Shown one piece after another: positions 1 through 64,000 of a DNA stretch of 64,000 bases. The first letter of the stretch is position 1, and the number at the start of each line of letters is the position of its first letter. The notes under the pieces are model-generated. The model saw only the letters and a program-made list of their open reading frames with translations, was not told the DNA's origin and searched no databases. The position numbers were made by a program, and so were the translations under genes. This DNA is from Watersipora subatra (lineage: Eukaryota > Bryozoa > Gymnolaemata > Cheilostomatida > Watersiporidae), in NCBI RefSeq assembly GCF_963576615.1, contig NC_088712.1:30037870-30101869 (forward strand). Direction: 5' to 3'.

Positions 1-653
1 TTGAGTGATGATAGACCCGATGACTTTGAATGACATATAAATGATGGATGCCGGTGAGTCATAGCAGATTGTACTTTGAAAAATATTGGAACACTTGGAC
101 ATGTCTAAAATTTGCTTCAACTTCTGAGCCAAATCAGAAAGGAATTTTAATGGACATTGATTAAAAGCAATATGACAAAATGTCAATATAATGATTTCAT
201 TCTTTGACCTTCAAATCTAGTGGTGGGTACATTACAAACCAATTTATGAAGATCTTTTTAAATGGTTTTATAGTTGGTCTATAAACCAATACAAAATTAA
301 ACACACATATATTTTAAATCAGATGTGAAAACAAAAACATAATCTGATAAAACATACAACCAAATCAATCAGAAAAAACTAACAATAGTTAATATTGTTA
401 GCTACCAAATTAAAAAAACATCACATAACACATGATTGTATGCCACAAAGAAACAACATATGTTAATTAAAATGAATTCTTTCTTTTATCGAACATCAAA
501 CAACATTAGGTAATACCGACACAGCTGATTTTTTTATATATTTTCTGTTGTACCGCTTTAGTAAAACACTATAGGCACATTACTATAGATCTCTAAATGC
601 GGATGTGATTATTTAGAATACAGATATAAACCTCTATCTATACTACAGAAACT
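1..653. other. AT-rich sequence without recognised gene
   Basis: No open frame of note, tRNA or clear element boundary is visible. Parts around 330-400 resemble 2940-2990, so the stretch probably belongs to the same degraded interspersed repeat that reappears to the right of the LTR element. Confidence 0.5.
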
Positions 654-791
654 GCATGTTTATATGTTGGAGAGGAAAAGGTTAGATGAGGATGAAAAAC
701 CAAATCCACCATAATATTTGCTAGAACCTGCAACTTTTCTTACCAACGTGATATTAACGCTCTTCAGGTGAAAATACAGCAATGTGACGGT
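654..791 (+). repeat. Direct repeat copy A (partner 3000-3136)
   Basis: The stretch starting GCATGTTTATATGTTGG and ending near AGCAATGTGACGGT recurs in the same orientation at 3000-3136 with moderate divergence; the best conserved part is CTTTTCTTACCAAC...TTCAGGTGAAAATA. The two copies bracket the LTR-type element at 983-2615. Confidence 0.6.
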
Positions 792-982
792 GTTGTATAA
801 AACTATTAGCAAAAGCAGATAGAATAATGGAGAAACTCTTAAACACCAGAGATATACGCAAAATTACTATGAACATGATACGTAATATATTAGAGGATCA
901 GCAATAAAGATAGTCAGATACACATCTACAAACAGCTTACAAACCTCTTGTGGATATAGTCCATGAAAAAAAATACATCAAT

Positions 983-2615
983 TGATGTGCCAGAAAACCA
1001 TTGAAGAGAAACTAGAACTTTACCAGACACAACTAAAACAATTGGAGTTCAATCAGTAAACTACCATGACACACTTAAGACAAGCCCTGTCAACTGCTAA
1101 CCCTCTGCAACATAAAGAACCGAGCCTGAGCGCCTCAACACATTCTCACAGGCTAACAGAGACACCTATAAAAGAACAGCACCAGCGACTCAACCTACCT
1201 ATCTCTTTTTCTCAAAGACTTGCTGAGGCTCCTTCTACCTGCTTAAATGGGTTCCTCTGTTTGGCTTGTATACAAGCCAAACAGGGGCGCATACACAGGC
1301 TAATGATGGGCTGGTAGTTGTTGTTTCATCAATTTACAACAAGGCTCCATTCAACAACTACTCGCTAGTATACTGAAGATGATGCACTATTCTGAACAAA
1401 TTAAAGCCATTTATTATTTTCTCGTGAAGTACAAGCAGGATGGTAATGAGAAAGAAATATGTGGGTTGTGGCAAGCCCAAGCAGGAAAAGAGACTGGGAC
1501 CCCCACGGTTGATACTCCCCCAAAAGACCCATTAGGCTCGGCCCTAAATCCCATTTTAAAGGGTTTTCAGACCATGGGGCACTGTCAGTGAATTTGCTAC
1601 TTTAGAAGGACCAAATAAAATTTACTTGGTTTTGCTGAAAAATTTCTTTTATTGATTGGCCTGATTAGGTGTCCCCCTACATACATAGGGGATACATATG
1701 CTATAGGCCTTGTGGAAATTATTTTTATAGCTTCTGAATTATATTGAATGTTTAGCTGGGCGTGGAACCTGAGCGCCCCCTAGGGAACTCCCAGTGTTTG
1801 GGGGTGTATTTCAAATTGACCAACCAGGTGATTGGGGGTACAATATCCAAGTCTGGGCCTAGCCAGGTGGGTGTTTCTTTCAGAGTATCAACCTTGAGCT
1901 TGGACCACTGTTTAAAGTTTCCTAATGTGAAAATAACCCATGAGGAAAGGGACATCTATTGACATGCCAGAAAACCATTAGAAGATAAAGAGACTTGTAC
2001 GAGACACTACCAAGACAGTTAGTCTTGGAGTTAGTCATCATTCCTAATCATTACACTCCTGTGATGTAGCCTACTTGAGAGGCAAGTTCAACCACTTGCT
2101 AACCCTCTGGCACATAAAACACAGTACCTGAGCGCCTAAACGCCTTCTCACAGGCTAACAGAGACATCTATATAAGAGAACAGCTCCAACGACTCAATCT
2201 ACCTATCTCTCTTTCTCAAAGACTTGCTGAGGCTCCTTCTACCTGCTTAGATGCGTTCCTCTGCCTCTGGAATCTACTTCTCTTTTTCCTTTGCCTGTGG
2301 AGCTTCTGTCTTTCCCAACCTATTGAGCCTCTTTCTCCATCACCACCTGATCCTCTTCTACGTCGCTATCTTAATTACCGAGTTTCTATATCTAAGGACT
2401 GCTATGACTCTCATTTGACTGTCAAAACTAGCAGCTGTACAGACCGAGCAAGCAAACGTGGAAGACCGTTTGAGCAAGGGTATAACTTTTATTGGCTATT
2501 TTAACCTTTTGTCATTAATCTCACTGTTTAGAATTTTGTTGGTTGTGTATTTTAATTGTTAGACTTGAAGAATAAAAAAGTACCTTTTACTGGTAAATAT
2601 TAGTATTGCTTACAA
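983..2615 (+). mobile_element. Non-coding LTR-retrotransposon derivative (TRIM/LARD-like)
   Basis: Two direct repeats, 983-1258 and 1960-2263, share the start TGATGTGCCAGAAAACC / TGACATGCCAGAAAACC. They also share a TATA-like box (ACCTATAAAAGAACAGC / CTATATAAGAGAACAGC) and the downstream segment CTCAAAGACTTGCTGAGGCT. A purine-rich tract (TGAGGAAAGGGACA) lies just before the second copy, as expected for a polypurine tract on the plus strand. The second copy continues to about 2615 with AATAAA near its end, so the full LTR would be about 650 bp and the left copy is truncated. The roughly 680-bp interior shows no gag or pol. Target-site duplication and exact ends are unresolved. Confidence 0.6.
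1257..1284. repeat. Perfect 28-bp palindrome
   Basis: CTGTTTGGCTTGTA followed by its exact reverse complement, with no spacer. It sits where the homology between the two LTR-like copies breaks off, so it marks the truncation point of the left copy. Confidence 0.85.
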
Positions 2616-2818
2616 TAGCTTAACACCTTCACTAATATCTGAACCAGTGATGATCAAATTAGTTTCCACATGACAAAGCAAAAGTACACAAACTGAACAT
2701 AGTCATAATAGAATAAGATAGCAAAAAAAATTCAACACTGAAGTTGTGTGCAGATGCAGATTACTTACACATAACACAATCTCTCCCTAACCCCTCATGA
2801 CAACGGTAAAGAGAGCAA

Positions 2819-3250
<432 letters not shown>

Positions 3251-4889
3251 TTACTGTTGTTGTCAAAATTAGATTACGTTTTTAATCAACAATTTAGTAT
3301 TTAACTTTATTTTAAATTTTTAAAAACAATAAAATACATTTAAATATATTAAGAAATCACAAATTTTTGTTGCAGGACATGCCTAGCCAGCTCATTATTT
3401 TCGCTTCGCTAGCGCAGTAATTATCATTCTTACATGCTATTTTTGTTTGCTTGAAGTTTCACAACTGGTAGGGGTCTCCCCGCAATAGTAGTAAGGCCGC
3501 TACTGATATATGGATAATTGGAACTTAACGAGATTTAGTCATGACTTTGATTATAATATTTTTATGCGTGCTCACAGTACTTTCTACTAGATAGTGCCAT
3601 ATGCAGCCCATAAAATATTTCCATTTTTCACCACCATTGTTAACAGCCAACGTATTAAAAAGTATTATTCATCTAGTACGTCATCTCATCCTGTAGCTTC
3701 TTAAACGTTTACCTATCAATCAAAATCGTGCATTATGCTATAGGTACTAAGGAAAAACATGTAAGTGGATTATTACTGAAACTTCATACAAAGTTACAAA
3801 CAAGTCTTAGCTTTTCTTATAGTTCTCTTGATGACTTCTATAGTTCTATGATGATTTCATCAACATTTCATATTGCACATAACAGCTCTATGTATAGATT
3901 CATTAACTGAAAAGAAGATAATACCACAAAGCTTTGACAACATTACTCAATATATGGCAATGACTTTTCGTATTTTCTTGATTTTACCTTATGTTAGTGT
4001 TTTACTATCTTGTAAATAAAATTATCACCATGAAACCTCATATGTATAATTAAGGTTTTATTTTCCTAATTAAGTAGTTGAATAGGGGTTTCAGGTATGC
4101 GGGAAGGCAGTCTTTTGTTATGATTGACGATGAAAATCTAAATTGGTGCAAATATGATAAACCTTTTTGAATTAGGGTATTACTTTGCTTATGTTTTAGA
4201 ATTTCCGATACTGTTTGTTGTAGTGTTTTGTTTCACCAAATCTTGTATTTCTTCTTCGCAGTGCTTGAATTAAGTTGTGAGCTTCTGAAATTAATTATTA
4301 ACATCTGGTAAAAGTGAATGCCACGCTATTATTTATTTATGTGCACGAGCATATATTGCTTATCAGGTCATATAAAAATTGGATATCTACTTAAAAGAAA
4401 TCACAAATTGCTTACAGGCTGTTGATTAAATCTCCTGGAATGTAGGTATGTAGGTACAGAAGGATAGATAAACGAAAAATTCCTTTTTTCACTCATAACT
4501 TATTGACAAGAATATTAGGTATGGGATTTTTTACGACAAATAATATTTATACTATGATACTATACATGATAAATGAGATTGATTGAGGATGAATATAGTA
4601 TTTGTCCTAATTACATGCCATACAATACAAACAAGGTTGAAAAAAATCCTTTTTTTTTATAAAAAATTGGATTTTTTTATTCAAATCGATTTATCAGATT
4701 AAAATTGATTTGTTCAATTCAAACTCTTTTTGGTAAATTTGATTTGTCTCATCTTTGCTCATATAAATTGTACGTTTATTGCATTGCGTTGTATTGTGTT
4801 TATTGCATTGCACTTCAGAATGCTGGTGAAACAATTTTCAGTAATTAATGATGCATCAATTAATTAAATTAACATGCATTAATTTGACC
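3251..4889. other. Gene-free AT-rich stretch
   Basis: No gene is recognised; open frames here are under 65 codons and show no family signature. Around 4640-4720 there is a T/A-rich low-complexity patch. Confidence 0.5.
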
Positions 4890-5262
4890 AATTCTTATAT
4901 TTCTTGCATTCAACAGTCACATAGCATTATAATGTCTAAACTACGTGTACATGTAGTTTAGTGGAGTAGAGCTGTTAGCAGTTTCACACAAAGTACAAAT
5001 AAGATCCAAAGACAGACACCATGAAATATTAAAGCACATTCTTCCGTGGTGTGATCGATGCGGTTGATCATGTCAAATATAATTACCTGCTTGCTGGTGT
5101 TTTTCAGAACCTAGCTGGTATCTTATTTTGGAATAAATGAAACCAAAAGTAAAGAATATTCTGCGATGCTTGCATTTGATCTGATTGCAGTAACAAATTT
5201 GGTGTTAAAATGTCAATCATCAAACAGGGTAGTGAGGGAAAACTGCCAGTTACAGTTAAATA
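4890..5262 (-). repeat. Interspersed repeat, inverted partner at 36196-36520
   Basis: Read on the minus strand, this region aligns with 36196-36520. Shared stretches include ACTGGCAGTTTTCCCTCACTA, ACACCACGGAAGAATGT, TTATTTGTACTTTGTGTG and GCTCTACTCCACTAA. Divergence is clear but the alignment runs for more than 300 bp. The element class is unknown and no coding capacity is seen. Confidence 0.65.
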
Positions 5263-5440
5263 TAGCATGCTTATTAGTCCAGATTGTACAGCGTGAAGAT
5301 TTGATCTGCAATAAATACAGTTGTATAATATTCATCTTCTAGTTTGAAGGACTTAGAAATAATCAAATACTCCCTTTACATGTTTGCTCTGTTGCAGATT
5401 AAGTCTTTACCCTATCATTACAGCAGGCTTGTATATAAAG

Positions 5441-6517
5441 TAGTGCTGAGCACGGGTAGTAATACTCGTTGAACTCGCGGGTTTATCTTCTCTCGAGTAT
5501 CGGGTAATAGAGATTTCGGGTATTCCGGTCCTTCGGGTTCGGGTTTTGACTTTCAAGTTCGGTTTTTGGTACACGGATCCGTCGGGTAGTGTTAACAAAA
5601 ACTCGGTCTATTGCACCCTGCGCTCTTAGTCTGGGACCACAGGGCATTTCTGTGTCATTTTTGCTAAGGAGGCATGACAATGGGGTTAAACGAGTCTTTA
5701 ATTTAATAGATGAAATATAACATATCATACCTTATTTACTATACCTACTAGAAATATTGTAGTCAAGCAGTGATTACTTGTCATTAAAGGTGAGAAGAAA
5801 TATTTACGTCTAGTCTTATTTGCGCAATTAGCCAAATCGGCTTCGTAAACAAATCTATGTCTTTTTTTAATACGGCGCATGTTCGCTATCACCGATAACA
5901 CATAGGTCCTTAGTCTGTTTCCGCTATCGCCTTGTTAGAAACAGTCATCAGCGTTCGTAGTCGCAGTGAAAATTTAATAACTCTGTTTAAATTGATTACC
6001 ACAGCTAGCTATTATGGATTACATAATTCATTATAACGAAGTTTTACTAAGCCAACAAGCCATACTAACGGAAAAAGCCGATAATGTAAAGTTTGTTTTC
6101 TGAGATTTAGAGCACCATCTACAGAAAGTCAGAGAGGTACATAGAACATGCTTAAGTAGTAAGCTACCATAGACCCTATCTTCTGCCACCTGTTGACTCA
6201 AAAATGCCCTGTAGCCCCAGACTATCTTGACTGTTTAACAATCCACCTGTTAACGCTGCGAGTACGAATGTCGGTCGATAAAAACTGTGTAAAATGATAA
6301 ATAAATTGCTAATAAATCTAATTGCATTGTAGATTTGAAGATATATCTGTTTAGAAATTTTAAACATAAATCCATATCAACAAACCCGATACCCGAAAAA
6401 CCGGTAGGCAAAGAAATACCCGAGCCTAGCACTACTAGCTACCCGATACTCAAAAAACCCGAACAGAAGGGGGCGGGTCTAAACCCGTTGACCAAGAAGT
6501 ACTCGTGCCCAGCACTA
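5441..6517. mobile_element. Non-autonomous hAT-type element with 8-bp TSD
   Basis: The ends are TAGTGCTGAGCACGGGTA on the left and, as reverse complement, TAGTGCTGGGCACGAGTA on the right. Both sides are flanked by the identical 8-bp sequence ATATAAAG (5433-5440 and 6518-6525). Eight-bp duplications and ends of this kind are typical of the hAT superfamily. The first about 150 bp of each end form a degenerate long inverted repeat rich in CGGGT motifs. No transposase coding is visible, so it must have been mobilised in trans. Confidence 0.85.
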
Positions 6518-6620
6518 ATATAAAGCCACTATTGAACTACCTAGAAGTAACATATATGTATATATTGTTACATTTCGGTACGCAATATTCACCAGAATTC
6601 CACTAAAACACCATGTGAAG

Positions 6621-7666
6621 TAGAGATGCCCCGAGTCTAATTTCACCAGCCGATTCAGATACCGATTTGATATACTGATTCTTATTAAAATTAATCCGAT
6701 TCAGATACCGATTCAGATCTTTTGTGTTGCAAAGATAATTGTTAATTTTATAATGCAAATATTAATATAATTCAAAGAAAATATAAATATTGATGTATTT
6801 ATTTGTTTGTATTTATGGAAAAAAGATATACATGTATATATATATATTCACATACTGCCATACCGTGCATCTAGTAACAAAACAGTCCATGTCTCTTGAA
6901 ATCTGTTACCTATTAATAATGGTAATTAGTGTTAGTGGTACAACTTTCTCTGTGATAATGAAGTCTCTCTTCTACTGCTGAACAAACTGCTGCACCTGTA
7001 CAAGTTTAGTTCAAATAAATGTTTCTTTCAATTACCGTTAGGGATTCAATTACTTCAGTGAGACTCCTTTATTATATCTTCTATCACTATCGATGTAGCC
7101 AGTCGTACTGAAGAACAACTCACTAGCCACAGATGATGGAAGACAGGCTAAATACCGATAAGCCAATGAGATTATTTTGTGCGGTACAAACGATACATCA
7201 TATCGTCAGGATCAGGAGAAAGATGGATTACTTTATGCATCCACCACTCAAATTACTTTCGTAATGCTAGCAAATAAAACCCTTACACCCCATTCTTGTT
7301 GCTCATCATTATTCTCGATTGGCTGCAATAAATCATATCGCTGTAATTAGGAAATACCGCACTTTGTGATTACGTCCTGACTAAAGCCAAAAGATTCCTC
7401 AGCTGTGTGGATGTTTATTAGTCTATAGACATGAAATAGTTTGTGTGACAGGCCCGGAATTTATTAGGTAAAAGTAAGGAACTTGCAGCTGATAATTTTT
7501 TTTTAGTGTAGCAGGCTAAATTACAATTTTCTGCTAAATAGTTGATATGTAAAAAAGTATTTGAACTATCCGATTTTTAAGAAAAGATCGGCCGATACCG
7601 ATTCAGATACCTAACACCCATATCGGCACCGATACCAATTCCGATATTAAAATCGGGGCAACTCTA
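6621..7666. mobile_element. Second non-autonomous hAT-type element with 8-bp TSD
   Basis: The ends are TAGAGATGCCCCGA (left) and, as reverse complement, TAGAGTTGCCCCGA (right). The flanks are identical: ATGTGAAG at 6613-6620 and at 7667-7674. Subterminal regions carry repeated GATTCAGATACCGAT motifs in opposite orientations. No transposase frame is present. It lies about 150 bp upstream of the SLC35B2-like start codon, so it could overlap that gene's promoter or 5' UTR. Confidence 0.87.
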
Positions 7667-7822
7667 ATGTGAAGTTATCAATTTACATTGACACATGTCC
7701 CAACTAGCCTCAGAGCTGTAAAATTTTATCATTCTTTTTATTTTATAGTCTTTAGTATTAGTTTATGCTTCTTGAGGTTTTACTTATGGAAGCATTCTAA
7801 CGTTATTCAAAAACTGTAGACA

Positions 7823-8030
7823 ATGGCAAAGACGCTGCCACTACTGCTCTTGTTTCTCTGCCCTGTTCTGACTTACGCTGACCTGGTAGCCCTGTTTGTG
7901 CCTACGGACTACATTGACTCGTGGATAGTCCGTCTTATCATAAATCTCTTTGGCTATGCGACTATTGTTGTGCCTGGTGCACTGTTGATCCGATACTTCA
8001 AGAATCAGGAGTACGATAAAAAAAATAAAG
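7823..8030 (+). CDS. SLC35B2: SLC35B2-like exon 1 (residues 1-69, split codon 70)
   Basis: Begins at ATG in a good context (ACAATGG). It encodes a hydrophobic, signal-like N-terminus ([16 protein letters not shown]) and then a second hydrophobic stretch ([19 protein letters not shown]) ending with charged residues. The donor is GTAGGC at 8031, phase 1. The antisense open frame across this exon is a shadow. Confidence 0.9.
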
Positions 8031-11000
8031 GTAGGCCAGTCGCAATTTATGTTTGAATGAAGTAATGTATATGAACACGCAGTGTTGACGATGAGATATG
8101 GTGTATGTATTCCGATGAATGATGATGTGTCCTTATGGCTGACTCCATAGAGGGGGCCTTTGTATGAAGTGAATGTTGGGCTATCAAATTGTATTGACCA
8201 CATTGTGTTTATACGTGTCTAACTTCTTATTAATAATCATTAGTAAAATGATGTTTTTTGTTACATACAAAAAAATGAAAAAAACGGAAATCACAAATTA
8301 TTGAATGAATTGAACAGACGTATTCTAATAGCTGGTAATCTAATAGTATCGTAAAGAATTCGGGATAGTGAATTGAAGGTTTTAGTAATCGAAAGTTCAT
8401 AAACTGAAACATACATTGATGGATGTAGTATGTTGTATTTGTTAACCATTTTGATTTGTGATTTATGTTTGTTAATAACAAACTTTGACGAATTGAGACT
8501 TTCTTGCAAGCTTGGCGAATGCTTATGTTATAGCTTGCATTTCATTATATACTTTACATTAGTTTTATTTATTATCTTTTGTATTACAATTTTCCTTAAC
8601 AGCACTTTGTTTATTTATCTGATGTATTTATTTTACATTCTTTTATGTACTATCAAGAGACATGTTTGTTGTCTGAGAAAGATAGTTGTATGGTCTAATT
8701 GGGGAAGAATGTCTGTGCAACTTCAAGCGAGAAGTTCTTCAATCATTCCATAAGAAGCATCGCATAATTCTTGTAAAAATTGTTGAGCCGGCTAATATCA
8801 TTAAAAATTCAAAGCAAACCATATAATTAAGCGTATTGTAATAGACAGTCGTGTGCAAAAATAATGTAACGCAGTGATCCACCATATGTGGGAACTCGAT
8901 GGCATATGTTGACTTTCTCATACACAAAGTTCACAAATGCAAGAATGTCTTGTTTGTTTGCTTAGACTATGTAGCTGCTCAAGTGAAGGAGATCAATTTC
9001 TCCAACATTTTTGCAAAGAATGACCATAGTTAAGAAATATACCGCTTATAGTGTATAGCAATAAGATTCTCTGGTTGAATATATTTACATGCATGTCTTA
9101 ACACTAATATAGAGAAGTTATAATATACTTACCGTAACACCTCTAATTGAATGCCACCAATGCTTTGCTGCAAGCCAAATTGCAACCGAAAACTCGCAAT
9201 AGCTCACTGTAGAACCACTAATTGAACACCACCCTTATTTGACCACCACTATAGGAGAAGGGTCGCAAAATAGAGTGCCACCCTTTAATTGAACGCCACC
9301 TCCATTTGACCGCCACTTTGACATTCTTTGATCTTTACAAACCCATAATACAAGTGATCAGTAAAAAAGTGTCCACAAAATTGGATCAACCCTTTTGCAG
9401 GTATTACGATGATATTGTCGTTTAGCGATAATAACGATAATGGGCTGAGCGACAGTTATGTCGCCATACGAACATTTTTTAAGAAAGTGATTTTGGGTTT
9501 GCTTATTGCCATTGTTTTGTTTAAATTTTTTATCATTAGTAAACTACATTACAATAGATCGGTCTCTGTTAGCAACAAAAAAATAAGCTGTTTCGTGAAT
9601 AAAAACGATCGTTTCTAACAGTACTAAACAAATAAAAAATTCAAACTAAAAGCTTTTAAATAAGCTTCGGTATTTTGTTTGTTTCTGCTTTTGTTTTTAT
9701 TTTCTGATTGTTTTCTCAGGGTGCAACCAATTCTTTTACGGTCATGGCGACCTCCAAACGAAATTACCTACGTTCTTCTAATGCTGTAGGTAGTAGTACT
9801 GTTAGTATTAGCGTTAATAAGATAATATCAGCTGATTGTGATAACTTCTTAGATTTAGTAGCAAGAACTAATAGTGACAGTGATTCTGGTTCAGATTGTG
9901 ACTGGGAAAACACACTATTGAATCCTACTTGAATACCACGAATTGGTCCCAGTTTAGAGATATATTCACTTTGAACACATTCAAGTTGACGATGCGCTTT
10001 TTTATGTCAGGGATGCAGAGCCAGCCAAGGGTTCAACATATTTTGATCAGATGTACAAATTTAGACCGGTGCTCGAGCACCTCAACAAGATGTGGGAAAG
10101 AGAGTTTAACCTTTGGTGCACTGTCTCCCGAGGTTAAACTGTAACAAGACAATAGTTGCCTTCAAAGGCAGAGACGATTTGGTAAACTACATCAAAATCA
10201 AAAAAACACCATCAATGGCGCCCAAAGAGTGCAATCTGCGTGATTCAGTTTCTGGTTATTGCTTGCAGACCATGTACCACATCAGGGGCTTGTCAAAGGG
10301 TTTACATGGACAACCATATGAAGTGTGTGCCAAGCTGATGTCACCGCACATGAATAAATACCATCGCATGGTTGTTGGCAATTGTTACACGAATGTACCT
10401 CTCTGTGAGAAGTTCTTGCAGCAGGGTACATATGTCGCGGGCACTATCAGGCCAACCAGGGTACAACTACCTCTCGATATAAAAAAGAAGCTGGGCACCA
10501 AGGGCGATATAGTCGCTAACAAAAACAGAATCTGGCAGTGAACTGGCATGACAGAATACAGGTCAGACTTCTCTCAAACTGTTCAACTATAAAACCAATA
10601 GATAAGGTATTGTATGATGGGTTAACAAAAGATGTTCCAACCATAGTAAATGACTACAACCGTGGAATGGGGGGGGGGGGGGTGGCGACATTAGTGACCA
10701 GATGACGGACCAGTATTCTGAAGAGTTCAGGACGGTGAAGGTGTCGAAAAAAGTAGTACTTCACTTTATCGATAGAACCGTCACTAACGCATTTAACTGC
10801 TACAGAAGCAATCTTAAACACCATTAAGGTAAAAAGCTAACTCACTACAACTTCATCATTCAACTACTGGAAGACCTAATTGGTAACCACCGTGAAAAGA
10901 GAAAAAGAGTAGGCCGTCCTAGTCTTACTTCTCCTCCAGCAAAAAGAACTGAAAGACATTACAGATACCATTCCACAAGGAAAAAGACAATAGTGTGCTG

Positions 11001-14000
11001 TGTGTTAAGCCAAGACAACAGGGGCAAAGCTTCAAAGAAACAAGAATAAGCACATTGTGTAAAGACTGCGGTGTAGGCCTCTGCAAGGGTGAATGCTTCT
11101 GAAAGTACTATAGCTAGAAAAACAGTTATATGAAACAACTAGCTGTGCTATCCGGTGTTGCTCGGGTATTAAAAATCAGCTTATAAACAATGAGAGATGC
11201 TTGCCACTTGCTACTAGCCTGGCAAGTGTTTTACGAGTGGCATTTTGAACAAAAGCACTTGTTGCATTTGTGCAAAATGCCACTCGTAAAAATTTTGCTG
11301 TGCTAAAAAATTCTTCTGACGCTAATATGGGCTAGTTCAGCAGTGCAGAAAAAGAGTCGAGGTCAGAAAACATTGTGAAAGGTATTGAGCCCCCAGAAGA
11401 TATGCGCTCCATTGAAAGCAACAATTAGAACTTCACTGGCCGAGCAAGTGATGTGAATATTTTTGTTTTCGACTGTAATATAAGTATAGCTCATTTATGT
11501 CACTTGCTAATAAATATATGTTTATAGCATTTGATAAATTATTGTTATATACCTTGTAAATTTACCAATTTATAGCATATTATTTGATAGCATCATTGCG
11601 GTAATCTGATCTTACAGTGGATCGACGTTCGTAGCTCCTCTTCTATTGCACATAAAACACTAGTTATTGGTGCAAACTGTAACAAACATGTCAATGAGTG
11701 CAATGAGCTTTTATGCAGCATTGTTAAGTATAGATATAAAATTAAAATATGGCTTCCAATTTAGAATGAAATAAAACTTGAAAGCTCCAACGAATTGCAA
11801 AGCAGGACACAGGCCTTGATATCATTGCAGTTTAATTGCAAGCAATAGATATCAACTGGTAGATATATTTCTCAGCTTCTCAATGCATATTCATTAAGAG
11901 GTCTTTGACAAGTTGAAGGTAAGTTAGCAGATTTATTGCATCCAAAAAGGTTAATGTCCACCGGAAAAAAAGTATTTAAATATAGGCAACATTTGCTTCG
12001 TCCGTAATAGGACTAAATTTATCTTCTGAACATTCTGGCGAGCCATCTGAAAAATACACCGCCAACCTTTATTTGGCCGCCACTATAGAGGAAGGGTTGA
12101 AAAATAGAGCGACATGGCGTTCAATTAGAGGTTTTACGGTATATCTAAACTTGTGTTTTTATTGGAGACTGCTTCTTGTCATCATGTCTTATATAAGCAT
12201 TGGTATGCACAAGTATGCCTGAATTGACATTTTCAGAAGGCTGTATTCCCAACATAATTACCTCCTGCGTGTTTGGAAACTCTGTGGATAAGACAAACCC
12301 AGTTAAAGAGCTCCCGACATCTGTACCGAAAGTGGAGAGGACATTTGTACAAAATGCTGGATTACTAACATTTTGCTTCATTGGCCTTCAGGTGAGTAAA
12401 CTGGGAGACGGATGGCTGAGCATGACTCACGCATTTCAGGGGAAAGTTATACAAAGTTTCCATACAGTGATAGTCTAGCAACACCTGGGTCCACCAGTGC
12501 CGAAGCGCTACGCTGGGTTGACAAGCAAATCGTGTTTCATAGGGAGCTACAGTAGAGCTATGGTTGTGTGATGCCTTATATCAAGGCATATGTATGCAAA
12601 GGACGCAGCGGGAAAGCAAAACCTATGAACACGCACAAAGGTGACAGTTTTGATTTGATAAGGCAGCATGATTTGGTGCGTCTGCTTATCTATAACATCA
12701 TAAAAGTTATAAAAGTCCTTCATGTCATTTATTAGTTGATGCGAGCGATAGAGATAAGGTAGAGTGTGATGTGTAGTCCAGACAGCGCAGCGCTATCACA
12801 TGTTAGTACCATAAATTCCGGCGTGCAAGTCAACCCGGCCTACAAGTTGAGGTCTAAGGTTTGGTTTAAAAATCCAGGTTTTGACATGTACATGCTGTCT
12901 CATATTCTACTCTGTCACCCTAGTTGACCTCTGTATCACCTTAGTTTACCTCTGTATCACCCTAGTTCACCACTGTATCACCCTAGTTCACCTCTGTATT
13001 ACCCTAGTTCACCACTGGATCACCCTAGTTCACCTCTGTATTACCCTAGTTCACCTCTGTATTACCCTAGTTTACCACTGGATCACCCTAGTTCACCACT
13101 GTATCACCTTAGTTCACCTCTGTATTACCCTAGTTCACCTCTGTATCACCCTAGTTCACCACTGGATCACCAAGGTTCACCACTGTATCACCTTAGTTGA
13201 CCTCTGTATTACCCTAGTTCACCTCTGTATTACCCTAGTTCACCACTGGATCACCCTAGTTCACCTCTGTATTACCCTAGTTCACCACTGGATCACCCTA
13301 GTTCACCTCTGTATTACCCTAGTTCACCTCTGTATTACCCTAGTTCACCACTGGATCACCCTAGTTCACCACTGTATCACCCTAGTTCACCTCTGTATCA
13401 CCTTAGTTCACCGCTGTATCACCCTAGTTCACCGCTGTATCACCCTAGTTCACCACTGTATCACCCTAGTTCACCACTGTATCACTCTAGTTCACCACTG
13501 TATCACCCTAGTTCACCACTGTATCACCCTAGTTCACCACTGTATCACCCTAGTTCACCACTGTATCACTCTAGTTCACCACTGTATCATCGTAGTTCAC
13601 CACTGTATCACCCTAGTTCACCACTGTATCATCCTAATTCACCACTGTATCACCCTAGTTCACCTCTGTATCACCCTAGTTCACCACTGTATCACCCTAG
13701 TTCACCACTGTATCACCCTAGTTCACCACTGTATCACCCTAGCTCACCTCTGTATCACCCTAGTTCACCACTGTATCACCCTAGTTCACCACTGTATCAC
13801 CTTAGTTCACCGCTGTATCATAGAACAGTTTGTTCAGTGTTTTGAGTAAAGATTTACTAGAAAGTCAATAATCGTTGTGGTGTTAGCGAATCCATACAAA
13901 AAAACAGCTCTTTGTTTCTTATAAGCATATAAGTTTCCTTGGAGATGAGATGGTATTTGGCATTGTTGTAGGTGTCATATCTAACATGGGGACTATTGCA

Positions 14001-17000
14001 AGAGAGAATCATGTCTCATACCTATACATCTCCCTCCAACATGGAAGGTTAGATATGACATATATTCCCTTCCTGTTCTGTGTGCAGCGCAATCCAATCC
14101 TGTTATATATTGTAATATCATGTGATGAGTAATAGTCAATAAAAAGAGCTGTTTTTATTGTCACACCACCTTTACCACCTTTATATTATAGAGAGGTGAT
14201 TAGAGGTGTAGGTAGATGTCAATATAGAGATAGAGAGCTGGTCAAATTCACACTATGTGAACATGAAATTCGTGTAACATATATTTCTGCTTTTATGTTT
14301 AATGTATTTTTTTGTTTAATTAGCAATGAGCCGGCTTTGCTCGAGATTTTCTGCATTTTCAATGAATTAGCTCCCAGCGCTTTCGGATTTTCAGGATGGA
14401 TTGTGCACTGCTCTCATGACTACCGCTCTCATGACGACCGCTCTCATGACGACCGCTCTTATGACGAACGCTTTCATGACGACCGCTTTCATGACGACCG
14501 CTTTCATGACGACCGCTCTCATGACGAACGCTCTCATGACGAACGCTCTCATGACGACCACGTTCATGACGACCACGTTCATGTGACTGTGGCACATTTA
14601 TACAGAGAATGAAAGTTTTGAGATTACTAATTGATCCTGACATTACTTGAAGTAGACCTGATTTTATACATTAAATTAGTAGTGAGTCTGTTCTTATAAC
14701 TCTTACTTCTCATGAGAATTTATTAACATCACTCTTATTATAGTAAATATTATTTCTCAACTTTGGAATTAATTAACATCACTCTTATTATAGTAAATAT
14801 TATTCCTCAACTTTGGAATTTATTAACATCACTTTTATTATAGTAAATATTATTTCTCAACTTTGGAATTTATTAACATCACTTTTATTATAGTAAATAT
14901 TATTCCTCAACCTTGGAATTTATTAACATCACTCCTATTATAATAAATATTATTCCTCAACTTTAGAATTTATTAGCATCACTCTTATTATAGTAAATAC
15001 TATTCCTCAACCTTGGAATTTATTAACATCACTCCTATTATAATAAATATTATTCCTCAACTTTAGAATTTATTAGCATCACTCTTATTATAGTAAATAC
15101 TATTCCTCAACCTTGGAATTTATTAACATCACTCCTATTATAATAAATATTATTCTTCAACTTTAGAATTTATTACCATCACTCTTATTATAGTGAATAT
15201 TATTCCTCAACCTTGGAATTTATTAACATCACTCTTATTATAGTAAACATTATTCCTCGACCTTGAGAAAGGATGTGAAGTATGGTTTAATATCTTTCAA
15301 TCATTGTAGAATCATTTTGTATAAAGGAGAACTGTACCCGTGTACTGATATACAAAACAAACCAGAGAACTTTTCATGATGGAAATTACGTTGTCATTTG
15401 TTTGCTAAATTTTACAAGTCCATATGTTGGGGTTTGACTGTACAACTATTTATTCATATACATTCAATAATCTACAATAATAGTTAATGATCTACATTTG
15501 AAATGAGTTTGTTTCAAGCGTAAAAGTATATATGTTCAAACCATCATGGTTTGGAGTAAGTATTCTACCTAGTGTATATCCACAGTATGTGCGGTCAGTT
15601 TCACAACAGTCAAATCCGCTCACTGAACATTGCACACAACTACACAGCATTAAGGCGTATGTATTATATAAAACTATGTATGAACCTAATTATATATAAA
15701 AATTATATGTAGAAAACCAAATAAAAGCAATAATCAACAGATTTTATTGTTGTTGTACATTACCTTGTAAGCTTGTGAACATGAAAGTACGCTGAAGATG
15801 CAGTTGGGGGTAGAGGTGGGCAAAGATATACGTAAAGTAACTTGCTCTAACCCATACTGGGTGAAGTTTACACTTACTTGGCTTATATACCTGTATATGT
15901 ATATATATATATAATTTATATATATATATATAATTTATATATATATATGTTGCTGTTTTAATATCTTTTAACCTATGTTTTCATTCCTAGCCAGACTCTT
16001 TATTTCCACTTATCAAATACTTCACAAAACTTGGAATGTTTTGTCGGCTTTCGTTTTATAGTCAAGTTTATGTATAGTTTTATGTTTTTTATAACAAATC
16101 AATATAAACAGCAAACCGCAGCGACCGCAATTACAATCACAATAATGCTCGCAGAGAGCTTTCACTGGGCGAGAGTATGAGAGAGAATTATGCGCTCTAT
16201 ACATTTTAATTTCATTATTTAATTTGTATTTTTTGAAATTTGGATGAAGATTTTTTACCCCACTAGAACCGTGAAAGCTGAACTCCGAAGTAGCAAGGAA
16301 TTGCTGTAGTATAATCTCTGCTAACATGTGTGCAATATGGATGCTATTGCATAAGATTATTTTCATACAATAGAGTTATACTCGTCTATGGTCATGCACA
16401 TACTATATAGCTATCCGTGTCTATGATTACATACATGCTATACAGTTATTCGTGTCTATGAGTATATACATACACAAAGTTTCCCGTAGTCACATAAATT
16501 TTGATTAGACCTTTTGGTTAAATGTATACTCTATATTCCATAGAGTTATCCAGTTGCATGTATTACAAACGCATTGTTCTTGGAACCAGTTCTGAATCAT
16601 CTTCTTGCAGGAGAAATGTTCAAGAATTCACAGTTCCTCGTCTTTATCAACAGAGTGCTCGCGCTCATCATTGGTTATATCGTGCTACACGCTGTCAGGC
16701 AGCCTCAGCATGTCAGCCCTGTTTTCAAGTATTCCTACTGTTCCTTCAGCAACGTCATGAGCAGCTGGTTTCAGTATGAGGCACTTAAGTTTGTCTCTTT
16801 CCCTACTCAGGTCATCTGCAAAGCCTCCAAGGTCTGTTATAGATTCATCTAGGTGTATTCTTAGTTTAGAAATGCATGCGTAACCATTCTCTTTGGTATC
16901 TTAAAGTGGTAGATATCTTAAAGAGGTAGATATCTCAAAGAGGTAGATATCTCAAAGAGGTAGATATCTCAAAGAGGTAGATATCTTAAAGAGGTAGATA

Positions 17001-20000
17001 TCTCAAAGGTCTAGGACCGTTGGCTCAGACTTTTGAGCACTGCTATTTTACACCAAAGAAATTACAGTGCACACTCAGCATACGATCACCCTGATATACG
17101 ATTTTTTCACCTTACAAAGTGGAACATGATGATTTTTTCACCTCACCATACGAATCTTTTTTCACCATATGAATTCAACAAAATTTTGGCCTGAGCTCAA
17201 ATTTGACAGTCGGTGTGCTTATTACGTATGTCAAAATAACAAAGATGCCAAAATGCTGCTTGCCAAAAAACTTTTTCGCGACGTCTGAAAGAGACATCAT
17301 GACCAATTGCTCTCAGTTCAGCATTTCTCATCTGTAAAACAGTAATATTTTCTCTTCAAAACCAGTAGCAAAGTTGAAGTTGCAATCTCTTCAAACAGAA
17401 GGTCAGTGGTCAGACAATGTCCTATAACTTGCTAACAAAAATCCACTTCATTATGAAAACAGCGTAGTTTATGCTTTTTTGCCGAATTGGGTTGAAAAGG
17501 TCATAACAAGATCGGCTACAATTTTATTTAAAACAAAGCCAGAAACTAACAGGTGATAAAATTTTAGTGATGAAAAGTTGAAATTCCGTAAAATAGGTAA
17601 AAATACATACTAAAACTCAACTTTAATTGTGTGTTTAGTAAGCTAAACTTATTTATAGTGAATTCAAAGTTTATGTTATAGGTATGTCTTGAAAGTACGA
17701 ACTTTCTACAGTACGTAGTACTGCTTATAGCACATTGTAACGTTACATTTTAATGCGGATCATAACCAATAAATACACTAGTAAAATACACTAAAATTAC
17801 TGTAAGTAGTTATAGTTACTAAGGTTAACATACTATTTTGTTACTAATTTTTACACTAATTTTTACTAATGTATTTGCATAAAATTTTTACCAGGAGATA
17901 TTTGCATTATATAATTACTATGGTTTCTATAACCCTCCATACAATTTTTTCACCATACGATGCCAACCCTGAAACGGATTAAAATTGTAACCTGAGGGTG
18001 CATTGTGTAGTTATAAGTAACGATGAAAATGCAAAAAACGCGTTTTATTCATGAAACTTCACACATAATACCTTTTTCAGAGAAATACGTAAAAAATGAA
18101 TCTTTATGTTCACATTGCCAAAATTGGATTGAAGGAGCTCATGAACCACATTTATCAATTACGCAAATGTAGCCTTCACATACAAATCTTTCCCTTTCGC
18201 TTTTGTTTGAAATTTATTGAACCGTAAGTGACAAGGAATGACGGATAAATTCTGAACTTGTATCTTGAACTTAAAAGTCCTGCGCCAGAACATCTACATC
18301 TACACCAAAAAGTACCATTTCAACGTAATACTCATGTTGGTTGCTGACAAAAAAATTGAGATGATAATTCTGAATTCTCCAATTAAATAGCTTTTCTATT
18401 GACTTTCATCCTTATAGAAATAGACATTATCATTCCACCCATGGTATAGACTAATGACTGTTATGACGCAGGTGATTCCGGTGATGCTGATGGGAAAACT
18501 TGTTTCTAAGAAGACCTACCAGACCTATGAATATGTTACGGCAGCGATGCTGTCGATTGGTGTAGCTCTCTTCCTCTTCTCAAATTCTTCTCAAGATCAA
18601 AAAGCACAAAAATCTGTTTCGGAGACGACATCCTCCGGCATATTGCTCATGATAGGTATGCGTGCAGAGTCATCCTTGGCTCGCTATTCCAGTTTCAATA
18701 CATTCGGTATGATTAAAGCATATGTGCAATGGACCTTTCGCTGGTACATTTGGGTGGTCGAAAAATGTTTGGTGTATTATCATTGAGGCCTACACTGAAA
18801 GTGACATTAGGTATTTTATTGGCGTATTTAGTAGTTTGTGGAATAATGAGTGACTTGTACTTTCGAGAACTAATGGTGGAGTCTATTGATTAAGGTTAGT
18901 TTGAGACGCACTATGTGTAGGGAATAAATTTGCGGTGTTCAGACTCCATGTACCATTTGCAAGTGTAGGAGTATACCTGTAGCTTTTGGCTGATTTGGGG
19001 TACATGAGGTTACGCAATACAGAATGGACTGATTTGGGGTACATGAGGTTATGCAATACGGAATGGACTGATTTGGGGTACATGAGGTTACACAATACGG
19101 AATGGACTGATTTGGGGTACATGAGATTACACAATGCGGAATGGACTGATTTGGGGTACATGAGTTTACGCAATACGGAATGGGCTGATTTGGGGTACAT
19201 GAGGTTACGCAATACGGAATGGAGTGATACGGAATGGACTGATTTGGGGTACATGAGGTTACGCAATACGGAATGGAGTGATACGGAATGGATTGATTTG
19301 GGGTACATGAGGTTACGCAATACGGAATGGAGTGATACGGAATGGACTGATTTGGGGTACATGAGGTTACGCAATACGGAATGGACTGATTTGGGGTACA
19401 TGAGGTTACACAATGCGGAATGGACTGATTTGGCTCTGATTTCTTGGCATCGACTATTGGGTTCCAAATTATTTTGCCCGACCGTATTTTAACGCCCAAC
19501 GGTTGGGCGCCCATAAACTTTCATTATTCAATAAAAGTTTATTTATACACTTTCTGAGAAAAATTCAAAAGAACCACGATTTTCACTTCATGAACGATTG
19601 GCTGCTGGTCAGTCTAAATAACTGTTAAGATATGTGAGAGCTGACAAACACATAGGTCGTCAAAAAGCACTAGATCGTACGCGATAACCAAGTTGGTCCG
19701 ATAAGCGTGTAGATACACGATTATAAATACATACATTACATGAATCTTTTCAATACTGTGCATTCTCTCAGAGATCCACTGTTTGCATGTTTCCTTCACA
19801 CCTGTTCGTAGACATTTTTAATGTTCCAGATAAGTTTGCAGTGCCAAACTAAAATTTTCATCGACACATTGTAGGTTACATGGCATTTGACAGTTTTACC
19901 TCCAATTGGCAAGGGGAGTTGTTCTCCCAGTACAAGATGTCTTCTGTGCAGATGATGACTGGAGTGAATCTCTTTTCTTGTATATTTACGTTTGTCAGCC

Positions 20001-20439
20001 TCATTGAGCAAGGCACTTTTATTGAGAATATTGACTTTATGTTACGGTGAGTTTCACATTAGTATGATATGCAGCTACATTCCTCTCTTATCTACAAATA
20101 CATATACAGTATAGATATATATATATGCATGTATATACATGTACAATATATATATACATGCATATACATGTACAATATATATATATACATACATGTATAT
20201 ACATGTACAATATATATATACATGTACAATATATATATATATATACATGTGTATACATGTACAATATATATATATATACTGTATATATATATACTGTACA
20301 TGTGCATGTACAGTATATATATACACATGTACAGTATATATATATACATTTACAGTATATATATCTACATGTACAGTATATATATATATATATATATGTA
20401 CAGTATAGATATATATATATATATATATAAACATGTGCA

Positions 20440-20471
<32 letters not shown>

Positions 20472-22497
20472 TGGAACCTTGGTTCTCGAACACAATCCGT
20501 TCCAAAAGGTTGGTCGAAAACCGATTTGTTCGAGATCCAAAACAATTTTTCTCATTAGAATGAATGTATGTAAATTTTAATCCATTTCAAGTCGATTTAA
20601 AAGCTTCAGTAAAGTATTTTTTAACATTTTACACCATAAACTGTACTCTATACTGCATACTATAAATAAAAACAGTTAGATATAGATCTATTCTATCTAT
20701 GATGGTGAAAAACGAAAACAAAAAGTAAACATTTCGTATGCTATGCTCTTAAAACATCGGAAACATTAAAGGTTACGATACAATATCAAAAATCGCAGAA
20801 ATTGATAATGAAACAGCAGTAAATGCAACGGATTGGTTACATCAAAAATCATGTAAAAAAGAAAATAGAAACAGCAATGACACGTTTACTTCACATCATT
20901 GGAGAATAATCCTCCGCCTAAACAATTTAGGGTAACTCGACTGGAGGAGTTGTGTCCCTAGAAAATCTCTTCGGTAGAGGCGACATCCCCCCAGATGGCT
21001 CCTCTTTGTAAAGAATTTATGATGCGAAACTTCTCCCTTTTTTTAGAACCTTCCGAAAGTGGCTCATAACAACCATCGTTAAACATATAAACATGCTGTT
21101 TCCGGAGCTGTTCCGAACGTTTAATTCAAATGCGCATGTTCCGGTTTGGTTGAGAACTGAATTTATGGTCGAAATTCGAGACGGACAAATCTCAAATTTT
21201 TTGGTCGAAAACCGAGTTGGTTGAGAACCGAAGCATTCGAGAACTGAGGTTCTACTGTATACAGTATATATATACATACATGTTTATTTTTGTTTTATAG
21301 CTACTGTATTTATCACATATACCATTTTTATGGAGAATCTAAATCGTATCTATACGTGTGATGGTGGGCACACACGCACTGCTTCCTTTAGCACTAGACA
21401 AATATGAAGGAAAGAGGCTTACAGTTAGGTCGCAAGATAAAACACTTGAGTCGTTCTGTTTTAGATATCCTACATTCATGCTACACTCTGTTATTCTCTC
21501 TATCACATCGGCAACAGGCCAGCTCTTCATCTATTACACCATCAGCCAGTTTGGGCCGGTCACCTTTATTATCATAATGACCATCAGAATGGGTAGGTTC
21601 AGAGGCTAATCTCACCTCACTTTATTCTACTTGCATCCATCATATGCATAACATGTGTATATACATATGTTATATGTATATACACATGTTATATGTATAT
21701 ATATATGTATGTGTGTGTATGTTGTATATATGCATATGTGCAGATTTACAAAACTTTTGTGTTTCTAGAAAATTCAAAATTTCAAATGTTGGGAATTACT
21801 TCAGGTGCGAAGTCAAATATGTGCTCAATTCTTCTGTCACAAAAAATTTGTATGTCAATGTTATCGCGTGTCAAGGAGAATGTATGTCAAGGTGATCATA
21901 TGTCAAGGTGATCATATGTCAATGTTTGACAATATGTTAATAATTTTTAATGCGATTGGCTTCAGCTTGTCTGGTGTACCATCACTGTGTTTAGAAGAGT
22001 GGTTACTAGTAAATGTGGTAGTGGTTGGAGTGCTAATAACTAATAGTACTAGTAGTACTAGTAACTGACTAGTAACTAGGTTGTTAGTACTTACCGTATA
22101 TACTTAGAGACTTTAACTAGGTATATATAGACTTATAGACTATACTATATAGACTTGAACTAGGCTGTTAGTAGAGATTACTATAAGTCGGTTATATCAG
22201 TTACTGATGACAAGTAAGATTCACTCAAACTCTGTCTGCTCATATAATCAGCAGTTTTTGACTGCAAGTGTTGAAAATACCCTATCAGCAAGTAATTTTT
22301 AGCTTATGACGTCCTCTCTTACAGCACTTGCCATCCTACTCTCCTGTATCATATACGGTCACACCGTTGGCATTCTTGGCTTTCTCGGCATGTTTGTCGT
22401 CTTCCTCTCATTATTTGGCAAGATATACCTTGGACAGAGATACAAGAAGGCTCTTCAACGTTTGGAGGCATTACCAACCTCCCCTTCCAAGGTCTAG
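7823..22497 (+). CDS. SLC35B2: PAPS transporter, SLC35B2 (PAPST1)-like, complete 8-exon gene
   Basis: Coding exons are 7823-8030, 12237-12391, 13972-14047, 16611-16831, 18472-18655, 19875-20046, 21465-21592 and 22325-22497. All junctions are GT-AG, phases agree, and the 1317 nt give 438 residues plus TAG, close to the usual size of this family (vertebrate forms about 430). The product resembles SLC35B2 throughout. Recognisable segments include a [13 protein letters not shown] block, [54 protein letters not shown] and AILLSC-IYGHTV. By family knowledge it is a multipass Golgi protein that imports the sulfate donor PAPS for sulfation of glycans and proteins. The start codon has A at -3 and G at +4. 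The neighbouring PRUNE1-like gene is unrelated in function. Identification is confident; UTRs and transcript ends are not determined. Confidence 0.95.
8031..9129. other. Left part of SLC35B2 intron 1
   Basis: AT-rich intron sequence. The open frames around 8230-8750 are hydrophobic low-complexity readings of T-rich DNA and have no recognised domain. Confidence 0.6.
9130..12141 (+). mobile_element. 3-kb TIR element carrying a piggyBac-type relic
   Basis: The left end TACCGTAACACCTCTAATTG and the right end, as reverse complement TACCGTAAAACCTCTAATTG, form inverted repeats with 25 of 27 positions matching. Subterminal blocks with ATTGAACGCCACC and CCACTATAG-GAAGGGT motifs occur at 9207-9320 and 12057-12117. 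The enclosed broken frames are piggyBac-like (see 9721-11116). No TTAA duplication is visible at these ends; the flanks are ATATACT and TATCTAA, so the match between these TIRs and piggyBac is an inference from co-location. The whole element sits in intron 1 of the SLC35B2-like gene. Confidence 0.75.
9721..11116 (+). pseudogene. Degenerate piggyBac-type transposase
   Basis: Several frames together show the family pattern. They run from an acidic N-terminus starting near 9744, through a [11 protein letters not shown]-like segment near 10050 and a [14 protein letters not shown]-like segment near 10160, to [13 protein letters not shown] near 10380. A YNRGMGG motif follows near 10650 and a cysteine-rich C-terminus ([14 protein letters not shown]) near 11060-11090. 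The frame is broken several times, including at a run of 12 or more G at about 10670, and by stops. It is therefore a dead copy. By family knowledge the intact protein is a DDD transposase. Confidence 0.8.
12237..12391 (+). CDS. SLC35B2: SLC35B2-like exon 2 (residues 70-121)
   Basis: The acceptor is ATTTTCAG at 12229-12236 and the donor CAG|GTGAGT at 12392. The exon enters at phase 1 and leaves at phase 0. It encodes a variable loop followed by the hydrophobic [10 protein letters not shown] segment that precedes the conserved VSYLTWG block in exon 3. The family's N-terminal half is variable, so this exon rests mainly on splice signals, phase and the final FCFIGLQ. Confidence 0.88.
12392..12907. 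other. Start of SLC35B2 intron 2
   Basis: No gene or repeat is recognised before the 21-bp array begins. Confidence 0.5.
12908..13821. repeat. 21-bp minisatellite, about 43 units (intron 2)
   Basis: The unit is CACCCTAGTTCACCACTGTAT with variants (CCTCTG, CCACTGG, TTACCC). Because 21 is divisible by three and one frame lacks stops, it creates a 322-codon open frame of a seven-residue repeat (CITLVHH). This is an intronic array, not a gene. It ends 150 bp upstream of exon 3. Confidence 0.97.
13972..14047 (+). CDS. SLC35B2: SLC35B2-like exon 3 (76 nt, residues 122-147)
   Basis: The acceptor is GTTGTAG at 13971 and the donor GAAG|GTTAGA at 14048. The exon encodes [14 protein letters not shown], one of the most conserved blocks of PAPST1, then a short serine/threonine-rich loop. 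Phase 0 in, phase 1 out. It is too short to be found as an open frame alone and was placed by homology and matching phase with exons 2 and 4. Confidence 0.92.
14408..14584. repeat. 15-bp minisatellite, about 12 units (intron 3)
   Basis: The unit is CTCATGACGACCGCT with CTT/CTC and GAA/GAC variants. It produces stop-free frames on both strands, which are artefacts of the period. Confidence 0.95.
14708..15265. repeat. 50-bp minisatellite, about 11 units (intron 3)
   Basis: The unit contains ATTTATTAACATCACTCTTA, TTATAGTAAATATTATT and CCTCAACTTTGGA. Units from about 14950 to 15200 alternate in type, giving a 100-bp higher-order repeat present about three times. This implies recent block duplication in pairs. 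Confidence 0.95.
15892..15951. repeat. AT-dinucleotide stretch with short palindromes
   Basis: Runs of TA interrupted twice by TATAATTTATA. It lies in intron 3. Confidence 0.9.
15952..16610. other. End of SLC35B2 intron 3
   Basis: No gene is recognised. A 114-codon minus-strand open frame (16022-16366) has no domain I can name, and I treat it as chance or an unrecognised repeat. From 16377 to 16470 there is a loose repetition of TCGTGTCTATG-like text. Confidence 0.45.
16611..16831 (+). CDS. SLC35B2: SLC35B2-like exon 4 (residues 147-220)
   Basis: The acceptor is CTTCTTGCAG at 16610 and the donor AAG|GTCTGT at 16832 (GT with a weak +3). It encodes [17 protein letters not shown], then [20 protein letters not shown] and [14 protein letters not shown]. 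This is the central nucleotide-sulfate transporter core with three membrane-spanning stretches. Phase 1 in, phase 0 out. Confidence 0.95.
16905..17009. repeat. 17-bp tandem repeat, 6 units (intron 4)
   Basis: The unit is AAAGAGGTAGATATCTC; each unit contains the palindrome AGATATCT. Confidence 0.95.
17065..18005. mobile_element. Mariner-like TIR element, non-coding (intron 4)
   Basis: The left end CAGTGCACACTCAGCATACGAT and the right end, as reverse complement CAATGCACCCTCAGGTTACAAT, form an imperfect inverted repeat. The subterminal motif ATACGATTTTTTCACC occurs on both sides in opposite orientation. TA precedes the left end; the right flank is TG then TA, so a TA target duplication is likely but eroded. 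No transposase frame is present. Class is inferred from end sequence and TA preference. Confidence 0.65.
18006..18471. other. End of SLC35B2 intron 4
   Basis: No gene or repeat is recognised before exon 5. Confidence 0.5.
18472..18655 (+). CDS. SLC35B2: SLC35B2-like exon 5 (residues 221-282)
   Basis: The acceptor is ATGACGCAG at 18471 and the donor ATAG|GTATGC at 18656. It starts with [16 protein letters not shown], the signature helix of nucleotide-sugar transporters of this branch. A membrane helix ([14 protein letters not shown]) and a cytosolic serine-rich loop follow. Phase 0 in, phase 1 out. Confidence 0.96.
18985..19434. repeat. 39-bp minisatellite, 11 units with 15-bp inserts (intron 5)
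   Basis: The 13-residue reading [13 protein letters not shown] marks each unit. Three units carry an additional 15 bp (GAGTGATACGGAATG), giving 54-bp types that cluster at 19220-19345. Open frames exist on both strands only because the period is a multiple of three. Confidence 0.96.
19435..19874. other. End of SLC35B2 intron 5
   Basis: Contains a short inverted motif (CGCCCAACGGTTGGGCG at about 19492-19508). No gene is recognised. Confidence 0.5.
19875..20046 (+). CDS. SLC35B2: SLC35B2-like exon 6 (residues 282-339)
   Basis: The acceptor is CATTGTAG at 19874 and the donor TTACG|GTGAGT at 20047. It encodes [20 protein letters not shown], then [15 protein letters not shown] and a helix ending IEQGTF. 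This is the most conserved part of PAPST1. It was missed by simple frame finding because the frame is closed just outside the exon. Phase 1 in, phase 2 out. Confidence 0.95.
20097..20468. repeat. TATATACATGTAC-type microsatellite (intron 6)
   Basis: About 370 bp of TA runs punctuated by ACATGTACA. Six-frame readings give tyrosine/isoleucine-rich peptides that are not genes. Confidence 0.95.
20469..21257. mobile_element. Tc1/mariner-like non-autonomous element, TA flanks (intron 6)
   Basis: The left end GAGTGGAACCTTGGTTCTCGA and the right end, as reverse complement CAGTAGAACCTCAGTTCTCGA, are inverted repeats flanked by TA on both sides (20467-20468 and 21258-21259). Subterminal text GGTCGAAAACCGA occurs inverted on both sides. 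No transposase is visible. It is inserted next to the TA microsatellite, as expected for TA targeting. Confidence 0.82.
21465..21592 (+). CDS. SLC35B2: SLC35B2-like exon 7 (residues 339-382)
   Basis: The acceptor is CTGTTTTAG at 21464 and the donor ATGG|GTAGGT at 21593. It encodes two membrane helices: [19 protein letters not shown], then [15 protein letters not shown] followed by IIIMTIR. Phase 2 in, phase 1 out. Confidence 0.95.
21593..22324. other. SLC35B2 intron 7
   Basis: Contains a TATATGTATATACACATGT-type microsatellite at about 21655-21725. A 16-bp triplication around 21885-21930 (TATGTCAAGGTGATCA units) and a TAGTACTAGTAACTAG-rich patch near 22030-22085 are also present. Confidence 0.75.
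22325..22497 (+). CDS. SLC35B2: SLC35B2-like exon 8 with stop (residues 382-438)
   Basis: The acceptor is CTCTTACAG at 22324. It encodes [19 protein letters not shown], a last helix, then a basic tail ending in PSKV before TAG. The family's C-terminus likewise ends in a short basic tail ending KV. Confidence 0.95.
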
Positions 22498-23956
22498 AAA
22501 TGCAGAATAGATCTGAGGTCCTTTTTCATCGCCAATTTACATACCTCATGAGTTAATATATGATTATTAGAGAATAGAATAACTGTTCTAGTGACAACAC
22601 TTTAGCATGAGTTTAGCTAGAGAAGTGTTAGGAATGCCTTTTGGAGTCGTCTTATTCTTATTCTTGTTATTATTTTATATTTCGCTTCAGGTTTTTCTGA
22701 GTAAGCATGAAATCAGCTGCAGTTGAAATAATAGCAAGGAGTATTGTACTGATTGGTTTAACTTGCAGCATATACTTTTGTGATATAATACGCTCAGTTC
22801 TGCTTTCTGTTAAAATAATTTATTCTATAATTTCCTCAATTATTTGGTATGGATCTCTATGAGGTTTTTAGTGTGTAATATCGCTTGACATCAGCTCGTA
22901 GTTTATTTCATCTCATCATCTTCAAGCTAATTGGTTTATTTAACCCAGGCTTTTTTCTTATTGGTTTATTTAACCCGTGCTTTTCTCTTGGTTAAATATT
23001 TAACGGCTGACCTCTTATTGCCGACTTACATACTTCGGACTGTATTTTCCTAATTTTTTGATCTTGTGCAAAATTTTCTTCTTAGATCTGTTTTTGGTCA
23101 TATTAACTGTTATGCAAGACATTGGCATTTCATTCCAGCATTACATTATTTATTACTATCTGCATAATATAAAAGTATAATAATACAACAGTATAATAAT
23201 ACAAAAATAAATGTAAAATTTCTGTTCAGCATCTATTTCAACAGTGTACTTGATCTGGATATTGCCATAAAGTAGAAATTTATAATATACCAATCAAATA
23301 TCTGCCTATTTTGTTATGATCTAAGAGTATGGATGTACCACTACAGTTCTATTTTGATCCAAGAATATGGATGTACCACTACAGTTCTGCTGTGACTTAC
23401 AGGTGTAGGTGTACCACCACGGGTCTTTTTTCACAGCTCTCAACAAGTCTAGCCTGATAGACCACATTAGTTTTAAACACAACTCTTCATTGTGGTATAA
23501 CTACACCAAGTGTATCATGGCTTGTCTGTTTATAAGTTTTCCACTAGTAAACCAAAGAAATATGGTATCCTGTTTTGGTTCATAAAAATGGGGCAAAATA
23601 ATATATTGTGATAAAAACAAAAACGATTGGCTGAAGGAGCTATCCCTTCCTTTGATACGCTTCCTTTGTATGCTACACATATACTGCAAAGGAAACCGTA
23701 AAAATGGAAGGTGGCTTGGTTTGTAGCTTGTTAGCAGACGGTAGAATCAGTCGATGACCTTTGCTGTCGCTAGGTTGCTTACTAGGAGGCTGATCAACTA
23801 GTGTGTACCAACTGGCAGTTAGCTGATTTATATTATTATAAAATATTTGCGATGTCAACGACATGCGCAGCCCAACCTGTCGAGTGTCAAATAATGTTCG
23901 AAATGTGGTAACAATTACGGTAGCTAATTTCTAGGCAGATTTCTGTGTAGGCCAGA
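22498..23956. other. SLC35B2 3' flank
   Basis: Probably holds the 3' UTR. An AATAAA at 23206-23211 is a candidate poly(A) signal, unproven. At 23320-23425 a roughly 41-bp unit containing TATGGATGTACCACTACAG is repeated two and a half times. No further gene is seen. Confidence 0.4.
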
Positions 23957-23967
23957 CCCACACTCAG

Positions 23968-24161
23968 ACCTGCCAACCCAAGAGTGGGGCAATGCGTGAG
24001 ATTTGGTTTTGGGGCAATTGATGTATCAATGATAGTATATATAAAATTGTGGAAATTGGGGCAAAAATCTCACGTATTTTCATTTTTTCTTTGGGGTGAT
24101 TGCGTGAGTCTCACGTCCAATGCGTGAGTCTCACGTCCAATGCGTGAGAGTTGGCAGGATG
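23968..24161. mobile_element. Short hAT-like MITE with flanking duplication
   Basis: Ends CCTGCCAAC and GTTGGCAGG are inverted, with the subterminal motif GCGTGAGA present in both halves. The 11-bp sequence CCCACACTCAG flanks the element on both sides (23957-23967 and 24162-24172). The interior has a 20-bp direct repeat TGCGTGAGTCTCACGTCCAA. The ends look hAT-like, but an 11-bp duplication exceeds the usual 8 bp, so exact borders are uncertain. Confidence 0.7.
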
Positions 24162-24329
24162 CCCACACTCAGCCGCTTGCATCGATGTGTGGGTAAGGAT
24201 GGGAAATGGAAGGCGAAAGTCAAGATGATGAAAATTTGTACGTAGCAAGCGGTAGTGGTAGCAAAACCGTTCAGACTGCATGCGCAAAGAGTTTTAATAA
24301 GCTATGTTAGTATGACCGAGAAGCAACAG

Positions 24330-24411
24330 GACGAGGTGGCCGAGTGGTTAAGGCGATGGACTGCTAATCCATTTCCCTCTGGGAGCGTGGGTTCGAATCC
24401 CATCCTCGTCG
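24330..24411 (+). tRNA. tRNA-Ser (GCT)
   Basis: An 82-nt cloverleaf. The acceptor stem pairs GACGAGG with CCTCGTC, and the discriminator is G. The D arm carries box A TGGCCGAGTGG. The anticodon arm ATGGA-CTGCTAA-TCCAT has GCT at 24363-24365. A long variable arm (CCCTCTGGGAG) marks a class II tRNA, and the T arm carries box B GGTTCGAATCC. A TTTT Pol III terminator follows at 24417-24420. It has no intron. The long variable arm and GCT anticodon fit serine (AGC/AGU codons). It appears intact and is a real gene rather than a SINE head. Confidence 0.97.
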
Positions 24412-25491
24412 GATAGTTTTAGCTTTAATAATCTGATCAACTAATCCTATTATTTAAAGCTTTATTTTAACTATCTTGACACCATTTTATAAGGCCTTTC
24501 AAGATGGTTAGCGCACGCACTACATCGAAATTATAACACGCAAGTTAGACGCAATTATGGTGACATTTCCTGGGTAGTGTTCTATTGCCTTTTCACCAGT
24601 TAGTTGACTTAGCAACAAGCACAAGGCTTGAGTTTATACCTCCGCGATTTTTATTACTCTGAATACAGTAAGCATTGGTGAGTTGAGTCAGTTGCTCAAT
24701 GGTTACCAGGTAGAAGGAAAAAGCGTTATTTTGTGACAAGCATAAAAACATAGCATATAGGTATATTAATACGATATATTAACAAGCCTCATCATAGTTT
24801 TTGTGATATGAAGTCTGCCAGATTGTTTCTAGAATTTAATAAACCTAGTTAAAATAAAACTATAATAAAACTCTTTCAAATTATCTTTCAATTATCTTTC
24901 TATCAAATTTATCTCTTCAACACTAATCATTTTTCTTCACAGCATTCTTACAATATCAGTAGAGAACTACATTATAATCATGAAACTATGATTACTAAAC
25001 TATGAAACTAAAGGTGGTACCTCATGCTAATATATGGTTATAGGGGCTTTTATCACTGTTCATTTGTAGTCGCTGGTAAAAATGCTATAACTTAATATAA
25101 TAACATATATAACTTAACTAAAAGTATAACTTATATATAACTTGACTTTGTCACTGACACCAGAGCTTTACAGACATACTAATTCGATCAAACAAGACAT
25201 TAATCTATCCGTACATATTGTTTACAGTTGTAACTTGTATAAGTGAGGTCTTCATTCATTCGCTGTTTGACTGGCCATTCAGTAACTACTGAACAACTTT
25301 ATTCAAGCAAGTCTGTCCACGCACTACTCTGAACAATCAACTACTGTATATCTTCTGCCTCTACCAGACACCCCTGTTGCTACCTCATGATAAGTCTATT
25401 GATTTCTATTATGCTATTTGCTTTTACTCACCTTTTTGTAGAAAATTATCATTTCTGATACTATTCTAGAGAGTTCTGAGAGTTCTCGTAT
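24412..25491. other. Gene-free AT-rich stretch
   Basis: No gene or clear element is recognised. Confidence 0.5.
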
Positions 25492-25580
25492 TCTAGAGAG
25501 TTCTATTCTGACCGTGTTCTAGAGAGTTCTATTCTGACCGTATTCTAGAGAGTGCTATTCTGACCGTGTTCTACAGAGTT
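25492..25580. repeat. 26-bp tandem repeat, 3-4 units
   Basis: The unit is TTCTAGAGAGTTCTATTCTG plus ACCGTG. Confidence 0.9.
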
Positions 25581-26289
25581 GGACTTGGAACATTATTGAC
25601 AGACTTGACCACTTCCAGACTGGCTGAAACTTAAACCAACAGGCAGTTGGTGATCTCCGGACAAATAATTATCAATCATTCAAGCACTTAGCTCTTTGTG
25701 ATTGATGAGCACACAACCCAAATTACTGGTTAGGATTTTATGATAATCAATTTCTAATCTGCAACTTTTGATATCATGCTGTTAACGACATTAGTCTGCG
25801 CATGAAAACATAGGATTCACTATTAACATAACTTTTATGTCAAACTTCATCTGATAGCTGTTAGCTATCTGGGCACAGGCATACCACAAATCTTGTCTTC
25901 ATATAAATCAAAGGACTCAACAGTTAAGATAACTTGCAGTGTCGGAACATGATTTGCTAATTTCTTTCGCCATGTCTTTACTCTTCACATTGTTCCTCCC
26001 CTTCATGAATTGGTCATAGCCCAAGGGTCAATTTATGAATATGAGGTACAAGAAGTATCTTCTGTTAGTAATTGATGCCTACGTAAAACTAAAATTGGCC
26101 AAAAATCAAACAAAATTGTTTTAGATCCAATTAACATAAGCAAAGAAACTGGGTAAAATTTAACAATTCCATTTCAAGCCCTTCATAATCTAAAAGAGTG
26201 CAAAGCGTTTATAGCATTTTACCTAGCGACATGAGATGAAACTTGCTACCATAAAAGTAATAATCAATGAAAATGGTTCTTTGAGTTTA

Positions 26290-26545
26290 ATATGTTATTA
26301 AACACACATGACAGAATCAACTATCTTGAGTTTAATGTGTTATCAACCGCTCATGACAGAATCAACTATCTTGAGTTTAATATGTTATCAACCACGCATG
26401 ACAGAATCAACTATCTTGAGTTTAACATATTATCAACCACTCATGACAGAATCAACTATCTTGAGTTTAATATGTTATCAACCACACATGACAGAATCAA
26501 CTATCTTGAGTTTAATGTGTTATCAACCAGACATGACAGAATGAA
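26290..26545. repeat. 45-bp minisatellite, 5-6 units
   Basis: Each unit contains CATGACAGAATCAACTATCT, then TGAGTTTAATATGTTATCAA. Two frames are stop-free because 45 is divisible by three. Confidence 0.95.
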
Positions 26546-28129
26546 ACATCTATTAATTAATCAGTGAATTAATAAAATTTGTGACTGATTATAAAATAAA
26601 TAATTTATTGAAATGTATAAAGTCAGCAGAAAAATAAAAGCGTAATAAAAGGTTCAGCTATAAAATAGAAAAGTAATAGGCGGCAGCACCAACAAAGAAT
26701 AGAAGATAAAGCTGTTTTGAAGTTACCTCAAATACATGAGCGACAGATGCCACTGTCTTGTGGTCTATCGCACAGTTTCTAGTAACTGAAGCAGATTTGG
26801 AGTGAAAAACCAAATGGCTAGCCTTTAAATCTTAAAAGTTGGTCTTATAAAAAGTAAAAATGGTAAAACAGTGTACTATAACAGTAGCCACACTCAAGAT
26901 CCTGATTATGATCTAATAATATGAAGATAGATATTTGGCATCGTACCACGTGATAAAAAACTGATTGTGGACATGAAGACATTTTTAACAGCATGGGTGA
27001 GAGAACATAACTCAGAAGTTGATCACACGGGGGCTATATGACGGGTGGAATAAGGATGCATGAAGAACATTATGAGGAGTAGCCGTACAGGCTAATTCTG
27101 GTCATTAGAGATAAGAGAGGCAGCATCTGAATTGGACTCCAAAAGTACTTCCTCAGAAGACCCTCGATCGAACCCGACATTGGCTACGTTGATCTTACCA
27201 TCATCCTCCCCAACACCTACACAAACAAATCATTCCGCTGTTTCAAGGAGTACGACTCTAATATACATATACTTTTATGGGGCAGTCCATAATAATTGTT
27301 ATAGAAAAAATGTTTTCATATGGCGCTCCGAAAATAAATAAATAAAAAGGTATTTCTACAATCTTCACAAGTTCTAAATTGGTCAAAAGCATGAACTTTT
27401 TTAAAATTTGCACTCTCGATGGCCATGCGACAGATGTAATATATAGTTTATATCTATACATGCGACATATGTATATATATATAGTTTAAATCCAGTGGAC
27501 AATTTCGAGAACAAAGGTGACATTATTAGTTGATTATCATTTGCTAAAAATAAATTAAATAGCATAAAAAAATTCAGTTTTTAAGAGTAATTAATTAACG
27601 AGTTATTATGAAGTTTTTGCGAGCCGTTCCACCATTATCTGTTACATTATATTAATATAATGTAACATTATATTTAATATATCTGTTACAAATAAAAATG
27701 TCTTTGTTCATATATATAAATTGTCATGTGTGTGAGGCCTATTTCTATTATTCAAGAACGAGTCTTCAATACAAAAAGCTTATACTAAAAATAAATGTAA
27801 TGGAATCAGAGTTCTGTTTATCGGGAAATCAGCTGCTCTGGTGGCCAACTAGAGATGAACCGGTTGACTGCGCCACCATAGACCAACATGTTCGTTTAGG
27901 TTTAAACAAGATATGTCAACTATGCTTTAGCTAAGCAAATGACACCTTTTGTCAATGCGTGTAGACATGGCATTAACTGAGACATCAGTTAACAGGTGGT
28001 GTGACAGCGACCTAGTCAACTGAAACACTCTATGGTTATGATAAGCAGCAAAGCATATCAGTGGCAAATACGGAGTCATCTTGCTATAACTGCTAGTATC
28101 CTGGCAGTCCGGTCGTCAGGCGTAATAAC
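26546..28129. other. Gene-free stretch with a palindrome
   Basis: No gene is recognised. Small open frames at 27132-27934 show no family signature. It includes the palindrome at 27640-27667 and a short GTATATATATAG patch near 27470. Confidence 0.5.
27640..27667. repeat. Perfect 28-bp palindrome
   Basis: TGTTACATTATATT followed directly by its reverse complement; part of the sequence (TTATATT) recurs just downstream. Could form a cruciform. Confidence 0.85.
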
Positions 28130-28600
28130 TAACCACACAATTATCACACAATGTAGTATGGGTGACGAGTGTGGGTGGTAGTGTCAGTCTACCTTGCCAA
28201 AAGTCGCGAGTTCAACTCCTGTTAAAAGCAATCCTTTTTCCTACCCTCTAAGCATGCCTTCAAACAGACGAACAGACACGGCTCTTATTATAGTAAGGAT
28301 GTAGTTGAGGGTCTACTGAACTAATCTATGAACTCAATGCTGTGCCCAATACACGATTAGTGTGTCTTTTTCAGCTGCCCGAGACTTTAGACATATCTGC
28401 ATAATTATTTCACATTGTAGAAAGATGGTCGACTGACGCAGTTGATAGTGCGCTTGGCTGGGAATTTGAATATTTGATTTGATCTCCATATGGCTCAATC
28501 TCTTTTCCTAACACTTTTAGCATGATTTTAGACGAACAGACAGACACACCTCTTATGATAGCAAAGATTGTAGGGGATTGATATGATTAGCTGGTGAACC
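28130..28600 (+). repeat. Two SINE-like modules in tandem
   Basis: Copy one (about 28130-28310) has GTCGCGAGTTCAACTCCTG, which resembles a tRNA T-arm/box B. Copy two starts near 28428. Both end in a shared tail, CGAACAGACACGGCTCTTAT / CGAACAGACAGACACACCTC, then a TTATNATAG-AAGATTGTAG-like end. A third relative is at 56840-57010. A tRNA-derived SINE is inferred. Confidence 0.5.
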
Positions 28601-29235
28601 ACTTTGTGGCTCCCTATTGGATAAAGCTTGAGATCCATACTAAAGATATATTGCTGGCATAAAGTTTCTTCATCTATGGTACGGCTATACTAATAACTTT
28701 ACATATACATACATATAATTAAAAAGCTTAGACTATCATTGGCTGAATCAGTAGGTCAGATGAAACAGTCAGAGAGATTTTGGAGAAACGTTACAGGCTA
28801 GATGCATTAAGTTGTTCAATATTTATTGATGAAATAAATTTTATTCTAAAGATGGTAAATAAGACAAGTTTTATTGCGAATTGCTAATGATTTACTTGAC
28901 CTAAATCTCTAGTGGAGGCAAATCAAACTGGTACATACTCGACCTGAATCCTTGGTTAAGGTCATTCATCCGTGACCTATATGACATACATGCTGATTCA
29001 TCCACTTGCATGGGTTTCTCTGAGCGCTCTATTAGCTCTACTTGAGATGAGCCTGTTCAACCACAAAACAAAAAGGAGCAATGCTTGCAGAGGAGTATCC
29101 TTTCACCAGCAGCAAGTTGAGGCTGATGATAAACCAGCTGACTTTGCAGTAACTTATCTTTAACCTTTAACCTACACTGCCAAAAGCCGCATGTAACATT
29201 AAGGCATGTGTTACTATGTTACTATGTGTACCATC
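28601..29235. other. Gene-free stretch
   Basis: No gene is recognised; a 63-codon open frame at 28972-29163 has no family signature. Confidence 0.45.
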
Positions 29236-31240
29236 TATGCTATCATATACGACTACTGGTATATCCACCATCTATGCTATCATATATGACTACCGGTATA
29301 TCCACCATCTATGCTATAATCTATGACTACTGGTATATCCACCCTCTATGCTATCATATACGACTACCGGTATATCCACCATCTATGCTATAATATATGA
29401 CTACTGGTATATCCACCATCTATGCTATCATATACGACTACCGGTATATCCACCATCTATGCTATCATATATGACTACCGGTATATCCACCATCTATGCG
29501 ATCATATACGACTACTGGTATATCCACCATCTATGCTATCATATATGAATACTGGTATATCCACCATCTATGCTATCATCTATGACTACATGTATATCCA
29601 CCATCTATGCTATCATATATGAATACTGGTATATCCACCATCTATGCTATAATCTATGACTACTGGTATATCCACCCTCTATGCTATCATATACGACTAC
29701 CGGTATATCCACCATCTATGCTATCATATATGACTACTGGTATATCCACCATCTATGCTATAATATATGACTACTGGTATATCCACCATCTATGCTATCA
29801 TATATGACTACTGGTATATCCACCATCTATGCTATCATATACGACTACCGGTATATCCACCATCTATGCTATCATATATGACTACCGGTATATCCACCAT
29901 CTATGCGATCATATACGACTACTGGTATATCCACCATCTATGCTATCATATATGAATACTGGTATATCCACCATCTATGCTATCATATACGACTACCGGT
30001 ATATCCACCATCTATGCTACAATATATGACTACAGGTATATCCACCATCTATGCTATCATATATGACTACTGGTATATCCACCATCTATGCTATAATATA
30101 TGACTACATGTATATCCACCATCTATGCTATAATATACGACTACAGGTATATCCACCATCTATGCTATCATATACGACTACCGGTATATCCACCATCTAT
30201 GCTATAATATATGACTACAGGTATATCCACCATCTATGCTATCATATATGACTACTGGTATATCCACCATCTATGCTATAATATATGACTACATGTATAT
30301 TCACCATCTATGCTATAATATACGACTACCGGTATATCCACCATCTATGCTATAATATATGACTACAGGTATATCCACCATCTATGCTATCATATATGAC
30401 TACTGGTATATCCACCATCTATGCTATAATATATGACTACAGGTATATCCACCATCTATGCTATCATATATGACTACTGGTATATCCACCATCTATGCTA
30501 TAATATATGACTACTGGTATATCCACCATCTATGCTATCATATACGACTACATGTATATCCACCATCTATGCTATCATATATGACTACATGTATATCCAC
30601 CATCTATGCTATCATATATGACTACATGTATATCCACCATCTATGCTATCATATATGACTGCATGTATATCCACCATCTATGCTATCATATACGACTACA
30701 TGTATATCCACCATCTATGCTATCATATATGACTACAGGTATATCCACCATCTATGCTATCATATATGACTACATGTATATCCACCATCTATGCTATCAT
30801 ATATGACTGCATGTATATCCACCATCTATGCTATCATATATGACTACATGTATATCCACCATCTATGCTATCATATATGACTACAGGTATATCCACCATC
30901 TATGCTATCATATATGACTACATGTATATCCACCATCTAAGCTATATTCTATGATAACTGGTATATCTACCATCTAAGTTATAATCCATGATTACTGATA
31001 TATCCACCATCTATGCTATAATATATGAATACTGGTATATCCACCATCTATGCTATAATCTATGACTACAGGTATATCCACCATCTATGCTATAATCTAT
31101 GACTACAGGTATATCCACCATCTATGCTATAATCTATGACTACAGGTATATCCACCATATATGCTATAATCTATGATTACTGGTATATCTAACATCTAAG
31201 CTATAATCTATGACTGCAGGTATATCCACCATTTATGCTA
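29236..31240. repeat. 37-bp minisatellite, about 54 units
   Basis: The unit is TATGCTATCATATATGACTA followed by CTGGTATATCCACCATC, with common variants (CATATACG, ACATGT, ACCGG). Since 37 is not divisible by three, the reading rotates through three frames and gives a ladder of overlapping 60-66 codon frames. Rare variants recur at multiples of 37: ACCCTC at about 29341 and 29673, and GCGATCATATACG about 407 bp apart. That indicates block duplication. Copies after 30930 are diverged. Confidence 0.98.
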
Positions 31241-31755
31241 TAACCTATCTAAGATAATTACTAGGACTACTAAATATAACATTCTACATACAAGTGAAAC
31301 CTATTGATTATTACCACTGATGTTCCTTCGACAAAGAGGGAACCAACTAGTGTATGTAACAATAGTGATTATAGTTGCTACGACAACTGCATTAAAAATG
31401 AATAATTGAAGTGGTGAACAGGATAAAAATGTGCTCATCATCTGTAATGCCAAAGAATGTTCATTAGCAAGAATCAATGGTTATTTTTAGTTGTAGTAAT
31501 GAACAGGTGACAGCTCAGCAAAGGAAGTCCTATAGAGGTTTATAAGAGATCAGTGGGGTGTGTAAGAGATCATTGCAGGATATGTAAGATCATTAGAGTA
31601 GAGTACAGACTTACCTCTCGTGTGGTTGTCAAGCAGTCTACCTGTAAGTACACATATGTGGAACCTCAGTTATATCAACATAGAAACTAAGGGTAATGAT
31701 TTAACAGCGTATCCAAACTTACTACCAATGTTGATACGGTTGATACCTATATTCC

Positions 31756-32590
31756 TACTATCAGGATAAAGTGCTGTGAGACAGGATATGAAAGGTTGAT
31801 AACTATATTCCTACTGAATATCAGGATAAAGTGCTGTGAGACAGGATATGAAAGGTTGATAACTACAACCCTACTAAATATCAGGAAAAAGTGCTGTGAG
31901 ATAGGATATGAAATGCTGATAACTATATTCCTACTAAATATCAGGATAAAGTGCTGTGAGACAGGATATGAAAGGTTGATAACTATATTCCTACGAAATA
32001 TCAGGATAAAGTGCTGTGAGACAAGATATGAAAGGTTGATAACTATATTCCTACTAAATATCAGGATATAGTGCTGTGAGACAGGATATGAAAGGTTGAT
32101 AACTATATTCCTACTAAATATCAGGATAAAGGGCTGTGAGACAGGATATGAAAGGTTGATAACTATATTCCTACTGAATATCAGGATAAAGTGCTGTGAG
32201 ACAGGATATGAAAAGTTGATAACTATATTCCTACTAAATATCAGGATAAAATGCTGTGAGACAGGATATGAAAGGTTGATAACCAAATTCCTACTAAATA
32301 TCAGGATAAAGTGCTGTAAAACAGAATATGAGAGGTTGATAACTATATTCCTACTAAATATCAGGATGAAGTGCTGTGAGACAGGATATGAAAGGTTGAT
32401 AACTATATTCCTACTAAATATCAGGATAAAGTGCTGTGAGACAGGATATGAAAGGTTGATAACTATATTCCTACTAAATATCAGGATAAAGTGCTGTGAG
32501 ACAGGATATGAAAGGTTGATAACCATATTCCTACTAAATATCAGGATAAAGTGCTGTAAAACAGAATATGAGAGGTTGATAACTACAACC
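31756..32590. repeat. 60-bp minisatellite, about 14 units
   Basis: The unit is AACTATATTCCTACTAAATA, TCAGGATAAAGTGCTGTGAG, ACAGGATATGAAAGGTTGAT. Period is exactly 60, so long frames are open on both strands (259 codons minus, 168 plus). The variant GTAAAACAGAATATGAGAGG occurs in two units 240 bp apart (32281 and 32521), marking a four-unit block duplication. Confidence 0.98.
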
Positions 32591-32947
32591 TTACGCAGGT
32601 AGTGAGAGTCTATAGAAGAATGGCGAAAAAGCTATAAAACAAAGTACCTTGGCTAGTAGAGGGAACTGGAGGAGCTCCTGTTAGCTGCTGTTCGCCACTC
32701 CTTTGTAGAGCAGCATAGCGTTTTCGCGCATAAACCATAACGATAAACAAAGCAGCGAGCAGCACTGTAACATAATCACATTTATTTTACCCATATCAGA
32801 AACAGACAACTTGGCATGTAAGTTTTGAACATAAGCTCTTTCAAACACATGCATCTTGGCTAGAATAGTACTAGATATGGCTTTAGTGGCTATTTGAGTT
32901 AAAAACAGTTGTTCAGTTTGGTCAGGAGTTGCGTTCTCATTGCAAAT

Positions 32948-33270
32948 ATGTAAAAATCCAATAGTATCATTATTTGATCAATCATTATTCTGATATATGA
33001 GAACAGAAAATTGATTAATATTATTGATTGTATCAATAATATTAATAATAATCAATAATATAAGTCATTATTACTGATTGATACAGAAAACTAGCACTTG
33101 ACGCGATACAAGGAAATGAGCTAGTGTAATTTGATTTATGAAGAAGGCGCTGTCAAACACAGGCTAAATAATTGATGGCAGTCTAGGAGCTTAGGCTAAC
33201 CAGGTGTACTTTCTCTGAAAGAAAGATCACTGAAAGCGCAGATTAACAATGAGTGATCAAACGCTGATAA
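32948..33270 (+). repeat. 323-bp direct repeat, copy 1
   Basis: Nearly identical to 35382-35706, from ATGTAAAAATCCAATAG to AAACGCTGATAA, with only a few differences (GACGCG/GACACG and a 2-bp indel at GAGCTA). It contains a hairpin: 15-bp arms ATTAATATTATTGAT at 33016-33030 and the reverse complement at 33034-33048, with a 3-nt loop. The copies bracket 2.1 kb that includes the piggyBac-like relic. They do not show clean TG...CA ends or a target duplication, so I do not call them LTRs. Confidence 0.9.
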
Positions 33271-33548
33271 AACAAATATTTACATATATGCAAACAAAGT
33301 TTCACTAAATCTGGAAGATAGAGACCTAGCATGCATATGGGGAAAACAATCTGTAATGAAGAGTTGTCCTTCTTCGTGTGGTTAGCATTCTGGGAAGCAG
33401 TGAATCTTTGCACTGGCACAACAATTTCTAGAGCATTATCCTTCAAAACTATTTCCTCATCAGCATTTACATCCTCCCGATTTTCCTCAATAACTACAAA
33501 GTGAAGTCAGTGGCAGCTATAAATAACGGCAGGGAATGACAACTCTAG

Positions 33549-35270
33549 CCCTGTGGTGCCTGGTGTCCCATATTTGGCACACCAACTTTGAACCAAAACT
33601 AAGCCCATCAGCAATGTGAATTGGGCCTTTTTTCCTTGTTGCATGGCTGGGTGGGTCTTCTTTGTTATGGCACTACATTTTATAATGATTGGTTACCATA
33701 CTAAAGCTCCTTTCTTAGTTCTTGAAGTCGGCCATTTTCTCGAAAGATTTGTACCTGTGAACACCCTGATATTCTTCTCTCCCATTCACCAGTTTCAAGG
33801 TATGTATTAGAACAATTGTGGTTTATTACATTAGCATATGCTTTACTTTTTCAGTCTATCATAAATTTGTCTCAGAAATAATATATTTAATATGTTTAAC
33901 AATTAGAGAAATGTAGATGTGTCAAAAATGGCACGTTGGGAATTACAAGTCACTCAATATTCAAATGTGAGGTGGCTTAGTGAATTACTAAAACAGCCAT
34001 TCGTTACTAGAGTATTACTGACAACTGAAAAACAGATATCATAAATCTTGAAAGGCTGTTGTGCAACCATTTACAAGACAGTGTAATATTAATTTCCTTT
34101 TTTTATCTAATATTTAGATTCTAATGACAGACAAAGAAAAGTAACTCACTGTTCAGAATGTGCAGGAAATAATTGATGGGGATGAAAGTGACTTTGGAGA
34201 GTTTGAAGAAAGTGATGATCAAGATTTTTTACCCGCACGAGATCAACCAAACGTATCTGTAAGTTTCCGTTTGAAATGATGCTAATGAGATGTGCATACA
34301 TGTATTACAAACCCACATGTAGGTTGCATGTACACATAAAATGGCTTTCAATTGTACTGCAGATCAAAAGTTCGTTTCAATTATATTGCAGATCAAAATT
34401 GTAGTGAAAAATTTTTTTTTATATTTGCTAATGCAAACAATGCTGCCATCAATAAATTTTAGGATGACAACTCGAGTGGCGAGGAAGAAAGCAATCTCTT
34501 ATTGAATGAATTGGCAGTACCTGAAGCACGCAAACAAGACAAAAGTGTTCAACAAAGCAGACCTGTTAACAGGTTGAGGAAAAAATATTTTGTTGCGCCT
34601 GATGTAGAGTATGCAGGTCTACACACAGCACCACCTCTAGATATTGTCACTCCCCTACTTTATTTTCAAAAATTCATTGGTATTAGCATGATAGCAACCA
34701 TTGCTGAACAAACAAACTTGTGCAGTGTGCCGATGGCAAGAGCACTGTACAGTGCCAGAAGTGCAATGTCCGGCTCTGTCTAAACAAAGACAGAAACTGC
34801 TTCCGGGCATATAATCTTTAGTTGGTGTTTAATTATATTTTTCTTACATGTGCGTGTGTTACTTATCATTGTCATTAGATTATTACTTTGTAATGTACAT
34901 GTATGTTTTTGTTCACAGTAGAGCTGGTTTTTTATTATTTGTTTACTGTGTATTCGTCTATTGAAAACTATTATTATTATTATTATTGTAAATGCTATTA
35001 TTATATTAATGTATTATTATAATTTTAATTTTCTTCGGTAAGTATTTGCATTGAAAGTGTTCATAACATGATCTCTGTGTTTATTTGGCATATCTGATTA
35101 GTTGTATCTATTACCCAATGTTCCAAATTTGGCACATTAAAAAAAATGCACAAAAAAACAACTCTGTTCTTATAATGACATGTGGTATGGTTAAAGGGTG
35201 TCTAAATAGTCTGAAAGGCAATAAAAAAAATTTTTTTATAGCATTATTTCTAGGTCTGGGTACCACAGGG
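33549..35270 (+). mobile_element. Internally deleted piggyBac-like element, CTAG flanks
   Basis: The left end CCCTGTGGTGCCTGG and the right end, as reverse complement CCCTGTGGTACCCAG, are inverted. Both are flanked by CTAG (33545-33548 and 35271-35274). CTAG is itself palindromic, so it could be a 4-bp target duplication differing from the usual TTAA, or simply part of the TIR. The interior carries the two ends of a piggyBac-type reading frame (see 34120-34820). A TTA microsatellite lies at about 34968-34988. Confidence 0.75.
34120..34820 (+). pseudogene. piggyBac-type transposase remnant, middle missing
   Basis: An acidic segment near 34170-34260 ends QPNVS at a GTAAGT donor. A possible intron of about 200 bp ends at TTTTAG near 34461. 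A second acidic segment and the frame at 34502-34720 run to YFQKFIGISMIATIAEQTNL, typical of the piggyBac N-terminal third. Directly after it, in another frame, comes the cysteine-rich C-terminus CQKCNVRLCLNKDRNCFRAY and TAG (about 34760-34820). The DDD catalytic core is absent, so it is a deletion derivative and not functional. Confidence 0.78.
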
Positions 35271-35381
35271 CTAGCATAGGGAATGCCTATGTAAGTGAAA
35301 TGTGTACAACTCTAGCAGGTACAAAGGAGATTCATTGAACTGAAATAAGACACCATAAAACATTTATTTTCATTTTTATTG

Positions 35382-35706
35382 ATGTAAAAATCCAATAGTA
35401 TCATTATTTGATCAATCATTATTCTGATATATGAGAACAGAAAATTGATTAATATTATTGATTGTATCAATAATATTAATAATAATCAATAATATAAGTC
35501 ATTATTACTGATTGATACAGAAAACTAGCACTTGACACGATACAAGGAAATGAGCTAAAGTGTAATTTGATTTATGAAGAAGGCGCTGTCAAACACAGGC
35601 TAAATAATTGATGGCAGTCTAGGAGCTTAGGCTAACCAGGTGTACTTTCTCTGAAAGAAAGATCACTGAAAGCGCAGATTAACAATGAGTGATCAAACGC
35701 TGATAA
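35382..35706 (+). repeat. 323-bp direct repeat, copy 2
   Basis: Partner of 32948-33270; same hairpin core. High identity implies a recent duplication or gene conversion. Confidence 0.9.
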
Positions 35707-36195
35707 TTGATTAATATTCTGCCTTCTTAGAAAAGCTTGTCTACATTGAGACCAATTTGTTAGTTTCAGAGTAAAATAAATCCCTTGAGCATTAATTGAA
35801 TCAATGAAATAATGATTTTTGACTAATAATTAATGAAGCAGAAGGCACTCTAGCTTTCTCCTATACAGTCAAGCTGAAATGCTGCTCAGCGATGACTTCA
35901 CGCTTCAAACAGGATTGACATGAACAATCAAATTATTTAAATTACTGAGTTGAATCATTACTTTTTTCAGGAAAAAAATTACTGTTTTTATATTTTTGCA
36001 AAAATCAATGCTTCTGGGCTAATAATCTTCTGTTGATGTGTGTGGAACAAATCTGTAAACATTTCTCTGTCATGGATTAACAGGTGTGATGAGGATACAA
36101 CTGACTGTATGTGGAGTACAATGCTACAGAAGGACCTTTGAAGTTGGGACCAGTGAGTTTATTTAGTAAACCTCAAAGCAAGATTAATTGTAAAG

Positions 36196-36520
36196 TAGCA
36201 ACTGTAACTGGCAGTTTTCCCTCACTACTCTGTTTACTGAATGACATCACTCTTTACTGCAATCAGCTAAGTTGGAAGCATTGAAGAGTATTCTCCACCT
36301 TTGGTTTCATTCATTAAAATATAAAAAACCAGTGAACTGGTATTTATATTTCACATGATTAACCGCCTCAACCACACCACGGAAGAATGTTCTTAAATAT
36401 TTCATAATGCCTTTATTATGTCTTTAGCTCTTATTTGTACTTTGTGTGAAACTGCTAGTAGCTCTACTCCACTAACTTACATGTAGTTTGCACATTATAA
36501 TGCCGTATGGCTATTGAATG
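36196..36520 (+). repeat. Interspersed repeat, inverted partner of 4890-5262
   Basis: Same family as 4890-5262 in opposite orientation. Class unknown. Confidence 0.65.
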
Positions 36521-36746
36521 CAAGAAATATAATAATTTGTAAAACTAAAGCATGTAGGCCACTAAGATTGAAAAGTGGGTTAACCAGCATACTGATGCAC
36601 GACGCATTTTACAGAATATTTACAACAGCAAAATGTGTACAAAAATCACGTTTATTAATGAAATTCATGAACACCTAAAAAATCAATTGAAATAAAGAAT
36701 TCCATTTTTAAGAAAGTTCTGATTTTTTTCAACCTTGACGATAGAC

Positions 36747-37781
36747 CAGGGGTCGGCAACCTTTTCCACTGAAAAAGCCATTTGGACTCGTTTTCCACAG
36801 GAAAGAACAAAGTGGGAGCCAAAAACCTCCTTTGATACTTTAAATAAAAAATAAATAAATACTTCATGTAACATTTTTGTTTAGCTTTTAATGCTTTTAT
36901 ACCCTGTTTACACCATAAAGCTAAAAGGTCTGGCATGTATAATGATTTAACAGCTGAAAAAACACTGTACACTTTTGCAAAGAATAATAAAATAGCTAAT
37001 AATAACTTGAACATAATGTGAAAATACTTGCGTTTGTTTTACTTTCAAGAAAAATTGCAACTTCATGTTTAATTCAGCCCTCCTTTTAATAAAACCCCAA
37101 ACTTAAATTCTAACTGCAGCAAATGTGCTACGTTTCTTCTGTGTGCTGTCCTTTGTTTTTTAGTATTCGTCATAGTTTGCCTACCTGGGGTCAAAAAATC
37201 AAAAAGTGTCATGCTGGCTGGTGTAACTTGGGTGGTTTTATTGGCGCATAAATAATGACACATAATGTGACGGACGCCGGGCCACGAATTTAATTCTGAT
37301 GTTTTATTTACTCGCATGTAATTACTCTTATATATATTTTGCATGTTGGGTCTCTCTTCATTATGCGTATTATTGCTAATACTTTGTTAGTTTGGCCGTA
37401 ACTAAGCCAACGTGTTAGCGACTCCATTAATCATTATTCTTATATGGCTTCCTACTTGGTTACAATATACCATACGGGGAAAATATATATGTGTATATAG
37501 GGAGCGCTCTCACTAGGAGAGCAGAGTAGTCGCAGACCACGACTAATGGAATTTCCTTCGGAATAAAATGAACAAAAAACAACACTCACTTCTCTTACAT
37601 TTATGCAACATTTTTTCAGACCTAGATCGTGCCTGAGTAAAGGCCAGCAAATCCTTTACAATAACAAGGGACAATGTTTGATTTATCACCATAATTACAA
37701 TTTATCCAAAGTCAGAGGGAGCCGCAGCGAGGGGATGGAAAAGCTGCATGCGGCTCCGGAGCCGCAGGTTGTCAACCCCTG
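36747..37781. mobile_element. Third hAT-type element
   Basis: The ends are CAGGGGTCGGCAACC and, as reverse complement, CAGGGGTTGACAACC. The flanking 8-mers CGATAGAC and CATTAGAC match at 6 of 8 positions, an eroded duplication. Subterminal GGCTCCGGAGCC-type inverted motifs occur at the right end. No transposase frame is found. The interior includes an LTR-like segment (37266-37599). Confidence 0.8.
37266..37599 (+). mobile_element. Possible solo LTR nested in the hAT element
   Basis: The segment starts TGTGACGGACGCCGGGCCAC. It holds a TATA-type box followed by GGGAGCGCTCTCAC, has AATAAAATGAAC near its right end, and ends CTTACA. This order is typical of Ty3/gypsy LTRs, but no target duplication was found, so the borders are tentative. 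Confidence 0.45.
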
Positions 37782-38213
37782 CATTAGACACCAGAGTACA
37801 ATGAGGAGTGATCAAACGTGCTAGCTGGATTCGTTATAAACTATCACTCTGGCAGCATATCAGATCTCTGATTCAGATTCCAATCTCCGATCATCATATC
37901 TATTCTGCCACTCACCTTTGTTACAGAGTTCTCCTGTCCACCCAAAGCAGCAGTGGTTAACTGTTTCTTCTACCCCATCCTGTGCATCAGTTGATTCAAC
38001 ACTGGAGCAAAAACACACAAGTTTTGTTATACAATAAATTAGTTGCTTGTTGCTTACAAGATTACTGTCAGCTTGCACGATGGGCTTGCTTAAACTTATT
38101 GTCATTTTTGACTTTCAGTTGTCACATTATTCTAATTGTGCTAAAGGGCATGGTACTACGGGATTGCTTTATAGAACACAACTTCACCCCTTCTGACCTC
38201 ATCCACGTGATCA

Positions 38214-40322
38214 AATCACAGTTCTGAGACCATATATACCATATGATAAACATATTACAGTTCTGAGACCATATATACTATATGATAAACATATCACAGT
38301 TCTGAGACCATATATACTGCATGATAAACATGTCACAGTTCTGAGACCATATATACTACATGATAAACATATCACAGTGCTGAAACCATATATACTGCAT
38401 GATAAACATGTCACAGTTCTGAGACCATATATACTACATGATAAACATATCGCAGTTCTGAAACCATATATACTACATGATAAACATATCACAGTTCTGA
38501 GACCATATATATTACATGATAAACATATCACAGTTCTGAGACCATATATACTACATGATAAACATATCACAGTTCTGAAACCATATATATTACATGATAA
38601 ACATATTACAGTTCTGAGACCATATATATTACATGATAAACATACCACAGTTCTGAGACCATATATACTACATGATAAACATATCACAGTTCTGAAACCA
38701 TATATACTATATGATAAACATATCACAGTTCTGAGACCATATATACTACATGATAAACATATTACAGGTCTGAGACCATATATATTACATGATAAACATA
38801 TCACAGTTCTGAGACCATATATACTACATGATAAACATATCACAGTTCTGAGACCATATATACTGCATGATAAACATGTCACAGTTCTGAGACCATATAT
38901 ACTACATGATAAACATATTACAGTTCTGAGACCATATATACTGCATGATAAACATGTCACAGTTCTGAGACCATATATACTACATGATAAACATATCACA
39001 GTGCTGAAACCATATATACTGCATGATAAACATGTCACAGTTCTGAGACCATATATATTACATGATAAACATAACATACCACAGTTCTGAGACCATATAT
39101 ACTACATGATAAACATATCACAGTTCTGAGACCATATATATTACATGATAAACATATCACAGTTCTGAGACCATATATACTACATGATAAACATATCACA
39201 GTTCTGAGACCATATATATTACATGATAAACATATCACAGTTCTGAGACCATATATACTACATGATAAACATACCACAGTTCTGAGACCATATATACTAC
39301 ATGATAAACATATTACAGTTCTGAGACCATATATACTGCATGATAAACATATTACAGTTCTGAGACCATATATACTACATGATAAACATATCACAGTTCT
39401 GAGACCATATATACTACATGATGAACATATCACAGTTCTGAGACCATATATACTACATGATAAACATATCACAGTTCTGAGACCATATATACTATATGAT
39501 AAACATATCACAGTTCTGAGACCATATATATTACATGATAAACATATCACAGTTCTGAGACCATATATATTACATGATAAACATATCACAGTTCTGAAAC
39601 CATATATACTACATGATGAACATATCACAGTTCTGAGACCATATATACTACATGATAAACATATCACAGTTCTGAGACCATATATACTATATGATAAACA
39701 TATCACAGTTCTGAGACCATATATATTACATGATAAACATATCACAGTTCTGAGACCATATATATTACATGATAAACATATCACAGTTCTGAGACCATAT
39801 ATACTACATGATGAACATATCACAGTTCTGAAACCATATATACTATATGATAAACATATCACAGTTCTGAGACCATATATACTACATGATAAACATATCA
39901 CAGTTCTGAGACCATATATACTGCATGATAAACATATCACAGTTCTGAGACCATATATACTACATGATGAACATATCACAGTTCTGAGACCATATATACT
40001 ACATGATGAACATATCACAGTTCTGAGACCATATATACTACATGATGAACATATCACAGTTCTGAGACCATATATATTACATGATAAACATATTACAGTT
40101 CTGAGACCATATATATTACATGATGAACATATCACAGTTCTGAGACCATATATACTACATGATAAACATATCACAGTTCTGAGACCATATATATTACATG
40201 ATAAACATATCACAGTTCTGAGACCATATATACTACATGATAAACATATCACAGTTCTGAGACCATATATATTACATGATGAACATATCACAGTTCTGAG
40301 ACCATATATACTACATGATAAA
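38214..40322. repeat. 39-bp minisatellite, about 54 units
   Basis: The unit is CACAGTTCTGAGACCATATA, then TACTACATGATAAACATAT. Period 39 leaves frames open on both strands (288 and 467 codons minus, 237 codons plus). These repeat a 13-residue motif and are not genes. One irregular junction (AACATAACATACC at 39067-39080) shifts the frame. It is unrelated in sequence to the 39-bp array of intron 5. Confidence 0.98.
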
Positions 40323-40885
40323 TTACTACATAATAAGGCGAGCAAGGCTGGAAACATACGAGTCACAGAAGTGGCTAGTTGGTCGGACGAAGACGAGAAG
40401 ATGACTGAAAGTGAGTAGAAATAGCAACAAGGCTTCACATCCTTTCATCTGTAATGTACATATATTGCATTTATAAAATACACAGAATCAGCAACAATAT
40501 GTATTACAGTCAATCGATGCTCTTATTGATGTTTCATATCCTTTTTTATTAATTTTGATAACAACACATTTTGCTCTTAGCTAAACCAGAACAGAACTTG
40601 ATGATTGAAGTTACGTCAACACCAACTAGAGATTTGCCTCCCTCGATCTGTTCTTAGTGCAACAGAGATAGGCTAACAACTACGCACGTTAGTTCCTGAA
40701 TACTAATATCTTTCATTTTGGCATATGTAGCAAAGTATTATTTGGCTGTTGTACGAATTACGCAAAACAAAAGTGGGAGATTTTGCAAATATTGTCTTGC
40801 AATATATAAATTAATTTCGATGAAAGCAAATATTCAACTAAAACTAAACTTTTAAGCTATAAGAATACCGAAATACATATATTAT
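40323..40885. other. Gene-free stretch
   Basis: No gene or element is recognised. Confidence 0.5.
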
Positions 40886-41278
40886 TATATGTACATGTGC
40901 GATTATATGTACATGTATGATTATAAGTACATGTATGATTATATGTACATGTGCAATTATATGTACATGTATGATTGTAAGTACATGTATGATTATATGT
41001 ACATGTATGATTATGTGTACATGTATGATTATATGTACATGTGTGATTATATGTCATGTATGATTATACGTACATGTATGAGTATATGTACATGTGTGAT
41101 TATATGTACATGTATGATTATACGTACATGTATGATTATATGTACATGTATGATTATATGTACATGTATGATTATATGTACATGTATGATTATATGTACA
41201 TGTATGATTATATGTACATGTATGATTATATGTACATGTATGATTATATGTGCATGTATGATTATGTGCATGTATTAA
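40886..41278. repeat. 18-bp minisatellite, about 21 units
   Basis: The unit is TATGTACATGTATGATTA. Frames on both strands are open but repetitive. Confidence 0.97.
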
Positions 41279-41445
41279 TAGAGACCCGTAAAAGGCTTAA
41301 ACTCTAGAACAGTCAGCGTTCAAATGCTGACGGGTGCAACGATAATACGCCTACAATTATACTAGTGGTGAGGTTTGTTTTCGTGACAAGTATCAAGTTA
41401 TGCAAAATAGAGCTCTTCAAAAACCCTGACAAGCAGAAAACAAAG

Positions 41446-41450
41446 CGGTA

Positions 41451-41518
<68 letters not shown>

Positions 41519-42280
41519 CCTTCAAAGTTAGTACGTGTGTGATTCGATTTTTCCAACTATAGCTATTAAAATCTTGGAATGAAAAATCTGTATCGCAGAC
41601 AGTTTGATCTCAGAATCTCCCATTTCTCAGACGATATGCTAAACCATTGAGCTACACGAGATGCATTGGATTCATTGGGTGATGTGTGGTTATCTATGTT
41701 AAAATAATCATAGCATTACGTTACGGTGCAACATGATTTTATGCTTGCTCTGATGGCTCTTATTAGTAATTTTAGTAATACGAATAACAGCGTACTCAAA
41801 TAAGCCAATGGCAATGTGCCAGGCTAATGGTAGAGGCAAGCAACTTCATTACCTGCCATTTTTTATAAGTTGTATTAATACCTAGTCTAGATATGTAAAT
41901 CTGAAAGTTTGTGTCTGATTCAGTTTGTCCAGCTATAGCTATTAAAATCGTGGAATGAAGAATCCATATTACAGAAAGTTTGATCTCAGAACTTCCCGTT
42001 CCCAGACGATATGCTAAGCCATTGAGCTATGTGAGATTGATGGATTCATTGGGCGATATATGTAGCTATATGGGTGAAAATACGCATACCGCTCTTCATT
42101 ATGGCACAACGTCATTTTATGCTTCCTCTCACGTCTCTTATTAATAAGAACCATAGGTAACTAGCTTACTCAAATTGGCCATTGACAATATTCCAGGCTA
42201 ATGGCAGGCAACTACATTACCTGTCACTGTTTATAAGCTGATTTTTAATGCCCAAGCAACGCCGGGCATTCCGCTAGTTT
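41446..42280. mobile_element. Two tandem Helitron/Helentron-like non-autonomous copies
   Basis: Two head-to-tail copies, about 41446-41880 and 41886-42280. They share TAGCTATTAAAATC-TGGAATGA, then TTTGATCTCAGAA, CAGACGATATGCTAA, CCATTGAGCTA and a ...GGCTAATGG...CATTACCTG end. The second ends GCCCAAGCAACGCCGGGCAT followed by TCCGCTAGT, a short GC hairpin before a CTAGT terminus, as in Helitron 3' ends. The left end is a (TA)n tract (41454-41517). A tRNA-like T-arm/D-arm pattern is visible on the minus strand. No Rep/helicase coding is present. Confidence 0.6.
41454..41517. repeat. (TA)n microsatellite, about 32 units
   Basis: Pure TA run. It lies exactly where other copies of the Helitron-like family start with a short TCTATATATA tract, so it looks like expansion of the element's own 5' end. 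Confidence 0.97.
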
Positions 42281-42284
42281 TTAC

Positions 42285-42490
42285 AATAATATGACACGTG
42301 TCCATCAAAAGTCACGTCGAGAAGTTAAAGAAAAAATCGCCGTGATTGAGATTTAAACTCGCAACATTCTGCATGGTAGACCAACACTCTACCACCTGTA
42401 TCAATCTGCCACCTTTTCGTATTTCAGAATAATTGTGCAGTAAGCCGTTGCACTTGATGATCTCTCATGGCTCACCGGACCAATAGAGTG
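42285..42490. repeat. tRNA-like module following the Helitron-like end
   Basis: Begins AATAATATGACACGTGTCC right after CTAGT. It includes GATTGAGATTTAAACTCGCA and GGTAGACCAACACTCTACCA, resembling the T-arm and D-arm of a tRNA on the minus strand. Relatives directly follow other Helitron-like ends at 52625-52790 and 55283-55480. Confidence 0.5.
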
Positions 42491-45400
42491 CTAGTAATAA
42501 TAATAAAATAAAACTTCAAATTACTAAGTTTCTACCTAGTTAAGTAGATAACTATACATTGTAACACCAAGAAATTACTCATGATTAGATAATCAGCAGG
42601 TACCCATTTTCACAAAACATGCGTAAACATTGTCATGCCAACTACAAAGTACACAGAGGCTTGATTTTATTATAATAAAACATGAAGGAATGACATGAAG
42701 TGACCAATAGTTTGATGGAATTTGGTGAACAGCACTTATCCAATGTAGTAATTATATACGATACATACAATAATATATAATATTAATATTGTAATAATTA
42801 TACATGTATATGTTTTAACCCTAACCAATCCTGAACATTACATCCAACTCTGACATTACAATGTTCAGAGTTAATGTTTAAACTCATTTAGCAGCAAAAA
42901 AAACAAACTAGAACTCAGACAAAGCTCATACTTACTTCTAATTTGTTTTCATGTGGGAAATCAAAGTAGCTTTTCTTGAGTCATGCAAGTCGACTAATTG
43001 CGACGAAATCACATGCTTCATTGGTGACCTCTTGATTGGTCTATTTAGTTCTCAACTCTTGATGAAGATGTAATCTCCAGGCTTTGAAACATAATATCTT
43101 AATTGAATTTACTCCATGAAAATTCACTAAATACTGAACTAAATTTTTTTTCATGGCTGGGTGTCCAAAACTTGAACTGTCATTTCTTACACCTCAAAAG
43201 GTTGGCGCAGAATGGGTTAAACACTGAATGCAAATTTGTGCTACATTGTGGTCAGATGGTATGCTTGTTTAGGGTAATCAGACATTCAATCACATCCCAA
43301 ATGTTTTATTAATTACATTAACACGCAGCCGTATGATGCCAAACCTTGAGTAATCACTAACACAAAACAAAGTCGAATAAAACTACTGAACGACCTTATT
43401 ATAATACTTGAGAATCACAAGAAAGTCTATGGTGCAGAATATTGATATGCACTCGTAAACAACGCTGGAAAGCGTACTAGTAATAGTAATGCAAACTTTG
43501 GCATACTAAACGCAACAAATAAATGTTTCAATGATTTTAATGAAAATATCGCAAAAAACCCCTGTTATAAAATGTGTATACAGTTATCGCACGAATGGGC
43601 AAATTTCACAGAATGATAATACTACCTCAAAAGTTGGCAAGTGAACCGATGTTATGTGCAAACAATAACGATTTATTGTGAGAAGCTATAAATTATTTTT
43701 ATATGTTGGTGATCATCTGAATAACACGTTCAGACTTTGGTTCATATGAAAGTTCAAAAAAGTAAATACAATATTGCAATGTTTGGTGAAACGACGAAAC
43801 AGCCATCAATATCAAGAGCGTGTGGTTCTTAACAGTCATAGACGTTCACGAATTTTACTTATCGGTGTGGAACTTCAAAAGCACAATCGTTTACTTTTAG
43901 GATCACGAGCTAGTCAAGGTAATTTTCAATAGAACAACCCAACTCTCGCTAATAGAATTACAAAACATTGGAACAACCTGCCGTTGCAAATTTGGTTTCG
44001 CTACAAATTATGCGAAATAGTAATATACCCATGTCCGCGAGAGCAGATTTGGCTTTTTGTCCGCTGTTAAATCACCATGGTCATTCGTTATAAACTACTT
44101 CGACTGTTTTAAAGTCGACCGGTATTGTTAAAAAGATAGGACAACTGCTAACTTTGCACGTCTACAAACCCAGAACACAAATATTAGCAATAGGTCTTCG
44201 TTTCATCACATTCGTTCACTGGTTTAAATATAATTAATTAAGATAAGTACGTTTATTTTTACGACTGGCTGCTTGTGAGTCCGGCATATTTTTTAACAAG
44301 AGAACCACATCATTATCGTGGCAGTCTGTTTGTGTGACAATGAACGTTCTTATTTTAGTCTGATCCAATATTTAAAACCTGCTCTATTTTGTGCCCATCT
44401 GTGGTATTTATTGCAATAACAACTCACTTTTTTGCATTTATTGGCTGTGCTTTTAAATGTCAATGGCAATATCTCTAACCCTCTATTTGCAGGGATTGCA
44501 CCTCGAAACTTGTTGCTCCTGTTAAAGGAAAAATATCGCTTCCTCCGGATACTGACAAATGGAAATGGCCAGGAAGATACAACTGTTCTGCTGGTACACA
44601 GTGACGCTGGTGCAATTTATGAGATTGCCAGTTTAGTTGCTTATTGACAATAATATTTGCTGGTGCACAGTGGATGCTGAAGGGCAGACAATTGCTAGCT
44701 AGTTAATGCTTGTAGAAAGATCCAGAGAAGGTTGCAGTTTGTCTTGTATTCTGCACAAGTATGAATATAGCTCTACCTACAGAAGTATTTATACCTTAAA
44801 GGGCAGGCCTTAGCAAGTTGAAGAGAGTGCAAGTGGATGTGTCAACTATACCGAGTAGTTAATTATATGAAAGTTACGATTATTTGGAGTTGGTAGAAAA
44901 CAGGCCGAGCATTCAAAATCATGATTATAGTACACACCTAATAGTTACGCACACAAAAGAAACAAATGAAGATATATCTCTACACCGTATTGCTTGTATC
45001 AGTCCACATTACTCTCCTCCACTAGGATTGAGGTACAAATCCGACTATTTTAAACAATTGAGGCTCTGGAAGAGTGAGAATGTCTTTATTTGTCGAGTTT
45101 CACCTTAAATACAGCAAGGAGGTCCTTTTGTCTGATCAACTGGCTCACCATCTTTTTTATTTTTTCAAATTTAAATTTGTCTTATCTTGTCAGTTCATTT
45201 TTCATGTTGCAGAGCTGATGAATTTGAATGACATTTGTTTGCAGAGCTGTGAGAGAATCGAGCCTGGTGAATATGGTTCTTATTTCTAAACCTTGACTTG
45301 AGCTGGTTTAGTTCAAAATCTGTAAGCCAATCCATTTCTGTGTATGAACGGGTCGATTTGATGTTTCTGCTATTGGTTGAGTACCATCTTGAGGCTTTGC

Positions 45401-45740
45401 CTCCTTTGATTCATTAATCAGAATTTGCTAGAGTTGATTGTTCTCATGCACTTATTTTGGTTTTGGCTCATCTGAGTGTCTTGATAGTTTTTGTTAGTTC
45501 TGGGGTGGGCAACTCCAGCGTTGGAGATAGAAACTTCAGTGCTGTGTTATTCTGAGGAAACAGCTGATCCTTTAGTTTGTTTTAGCAAATAGTTTTCAGT
45601 CTCCCAACTTTCTGCTCACGTCTTAAAGGCTGCTGACTAGGTTTTTTGCAACTAGGGTCAGAGTTAGGAGTTAGAACTTAGGTTGTAATTTGGTACTGCT
45701 TTTCTTTCTGAAACGCTCAACATTCATACTTGATAACCTT
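42491..45740. other. Gene-free stretch with unexplained short frames
   Basis: No gene is recognised. At 44490-44650 an AG-preceded segment reads in one frame DCTSKLVAPVKGKISLPPDT and then a stop within 40 codons; I cannot assign it. Frames at 44884-45289 are likewise unassigned. These may be remnants of mobile-element genes. Confidence 0.35.
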
Positions 45741-47560
45741 TTCACAGATTTTGTTTCTGTTTCTAAATCAGATTTTTTGATTTGCTGATCACAAACAAAT
45801 CTATGACTATCAACAATCCTTTCTGAAAGTTTTGCTGAATAATTTCTAGATCAGATTTTCCGATTTGCTGATCACAAACAAATCTATGACTATCAGCAAT
45901 TCTTTTTGAGAGTTTTGCTGCATAATTACTCCTTGCCTGTTCCATATGTCAATGAGGTCCAGCAATGAGATTATCTGGAAAATTCAGTTCTCGCCAAAGC
46001 ATCACAAAGCTAGCGGTTTCGTTGGTGAGGGAATGTGGTGTTGCACATAATGATCGCACAAACTAAGATAGTATCAGATCTCAATCAGTTTCCTTTCTCG
46101 ACAGCAACAGTGATCTGACAGCATCACTTAGATCACGATTGCCACGCTCTACTGTCCCATTACCTTGTAAGTGATAGCTAATGGTGTGACTCTTTCTGAC
46201 ACCCCCACATGTTAGATGCTCATGTATGAGTTTTGGTTCAAATTGAGACCCCATATCACTGTGAATTCTCTCAGGTAGCCCAAAATAAGCAAAATCATTT
46301 GATCTAAAATGTCGGTGACTGTCCTGGTGATTCCATCTGGTATGGCAATGGCATCTTGCTATCTGTTGAAATGATTAAATAAAACCAAGTTCACTTCATT
46401 GCCTTTTGGGGTTGTGTGGGTGGGCAGGAGGTTCCACCAGGTCGATGAATACAATTTGCTAGGTCTTGCCAGCAAATAATCTGTGCTGGACCTGGCTGAC
46501 GGGTGTCTGCTGCTCTTTGCTGCCTGACAGATTTTGCATGTCTTCACCATCCTACAGACATTGCCAAACGTGGCTGGCCAGTATCGTGCGTGCCAAAATC
46601 ATTTGTATGGTTAGTTTATTCTAGCATGGTGTTGTGTGCTTTTTGCACGACGAGTGCCTTCCTGCCTGTGGGCCAACAATGACCCAATCTGCTCACTTGT
46701 TATGAGTTATCTTGATCTGTAAGATTCCTTCTTCAATTCGACATAGCACAGTTCTTCTGTTAACTTTTTATGTTTTAGGTCTTCTTGGTCAAGTGCCTCT
46801 CTGTCAATCCTTTGATCTTACTCTAAGGCTGCAATGATACGCGCCGTGCTGCTGCCAGCATGCCGCTTTAAGACTGGTATTTCATGGCTAACTGGGTCCG
46901 TCAGTCTGATTTGACTGGTAATGGTTTTTCTATATCTGGAGTCGCACTCTCTGTATGGAGTGTGGTTTCGCAGTTTTATTCTTGTAATTTGGTTCTAGTA
47001 GGCCCTCTATTTCTGTCTTCAATACATTTGCATTGTTCGCATTCCGTACAATTTCTGCTGAGCTCGGTCAACATTGTCATATGTTCGTTGTCAGCTAATT
47101 GTTGGAGCAAGATTCTGAACATAGACCGTATTTCCAGCCACTGACCCACTTGGCGAGATGGCTCTTTCCTTGTGAGTAACCACTGTAGTGAAGCATGGCC
47201 GGTGAGCAAGATGAATTGCTGCCAGTACAGATATGGCCTGAAATGCTTCACCAAGAATACTAGTTCAAGGAGTTCTCTTCTCGTGTTGCAGTAGTTCCTC
47301 TAACTACTGGAAAGGGTCTCGGAGTAATAAGCAAGGTCTCTTTTTTTCATTTTTTCTCTTTTTAAACTTGTGAGACTACGGCTTCAACACCATCCAGGCT
47401 AGCATTTGTATTCAGTATATCCTATAGAACTTAGCTGGGCCTGAGTAGGCTAACACCGGTTTTTTGAGTAAAAATGCTCTCAGCTTCTGAAAAGATTCCT
47501 CCTCTGTTTCACTTCATTTGAACTTGGCTCTTTAGCCATCAGGAAATTTAGTGGCTACCG
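45741..47560 (-). pseudogene. Ty3/gypsy-type pol relic (RNase H and integrase)
   Basis: On the minus strand, from high to low coordinates, the pieces are as follows. A KPVLAYSGPAKF-like segment (about 47450) and HASLQWLLTRKEPS (about 47190) come from the RNase H region. CKICQAAKSSRHPSARSS with PKGNEVNLVLFNHFNR follows at 46359-46550. Then comes an integrase-core piece, FGLPERIHSDMGSQFEP to GNGTVERGNRDL (about 46290-46110). This order is that of gypsy pol. Frameshifts and stops occur throughout and no LTRs or gag are seen, so it is a 5'- and 3'-truncated dead copy. A roughly 80-bp tandem duplication lies at its low-coordinate end (45765-45842 and 45849-45927). Confidence 0.82.
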
Positions 47561-47769
47561 TGGCATAATCAGGACAGATAATTCATATAGATGTACTTTT
47601 ATTATTATTCAGATTTGATTTCTGATATCTGTATTGTGTGTAGCTAGCAGTTTGTGTTGTTTGTTTATGCATTTCTCATGATTGTACAATTGATGTGGAA
47701 GCATGTCCATTACGCAGCTTTTCACAAGTTTGCTTTTATTTATAAGCAGGCAGTTATGAGATGACGGAG

Positions 47770-48190
47770 TTACAAGAACTTCACTACATCTTTCTAATAA
47801 TTCTAGAATAATCTATACCTTAGTGTTAGTCATTTGTATATCCAGTTATAGCGATAAAGTTTTAGGAACAAAAAGTCCACTTCATAATGGATTTGAACTC
47901 AGAAACTCTAGTTCTACAGACTGGCGTACTATCCGTTTTACTACGCATCTAAATGGCAAAACTCATGAATAATTGTGCGTATACTTATTAAACTGGTTAA
48001 AATATGCATGCTTGAAGTGCTTGCGAAAATACTATTGGTTATACTAGCATGCTTGAAGATCATGATTGTGTGAGGGATCACGGAGCACAAACGTAATGGT
48101 TACCAGCTGGCTTCACAGCTCTTATTATTGTAAAGATTTAGACTAGCTTAAGTTACTAACTTAAATTACTCAAATTCTTTGCCGTAAGAA
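47770..48190. mobile_element. Helitron-like/tRNA-like family copy
   Basis: Contains CCAGTTATAGCGATAAAGTT, GGATTTGAACTCAGAAACTC and the tail GACTAGCTTAAGTTACTAAC, as in the copies at 52230, 54890 and 61842. Upstream text TTACAAGAACTTCACTA is shared with 54850. Its 3' CTAGT end is not found; a minisatellite follows instead. Confidence 0.6.
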
Positions 48191-48235
48191 TCAATAACAT
48201 ATCAGAAGTTATTCAATCAGGTAAATTAATATTTT

Positions 48236-48755
48236 TAAAATATTAAGTAGTTTACATGTAGTCTCAGCAATATATTAGGTAGTTTACATGTAGTCACAGC
48301 AATATATTAAGCAGTGTACATGTAGTCTCAGCAATATATTAAGTAGTGAACATGTAGTCTCAGCAATATATTAAGTAGTGTACATATAGTCTCAGCAATA
48401 TATTAAGTAGTTTACATGTAGTCTCAGCAATATATTAAGTAGTGTACATGTAGTCTCAGCAATATATTAAGTAGTGAACATGTAGTCTCAGCAATATATT
48501 AAGTAGTTTACATGTAATCTCAGCAGTATATTAAGTAGTGTATATGTAGTCTCAGCAATATATTAAGTAGTGTACATGTAGTCTCAGCAATATATTAAGT
48601 AGTGTATATGTAGTCTCAGCAATATATTAAGTAGTGTATATGTAGTCTCAGCAATATATTAAGTAGTGTACATGTAGTCTCAGCAATATATTAAGTAGTG
48701 AACATGTAGTCTCAGCAATATATTAAGTAGTGAACATGTAGTCTCAGCAATATAT
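48236..48755. repeat. 32-bp minisatellite, about 16 units
   Basis: The unit is TTAAGTAGTGTACATGTAGT followed by CTCAGCAATATA. Confidence 0.97.
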
Positions 48756-49004
48756 ACTTTGCTAAGACACTATATATAAATAAATTTCCGACGTCAGATC
48801 GACAATGTTCATCTTATCAACCTGGTGACAATGAGTTGTCATTGAAAACCCCTCCGAGTATGGCAGGCAAGTGGAATAAAAAAAGAGCTGGTACAAGCAC
48901 ATGCTCTTCCTTGTCTCAATTTTCATGTTTACCTGCATGCCTTGGCAGAGAACTTCGCTGATGCTGATGAGCTTCTTTGTGCAGCTGAACTGTTAGAGAA
49001 CTTC

Positions 49005-49375
49005 TCAAAGACCACTAATAGATACAGTTTCACATGTCTTACAGAAATCGACCTTCTCTTCTTTTAATTGATGGTTTTCTGTTCCAAAAAGATAACAGGC
49101 CAGTGCATAAGTTTTGTTGAGTGTTGCTGCATCTATGTTGTTGTTTATTTCTATGACCATAAACACAGCAACTAAAATGCAGGAGAGATCGGCTGAAACA
49201 TACCACAAGATAGCCCCTTCATAAGATACAACGGCATTAAAACAATCACTACACAATTTGATGTATTTTTGACACAGAGAATTTTGTGGTCTACCAGCTA
49301 ATGGAGTTTCAATATCAGCATTGATTGAACTAATAAAACAAATACATAGCATCAAAATATGAATATTATAAATTA
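49005..49375 (-). other. Unassigned coding-like segment with a second copy at 60188-60440
   Basis: A 116-codon minus-strand frame contains INADIETPLAGRPQNSLCQ, then CSDCFNAVVSYEG and YLFGTENHQLKEEKVDF. A diverged copy on the plus strand at 60188-60440 preserves INADIETPLA and CNDCFNVIVSYE at protein level but has stops. Upstream of the frame the minus strand reads TTTGTTTTATTAG, a good splice acceptor that is lost in the second copy. I do not recognise the family. It is either an exon of an unidentified gene or, more likely, part of a dispersed element. A further minus-strand frame without ATG spans about 49430-49640. Confidence 0.4.
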
Positions 49376-49649
49376 AAATAAATGATATTGGGGAGTTTAT
49401 TATAGTTTCTTACAGTTTATTATTTTCTAATTCTAAGTGCAGCCTGTCTCAATAGATGATTTGGCAACAATCTCCCGAACAATGAATCTTTCTCCTTCTG
49501 TGGTACATAGTACTACTTCCCTGTTGGTGTTATTTATTTCCATTTCTGCAACTCTTATCTCTGACTTGAAATGGAAAAAATCAGCAAATAGTTTTTCTAA
49601 GCAATACCCAAGCCAACACGTGATGCCTTTTTGTTGGCCATAACATGGA

Positions 49650-51526
49650 TACTGCGTGCAAGTGATTTCAACTACTACTTAGCTAAAAATTGGTTTATTT
49701 GTAGCAAGGGTAGGCAAAGAAGGATTGATTTTCTCATTTGTTACAGTAACTGACTAGTAGACACGCTAGTCTCTGCTTTTTGAATAGTATCTGCCATGTA
49801 ATGCAGGCTAGCATAGTACCCCACTTGCCTTTGACATACCTTTAGGAGCAGAATGATCTGATTAGTTAGTGACTGTTCAATCAATAATACAGACTGTACT
49901 GGCTTTAATAGTTATCAGGAGGCATTCTGAAGAGATAGACCAACTGACTTGCGTAGGAGCGAGTCAACGACAATAAAAACAATTTACTAAATTTCTCTAT
50001 TTCTATTTATTCAGATGAGCAATATGTTTTAGTCTAATATTGGCATATTGCCAAATTTGATAATTACATTCTTACATAAAAATTGCCAATTACATTTTTT
50101 TGCAGTCAAAATTCCATCATGGTTTTCAGGATTATTAGCAACATAGATATAATAAAACCAATTAGCAACATAAATTGTAATAATAATAATAATCTAATAA
50201 TTATAATTAGCAACATAGATATAATATAGGGTTTATTATATCTATGATTAACAATGGCAAAGATTTATTTGGAGTTATGTACTCTAATTATGGAGAATGT
50301 CTGATCACGTCGTAATCGTTCACTGCATGAACTCGGCGAGCTGATAGCCGAGCGCTCTATGAGGTGCTCAGTGACGCACGACCAAAATATTTACGGTCTC
50401 ACAACTGCACTCGTCTTTGGAGCCATAGCAATGCCATACCAATAGGTTCGAATAGCTTATGCTAATTGGATTCTTGCAAGTTGTGTGTAGTTTTTAATTC
50501 TTATATCTGTATACTTTAATCTATAAGCTATACACATTCATTATGTCTCACGTTGATCGAACGTGTAAACATTTGTTTGCGAGAGGCATGTGCAAAAAGA
50601 TTATGCTACCATTGATATTATTTAAACTTCACAGTATTAAACTAAGCATTCTGCTGCTATTTCCATTTTATTGCTGTGTTTGAATTCGTTTTAACTTATT
50701 TAGGGTGACATTAGATCCGCAAAATTGTGCGAAATGTTGTTTTAATCTATCTCATATTTACGGCCACTACGTTCAAGTTATCATAACAGTTGTAGACATG
50801 ATGACTGTTCATAATGGGTTTGACAGGTGATAAATCTGGCTGCGTTTATTTGTAAAGGCTAAAATTTAGCGTGCAGCGTATAATTAAATACAATACAAAT
50901 GTTTATTTCGTCTATGAATTTGTTTTCTTGCTTCAATGTGAGCTTATGCACGCTGACGTTCATCAGCATTGACCGTAAATACTGCAACTCTAACCGCGGT
51001 AGTTTTATTACTTCTCGTAGACTTTATAAAGATATAAAATATCCGAAAATTAATAAATATATGCAACCGATTGCTCAACACACTATTTTCATTTAACAGT
51101 AAAGTACTTTTACTAGCTTCTTGCATACAATTTTTCATATTCAAGTTTTTAATTTGTGTGTAATATGCATGCGTCAATGCAACATAAGCACACAGTATGT
51201 TAAAGAAATGTATTTCACTTCAAGAGATCCCTCTAAATTTTATTTACTGGAGTATCGATCAACCAAAACTTTAAACAGTTTACAGTGTCATGTAGGATGA
51301 GAACACTATAACCATGAGTGATAATTGTTGAATGTTATTATTCATATTAGTGGCTGCTTACCTCCAAAAGTATAAGCTGCTCTCATTTAGTACTTTGCTT
51401 CTCAAATGCAAAACTATATTTTTAGAGTAACAATACCTACATAACAAAACACTCATGCTTTTGCAAAAATACTATGTTGTCTTCTTGTTATCTAGCATAA
51501 TGCTCTTTTGTCGCCTTTTAGTTACT
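49650..51526. other. Region upstream of the PRUNE1-like gene
   Basis: No gene is recognised. It should contain the promoter of the PRUNE1-like gene; no TATA box or other element can be named with confidence. A TAATAATAATAATC patch with repeated TTAGCAACATAGATATAAT occurs at about 50140-50230. Confidence 0.4.
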
Positions 51527-51598
51527 ATGGCAGCCTTGTCATTTGAAAGTTTTATTTCCACAAGAAAGCAAGCTTTGACCGGCTCTTCGGGTAACACG
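51527..51598 (+). CDS. PRUNE1: PRUNE1-like exon 1 (residues 1-24)
   Basis: ATG with A at -3 and G at +4. It encodes MAALSFESFISTRKQAL and a short GSSGNT linker, then donor ACG|GTAGGT at 51599, phase 0. The pattern (short helix with a basic patch before the first beta strand) matches the PRUNE1 N-terminus, and the phase matches exon 2. It is shorter than any tracked open frame and was placed by homology. The 5.7-kb intron that follows makes this the least certain exon. Confidence 0.8.
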
Positions 51599-54500
51599 GT
51601 AGGTTAACTCTATAGATAGTTGGGTTGACTCTATAATATCAAATATGTAGTATCTATATGAGTAAACCTCCTGTTTTAACAATCGCACTATCCATTAGTT
51701 ACTTTAACAAATGTTGATGTTCTTGAGGCAATGGCATTTCAACAAATTTATTGCGCAATGAGATGCTAGTAAAACTTAATTAGTTTCTATATATATATAT
51801 ACATGTATATAGCCTATGTATAATGAATGATTGATAGTATGTCGATGATTTAATTGTGCAGTGATGTGTTGACAACACAATGAATTTCCATATGGGTAAA
51901 TAGTGATTGATGGCATACGATTGTAGAACCAAAGGCACGATGTAGAACTCCTTAATTCCATTAGACAAACCTGATATATACAAAAAATTGTTTTAATATC
52001 TTTCAATGATGTTATTTTGGCTTTGATTGGTGAGAGTTTGCTACAAAAACCGATGTGATGCTGAACACAAAACTGAGCGATAATATGTTGATTAGAAAAT
52101 TACTAGGCTTATACATATCTCAATTGAAGAGCTACACACTAAGTCGCATCTCTATGTTAGGGCATGAGTCAACATCTTCCTTTTGCCTCATGGAAGTCTC
52201 TTGATTGGCCTATTCAATCGTTTCTGTAAGCATATGTAATCTATATATAGATTTTAGTGTTTGTCTGTCGTTCGTCTGTCCGGTTATAGTAGTAAAGTTT
52301 TAGGTAGGAAAAATCCGCTTTGCAGAGAGTTTGAACTCGGAACCTATAGGTCTGCACACAGGCAAACTGGCTGTACTGATCAATAATAGCGCATATATAT
52401 TCATTACGAGGATTGAAATAGGAGCGCTTAAAATGCTTGAAAAATGCCATTGATTATTAACTAGCGTGCTTGATCATTACATGTAATGTAACATTTAGGT
52501 GGTACATGTAAAGGTTTAAACTAGCTTAAGTCACTAGATTACCAGGTAAGTTATTCAAATTCATTGCGTAATAATTTTATTTCCCGACATTCACCTACAC
52601 TTTACTGTAATCTTGAGTATAACAACTGTGATGTTCGTCTGTCTGTCCAAAGCCATGGTTAGAAGTTAAGATAAAACGAAACTCATGACGTTCTGCTTAG
52701 TAGACCGCCACTCTACTCTGCTTTCAGAATAACTGTGCAACTAGTTAGTCGCTGTGCTTTATGACAGAAAAAGCGAACAGAAATAATATAGATGAAGTCG
52801 GAAAAAGTCCGTGTGTGGATAATTCTTCACAGTACACATGGCGATTCTCACTGCACACCAGACTGCCAAAGTACTACCCTAGGACACTTATATTTCGCTA
52901 GTATGTAGTTTCGTGAGTAGCATACAGAGTAAATTTTGCTGCAACTTAATTTCGCAGCTCTGATGAGTGTGAAAATATAGTGATGTGAAAATAGATGCAG
53001 CGGAACAAACATAATTAGATTCCTCAGGTCCAGTTCACTGGTAAAAATTTTTTTTTCAATTTGGGTCTAGTTTGTAATTGTGAACCGCAGGTAGAATTGT
53101 GTGGGCGATATCGATGATGCAATTTGATTGCTTGCTGCTATTTGTTTCTTGGACTATCAATGAATAAAGCTATTTAATTTTGCTTTTTCGCTCATTCGTT
53201 ATGGTAGTTTAATTTTGCTCTTGAAACTTTTGCGAGAGGATGACTCCACGAAAACGTGAAAGCTAGATGAGGCGAATACATAAGTGTCCTGGGGTAGTAA
53301 GGAATAGACTATAGTGTACTATATCTACGACAAAATGGAATTCAGTAGAATCTAAACAAATTTGTACATGGAGGAATAATATATCATAACAACATGGGAT
53401 GATGCTAGTGTTTTCCATGCAGTGGTCGTTGCATGCATTACACAATAGTCCTTGGACAGTTCTAAACTTTGAACAAAATAGACCTTGAACGCAATATACC
53501 TATATACACAATATACGTATAGACACAATATATCTATAGACACAATAAACCCATTAACGCCGTAGATCTATAGACACAATAGACCTATAGACACAATAGA
53601 CCTATAGACACAATAAATTCATTAACGCCATAGATCTATAGACACAATAGACCTATAGACACAATAAACCTATAGACACGATAAATTCACTAACGCCATA
53701 GATCTATAGACACAATAGACCTATAAACACAATAGACCCATAGACAATAAATCGATAGACGAAATAGCCCTATAGACACAAACCTATAGATACAGACCTT
53801 GAACACAATGGACCTATAGACATAATAGACTTTAAACCCAATAGATTCTATACACAATTGAACTATACACAATATATCTTATACACACTAGACATTATAC
53901 ACAATATACATATCTCCCTCAAACATTATTTTTTGAAGCGATAACCAAAGAAATTCAGTTGTATAACAATTCATCCAACATATGTCTTTAACAAAATTGT
54001 GGTCTTTTGCACACAATTATCGATTACAGATAATGTTCTATAAAAACGTTGAATATAAAAATGATGATGCTAATTGAGGTCGTTTCTTGTTAGTCAAGCT
54101 GCACAAAAACACCTGCCATCTCTCTAACACCTGTCATCTCTCTAACACCTTTCACCTCTCTCTCACCTCTCCAACACCGGTCACTTCTCTAATAACTGTC
54201 ACCTCTCTAACACCTTTCACCTCTCTAACATCTGTCGCCTCTCTAACGCCTTTCACCTCTAACACCTTTCACCTCTAACACCTTTCACCTCTAACACCTT
54301 TCATCTCTCACACCTTTCACCTCTCTAACACCTGTCACCTCTTTAACACCTGTCACCTCTAACACCTTTTACCTCTCTAACACCAGTCACTTCTCTAACA
54401 CCTGTCACCTCTCTAACACCTGCCACCTCTTTAATACCTGTCACTTCTCTAACACCTGTCACTCTCTAATACCTGTCACCCCTCTAACACCTGTCACCCC

Positions 54501-57500
54501 TCTAACACATGTCACCTCTCTAACACTTGTCACCTCTCTAATAACTGTCACCTCTCTAACACTTGTCACCTCTCTAACACCTGTCACCTCTCTAACACCT
54601 GTCACCTCTCTAACACCTGTCACTTCTCTAACACCTGTCACTTCTCTAACACCTGTCACCTCTCTAGCACTTGTCACCTTTCTAACGGCTTAAGGTGACA
54701 AAAGAAACTTTGTGTCTGTTTTACATGCAAAACACACCTGATAAACTGGTACAAAAATGATTGTGGTAGCTTGAAAGAAAGTGAATAAGTTCTGTAAAAC
54801 TGAAGAGAGTTTATCCAGCAACTTTCTTGTAGAAAGGCGACAACTTTACAAGAACTTCACTAGGCCTACATATTTGTAGTAATTTTAGAATGATCTATAT
54901 ATATATATATATATATCTGTGTTTGTCATTCGTGTGTCCAGGCATAACAATAAAGTTTTAGGAACGAAAAATCCGCTTCGCATTGGATTTTTACTCAAAA
55001 CCTCTAGTTCTGCAAACAGGCGGCTATCCATTATACTACGTGTCCAACTGGCAACACTAATGAATAACCGTGCACATATTACATGCTTAAAATGCTTGCG
55101 AAAATAATAATGGTTACTACTGGTACGCTGAAGATCATGACACGTAACGAAACGATTACAAGCTGGCTTCATGGCTCTTATTATAGGAATGACTTAGACA
55201 AGCTTAAGTTACCAACTTAAGTTACTCAAATTCATTGAGTAACTATTTTATAATTTGTGCAACGCCGGGTATTCAACTAGTATTCACTATAATATGAGCC
55301 ATGTTGGTCCGTCTGTTGGTCCGTCTGTCCAGAGCCACTCTAAGAGCGCTTTAGGAAGGAAGATTGCCCTGGATCTTACCTGGATAGCCAGTTTCCCAGC
55401 CAAGCACTCTACCACTGCGCCTCTCGACCATATTGCTGTGTAGAAGAATAATTGAGCACGTATTTATTACGTGTGACTTTCTTTCCCGACGCATGGACTA
55501 CCAGCGTCTGGATGTTAGGAAGAATTGATGTTACAACTGACTTTTTGATCTGTAAAATGGGTAGTAAATAAGTAACTCCATAAATATGAGGCATTGAGAA
55601 CGTATAATAGAGAAAATTGAATAATTTGTTTAAAGAAAGGCTCATGATAACAAGTTTATGTGATTAAGGAATGTTTGTATTTAAGTAGTGATGAAGCTGG
55701 CTGACTCTAGAGTGTTGCAGTGATGTAGTAATAGATGGTGTAACAAAATGAATTCCTTACAATGTATACGGTGCAGTCAGATATTATGCAACCACTTCAA
55801 ATTGTAGGAGACGTTTGCTGGTAGTGATGATTTACTGCCTTAAGTTTCCTAGAAACCACTACAAACCATGTACCTTTAGAGACAGAATTTTCTAACGATT
55901 AATATGGAATGAGTTTCCAATAAGCAGCAATTGGCAATTAATTTTGCTCAATAAAAATGTGTATACAACTAACTTTGACATAAAACCGAAAGATAACCTA
56001 GTTATTTGCTTATTGTATTCTCATCTCAACTAATTATTTTGTGACATTATTGCAACATAGTTTAAACAACTCTTAATAATTTGCGGCCCTGAAAAGGGCC
56101 ACAAATTGGGGGGTGTGTAAAGTGGCTAAATACTGTTAATATTTAGTATATATTGCACTAATTCTATCACATCTGCTGAAATGCTTTTACTTCATCAGCT
56201 CGAACAAGAAAAACATTTTGCATCTAAAGGATGGTTCACCTTATCGCCGTATCTCGGCATCGATACCACAATAGTTCATCGGTGATAACAATGTTCACAT
56301 TATCACAAACTAATTTTTTGCGAAGAAACCTCTTAATCAAATACTAGTCCCGCAGCAACTATCATAAGCAAAAAAAAGGATCACAGTGTTCGACAGCGTG
56401 AATTACCATCACTAAAATGGTGCACATTGTACAGGCTGTCATTGATGTTTGGCGAACTATTAGAAAAGTTTGACAGCTGCAAACTTTCCCGACGTATTCG
56501 TGCGGCTCCGGCGATGCCATCGGTTTATGCTGCAGATAGTTGACGATGAACGCCAAAAGGACAAAGCCGATATACGCCGATATAGTGTGAACCAGCCTTT
56601 TTATGGTGCGCAATATGTGGTACAGAGTAGATGAACATGGCTTTAGAAAGACTGCCATGATGAACAAAGACGTAAATTATTGGGTAGCCTCCTTATTTGT
56701 GATAGCGCTGTAGAACTAAAGGTATCAAGTTTCATAAGGAAACGCTCTAATTAATTAATTATATATATACAGTAACTAGTAGCCCGGTAGTCCTTTGTGC
56801 AGTGAGAGATTGTCATGTGTAGTAGCTATGTGCACAATTATTCCGTGCTGCAAGGGAGTCCATTGATGCAGTTGATAGTCTGCCTGGCTACTATTGAACT
56901 CGGATATCTGGCTACTAATCCAGATATCCGAGTTCAATTCCTAATTCCAATGCTTTTCTCGTAACTGATGGAGGAACACGACTCTTATTATAGTAAATAT
57001 TGTAGTGTTTTCTTATATAGATAGTATTTTATATTGATAGTAGAAGTGGTTTCTTGACTGATATGGAATATTGGACAAAGTTCTATAGAATCTTCTATGG
57101 GTATCAGTGAAAGTCTCACAACAAACCAACTTATGATGTCACCCTAGTGGATCAATGTAAAATAATCTCAATTGGTTTTCTGTTATCTTTTTCACTTTGG
57201 CTGCCAAACATCTCTCTGATATGCTCTGTATTATTGCAATCCTTATCTCTCATCATCGTTATTGTTACAGACCAAACTTGACATCGTCATAGGCAATGAA
57301 TCATGTGACCTCGATTCAGCTGTGTCAGCTCTCTCCTATGCTTTCCTCTTACAGCATCAGGTACTAATCATTCGTTGCTGTCCATTGTCTCAGTTGAAGC
57401 TTATACATTCGCTGTTACCTCTTTTAAAGACTAACTTAATATCATTAAATCGATCTTTTTGACGCAACCACATCTTTAAAGATGAACTTGCACCAAATAT

Positions 57501-60500
57501 TAATAGATTTTATCAGAAAATATCGGTATTTTTATATAATTTGTGATTGTTTTTAATGTTTGAAGTAATGTGACTACCAGAATGCTTCAAGGTTGAAATC
57601 GACAAAACTTGATCGCAGTTAACACGCTCAGATCAACCGAAAGTGCGATTCCGATGTCGATAGATGCAAAGAGACTGACAGAATAGAGACACGTAACGCT
57701 GCAACTTCAACTTAATAGCTGATATCAACTATAGCAACGATAGCATCTAGTGATGTCATTTCGGCAAGTGTTTTCCTACTGACAGCGATACCATTGGTTT
57801 ACGATGCGCATAGTCAATGAATAAGCGCCGAGAGAACAACTCCAACATACGGCGATGAGAACCAGTCTAGCTAGTAGATTTTCAAAAACATTTTATCATT
57901 ATATCAATGCGTTGAGTTGTGTGATGAAAAATTTTGCTTCCTGTTTTGCTATGCTGTGAAATCAAGTAATTTCATAGGGCGGCAATTTTTCAACGAAAAC
58001 CTAAGGTGGCCTCCTTTCTATTGGAAAGATGAAAGACTTGACTTGTGCTAGTCTTACCAGCACAAGCGTGAAATGTTCAAAGTATTTCTGACTTTCTTTT
58101 TTCAGAAAAACCCAGACCAACAGTTCATACCAGTATTAAATGTCCCTCGTCGAGACTACCCTTTGAAAACAGAAGTTGTCTTTCTCTTCACAAAGTATGG
58201 CATCAATCAATTGGACCTCATTTTCCTAGATGATATCGAGGCGCTGAGAAGAAATGGTCGTTATAATGGTGTTCATCTAGTAGACCATAATGTGACCTCA
58301 ACCAGTCTATCAGACATGGAAGCTCATGTCAAAACGATTGTAGATCATCACCATCATGATTGCCCAATCAACAACAAGTATGTTCACAGCTCTTAGTTAG
58401 TACTCATATTGTACAGACAACTTCCATTTAATGTCTGTTTGGGTCAAAGGTGTTTTATGAGAACACTAAAAGGAGACAACTTTCACCAATTTAATCCGTA
58501 GTTGTGTTTAACTTTTAAGATGTGCTTCACTGTGTTTCCATACTTGTATGGGTTTGGAGTTGTTTGCTGCTGACAAATTCGGGCCCTGCCGTCTCAACAA
58601 TTCGGACTTGCGCTATAGATCTTTTTTAGATTCCCGATATATCCCTAAAAAAACTTGTTAAAGTAGACTCTCTTTCAGGTCACGGTCACTTTATATCTTG
58701 CGTAGTCAACTAGTTTCACTAAAACAGAAATTATTTCGTCATTCTCGTCTTAGCAACCCGTCATTGGCATGTAAGCCATAGTATATATAATCTAGATAAT
58801 CCTATACGTCGTTTATCTCTCTCAAATGCGGCAAAAGAGAAAGCGATATTTTTGAGTCTAACTATGAGATTCGCGTTATTCAAATTTAATTTTAGGACTT
58901 GCATTGACTTGACACTTTACGGAATATTTTATGTAGTACCAAGCAAAAACTTCACACAAGTTCTTTACTTTATGTGGAATTTCTTGTTATAGGAGCGTCT
59001 ACAGTCTGACTGCTAAGCCCCTGCATCTAAATATCAAATGCATCACACCTTCTGTAGTTCACCAACAGAGCCTGCATTTATCACTCGCAACCATAAATCC
59101 ATAACCACATATGTTTTTGCAAGTTAATTGTGACACTGACCTTAATTGGGCGCATGTTGTACTCCAACGATTGGTGACTTTCCTCCTACAAGCCTTGATG
59201 AGTTTTTTTTCCAGGTTTTCACCAAGTTTTTTTTCCAGATTTTACTATATAGACTATATATAACATATAATAATATGATAACTAGCTATATATAACATAT
59301 AATAATATGATAACAAACTATATATAACATATAATAATATGATAACAAACTATATATAACATATAATAATATGATAACTAGCTATATATAACATATAATA
59401 ATATGATAACAAACTATATATAACATATAATAATATGATAACTAGCTATATATAACATATAATTATAATTATGTATATAATAATATGATAACTAGCTATA
59501 TATATCATATATAATTATCTCTAACTATGCCAGAATGCCTGATAGCAATTTTATTCTATTGCTCCATATTGCTGTGTTTTATACTCTTGTGTTCCTTATT
59601 GCTGTACTCTATTTTACAAGAAGTCAACAGAATTTACTACTTAGTATGCAGGTCTTACTTCAGAGGTCACATGAATGACAGTCGCTTCTAATAAGGAACT
59701 TTTTTGAAATTAGAAGATTTAAGCCTAGAAAAAGGTCATGCTGAACTCTTTTTACCTCCACGAGGGAGAGCTTACCTGAGTGTTATCGATTTGGATCCAT
59801 CAGCAGTGAGCAGTTTTTTCGAAGCTAAAGTACTTTCACAGCGAATGCTTTTGCACAAATTTAGCAAAGCGAAATGGAGTCAAATGCGTTCGGATTTTAT
59901 CGTTTCTATGATTTGGAGTGGAAGCAACTCCAAACCTATTTGATGCATGGAAACAACGGGTGACTACAGGTGACTACCTGCGGTACTACCTGCTGTATAT
60001 GTGTTACAGGGACTTTGTGAAGATAGAGATGGTTGGCTCTTGCACCTCCTTGATAACCAACCTTTTTTACGAGCGGATACGTTCAGTTGAATCTGATAAG
60101 CTTGCTCAAATGCTTAGAGGTTTGTCTTTACTCTTACGTTACTATAATAAGTTTTAAGTTTTTGTTCTAATGACATCATTTCTTTTGATTTTTAATATTC
60201 ATATTTCAATGTTTTGTATTTATGTTATTATTTCAATCAATGCTGATATTGAAACTCCATTGGCTAGTAGAGCATAAAATGCTCTGCATGAAACATCTTT
60301 CAACATGTGTAATGATTGTTTTAATGTCATTGTGTCGTATGAATGGCCGTTTTGTGCATAGACCTATTAACTATACATATTAGTATAGTTAATAGGTCTA
60401 TGATTTTGTGCAATGTTTCAGCTGATTCTAGTCACTGCTTGCCAAGATGCTTGCCGCCATATAACAGTATCAGAGTTCCTACTGATATACACCTCTACTG

Positions 60501-63284
60501 ATTTACACCTCTACTGATATACACCTCTACTGATATGCACCTCTACTGATATACACCTCTACTGATAAGCACATCTACTGATATACACCTCTACTGATAT
60601 ACACCTCTACTGATAAACACATCTACTGATAAACACATCTACTGATATACACCTCTACTGATATACACCCCTACTGATATACACATCTACTGATATACAC
60701 CTCTACTGATATACACGTCTACTGATATACACCTCTACTGATATACACCTCTACTGATATACGCGTCTACTGATATACACATCTACTGATATACACATCT
60801 ACTGATATACACATCTACTGATATACACATCTACTGATATACACGTCTACTGATATACACATCTACTGATATACACCTCTACTGATATACACATCTACTG
60901 ATATACACGTCTACTGATATACACATCTACTGATATACACCTCTACTGATATACACATCTACTGATATACACATCTACTGATATACACCTCTACTGATAT
61001 ACACCGCTACTGATATACACCTCTACTGATATACACATCTACTGATATACACATCTACTGATATACACATCTACTGATGTACACATCTACTGATATACAC
61101 CTCTACTGATATACACCTCTACTGATATACACATCTACTGATATACACCTCTACTGATATACACCTCTACTGATATACACCTCTACTGATATACACCTCT
61201 ACTGATGTACACCTGTACTGATATACACCCCTACTGATATACACCTCGATATTTCTCTTATAAATCATGTGAGAAGTCTGTAAATACGGATCTGTAGATT
61301 ATTTAGAATACAGTCTGACCTCGAAATATGAACAGTCGAGTGTATGATTCTTTTCTCTACTAGCTTTGATTTGAGCCAAATATTTGTTTTTTATTTGAGC
61401 AAGCGATTGGGATACAAGTCGCTGCTTTGGGCACCACCTCGACATCGTAATGTCGTTCACTGCGAACCAGGCCTGGTGTACATCATGTTTATTCTCTGAT
61501 ATTATGATTATATTCTTTTTTGCTGTAAAAAACTGATGGACGTGAAAATACAAAGGTCAACCTGATGATTAAATGGAAAATGTGCAAAATTGGAAAATTC
61601 CGTAAATTGGAGGTTGAGAAAAATATTACATCATGCATGATTTGATCTCTTAACTTTCAACATGGTGAGCTCAAACAACTGCACCAATCAATCACCTCCA
61701 AGATTTGTAGGAATAGTTGTGCAAATACTTATACTCTGTGCTTCATCAGCACACCTGGACTGCCAGGGTACTAGTTTAGATAATACATTTCTTTTATCTT
61801 TTGTAACTTTTGCTTTACTTTTGATCGTAAAATAATAATCTTCTTATATATAAATCTCGGTGTTTGTCTGTTAGTGTGTCCAGTTATAGCCATAAAGTTT
61901 TAGGAATGAAAAATATGGTTTGCACTGGATTTGAACTCAGAACCTCCAGTTCTGCAGACAGGTGTGCTAAACCATTAGACTATATGTCCAACTGGTCGGA
62001 GGGAGGAATAGTTGTGAACATACTTATGTACATGCCAATCTTTGATGGCTTCATGTTTCAGCTCACTCACTAGAAAATAATGATTGCTTGAGAGATCATG
62101 AGGCTAGAGATTATGACGTGAGAGATCATGACGTGAAAGATGGTGACGCAAGAGATTGTGGCGCGAGAGATCGTGGCGCGAGAGATCGTGACGCGAGAGA
62201 TCATGATGTGAGAGATCATGACGCGAGAGATTGTGATGCGAGAGATCGTGACGCTAGAGATCATGACATGAGAGATCATGACGTGAAAGATGGTGACGCG
62301 AGAGATTGTGGCGCGAGAGATCGTGACGCGAGAGATTGTGATGCGAGAGATCGTGACGCGAGAGATCGTGGCGTGAGAGATCGTGACGGGAGAGATCATG
62401 ACGTGAGAGATCATGATGTGAGAGATCATGATGTGAGAGATCATGACGTGAGAGATCATGACGTGAGAGATCATGACGCGAGAGATCATTATGTAATCTA
62501 TTTTCCTAACACTGGCTTGAGTTACAATAACTGCTCTTGTTTAGACTAGCTTAAGTGACTCCAATTCATTGGGTAAAGAAACTTAGCCAATTCAAAATAA
62601 GTTTTTTATGTGAAAACTTTTTTTATTACCCGTGCAGTGTCGGGCCTTCATCTAGCGTATATACAAGTATTTGCTACTTAAAAACATGTTCATTTTTATA
62701 ATTTCTTCTCAGGTCTGCAATGCATTAATTCAATTTTAATTATTTTAAATTCGATTGACATGCATGTTAATTGATATACGAGAATTAGACTTTTATTTCG
62801 AGGTATGACTGTACTCACTTGTTAGAGCTTGTAGTGAAATTTAGTTGCCATAGACCACATATCTTTTTCAACTATAAGTCCAGTTGTTTCTCTCACAGCC
62901 ACTATCCTGACAGACACGGTATGTCTCAGAGAATCAGCTGGTAAAGTGAAACCACTAGATATTGCGATGGTTGAACGATTAGAGCAGGAGTTTGCTATGT
63001 CCTCAACGTCTAGAGAGGAGGTGTGGAGGGAAGTCATGGATGCCAAGTCTAACATAACTGGTACCGAGCCTGTGTTCCTTCCGATCTTTCTAACCAACTG
63101 TTGACTTGATGAATTGTATAAACTAGTGTATTATCTTGGATAGTTTGTATCTGCAGTTCCGACAATAATCCCTCATTATTCGCTGTTAAAAGTCACCGTC
63201 TCATTAATCGTAAACATTTTTTTCTTTTTCTTAGGTTTATCGACAATTTTGAGAGTAATTAAGCATAATGAAAGGCCTCACAAG
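51527..63284 (+). CDS. PRUNE1: PRUNE1-like DHH-family phosphoesterase, 5' six exons (gene runs off the window)
   Basis: Exons are 51527-51598, 57271-57360, 58106-58377, 60010-60119, 62899-63060 and 63235-63284. Phases agree at every junction and all are GT-AG, giving about 252 residues so far. The product follows human-type PRUNE1. It has DIVIGNESCDLDSAVSALS (motif I), FIPVLNVPR, DLIFLDD (motif II), HLVDHNVTS (motif III), MVGSCTSLI, TILTDT (motif IV) and a TGLST block. By family knowledge it is a metal-dependent hydrolase of short polyphosphates, implicated in cell migration and microtubule regulation. Motif III reads DHN where vertebrate PRUNE1 has DHH; DHN is normal in family II pyrophosphatases. 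The C-terminal DHHA2 part lies beyond 64000. Confidence 0.92.
51599..52229. other. Start of PRUNE1-like intron 1
   Basis: No element is recognised apart from a TATATATATATACATGTATAT patch near 51788. Confidence 0.5.
52230..52590. mobile_element. Helitron-like/tRNA-like family copy (intron 1)
   Basis: Starts TCTATATATAGATTTTAGTG followed by TTTGTCTGTCGTTCGTCTGT, then GTAAAGTTTTAGG, GAGTTTGAACTCGGAACC and the tail ACTAGCTTAAGTCACTAG. This is the same order as at 54890 and 61842. No coding sequence is present. Confidence 0.6.
52625..52790. repeat. tRNA-like module (intron 1)
   Basis: GATGTTCGTCTGTCTGTCC, GTAGACCGCCACTCTAC and TTTCAGAATAACTGTGCA align with the modules at 42285 and 55283. The module again lies just downstream of a Helitron-like copy. 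Confidence 0.5.
53470..53920. repeat. Degenerate 17-bp tandem repeat (intron 1)
   Basis: The unit is about CCTATAGACACAATAGA, interspersed with ATTCATTAACGCCATAGAT blocks. Confidence 0.93.
54105..54687. repeat. 18-bp minisatellite, about 32 units (intron 1)
   Basis: The unit is TCTCTAACACCTGTCACC; some units lack TCTC or have CCTTTC. Confidence 0.97.
54890..55282. mobile_element. Helitron-like/tRNA-like family copy with intact 3' end (intron 1)
   Basis: Starts with TCTATATATATATATATATA, then GTGTTTGTCATTCGTGTGTCC, and AATAAAGTTTTAGGAACGA. A tRNA-like minus-strand pattern follows (GGATTTTTACTCAAAACCTC, then TCTGCAAACAGGCGG, then TATACTACGTG). It ends GCAACGCCGGGTATTCAACTAGT at 55282. About 390 bp, no coding. 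It is one of the most complete copies. Confidence 0.65.
55283..55480. repeat. tRNA-like module directly after CTAGT (intron 1)
   Basis: ATTCACTATAATATGAGCC, then TTGGTCCGTCTGTCC, then CCAGCCAAGCACTCTACCAC, resembling a minus-strand tRNA D-arm, then AGAAGAATAATTGAGCACGTA. Third example of this junction (see 42285 and 52625). Confidence 0.5.
55481..56225. other. Intron 1 sequence without recognised element
   Basis: Nothing specific beyond AT-rich sequence. Confidence 0.5.
56226..56600. mobile_element. Short TIR element (MITE), 375 bp (intron 1)
   Basis: The left end AAAGGATGGTTCACCTTAT and the right end, as reverse complement AAAGGCTGGTTCACACTAT, are inverted. Subterminal CGCCGTAT motifs are also inverted. 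A degraded relative with GCGATACCATTGGTTTA and CGGCGATGAGAACCAG lies at about 57640-57880 in intron 2. Target duplication is not clear. Confidence 0.65.
56840..57010 (+). repeat. SINE-like module with a fold-back insert (intron 1)
   Basis: GCAGTTGATAGTCTGCCTGGC and the tail ACACGACTCTTATTATAGTA match the copies at 28130-28600. Its tRNA-like T-arm (GAGTTCAATTCC) has been duplicated in inverted form, making the hairpin at 56893-56938. Confidence 0.55.
56893..56938. repeat. Perfect hairpin, 19-bp arms, 8-nt loop
   Basis: Arm ATTGAACTCGGATATCTGG (56893-56911), loop CTACTAAT, exact reverse complement at 56920-56938. The 8-mer CTGGCTAC occurs at the left border and again at the start of the loop region, the footprint of a template switch. 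Confidence 0.9.
57271..57360 (+). CDS. PRUNE1: PRUNE1-like exon 2 (30 residues, DHH motif I)
   Basis: The acceptor is ATTGTTACAG at 57270 and the donor CATCAG|GTACTA at 57361; phase 0 at both ends. It encodes TKLDIVIGNESCDLDSAVSA, where the two aspartates of motif I bind metal. Confidence 0.94.
57361..58105. other. PRUNE1-like intron 2
   Basis: Contains a degraded relative of the MITE at 56226-56600 at about 57640-57880. No gene is recognised. Confidence 0.5.
58106..58377 (+). CDS. PRUNE1: PRUNE1-like exon 3 (motifs II and III)
   Basis: The acceptor is CTTTTTTCAG at 58105 and the donor AACAA|GTATGT at 58378. It starts KNPDQQFIPVLNVPRRDYPL, then includes VVFLFTKYGI and DLIFLDD (motif II) and HLVDHNVTS (motif III). 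It ends with VDHHHHDCPINN; the four consecutive histidines occupy the place of the family's DHR/DHRP segment. Phase 0 in, phase 2 out. Confidence 0.95.
58378..59239. other. Start of PRUNE1-like intron 3
   Basis: No gene or element is recognised. Confidence 0.5.
59240..59500. repeat. 32-bp AT-rich tandem repeat, about 8 units (intron 3)
   Basis: The unit is CTATATATAACATATAATAA followed by TATGATAACTAG. Confidence 0.95.
59704..59943 (+). other. Unassigned 79-codon open frame in intron 3
   Basis: Begins at TTG and reads LKLEDLSLEKGHAELFLPPR followed by GRAYLSVIDLDPSAVSSFF and a basic stretch. Composition is protein-like rather than low-complexity, but I recognise no family. No good splice context joins it to the PRUNE1-like exons, so it is probably a fragment of an inserted element. 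It ends 66 bp upstream of exon 4. Confidence 0.3.
60010..60119 (+). CDS. PRUNE1: PRUNE1-like exon 4
   Basis: The acceptor is TGTTACAG at 60009 and the donor AGAG|GTTTGT at 60120. It encodes DFVKIEMVGSCTSLITNLFY and continues to DKLAQMLR. The VGSC-SL segment is the conserved phosphate-binding region after motif III. Phase 2 in, phase 1 out. Confidence 0.94.
60188..60440 (+). repeat. Degraded second copy of the 49005-49375 segment (intron 4)
   Basis: Aligns with the reverse complement of 49180-49375, including AATATTCATATTT, TCAATCAATGCTGATATTGA and TGATTGTTTTAATG. It is interrupted by the hairpin insertion at 60357-60402. Confidence 0.65.
60357..60402. repeat. Perfect hairpin, 19-bp arms, 8-nt loop, between short direct repeats
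   Basis: Arm CATAGACCTATTAACTATA (60357-60375), loop CATATTAG, exact reverse complement at 60384-60402. TTTTGTGCA precedes it, overlapping the arm by two bases, and recurs just after it. The homologous copy near 49190 lacks the hairpin, so this is an insertion. Confidence 0.92.
60484..61243. repeat. 16-bp minisatellite, about 47 units (intron 4)
   Basis: The unit is CTACTGATATACACCT with variant third-last bases (ACATCT, ACGTCT). Confidence 0.98.
61244..61841. other. PRUNE1-like intron 4, unassigned part
   Basis: No gene is recognised. A minus-strand 84-codon open frame at 61299-61553 has no family signature. GATTTGATCTCTTAACTTTC-like text near 61640 weakly resembles the tRNA-like modules. 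Confidence 0.4.
61842..62658. mobile_element. Helitron-like/tRNA-like family copy with internal minisatellite (intron 4)
   Basis: Starts TCTTATATATAAATCTCGGT, then GTTTGTCTGTTAGTGTGTCC, CATAAAGTTTTAGGAATGA and GGATTTGAACTCAGAACC. It has the tail GACTAGCTTAAGTGACTCC and a 3' end CCCGTGCAGTGTCGGGCCTT followed by CATCTAGC. The 15-bp array at 62088-62489 sits in the middle, where shorter copies carry a single GATCATGATTGTGTGAGGG. Arrays inside non-autonomous Helentrons are known from the 'pearl' elements of bivalves. Confidence 0.65.
62088..62489. repeat. 15-bp minisatellite, about 27 units
   Basis: The unit is AGAGATCATGACGTG with GCG/GTG and CGT/CAT variants. Frames are open on both strands because the period is 15. 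Confidence 0.97.
62899..63060 (+). CDS. PRUNE1: PRUNE1-like exon 5 (motif IV)
   Basis: The acceptor is TTCTCTCACAG with the AG at 62897-62898, and the donor AACTG|GTACCG at 63061. It encodes TILTDTVCLRESAGKVKPLD, then a helical region to REEVWREVMDAKSNIT. The aspartate in TILTDT is motif IV. The codon split with exon 4 gives alanine where the family usually has glycine before TI. Phase 1 in, phase 1 out. Confidence 0.94.
63235..63284 (+). CDS. PRUNE1: PRUNE1-like exon 6 (50 nt)
   Basis: The acceptor is TTTTTCTTAG at 63234 and the donor CACAAG|GTACGC at 63285; phase 1 in, phase 0 out. It encodes GLST-ILRVIKHNERPHK. GLST aligns with the conserved GLTT/GLST that follows the linker in PRUNE1, but the rest differs from the usual LLRKD continuation. 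The exon's true 3' end is therefore less certain than its start. Confidence 0.7.
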
Positions 63285-64000
63285 GTACGCTTTTACTCTT
63301 CACAAAGCGTGACAGAAACATAGCGCATCGCGACACTGACAGTTGCCTCCTCACTGGGCCAGAATATTAGAGACATTTATGTTTTTATATATTTTATTTC
63401 TTGGTTTGTTTATTTTCAGTTTTTTTTAATGAATTTTTTTACAAAGTACTAAAGCGGCGAAAATTGAGCCTTGAAGTAGCGAGGGATACAGGTACATAAC
63501 ACATATACCAGTACATAACATAGTGCACGTAATCCGCGCGTGGCAAGGTACTTCGTTAGCGACTTCGTGTAACGACGGACTCGAAAACTGCTGGAGTATT
63601 CGTTTAATGCAAATCTCTTGTAATTATGATGGTGCAGTGGCAGTTACAGTGACAGTTACAGTGGCAGTTACAGTGGCAGTTACAGTGGCAGTTACAGTGG
63701 CAGTTACAGTGGCAGTTACAGTGACAGAGTAGTTTTGCCTGCTCTGCTACTGTAACTTCCGTCGCATACGTATTATAAGTTTGCCACCATCTCTCACTCA
63801 GTATCTTCTCGCACTAATCATTTAGTCGTATGCTTTCTAGGATTACATCCGTACGTAGTGTTCGTTCTCAAGTTCAATACTCTTAGATTATTGGCAAAAA
63901 TAACTCATATTCTACTCTTCCAATAACATAATAACTATATAATAAAGGTGAAATAATAGAAAGTAAATAATACTTTATGTATGTATCGTCGAATGATGAT
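63285..64000. other. PRUNE1-like intron 6 (partial)
   Basis: No further PRUNE1-like exon is visible up to the window edge. Contains the 12-bp array at 63631-63725. Confidence 0.55.
63631..63725. repeat. 12-bp tandem repeat, 8 units
   Basis: The unit is GTGGCAGTTACA with GTGACAGTTACA variants. Confidence 0.97.

Follow-up and report, generated by a model that had tools for sequence, protein, structure and literature searches.

A hairpin in the genome of the bryozoan Watersipora subatra, probably the excision footprint of a P-superfamily transposon

This study focused on how a 46-bp palindrome, bracketed by a short direct repeat, came to lie in one of two related sequences in the genome of the bryozoan Watersipora subatra and not in the other. 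Both sequences fall within a 64,000-nucleotide stretch of contig NC_088712.1 (hereafter the window). The reading to which the evidence points, given a probability of about 0.92 and built on sequence comparison, is that the hairpin is the footprint left where a transposon of the P superfamily was excised.

The hairpin and its empty paralogue

The features concerned are the following, given in window positions.

49180..49300, minus strand: diverged paralogue, in which the site is empty
60349..60356, no strand: left copy of the 8-bp target-site duplication, GTTTTGTG, with 7 of 8 bases the same as at 60403-60410
60357..60376, plus strand: left arm, the outer 20 bp of a P-element terminal inverted repeat, CATAGACCTATTAACTATAC, the same as both ends of the elements L110, L031 and L032
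60377..60382, no strand: loop or junction filler, ATATTA; as a class, such loops match the arm beyond shuffles
60383..60402, minus strand: right arm, inverted, corresponding to the outer 20 bp of the opposite terminal repeat
60403..60410, no strand: right copy of the target-site duplication, ATTTTGTG

The hairpin (60357-60402) is a perfect 20-bp inverted repeat enclosing a 6-nt loop, whose last two bases could also, judged by eye, be bases 21-22 kept from the right-hand repeat. The initial annotation was right that a real hairpin is present: when perfect hairpins were sought with arms 15 bp or longer and loops no longer than 12 nt, none appeared in five windows simulated under a Markov-1 model, against six in the real window (two-letter arms left out), two of which are in TA-rich repeats. 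It had read the same structure one pair shorter, with 19-bp arms and an 8-nt loop. The short direct repeat that it described as bracketing the hairpin does exist, and is better given as 8 bp (GTTTTGTG and ATTTTGTG, 7 of 8 bases identical); on the left side the hairpin already begins at the CA of TTTTGTGCA, and these two bases are outside the direct repeat. Its claim that the insertion is absent from a related sequence at 49.2 kb also held. The reverse complement of about 49180-49300 is identical to the hairpin locus at 185 of 263 aligned columns, poorly aligned tails included, and the pairwise score to this paralogue (49.2-49.3 kb) rose from 39 to 56 once the hairpin and one 8-mer were removed, the alignment then crossing the join.

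Another hairpin in the window (56893-56938, perfect 19-bp arms, 8-nt loop) had been put forward as a possible recurrence of one and the same process. It is a singleton by DNA search and carries no P-type repeat, so that an origin by the process described below was ruled out for it. This second hairpin does look like a local template switch, since CTGGCTACT is found both ahead of it and across its loop. Minisatellites are plentiful in the window (for example 12881-13849, 31747-32526, 38211-40438 and 60480 onward), their units reading through as long repetitive open reading frames (ORFs).

A dispersed hairpin family with the ends of P elements

The genome searched comprised 784 Mb in 239 contigs of one assembly. 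BLAST with the hairpin locus gave at least 88 matches from 40 scored candidates, both strands of each palindrome being counted. The exact 20-bp arm occurred 672 times on one strand and 792 on the other (1,464 in all, some tandem arrays included; none for the backwards control). Hairpins with loops of 3-14 nt were found at 135 loci (one for the backwards-pattern control) and those with shorter loops or trimmed arms at 144 (control 0), and these two sets can overlap solely at a loop length of exactly 3 nt. The initial annotation had proposed replication template switching, by which an inverted duplication is made locally between short direct repeats, with the uniqueness of the arm as its check. 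A lone hairpin beside a short direct repeat can look so, but the arm proved to be shared, being dispersed through the genome and equal to a transposon end, and this refutes a local origin, to which practically no credence is now given.

The transposon in question was identified from the repeat itself. The window arm is the outer 20 bp of a 33-bp repeat that ends L110, L031 and L032. Element L110 (G000:C1:46288638-46292851) is 4,214 bp long, with identical 33-bp ends, CATAGACCTATTAACTATACTAGACTGGGCAAT, and an exact 8-bp duplication, ATAAAGTG. Its 544-aa ORF has Pfam matches to THAP, Tnp_P_element, TNP-like RNaseH_N and TNP-like GBD (GTP-binding), and a second ORF matches RNaseH_C, all above the curated cut-offs; the element also matches Drosophila P transposase 6p5a, with an E value of 3.7e-12. 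The same 33-bp ends are seen in elements L031 (2,780 bp) and L032 (1,694 bp), each flanked by an exact 8-bp duplication, and the inverted repeats of both extend to about 500 bp at 94% identity. Their short ORFs gave no P-family match, and it is the DNA that ties both copies to this family (family 1). At a further locus (L023) one end of the 33-bp type lies beside THAP and P-transposase frames, while at two others, the P-like locus L109 and L111, convincing ends were not found. A hAT element had been suspected first from the 8-bp duplication, and was dropped once a P transposase turned up inside matching ends.

A terminal inverted repeat of about 30 bp that starts with CA is typical of P elements. 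The source elements have such a repeat, together with the transposase domains of L110 and exact 8-bp duplications at L110, L031, L032 and L112 (a second family, below). The available text of two papers gives this form of repeat partial support as a P-type feature (PMC7776569, PMC10983969). The exact 33-bp end occurs 220 times in the genome, and the P-type RNase H domain gave at least 175 matches, from 150 scored of 342 candidates, which indicates several P families.

Duplicated targets are a property of the hairpins as a class. Full-arm hairpins were defined as those with at most two mismatches in both arms and with arm starts 20-80 bases apart, and the window together with 98 fetched loci (L011-L108) yielded 78. 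The flanking 8-mers agreed with at most two mismatches in 67 of the 78, of which 38 were exact, compared with 1.3% of 6,006 shuffled pairs. The exact flanking repeat was 8 bp long in 38 cases, 9 bp in two and 6 bp in one. The 11 hairpins without a clean 8-bp duplication include the two exact 9-bp repeats (L050, L090) and at least three loci in arrays of the terminal repeat (L025, L081, L084). Eighteen strongly trimmed candidates (pattern control 2) were tallied separately, and 10 of them had the duplication at up to two mismatches; two (L097 and L099), whose common centre is unrelated, look like another repeat. Among 59 good duplications, base preference was roughly palindromic, T being favoured at position 2 (35 cases) and position 3 (36), and A at position 7 (38).

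Several arrangements of the repeat were seen in passing. At L087:75-182 two hairpins with unlike loops lie side by side, with TACCATAT before, between and after them, reflecting either a scar that was duplicated or two scars from two P insertions in one target. The 20-mer of the P repeat forms a tandem array with spacings that are multiples of 22 bp (G000:C1:13251273-13253228 and beyond), with at least dozens of copies among the matches listed, and triplets at 60-bp spacing (C1:10959260 and C1:11612821). Small arrays at L084:78-261 (46-bp spacing) and L081 repeat part of a hairpin and its neighbour, and can be read as scars or ends becoming minisatellites. By eye, the start of L074 is a tRNA-like, SINE-looking stretch, which adjoins an 82-bp scar-like insertion.

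Arms, loops and the repair of a probable excision

The preferred explanation runs as follows. A P element ending in a 33-bp inverted repeat would have inserted in the window site, duplicating 8 bp, and would later have been excised by transposase, one strand being cut exactly at the element end and the other some 20-22 nt inside the repeat, with the strand polarity presumed from Drosophila. Both chromosome ends would then carry single-stranded tails, equivalent to the outer 20-22 nt of the repeat, which end joining would have reunited with slight trimming, through a short microhomology, or with pieces of the tails copied as filler. In the product, the two repeat tails, one inverted relative to the other, would flank the filler and be flanked in turn by the target duplications, so that it would read as a hairpin. 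What was found corresponds in each part: both duplications are kept (in 67 of 78 hairpins, and for 7 of 8 bases in the window), only the outer repeat is present, and the filler is copied from the tails. No locus of this one assembly came to light both with its element in place and as a scar.

Arm length was taken from 100 junctions, the first 50 of the 135 loci and the first 50 of the 144. On 145 of their 200 sides the retained repeat measured 20-22 nt (20 nt on 63 sides, and 21 and 22 nt on 41 each), with four sides longer, against an element repeat of 33 bp; these lengths assume intact outer bases, which the listings do not contain. The 135-locus pattern requires full inner arms, so arm length is partly imposed there, while the patterns behind the 144 loci and the 18 trimmed candidates let arms be trimmed. 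For the 78 fetched hairpins the retained length was 20-22 nt on 104 of 156 sides and above 22 on two; the remainder were shorter, often where a point mutation ended the match.

It could be supposed that copying from the sister chromatid began after excision and halted inside the repeat, and that the stubs were then joined, a variant of the excision model. Such events are described for Drosophila in the available text of PMC2895639, a few sides do exceed 22 nt (the 4 of 200 and 2 of 156 above), and the loop of L053, TAGACTGTTGATT, holds element bases 21-27. Interrupted copying would, however, stop at scattered depths, whereas the retained length drops sharply past 22 nt, and it is considered very improbable as the general route.

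The loops are diverse and resemble the arms. There were 67 distinct loops among 77; all 25 of those of 9-30 nt were distinct, as were 35 of 45 of those of 1-8 nt. For 62 loops the mean longest match to the arm was 6.65, compared with 4.40 for shuffles (z 19) and 4.83 under a Markov-1 null (z 15), and it was 4.08 when the arm was read backwards. Six loop types, all of at most 8 nt, recurred at different targets, besides one shared by paralogues and one shared by tandem copies. The commonest junction, a 41-bp type, made up 6 of the 100 listed, and a 34-bp type, which is explained by annealing at TATA, made up three; a 39-bp type also recurred. Three segmental paralogues on C4 have one loop in common, so loops stay stable after their formation, and hypermutation of the loop after insertion was ruled out. 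Mismatches to the repeat were counted at 25 of 780 outer arm positions, and differences within the duplications at 37 of 1,072 sites, about 3% each, so that the scars are not ancient relative to neutral change, a comparison made without a clock.

The initial annotation had also considered a very small fold-back element with target duplication. The target duplication of 8 bp has been confirmed, but a scar from the excision of a full P element is better supported than a moving 46-bp element. A palindrome of 40-50 bp that P transposase mobilizes whole, duplicating 8 bp of target, would account for ends and target duplications that are the same as those of a P element, and for the loops that recur at different targets (the six short types, the junction making up 6 of the 100 listed, and the family 2 junction making up 17 of 44). 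Against this, family 1 loops are mostly unique, without exception at 9-30 nt, and the arms end at 20-22 nt although the element repeat is 33 bp. According to the available text of PMC1562414, deleted P copies are said to require no less than 138 bp of one end and 216 bp of the other, stretches which the hairpins do not have, and in that of PMC7776569 the 10-bp sites bound by Drosophila P transposase are internal to the 31-bp repeat. An independently mobile hairpin is thus judged unlikely.

The excision model gains from comparison with Drosophila melanogaster, in which, as far as the available parts of PMC7776569 and PMC2895639 describe it, P transposase cuts 17 bp inside the 31-bp repeat and the tabulated excision products have, between two copies of the 8-bp duplication, outer repeat on either side of a microhomology or templated insert. 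The junctions described here are alike in the duplication, in outer repeat on both sides, in short AT-rich templated filler or microhomology, and in the recurrence of some junctions. Because this layout is shared, repair by end joining of the polymerase-theta type is likely here too. The fly junctions have 17-nt tails and came from one experimental locus in a mutant unable to repair by homologous recombination (Table 1 of PMC2895639), in contrast to the 20-22 nt (family 1) and 16-18 nt (family 2) seen here across many loci in a genome that was not manipulated. Junctions of this kind are known already, and what is variant is the natural scale and the family-specific depth. Among the titles and abstract openings that searches of an open-access library listed, neither a genome-wide set of natural P excision footprints nor differing cut offsets were found.

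Other P-superfamily systems share some of these features. The zebrafish Pdre2 / THAP9 transposon has the 8-bp target duplication and ends starting CATA, but differs in a 13-bp terminal repeat with distant subterminal repeats and, in a plasmid excision test, in deletions larger than those of Drosophila P (PMC10983969, available text). The P-MITEs of Anopheles are likewise short non-coding derivatives with P ends, but keep up to about 100 bp per end, which the available text of PMC1562414 takes as needed for movement, against 20-22 in the hairpins. Galileo is reported to have long inverted repeats, as L031 and L032 do.

A second family and the proposed depth of the cut

A second P family was represented by L112, a 5,313-bp element with an exact 8-bp duplication, GGTGATAC, and 30-bp ends, CATAGATATATATACCTAGATTGGCCAATA, that differ from each other by one mismatch. 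Its ORFs matched THAP, Tnp_P_element, RNaseH_N and RNaseH_C, and its transposase segment is 49% identical to that of L110 over 264 aligned positions. An inner 20-mer of its end occurs 360 times in the genome. A pattern with at least 19 nt retained found nine places, mostly in arrays (six in one array), and a second pattern, with at least 16 nt retained, then found 44 hairpins (control 0). Duplications of 8 bp with at most two mismatches flanked 15 of 20 fetched hairpins (12 exact), versus 7 of 380 control pairs. Assuming intact outer bases, the retained length in the 44 hairpins was 18 nt on 63 of 88 sides, 16 on 22 and longer on three.

The junctions of this family are less varied, with 15 distinct among the 44 and one seen 17 times. 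This low diversity is the strongest datum for the mobile palindrome and the main datum against a scar. Repeated junctions fit favoured repair outcomes, but they fit mobile hairpins as well, and the AT-rich, self-similar tails of family 2 may favour one repair outcome.

In both families the arms end just before a shared inner motif, GACTGGGCAAT from base 23 in family 1 and GATTGGCCAAT from base 19 in family 2, which suggests that related P transposases cut at different offsets. Provided that the cut is where the arms end, its offset tracks the inner motif and lies about 4 nt apart between related transposases of one genome. For family 1, a cut at either 20 or 22 nt fits the side counts, since AT-rich filler can mimic a retained TA. 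The ends of L012:274-1499 are alike for about 22 bp and then diverge, which fits a 22-nt cut. Apart from the roughly 22 bp of P repeat that it carries at either end, this sequence has a different 1.2-kb interior; it lies between ACGTTAGG and ACGTTAGA, and could be either a DNA-capturing junction or a non-autonomous element.

We lean, if only slightly, towards the wider view that this genome is a natural archive of P excision repair, in which two related families cut at about 20-22 and 16-18 nt, and the second-strand cut is measured from an inner contact motif and not from the element tip. If this is true, the 17 nt of Drosophila would be one value of a variable spacing. P excision junctions have been a classic laboratory window on end joining, mostly at single engineered fly loci, and some hundreds of natural junctions from one repeat would make germ-line end joining readable statistically in a non-model organism, and the origin of the long, unusual stagger of P transposase becomes testable from sequence. 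Scars of this kind may at present be labelled by annotation pipelines as tiny MITEs or unexplained palindromes.
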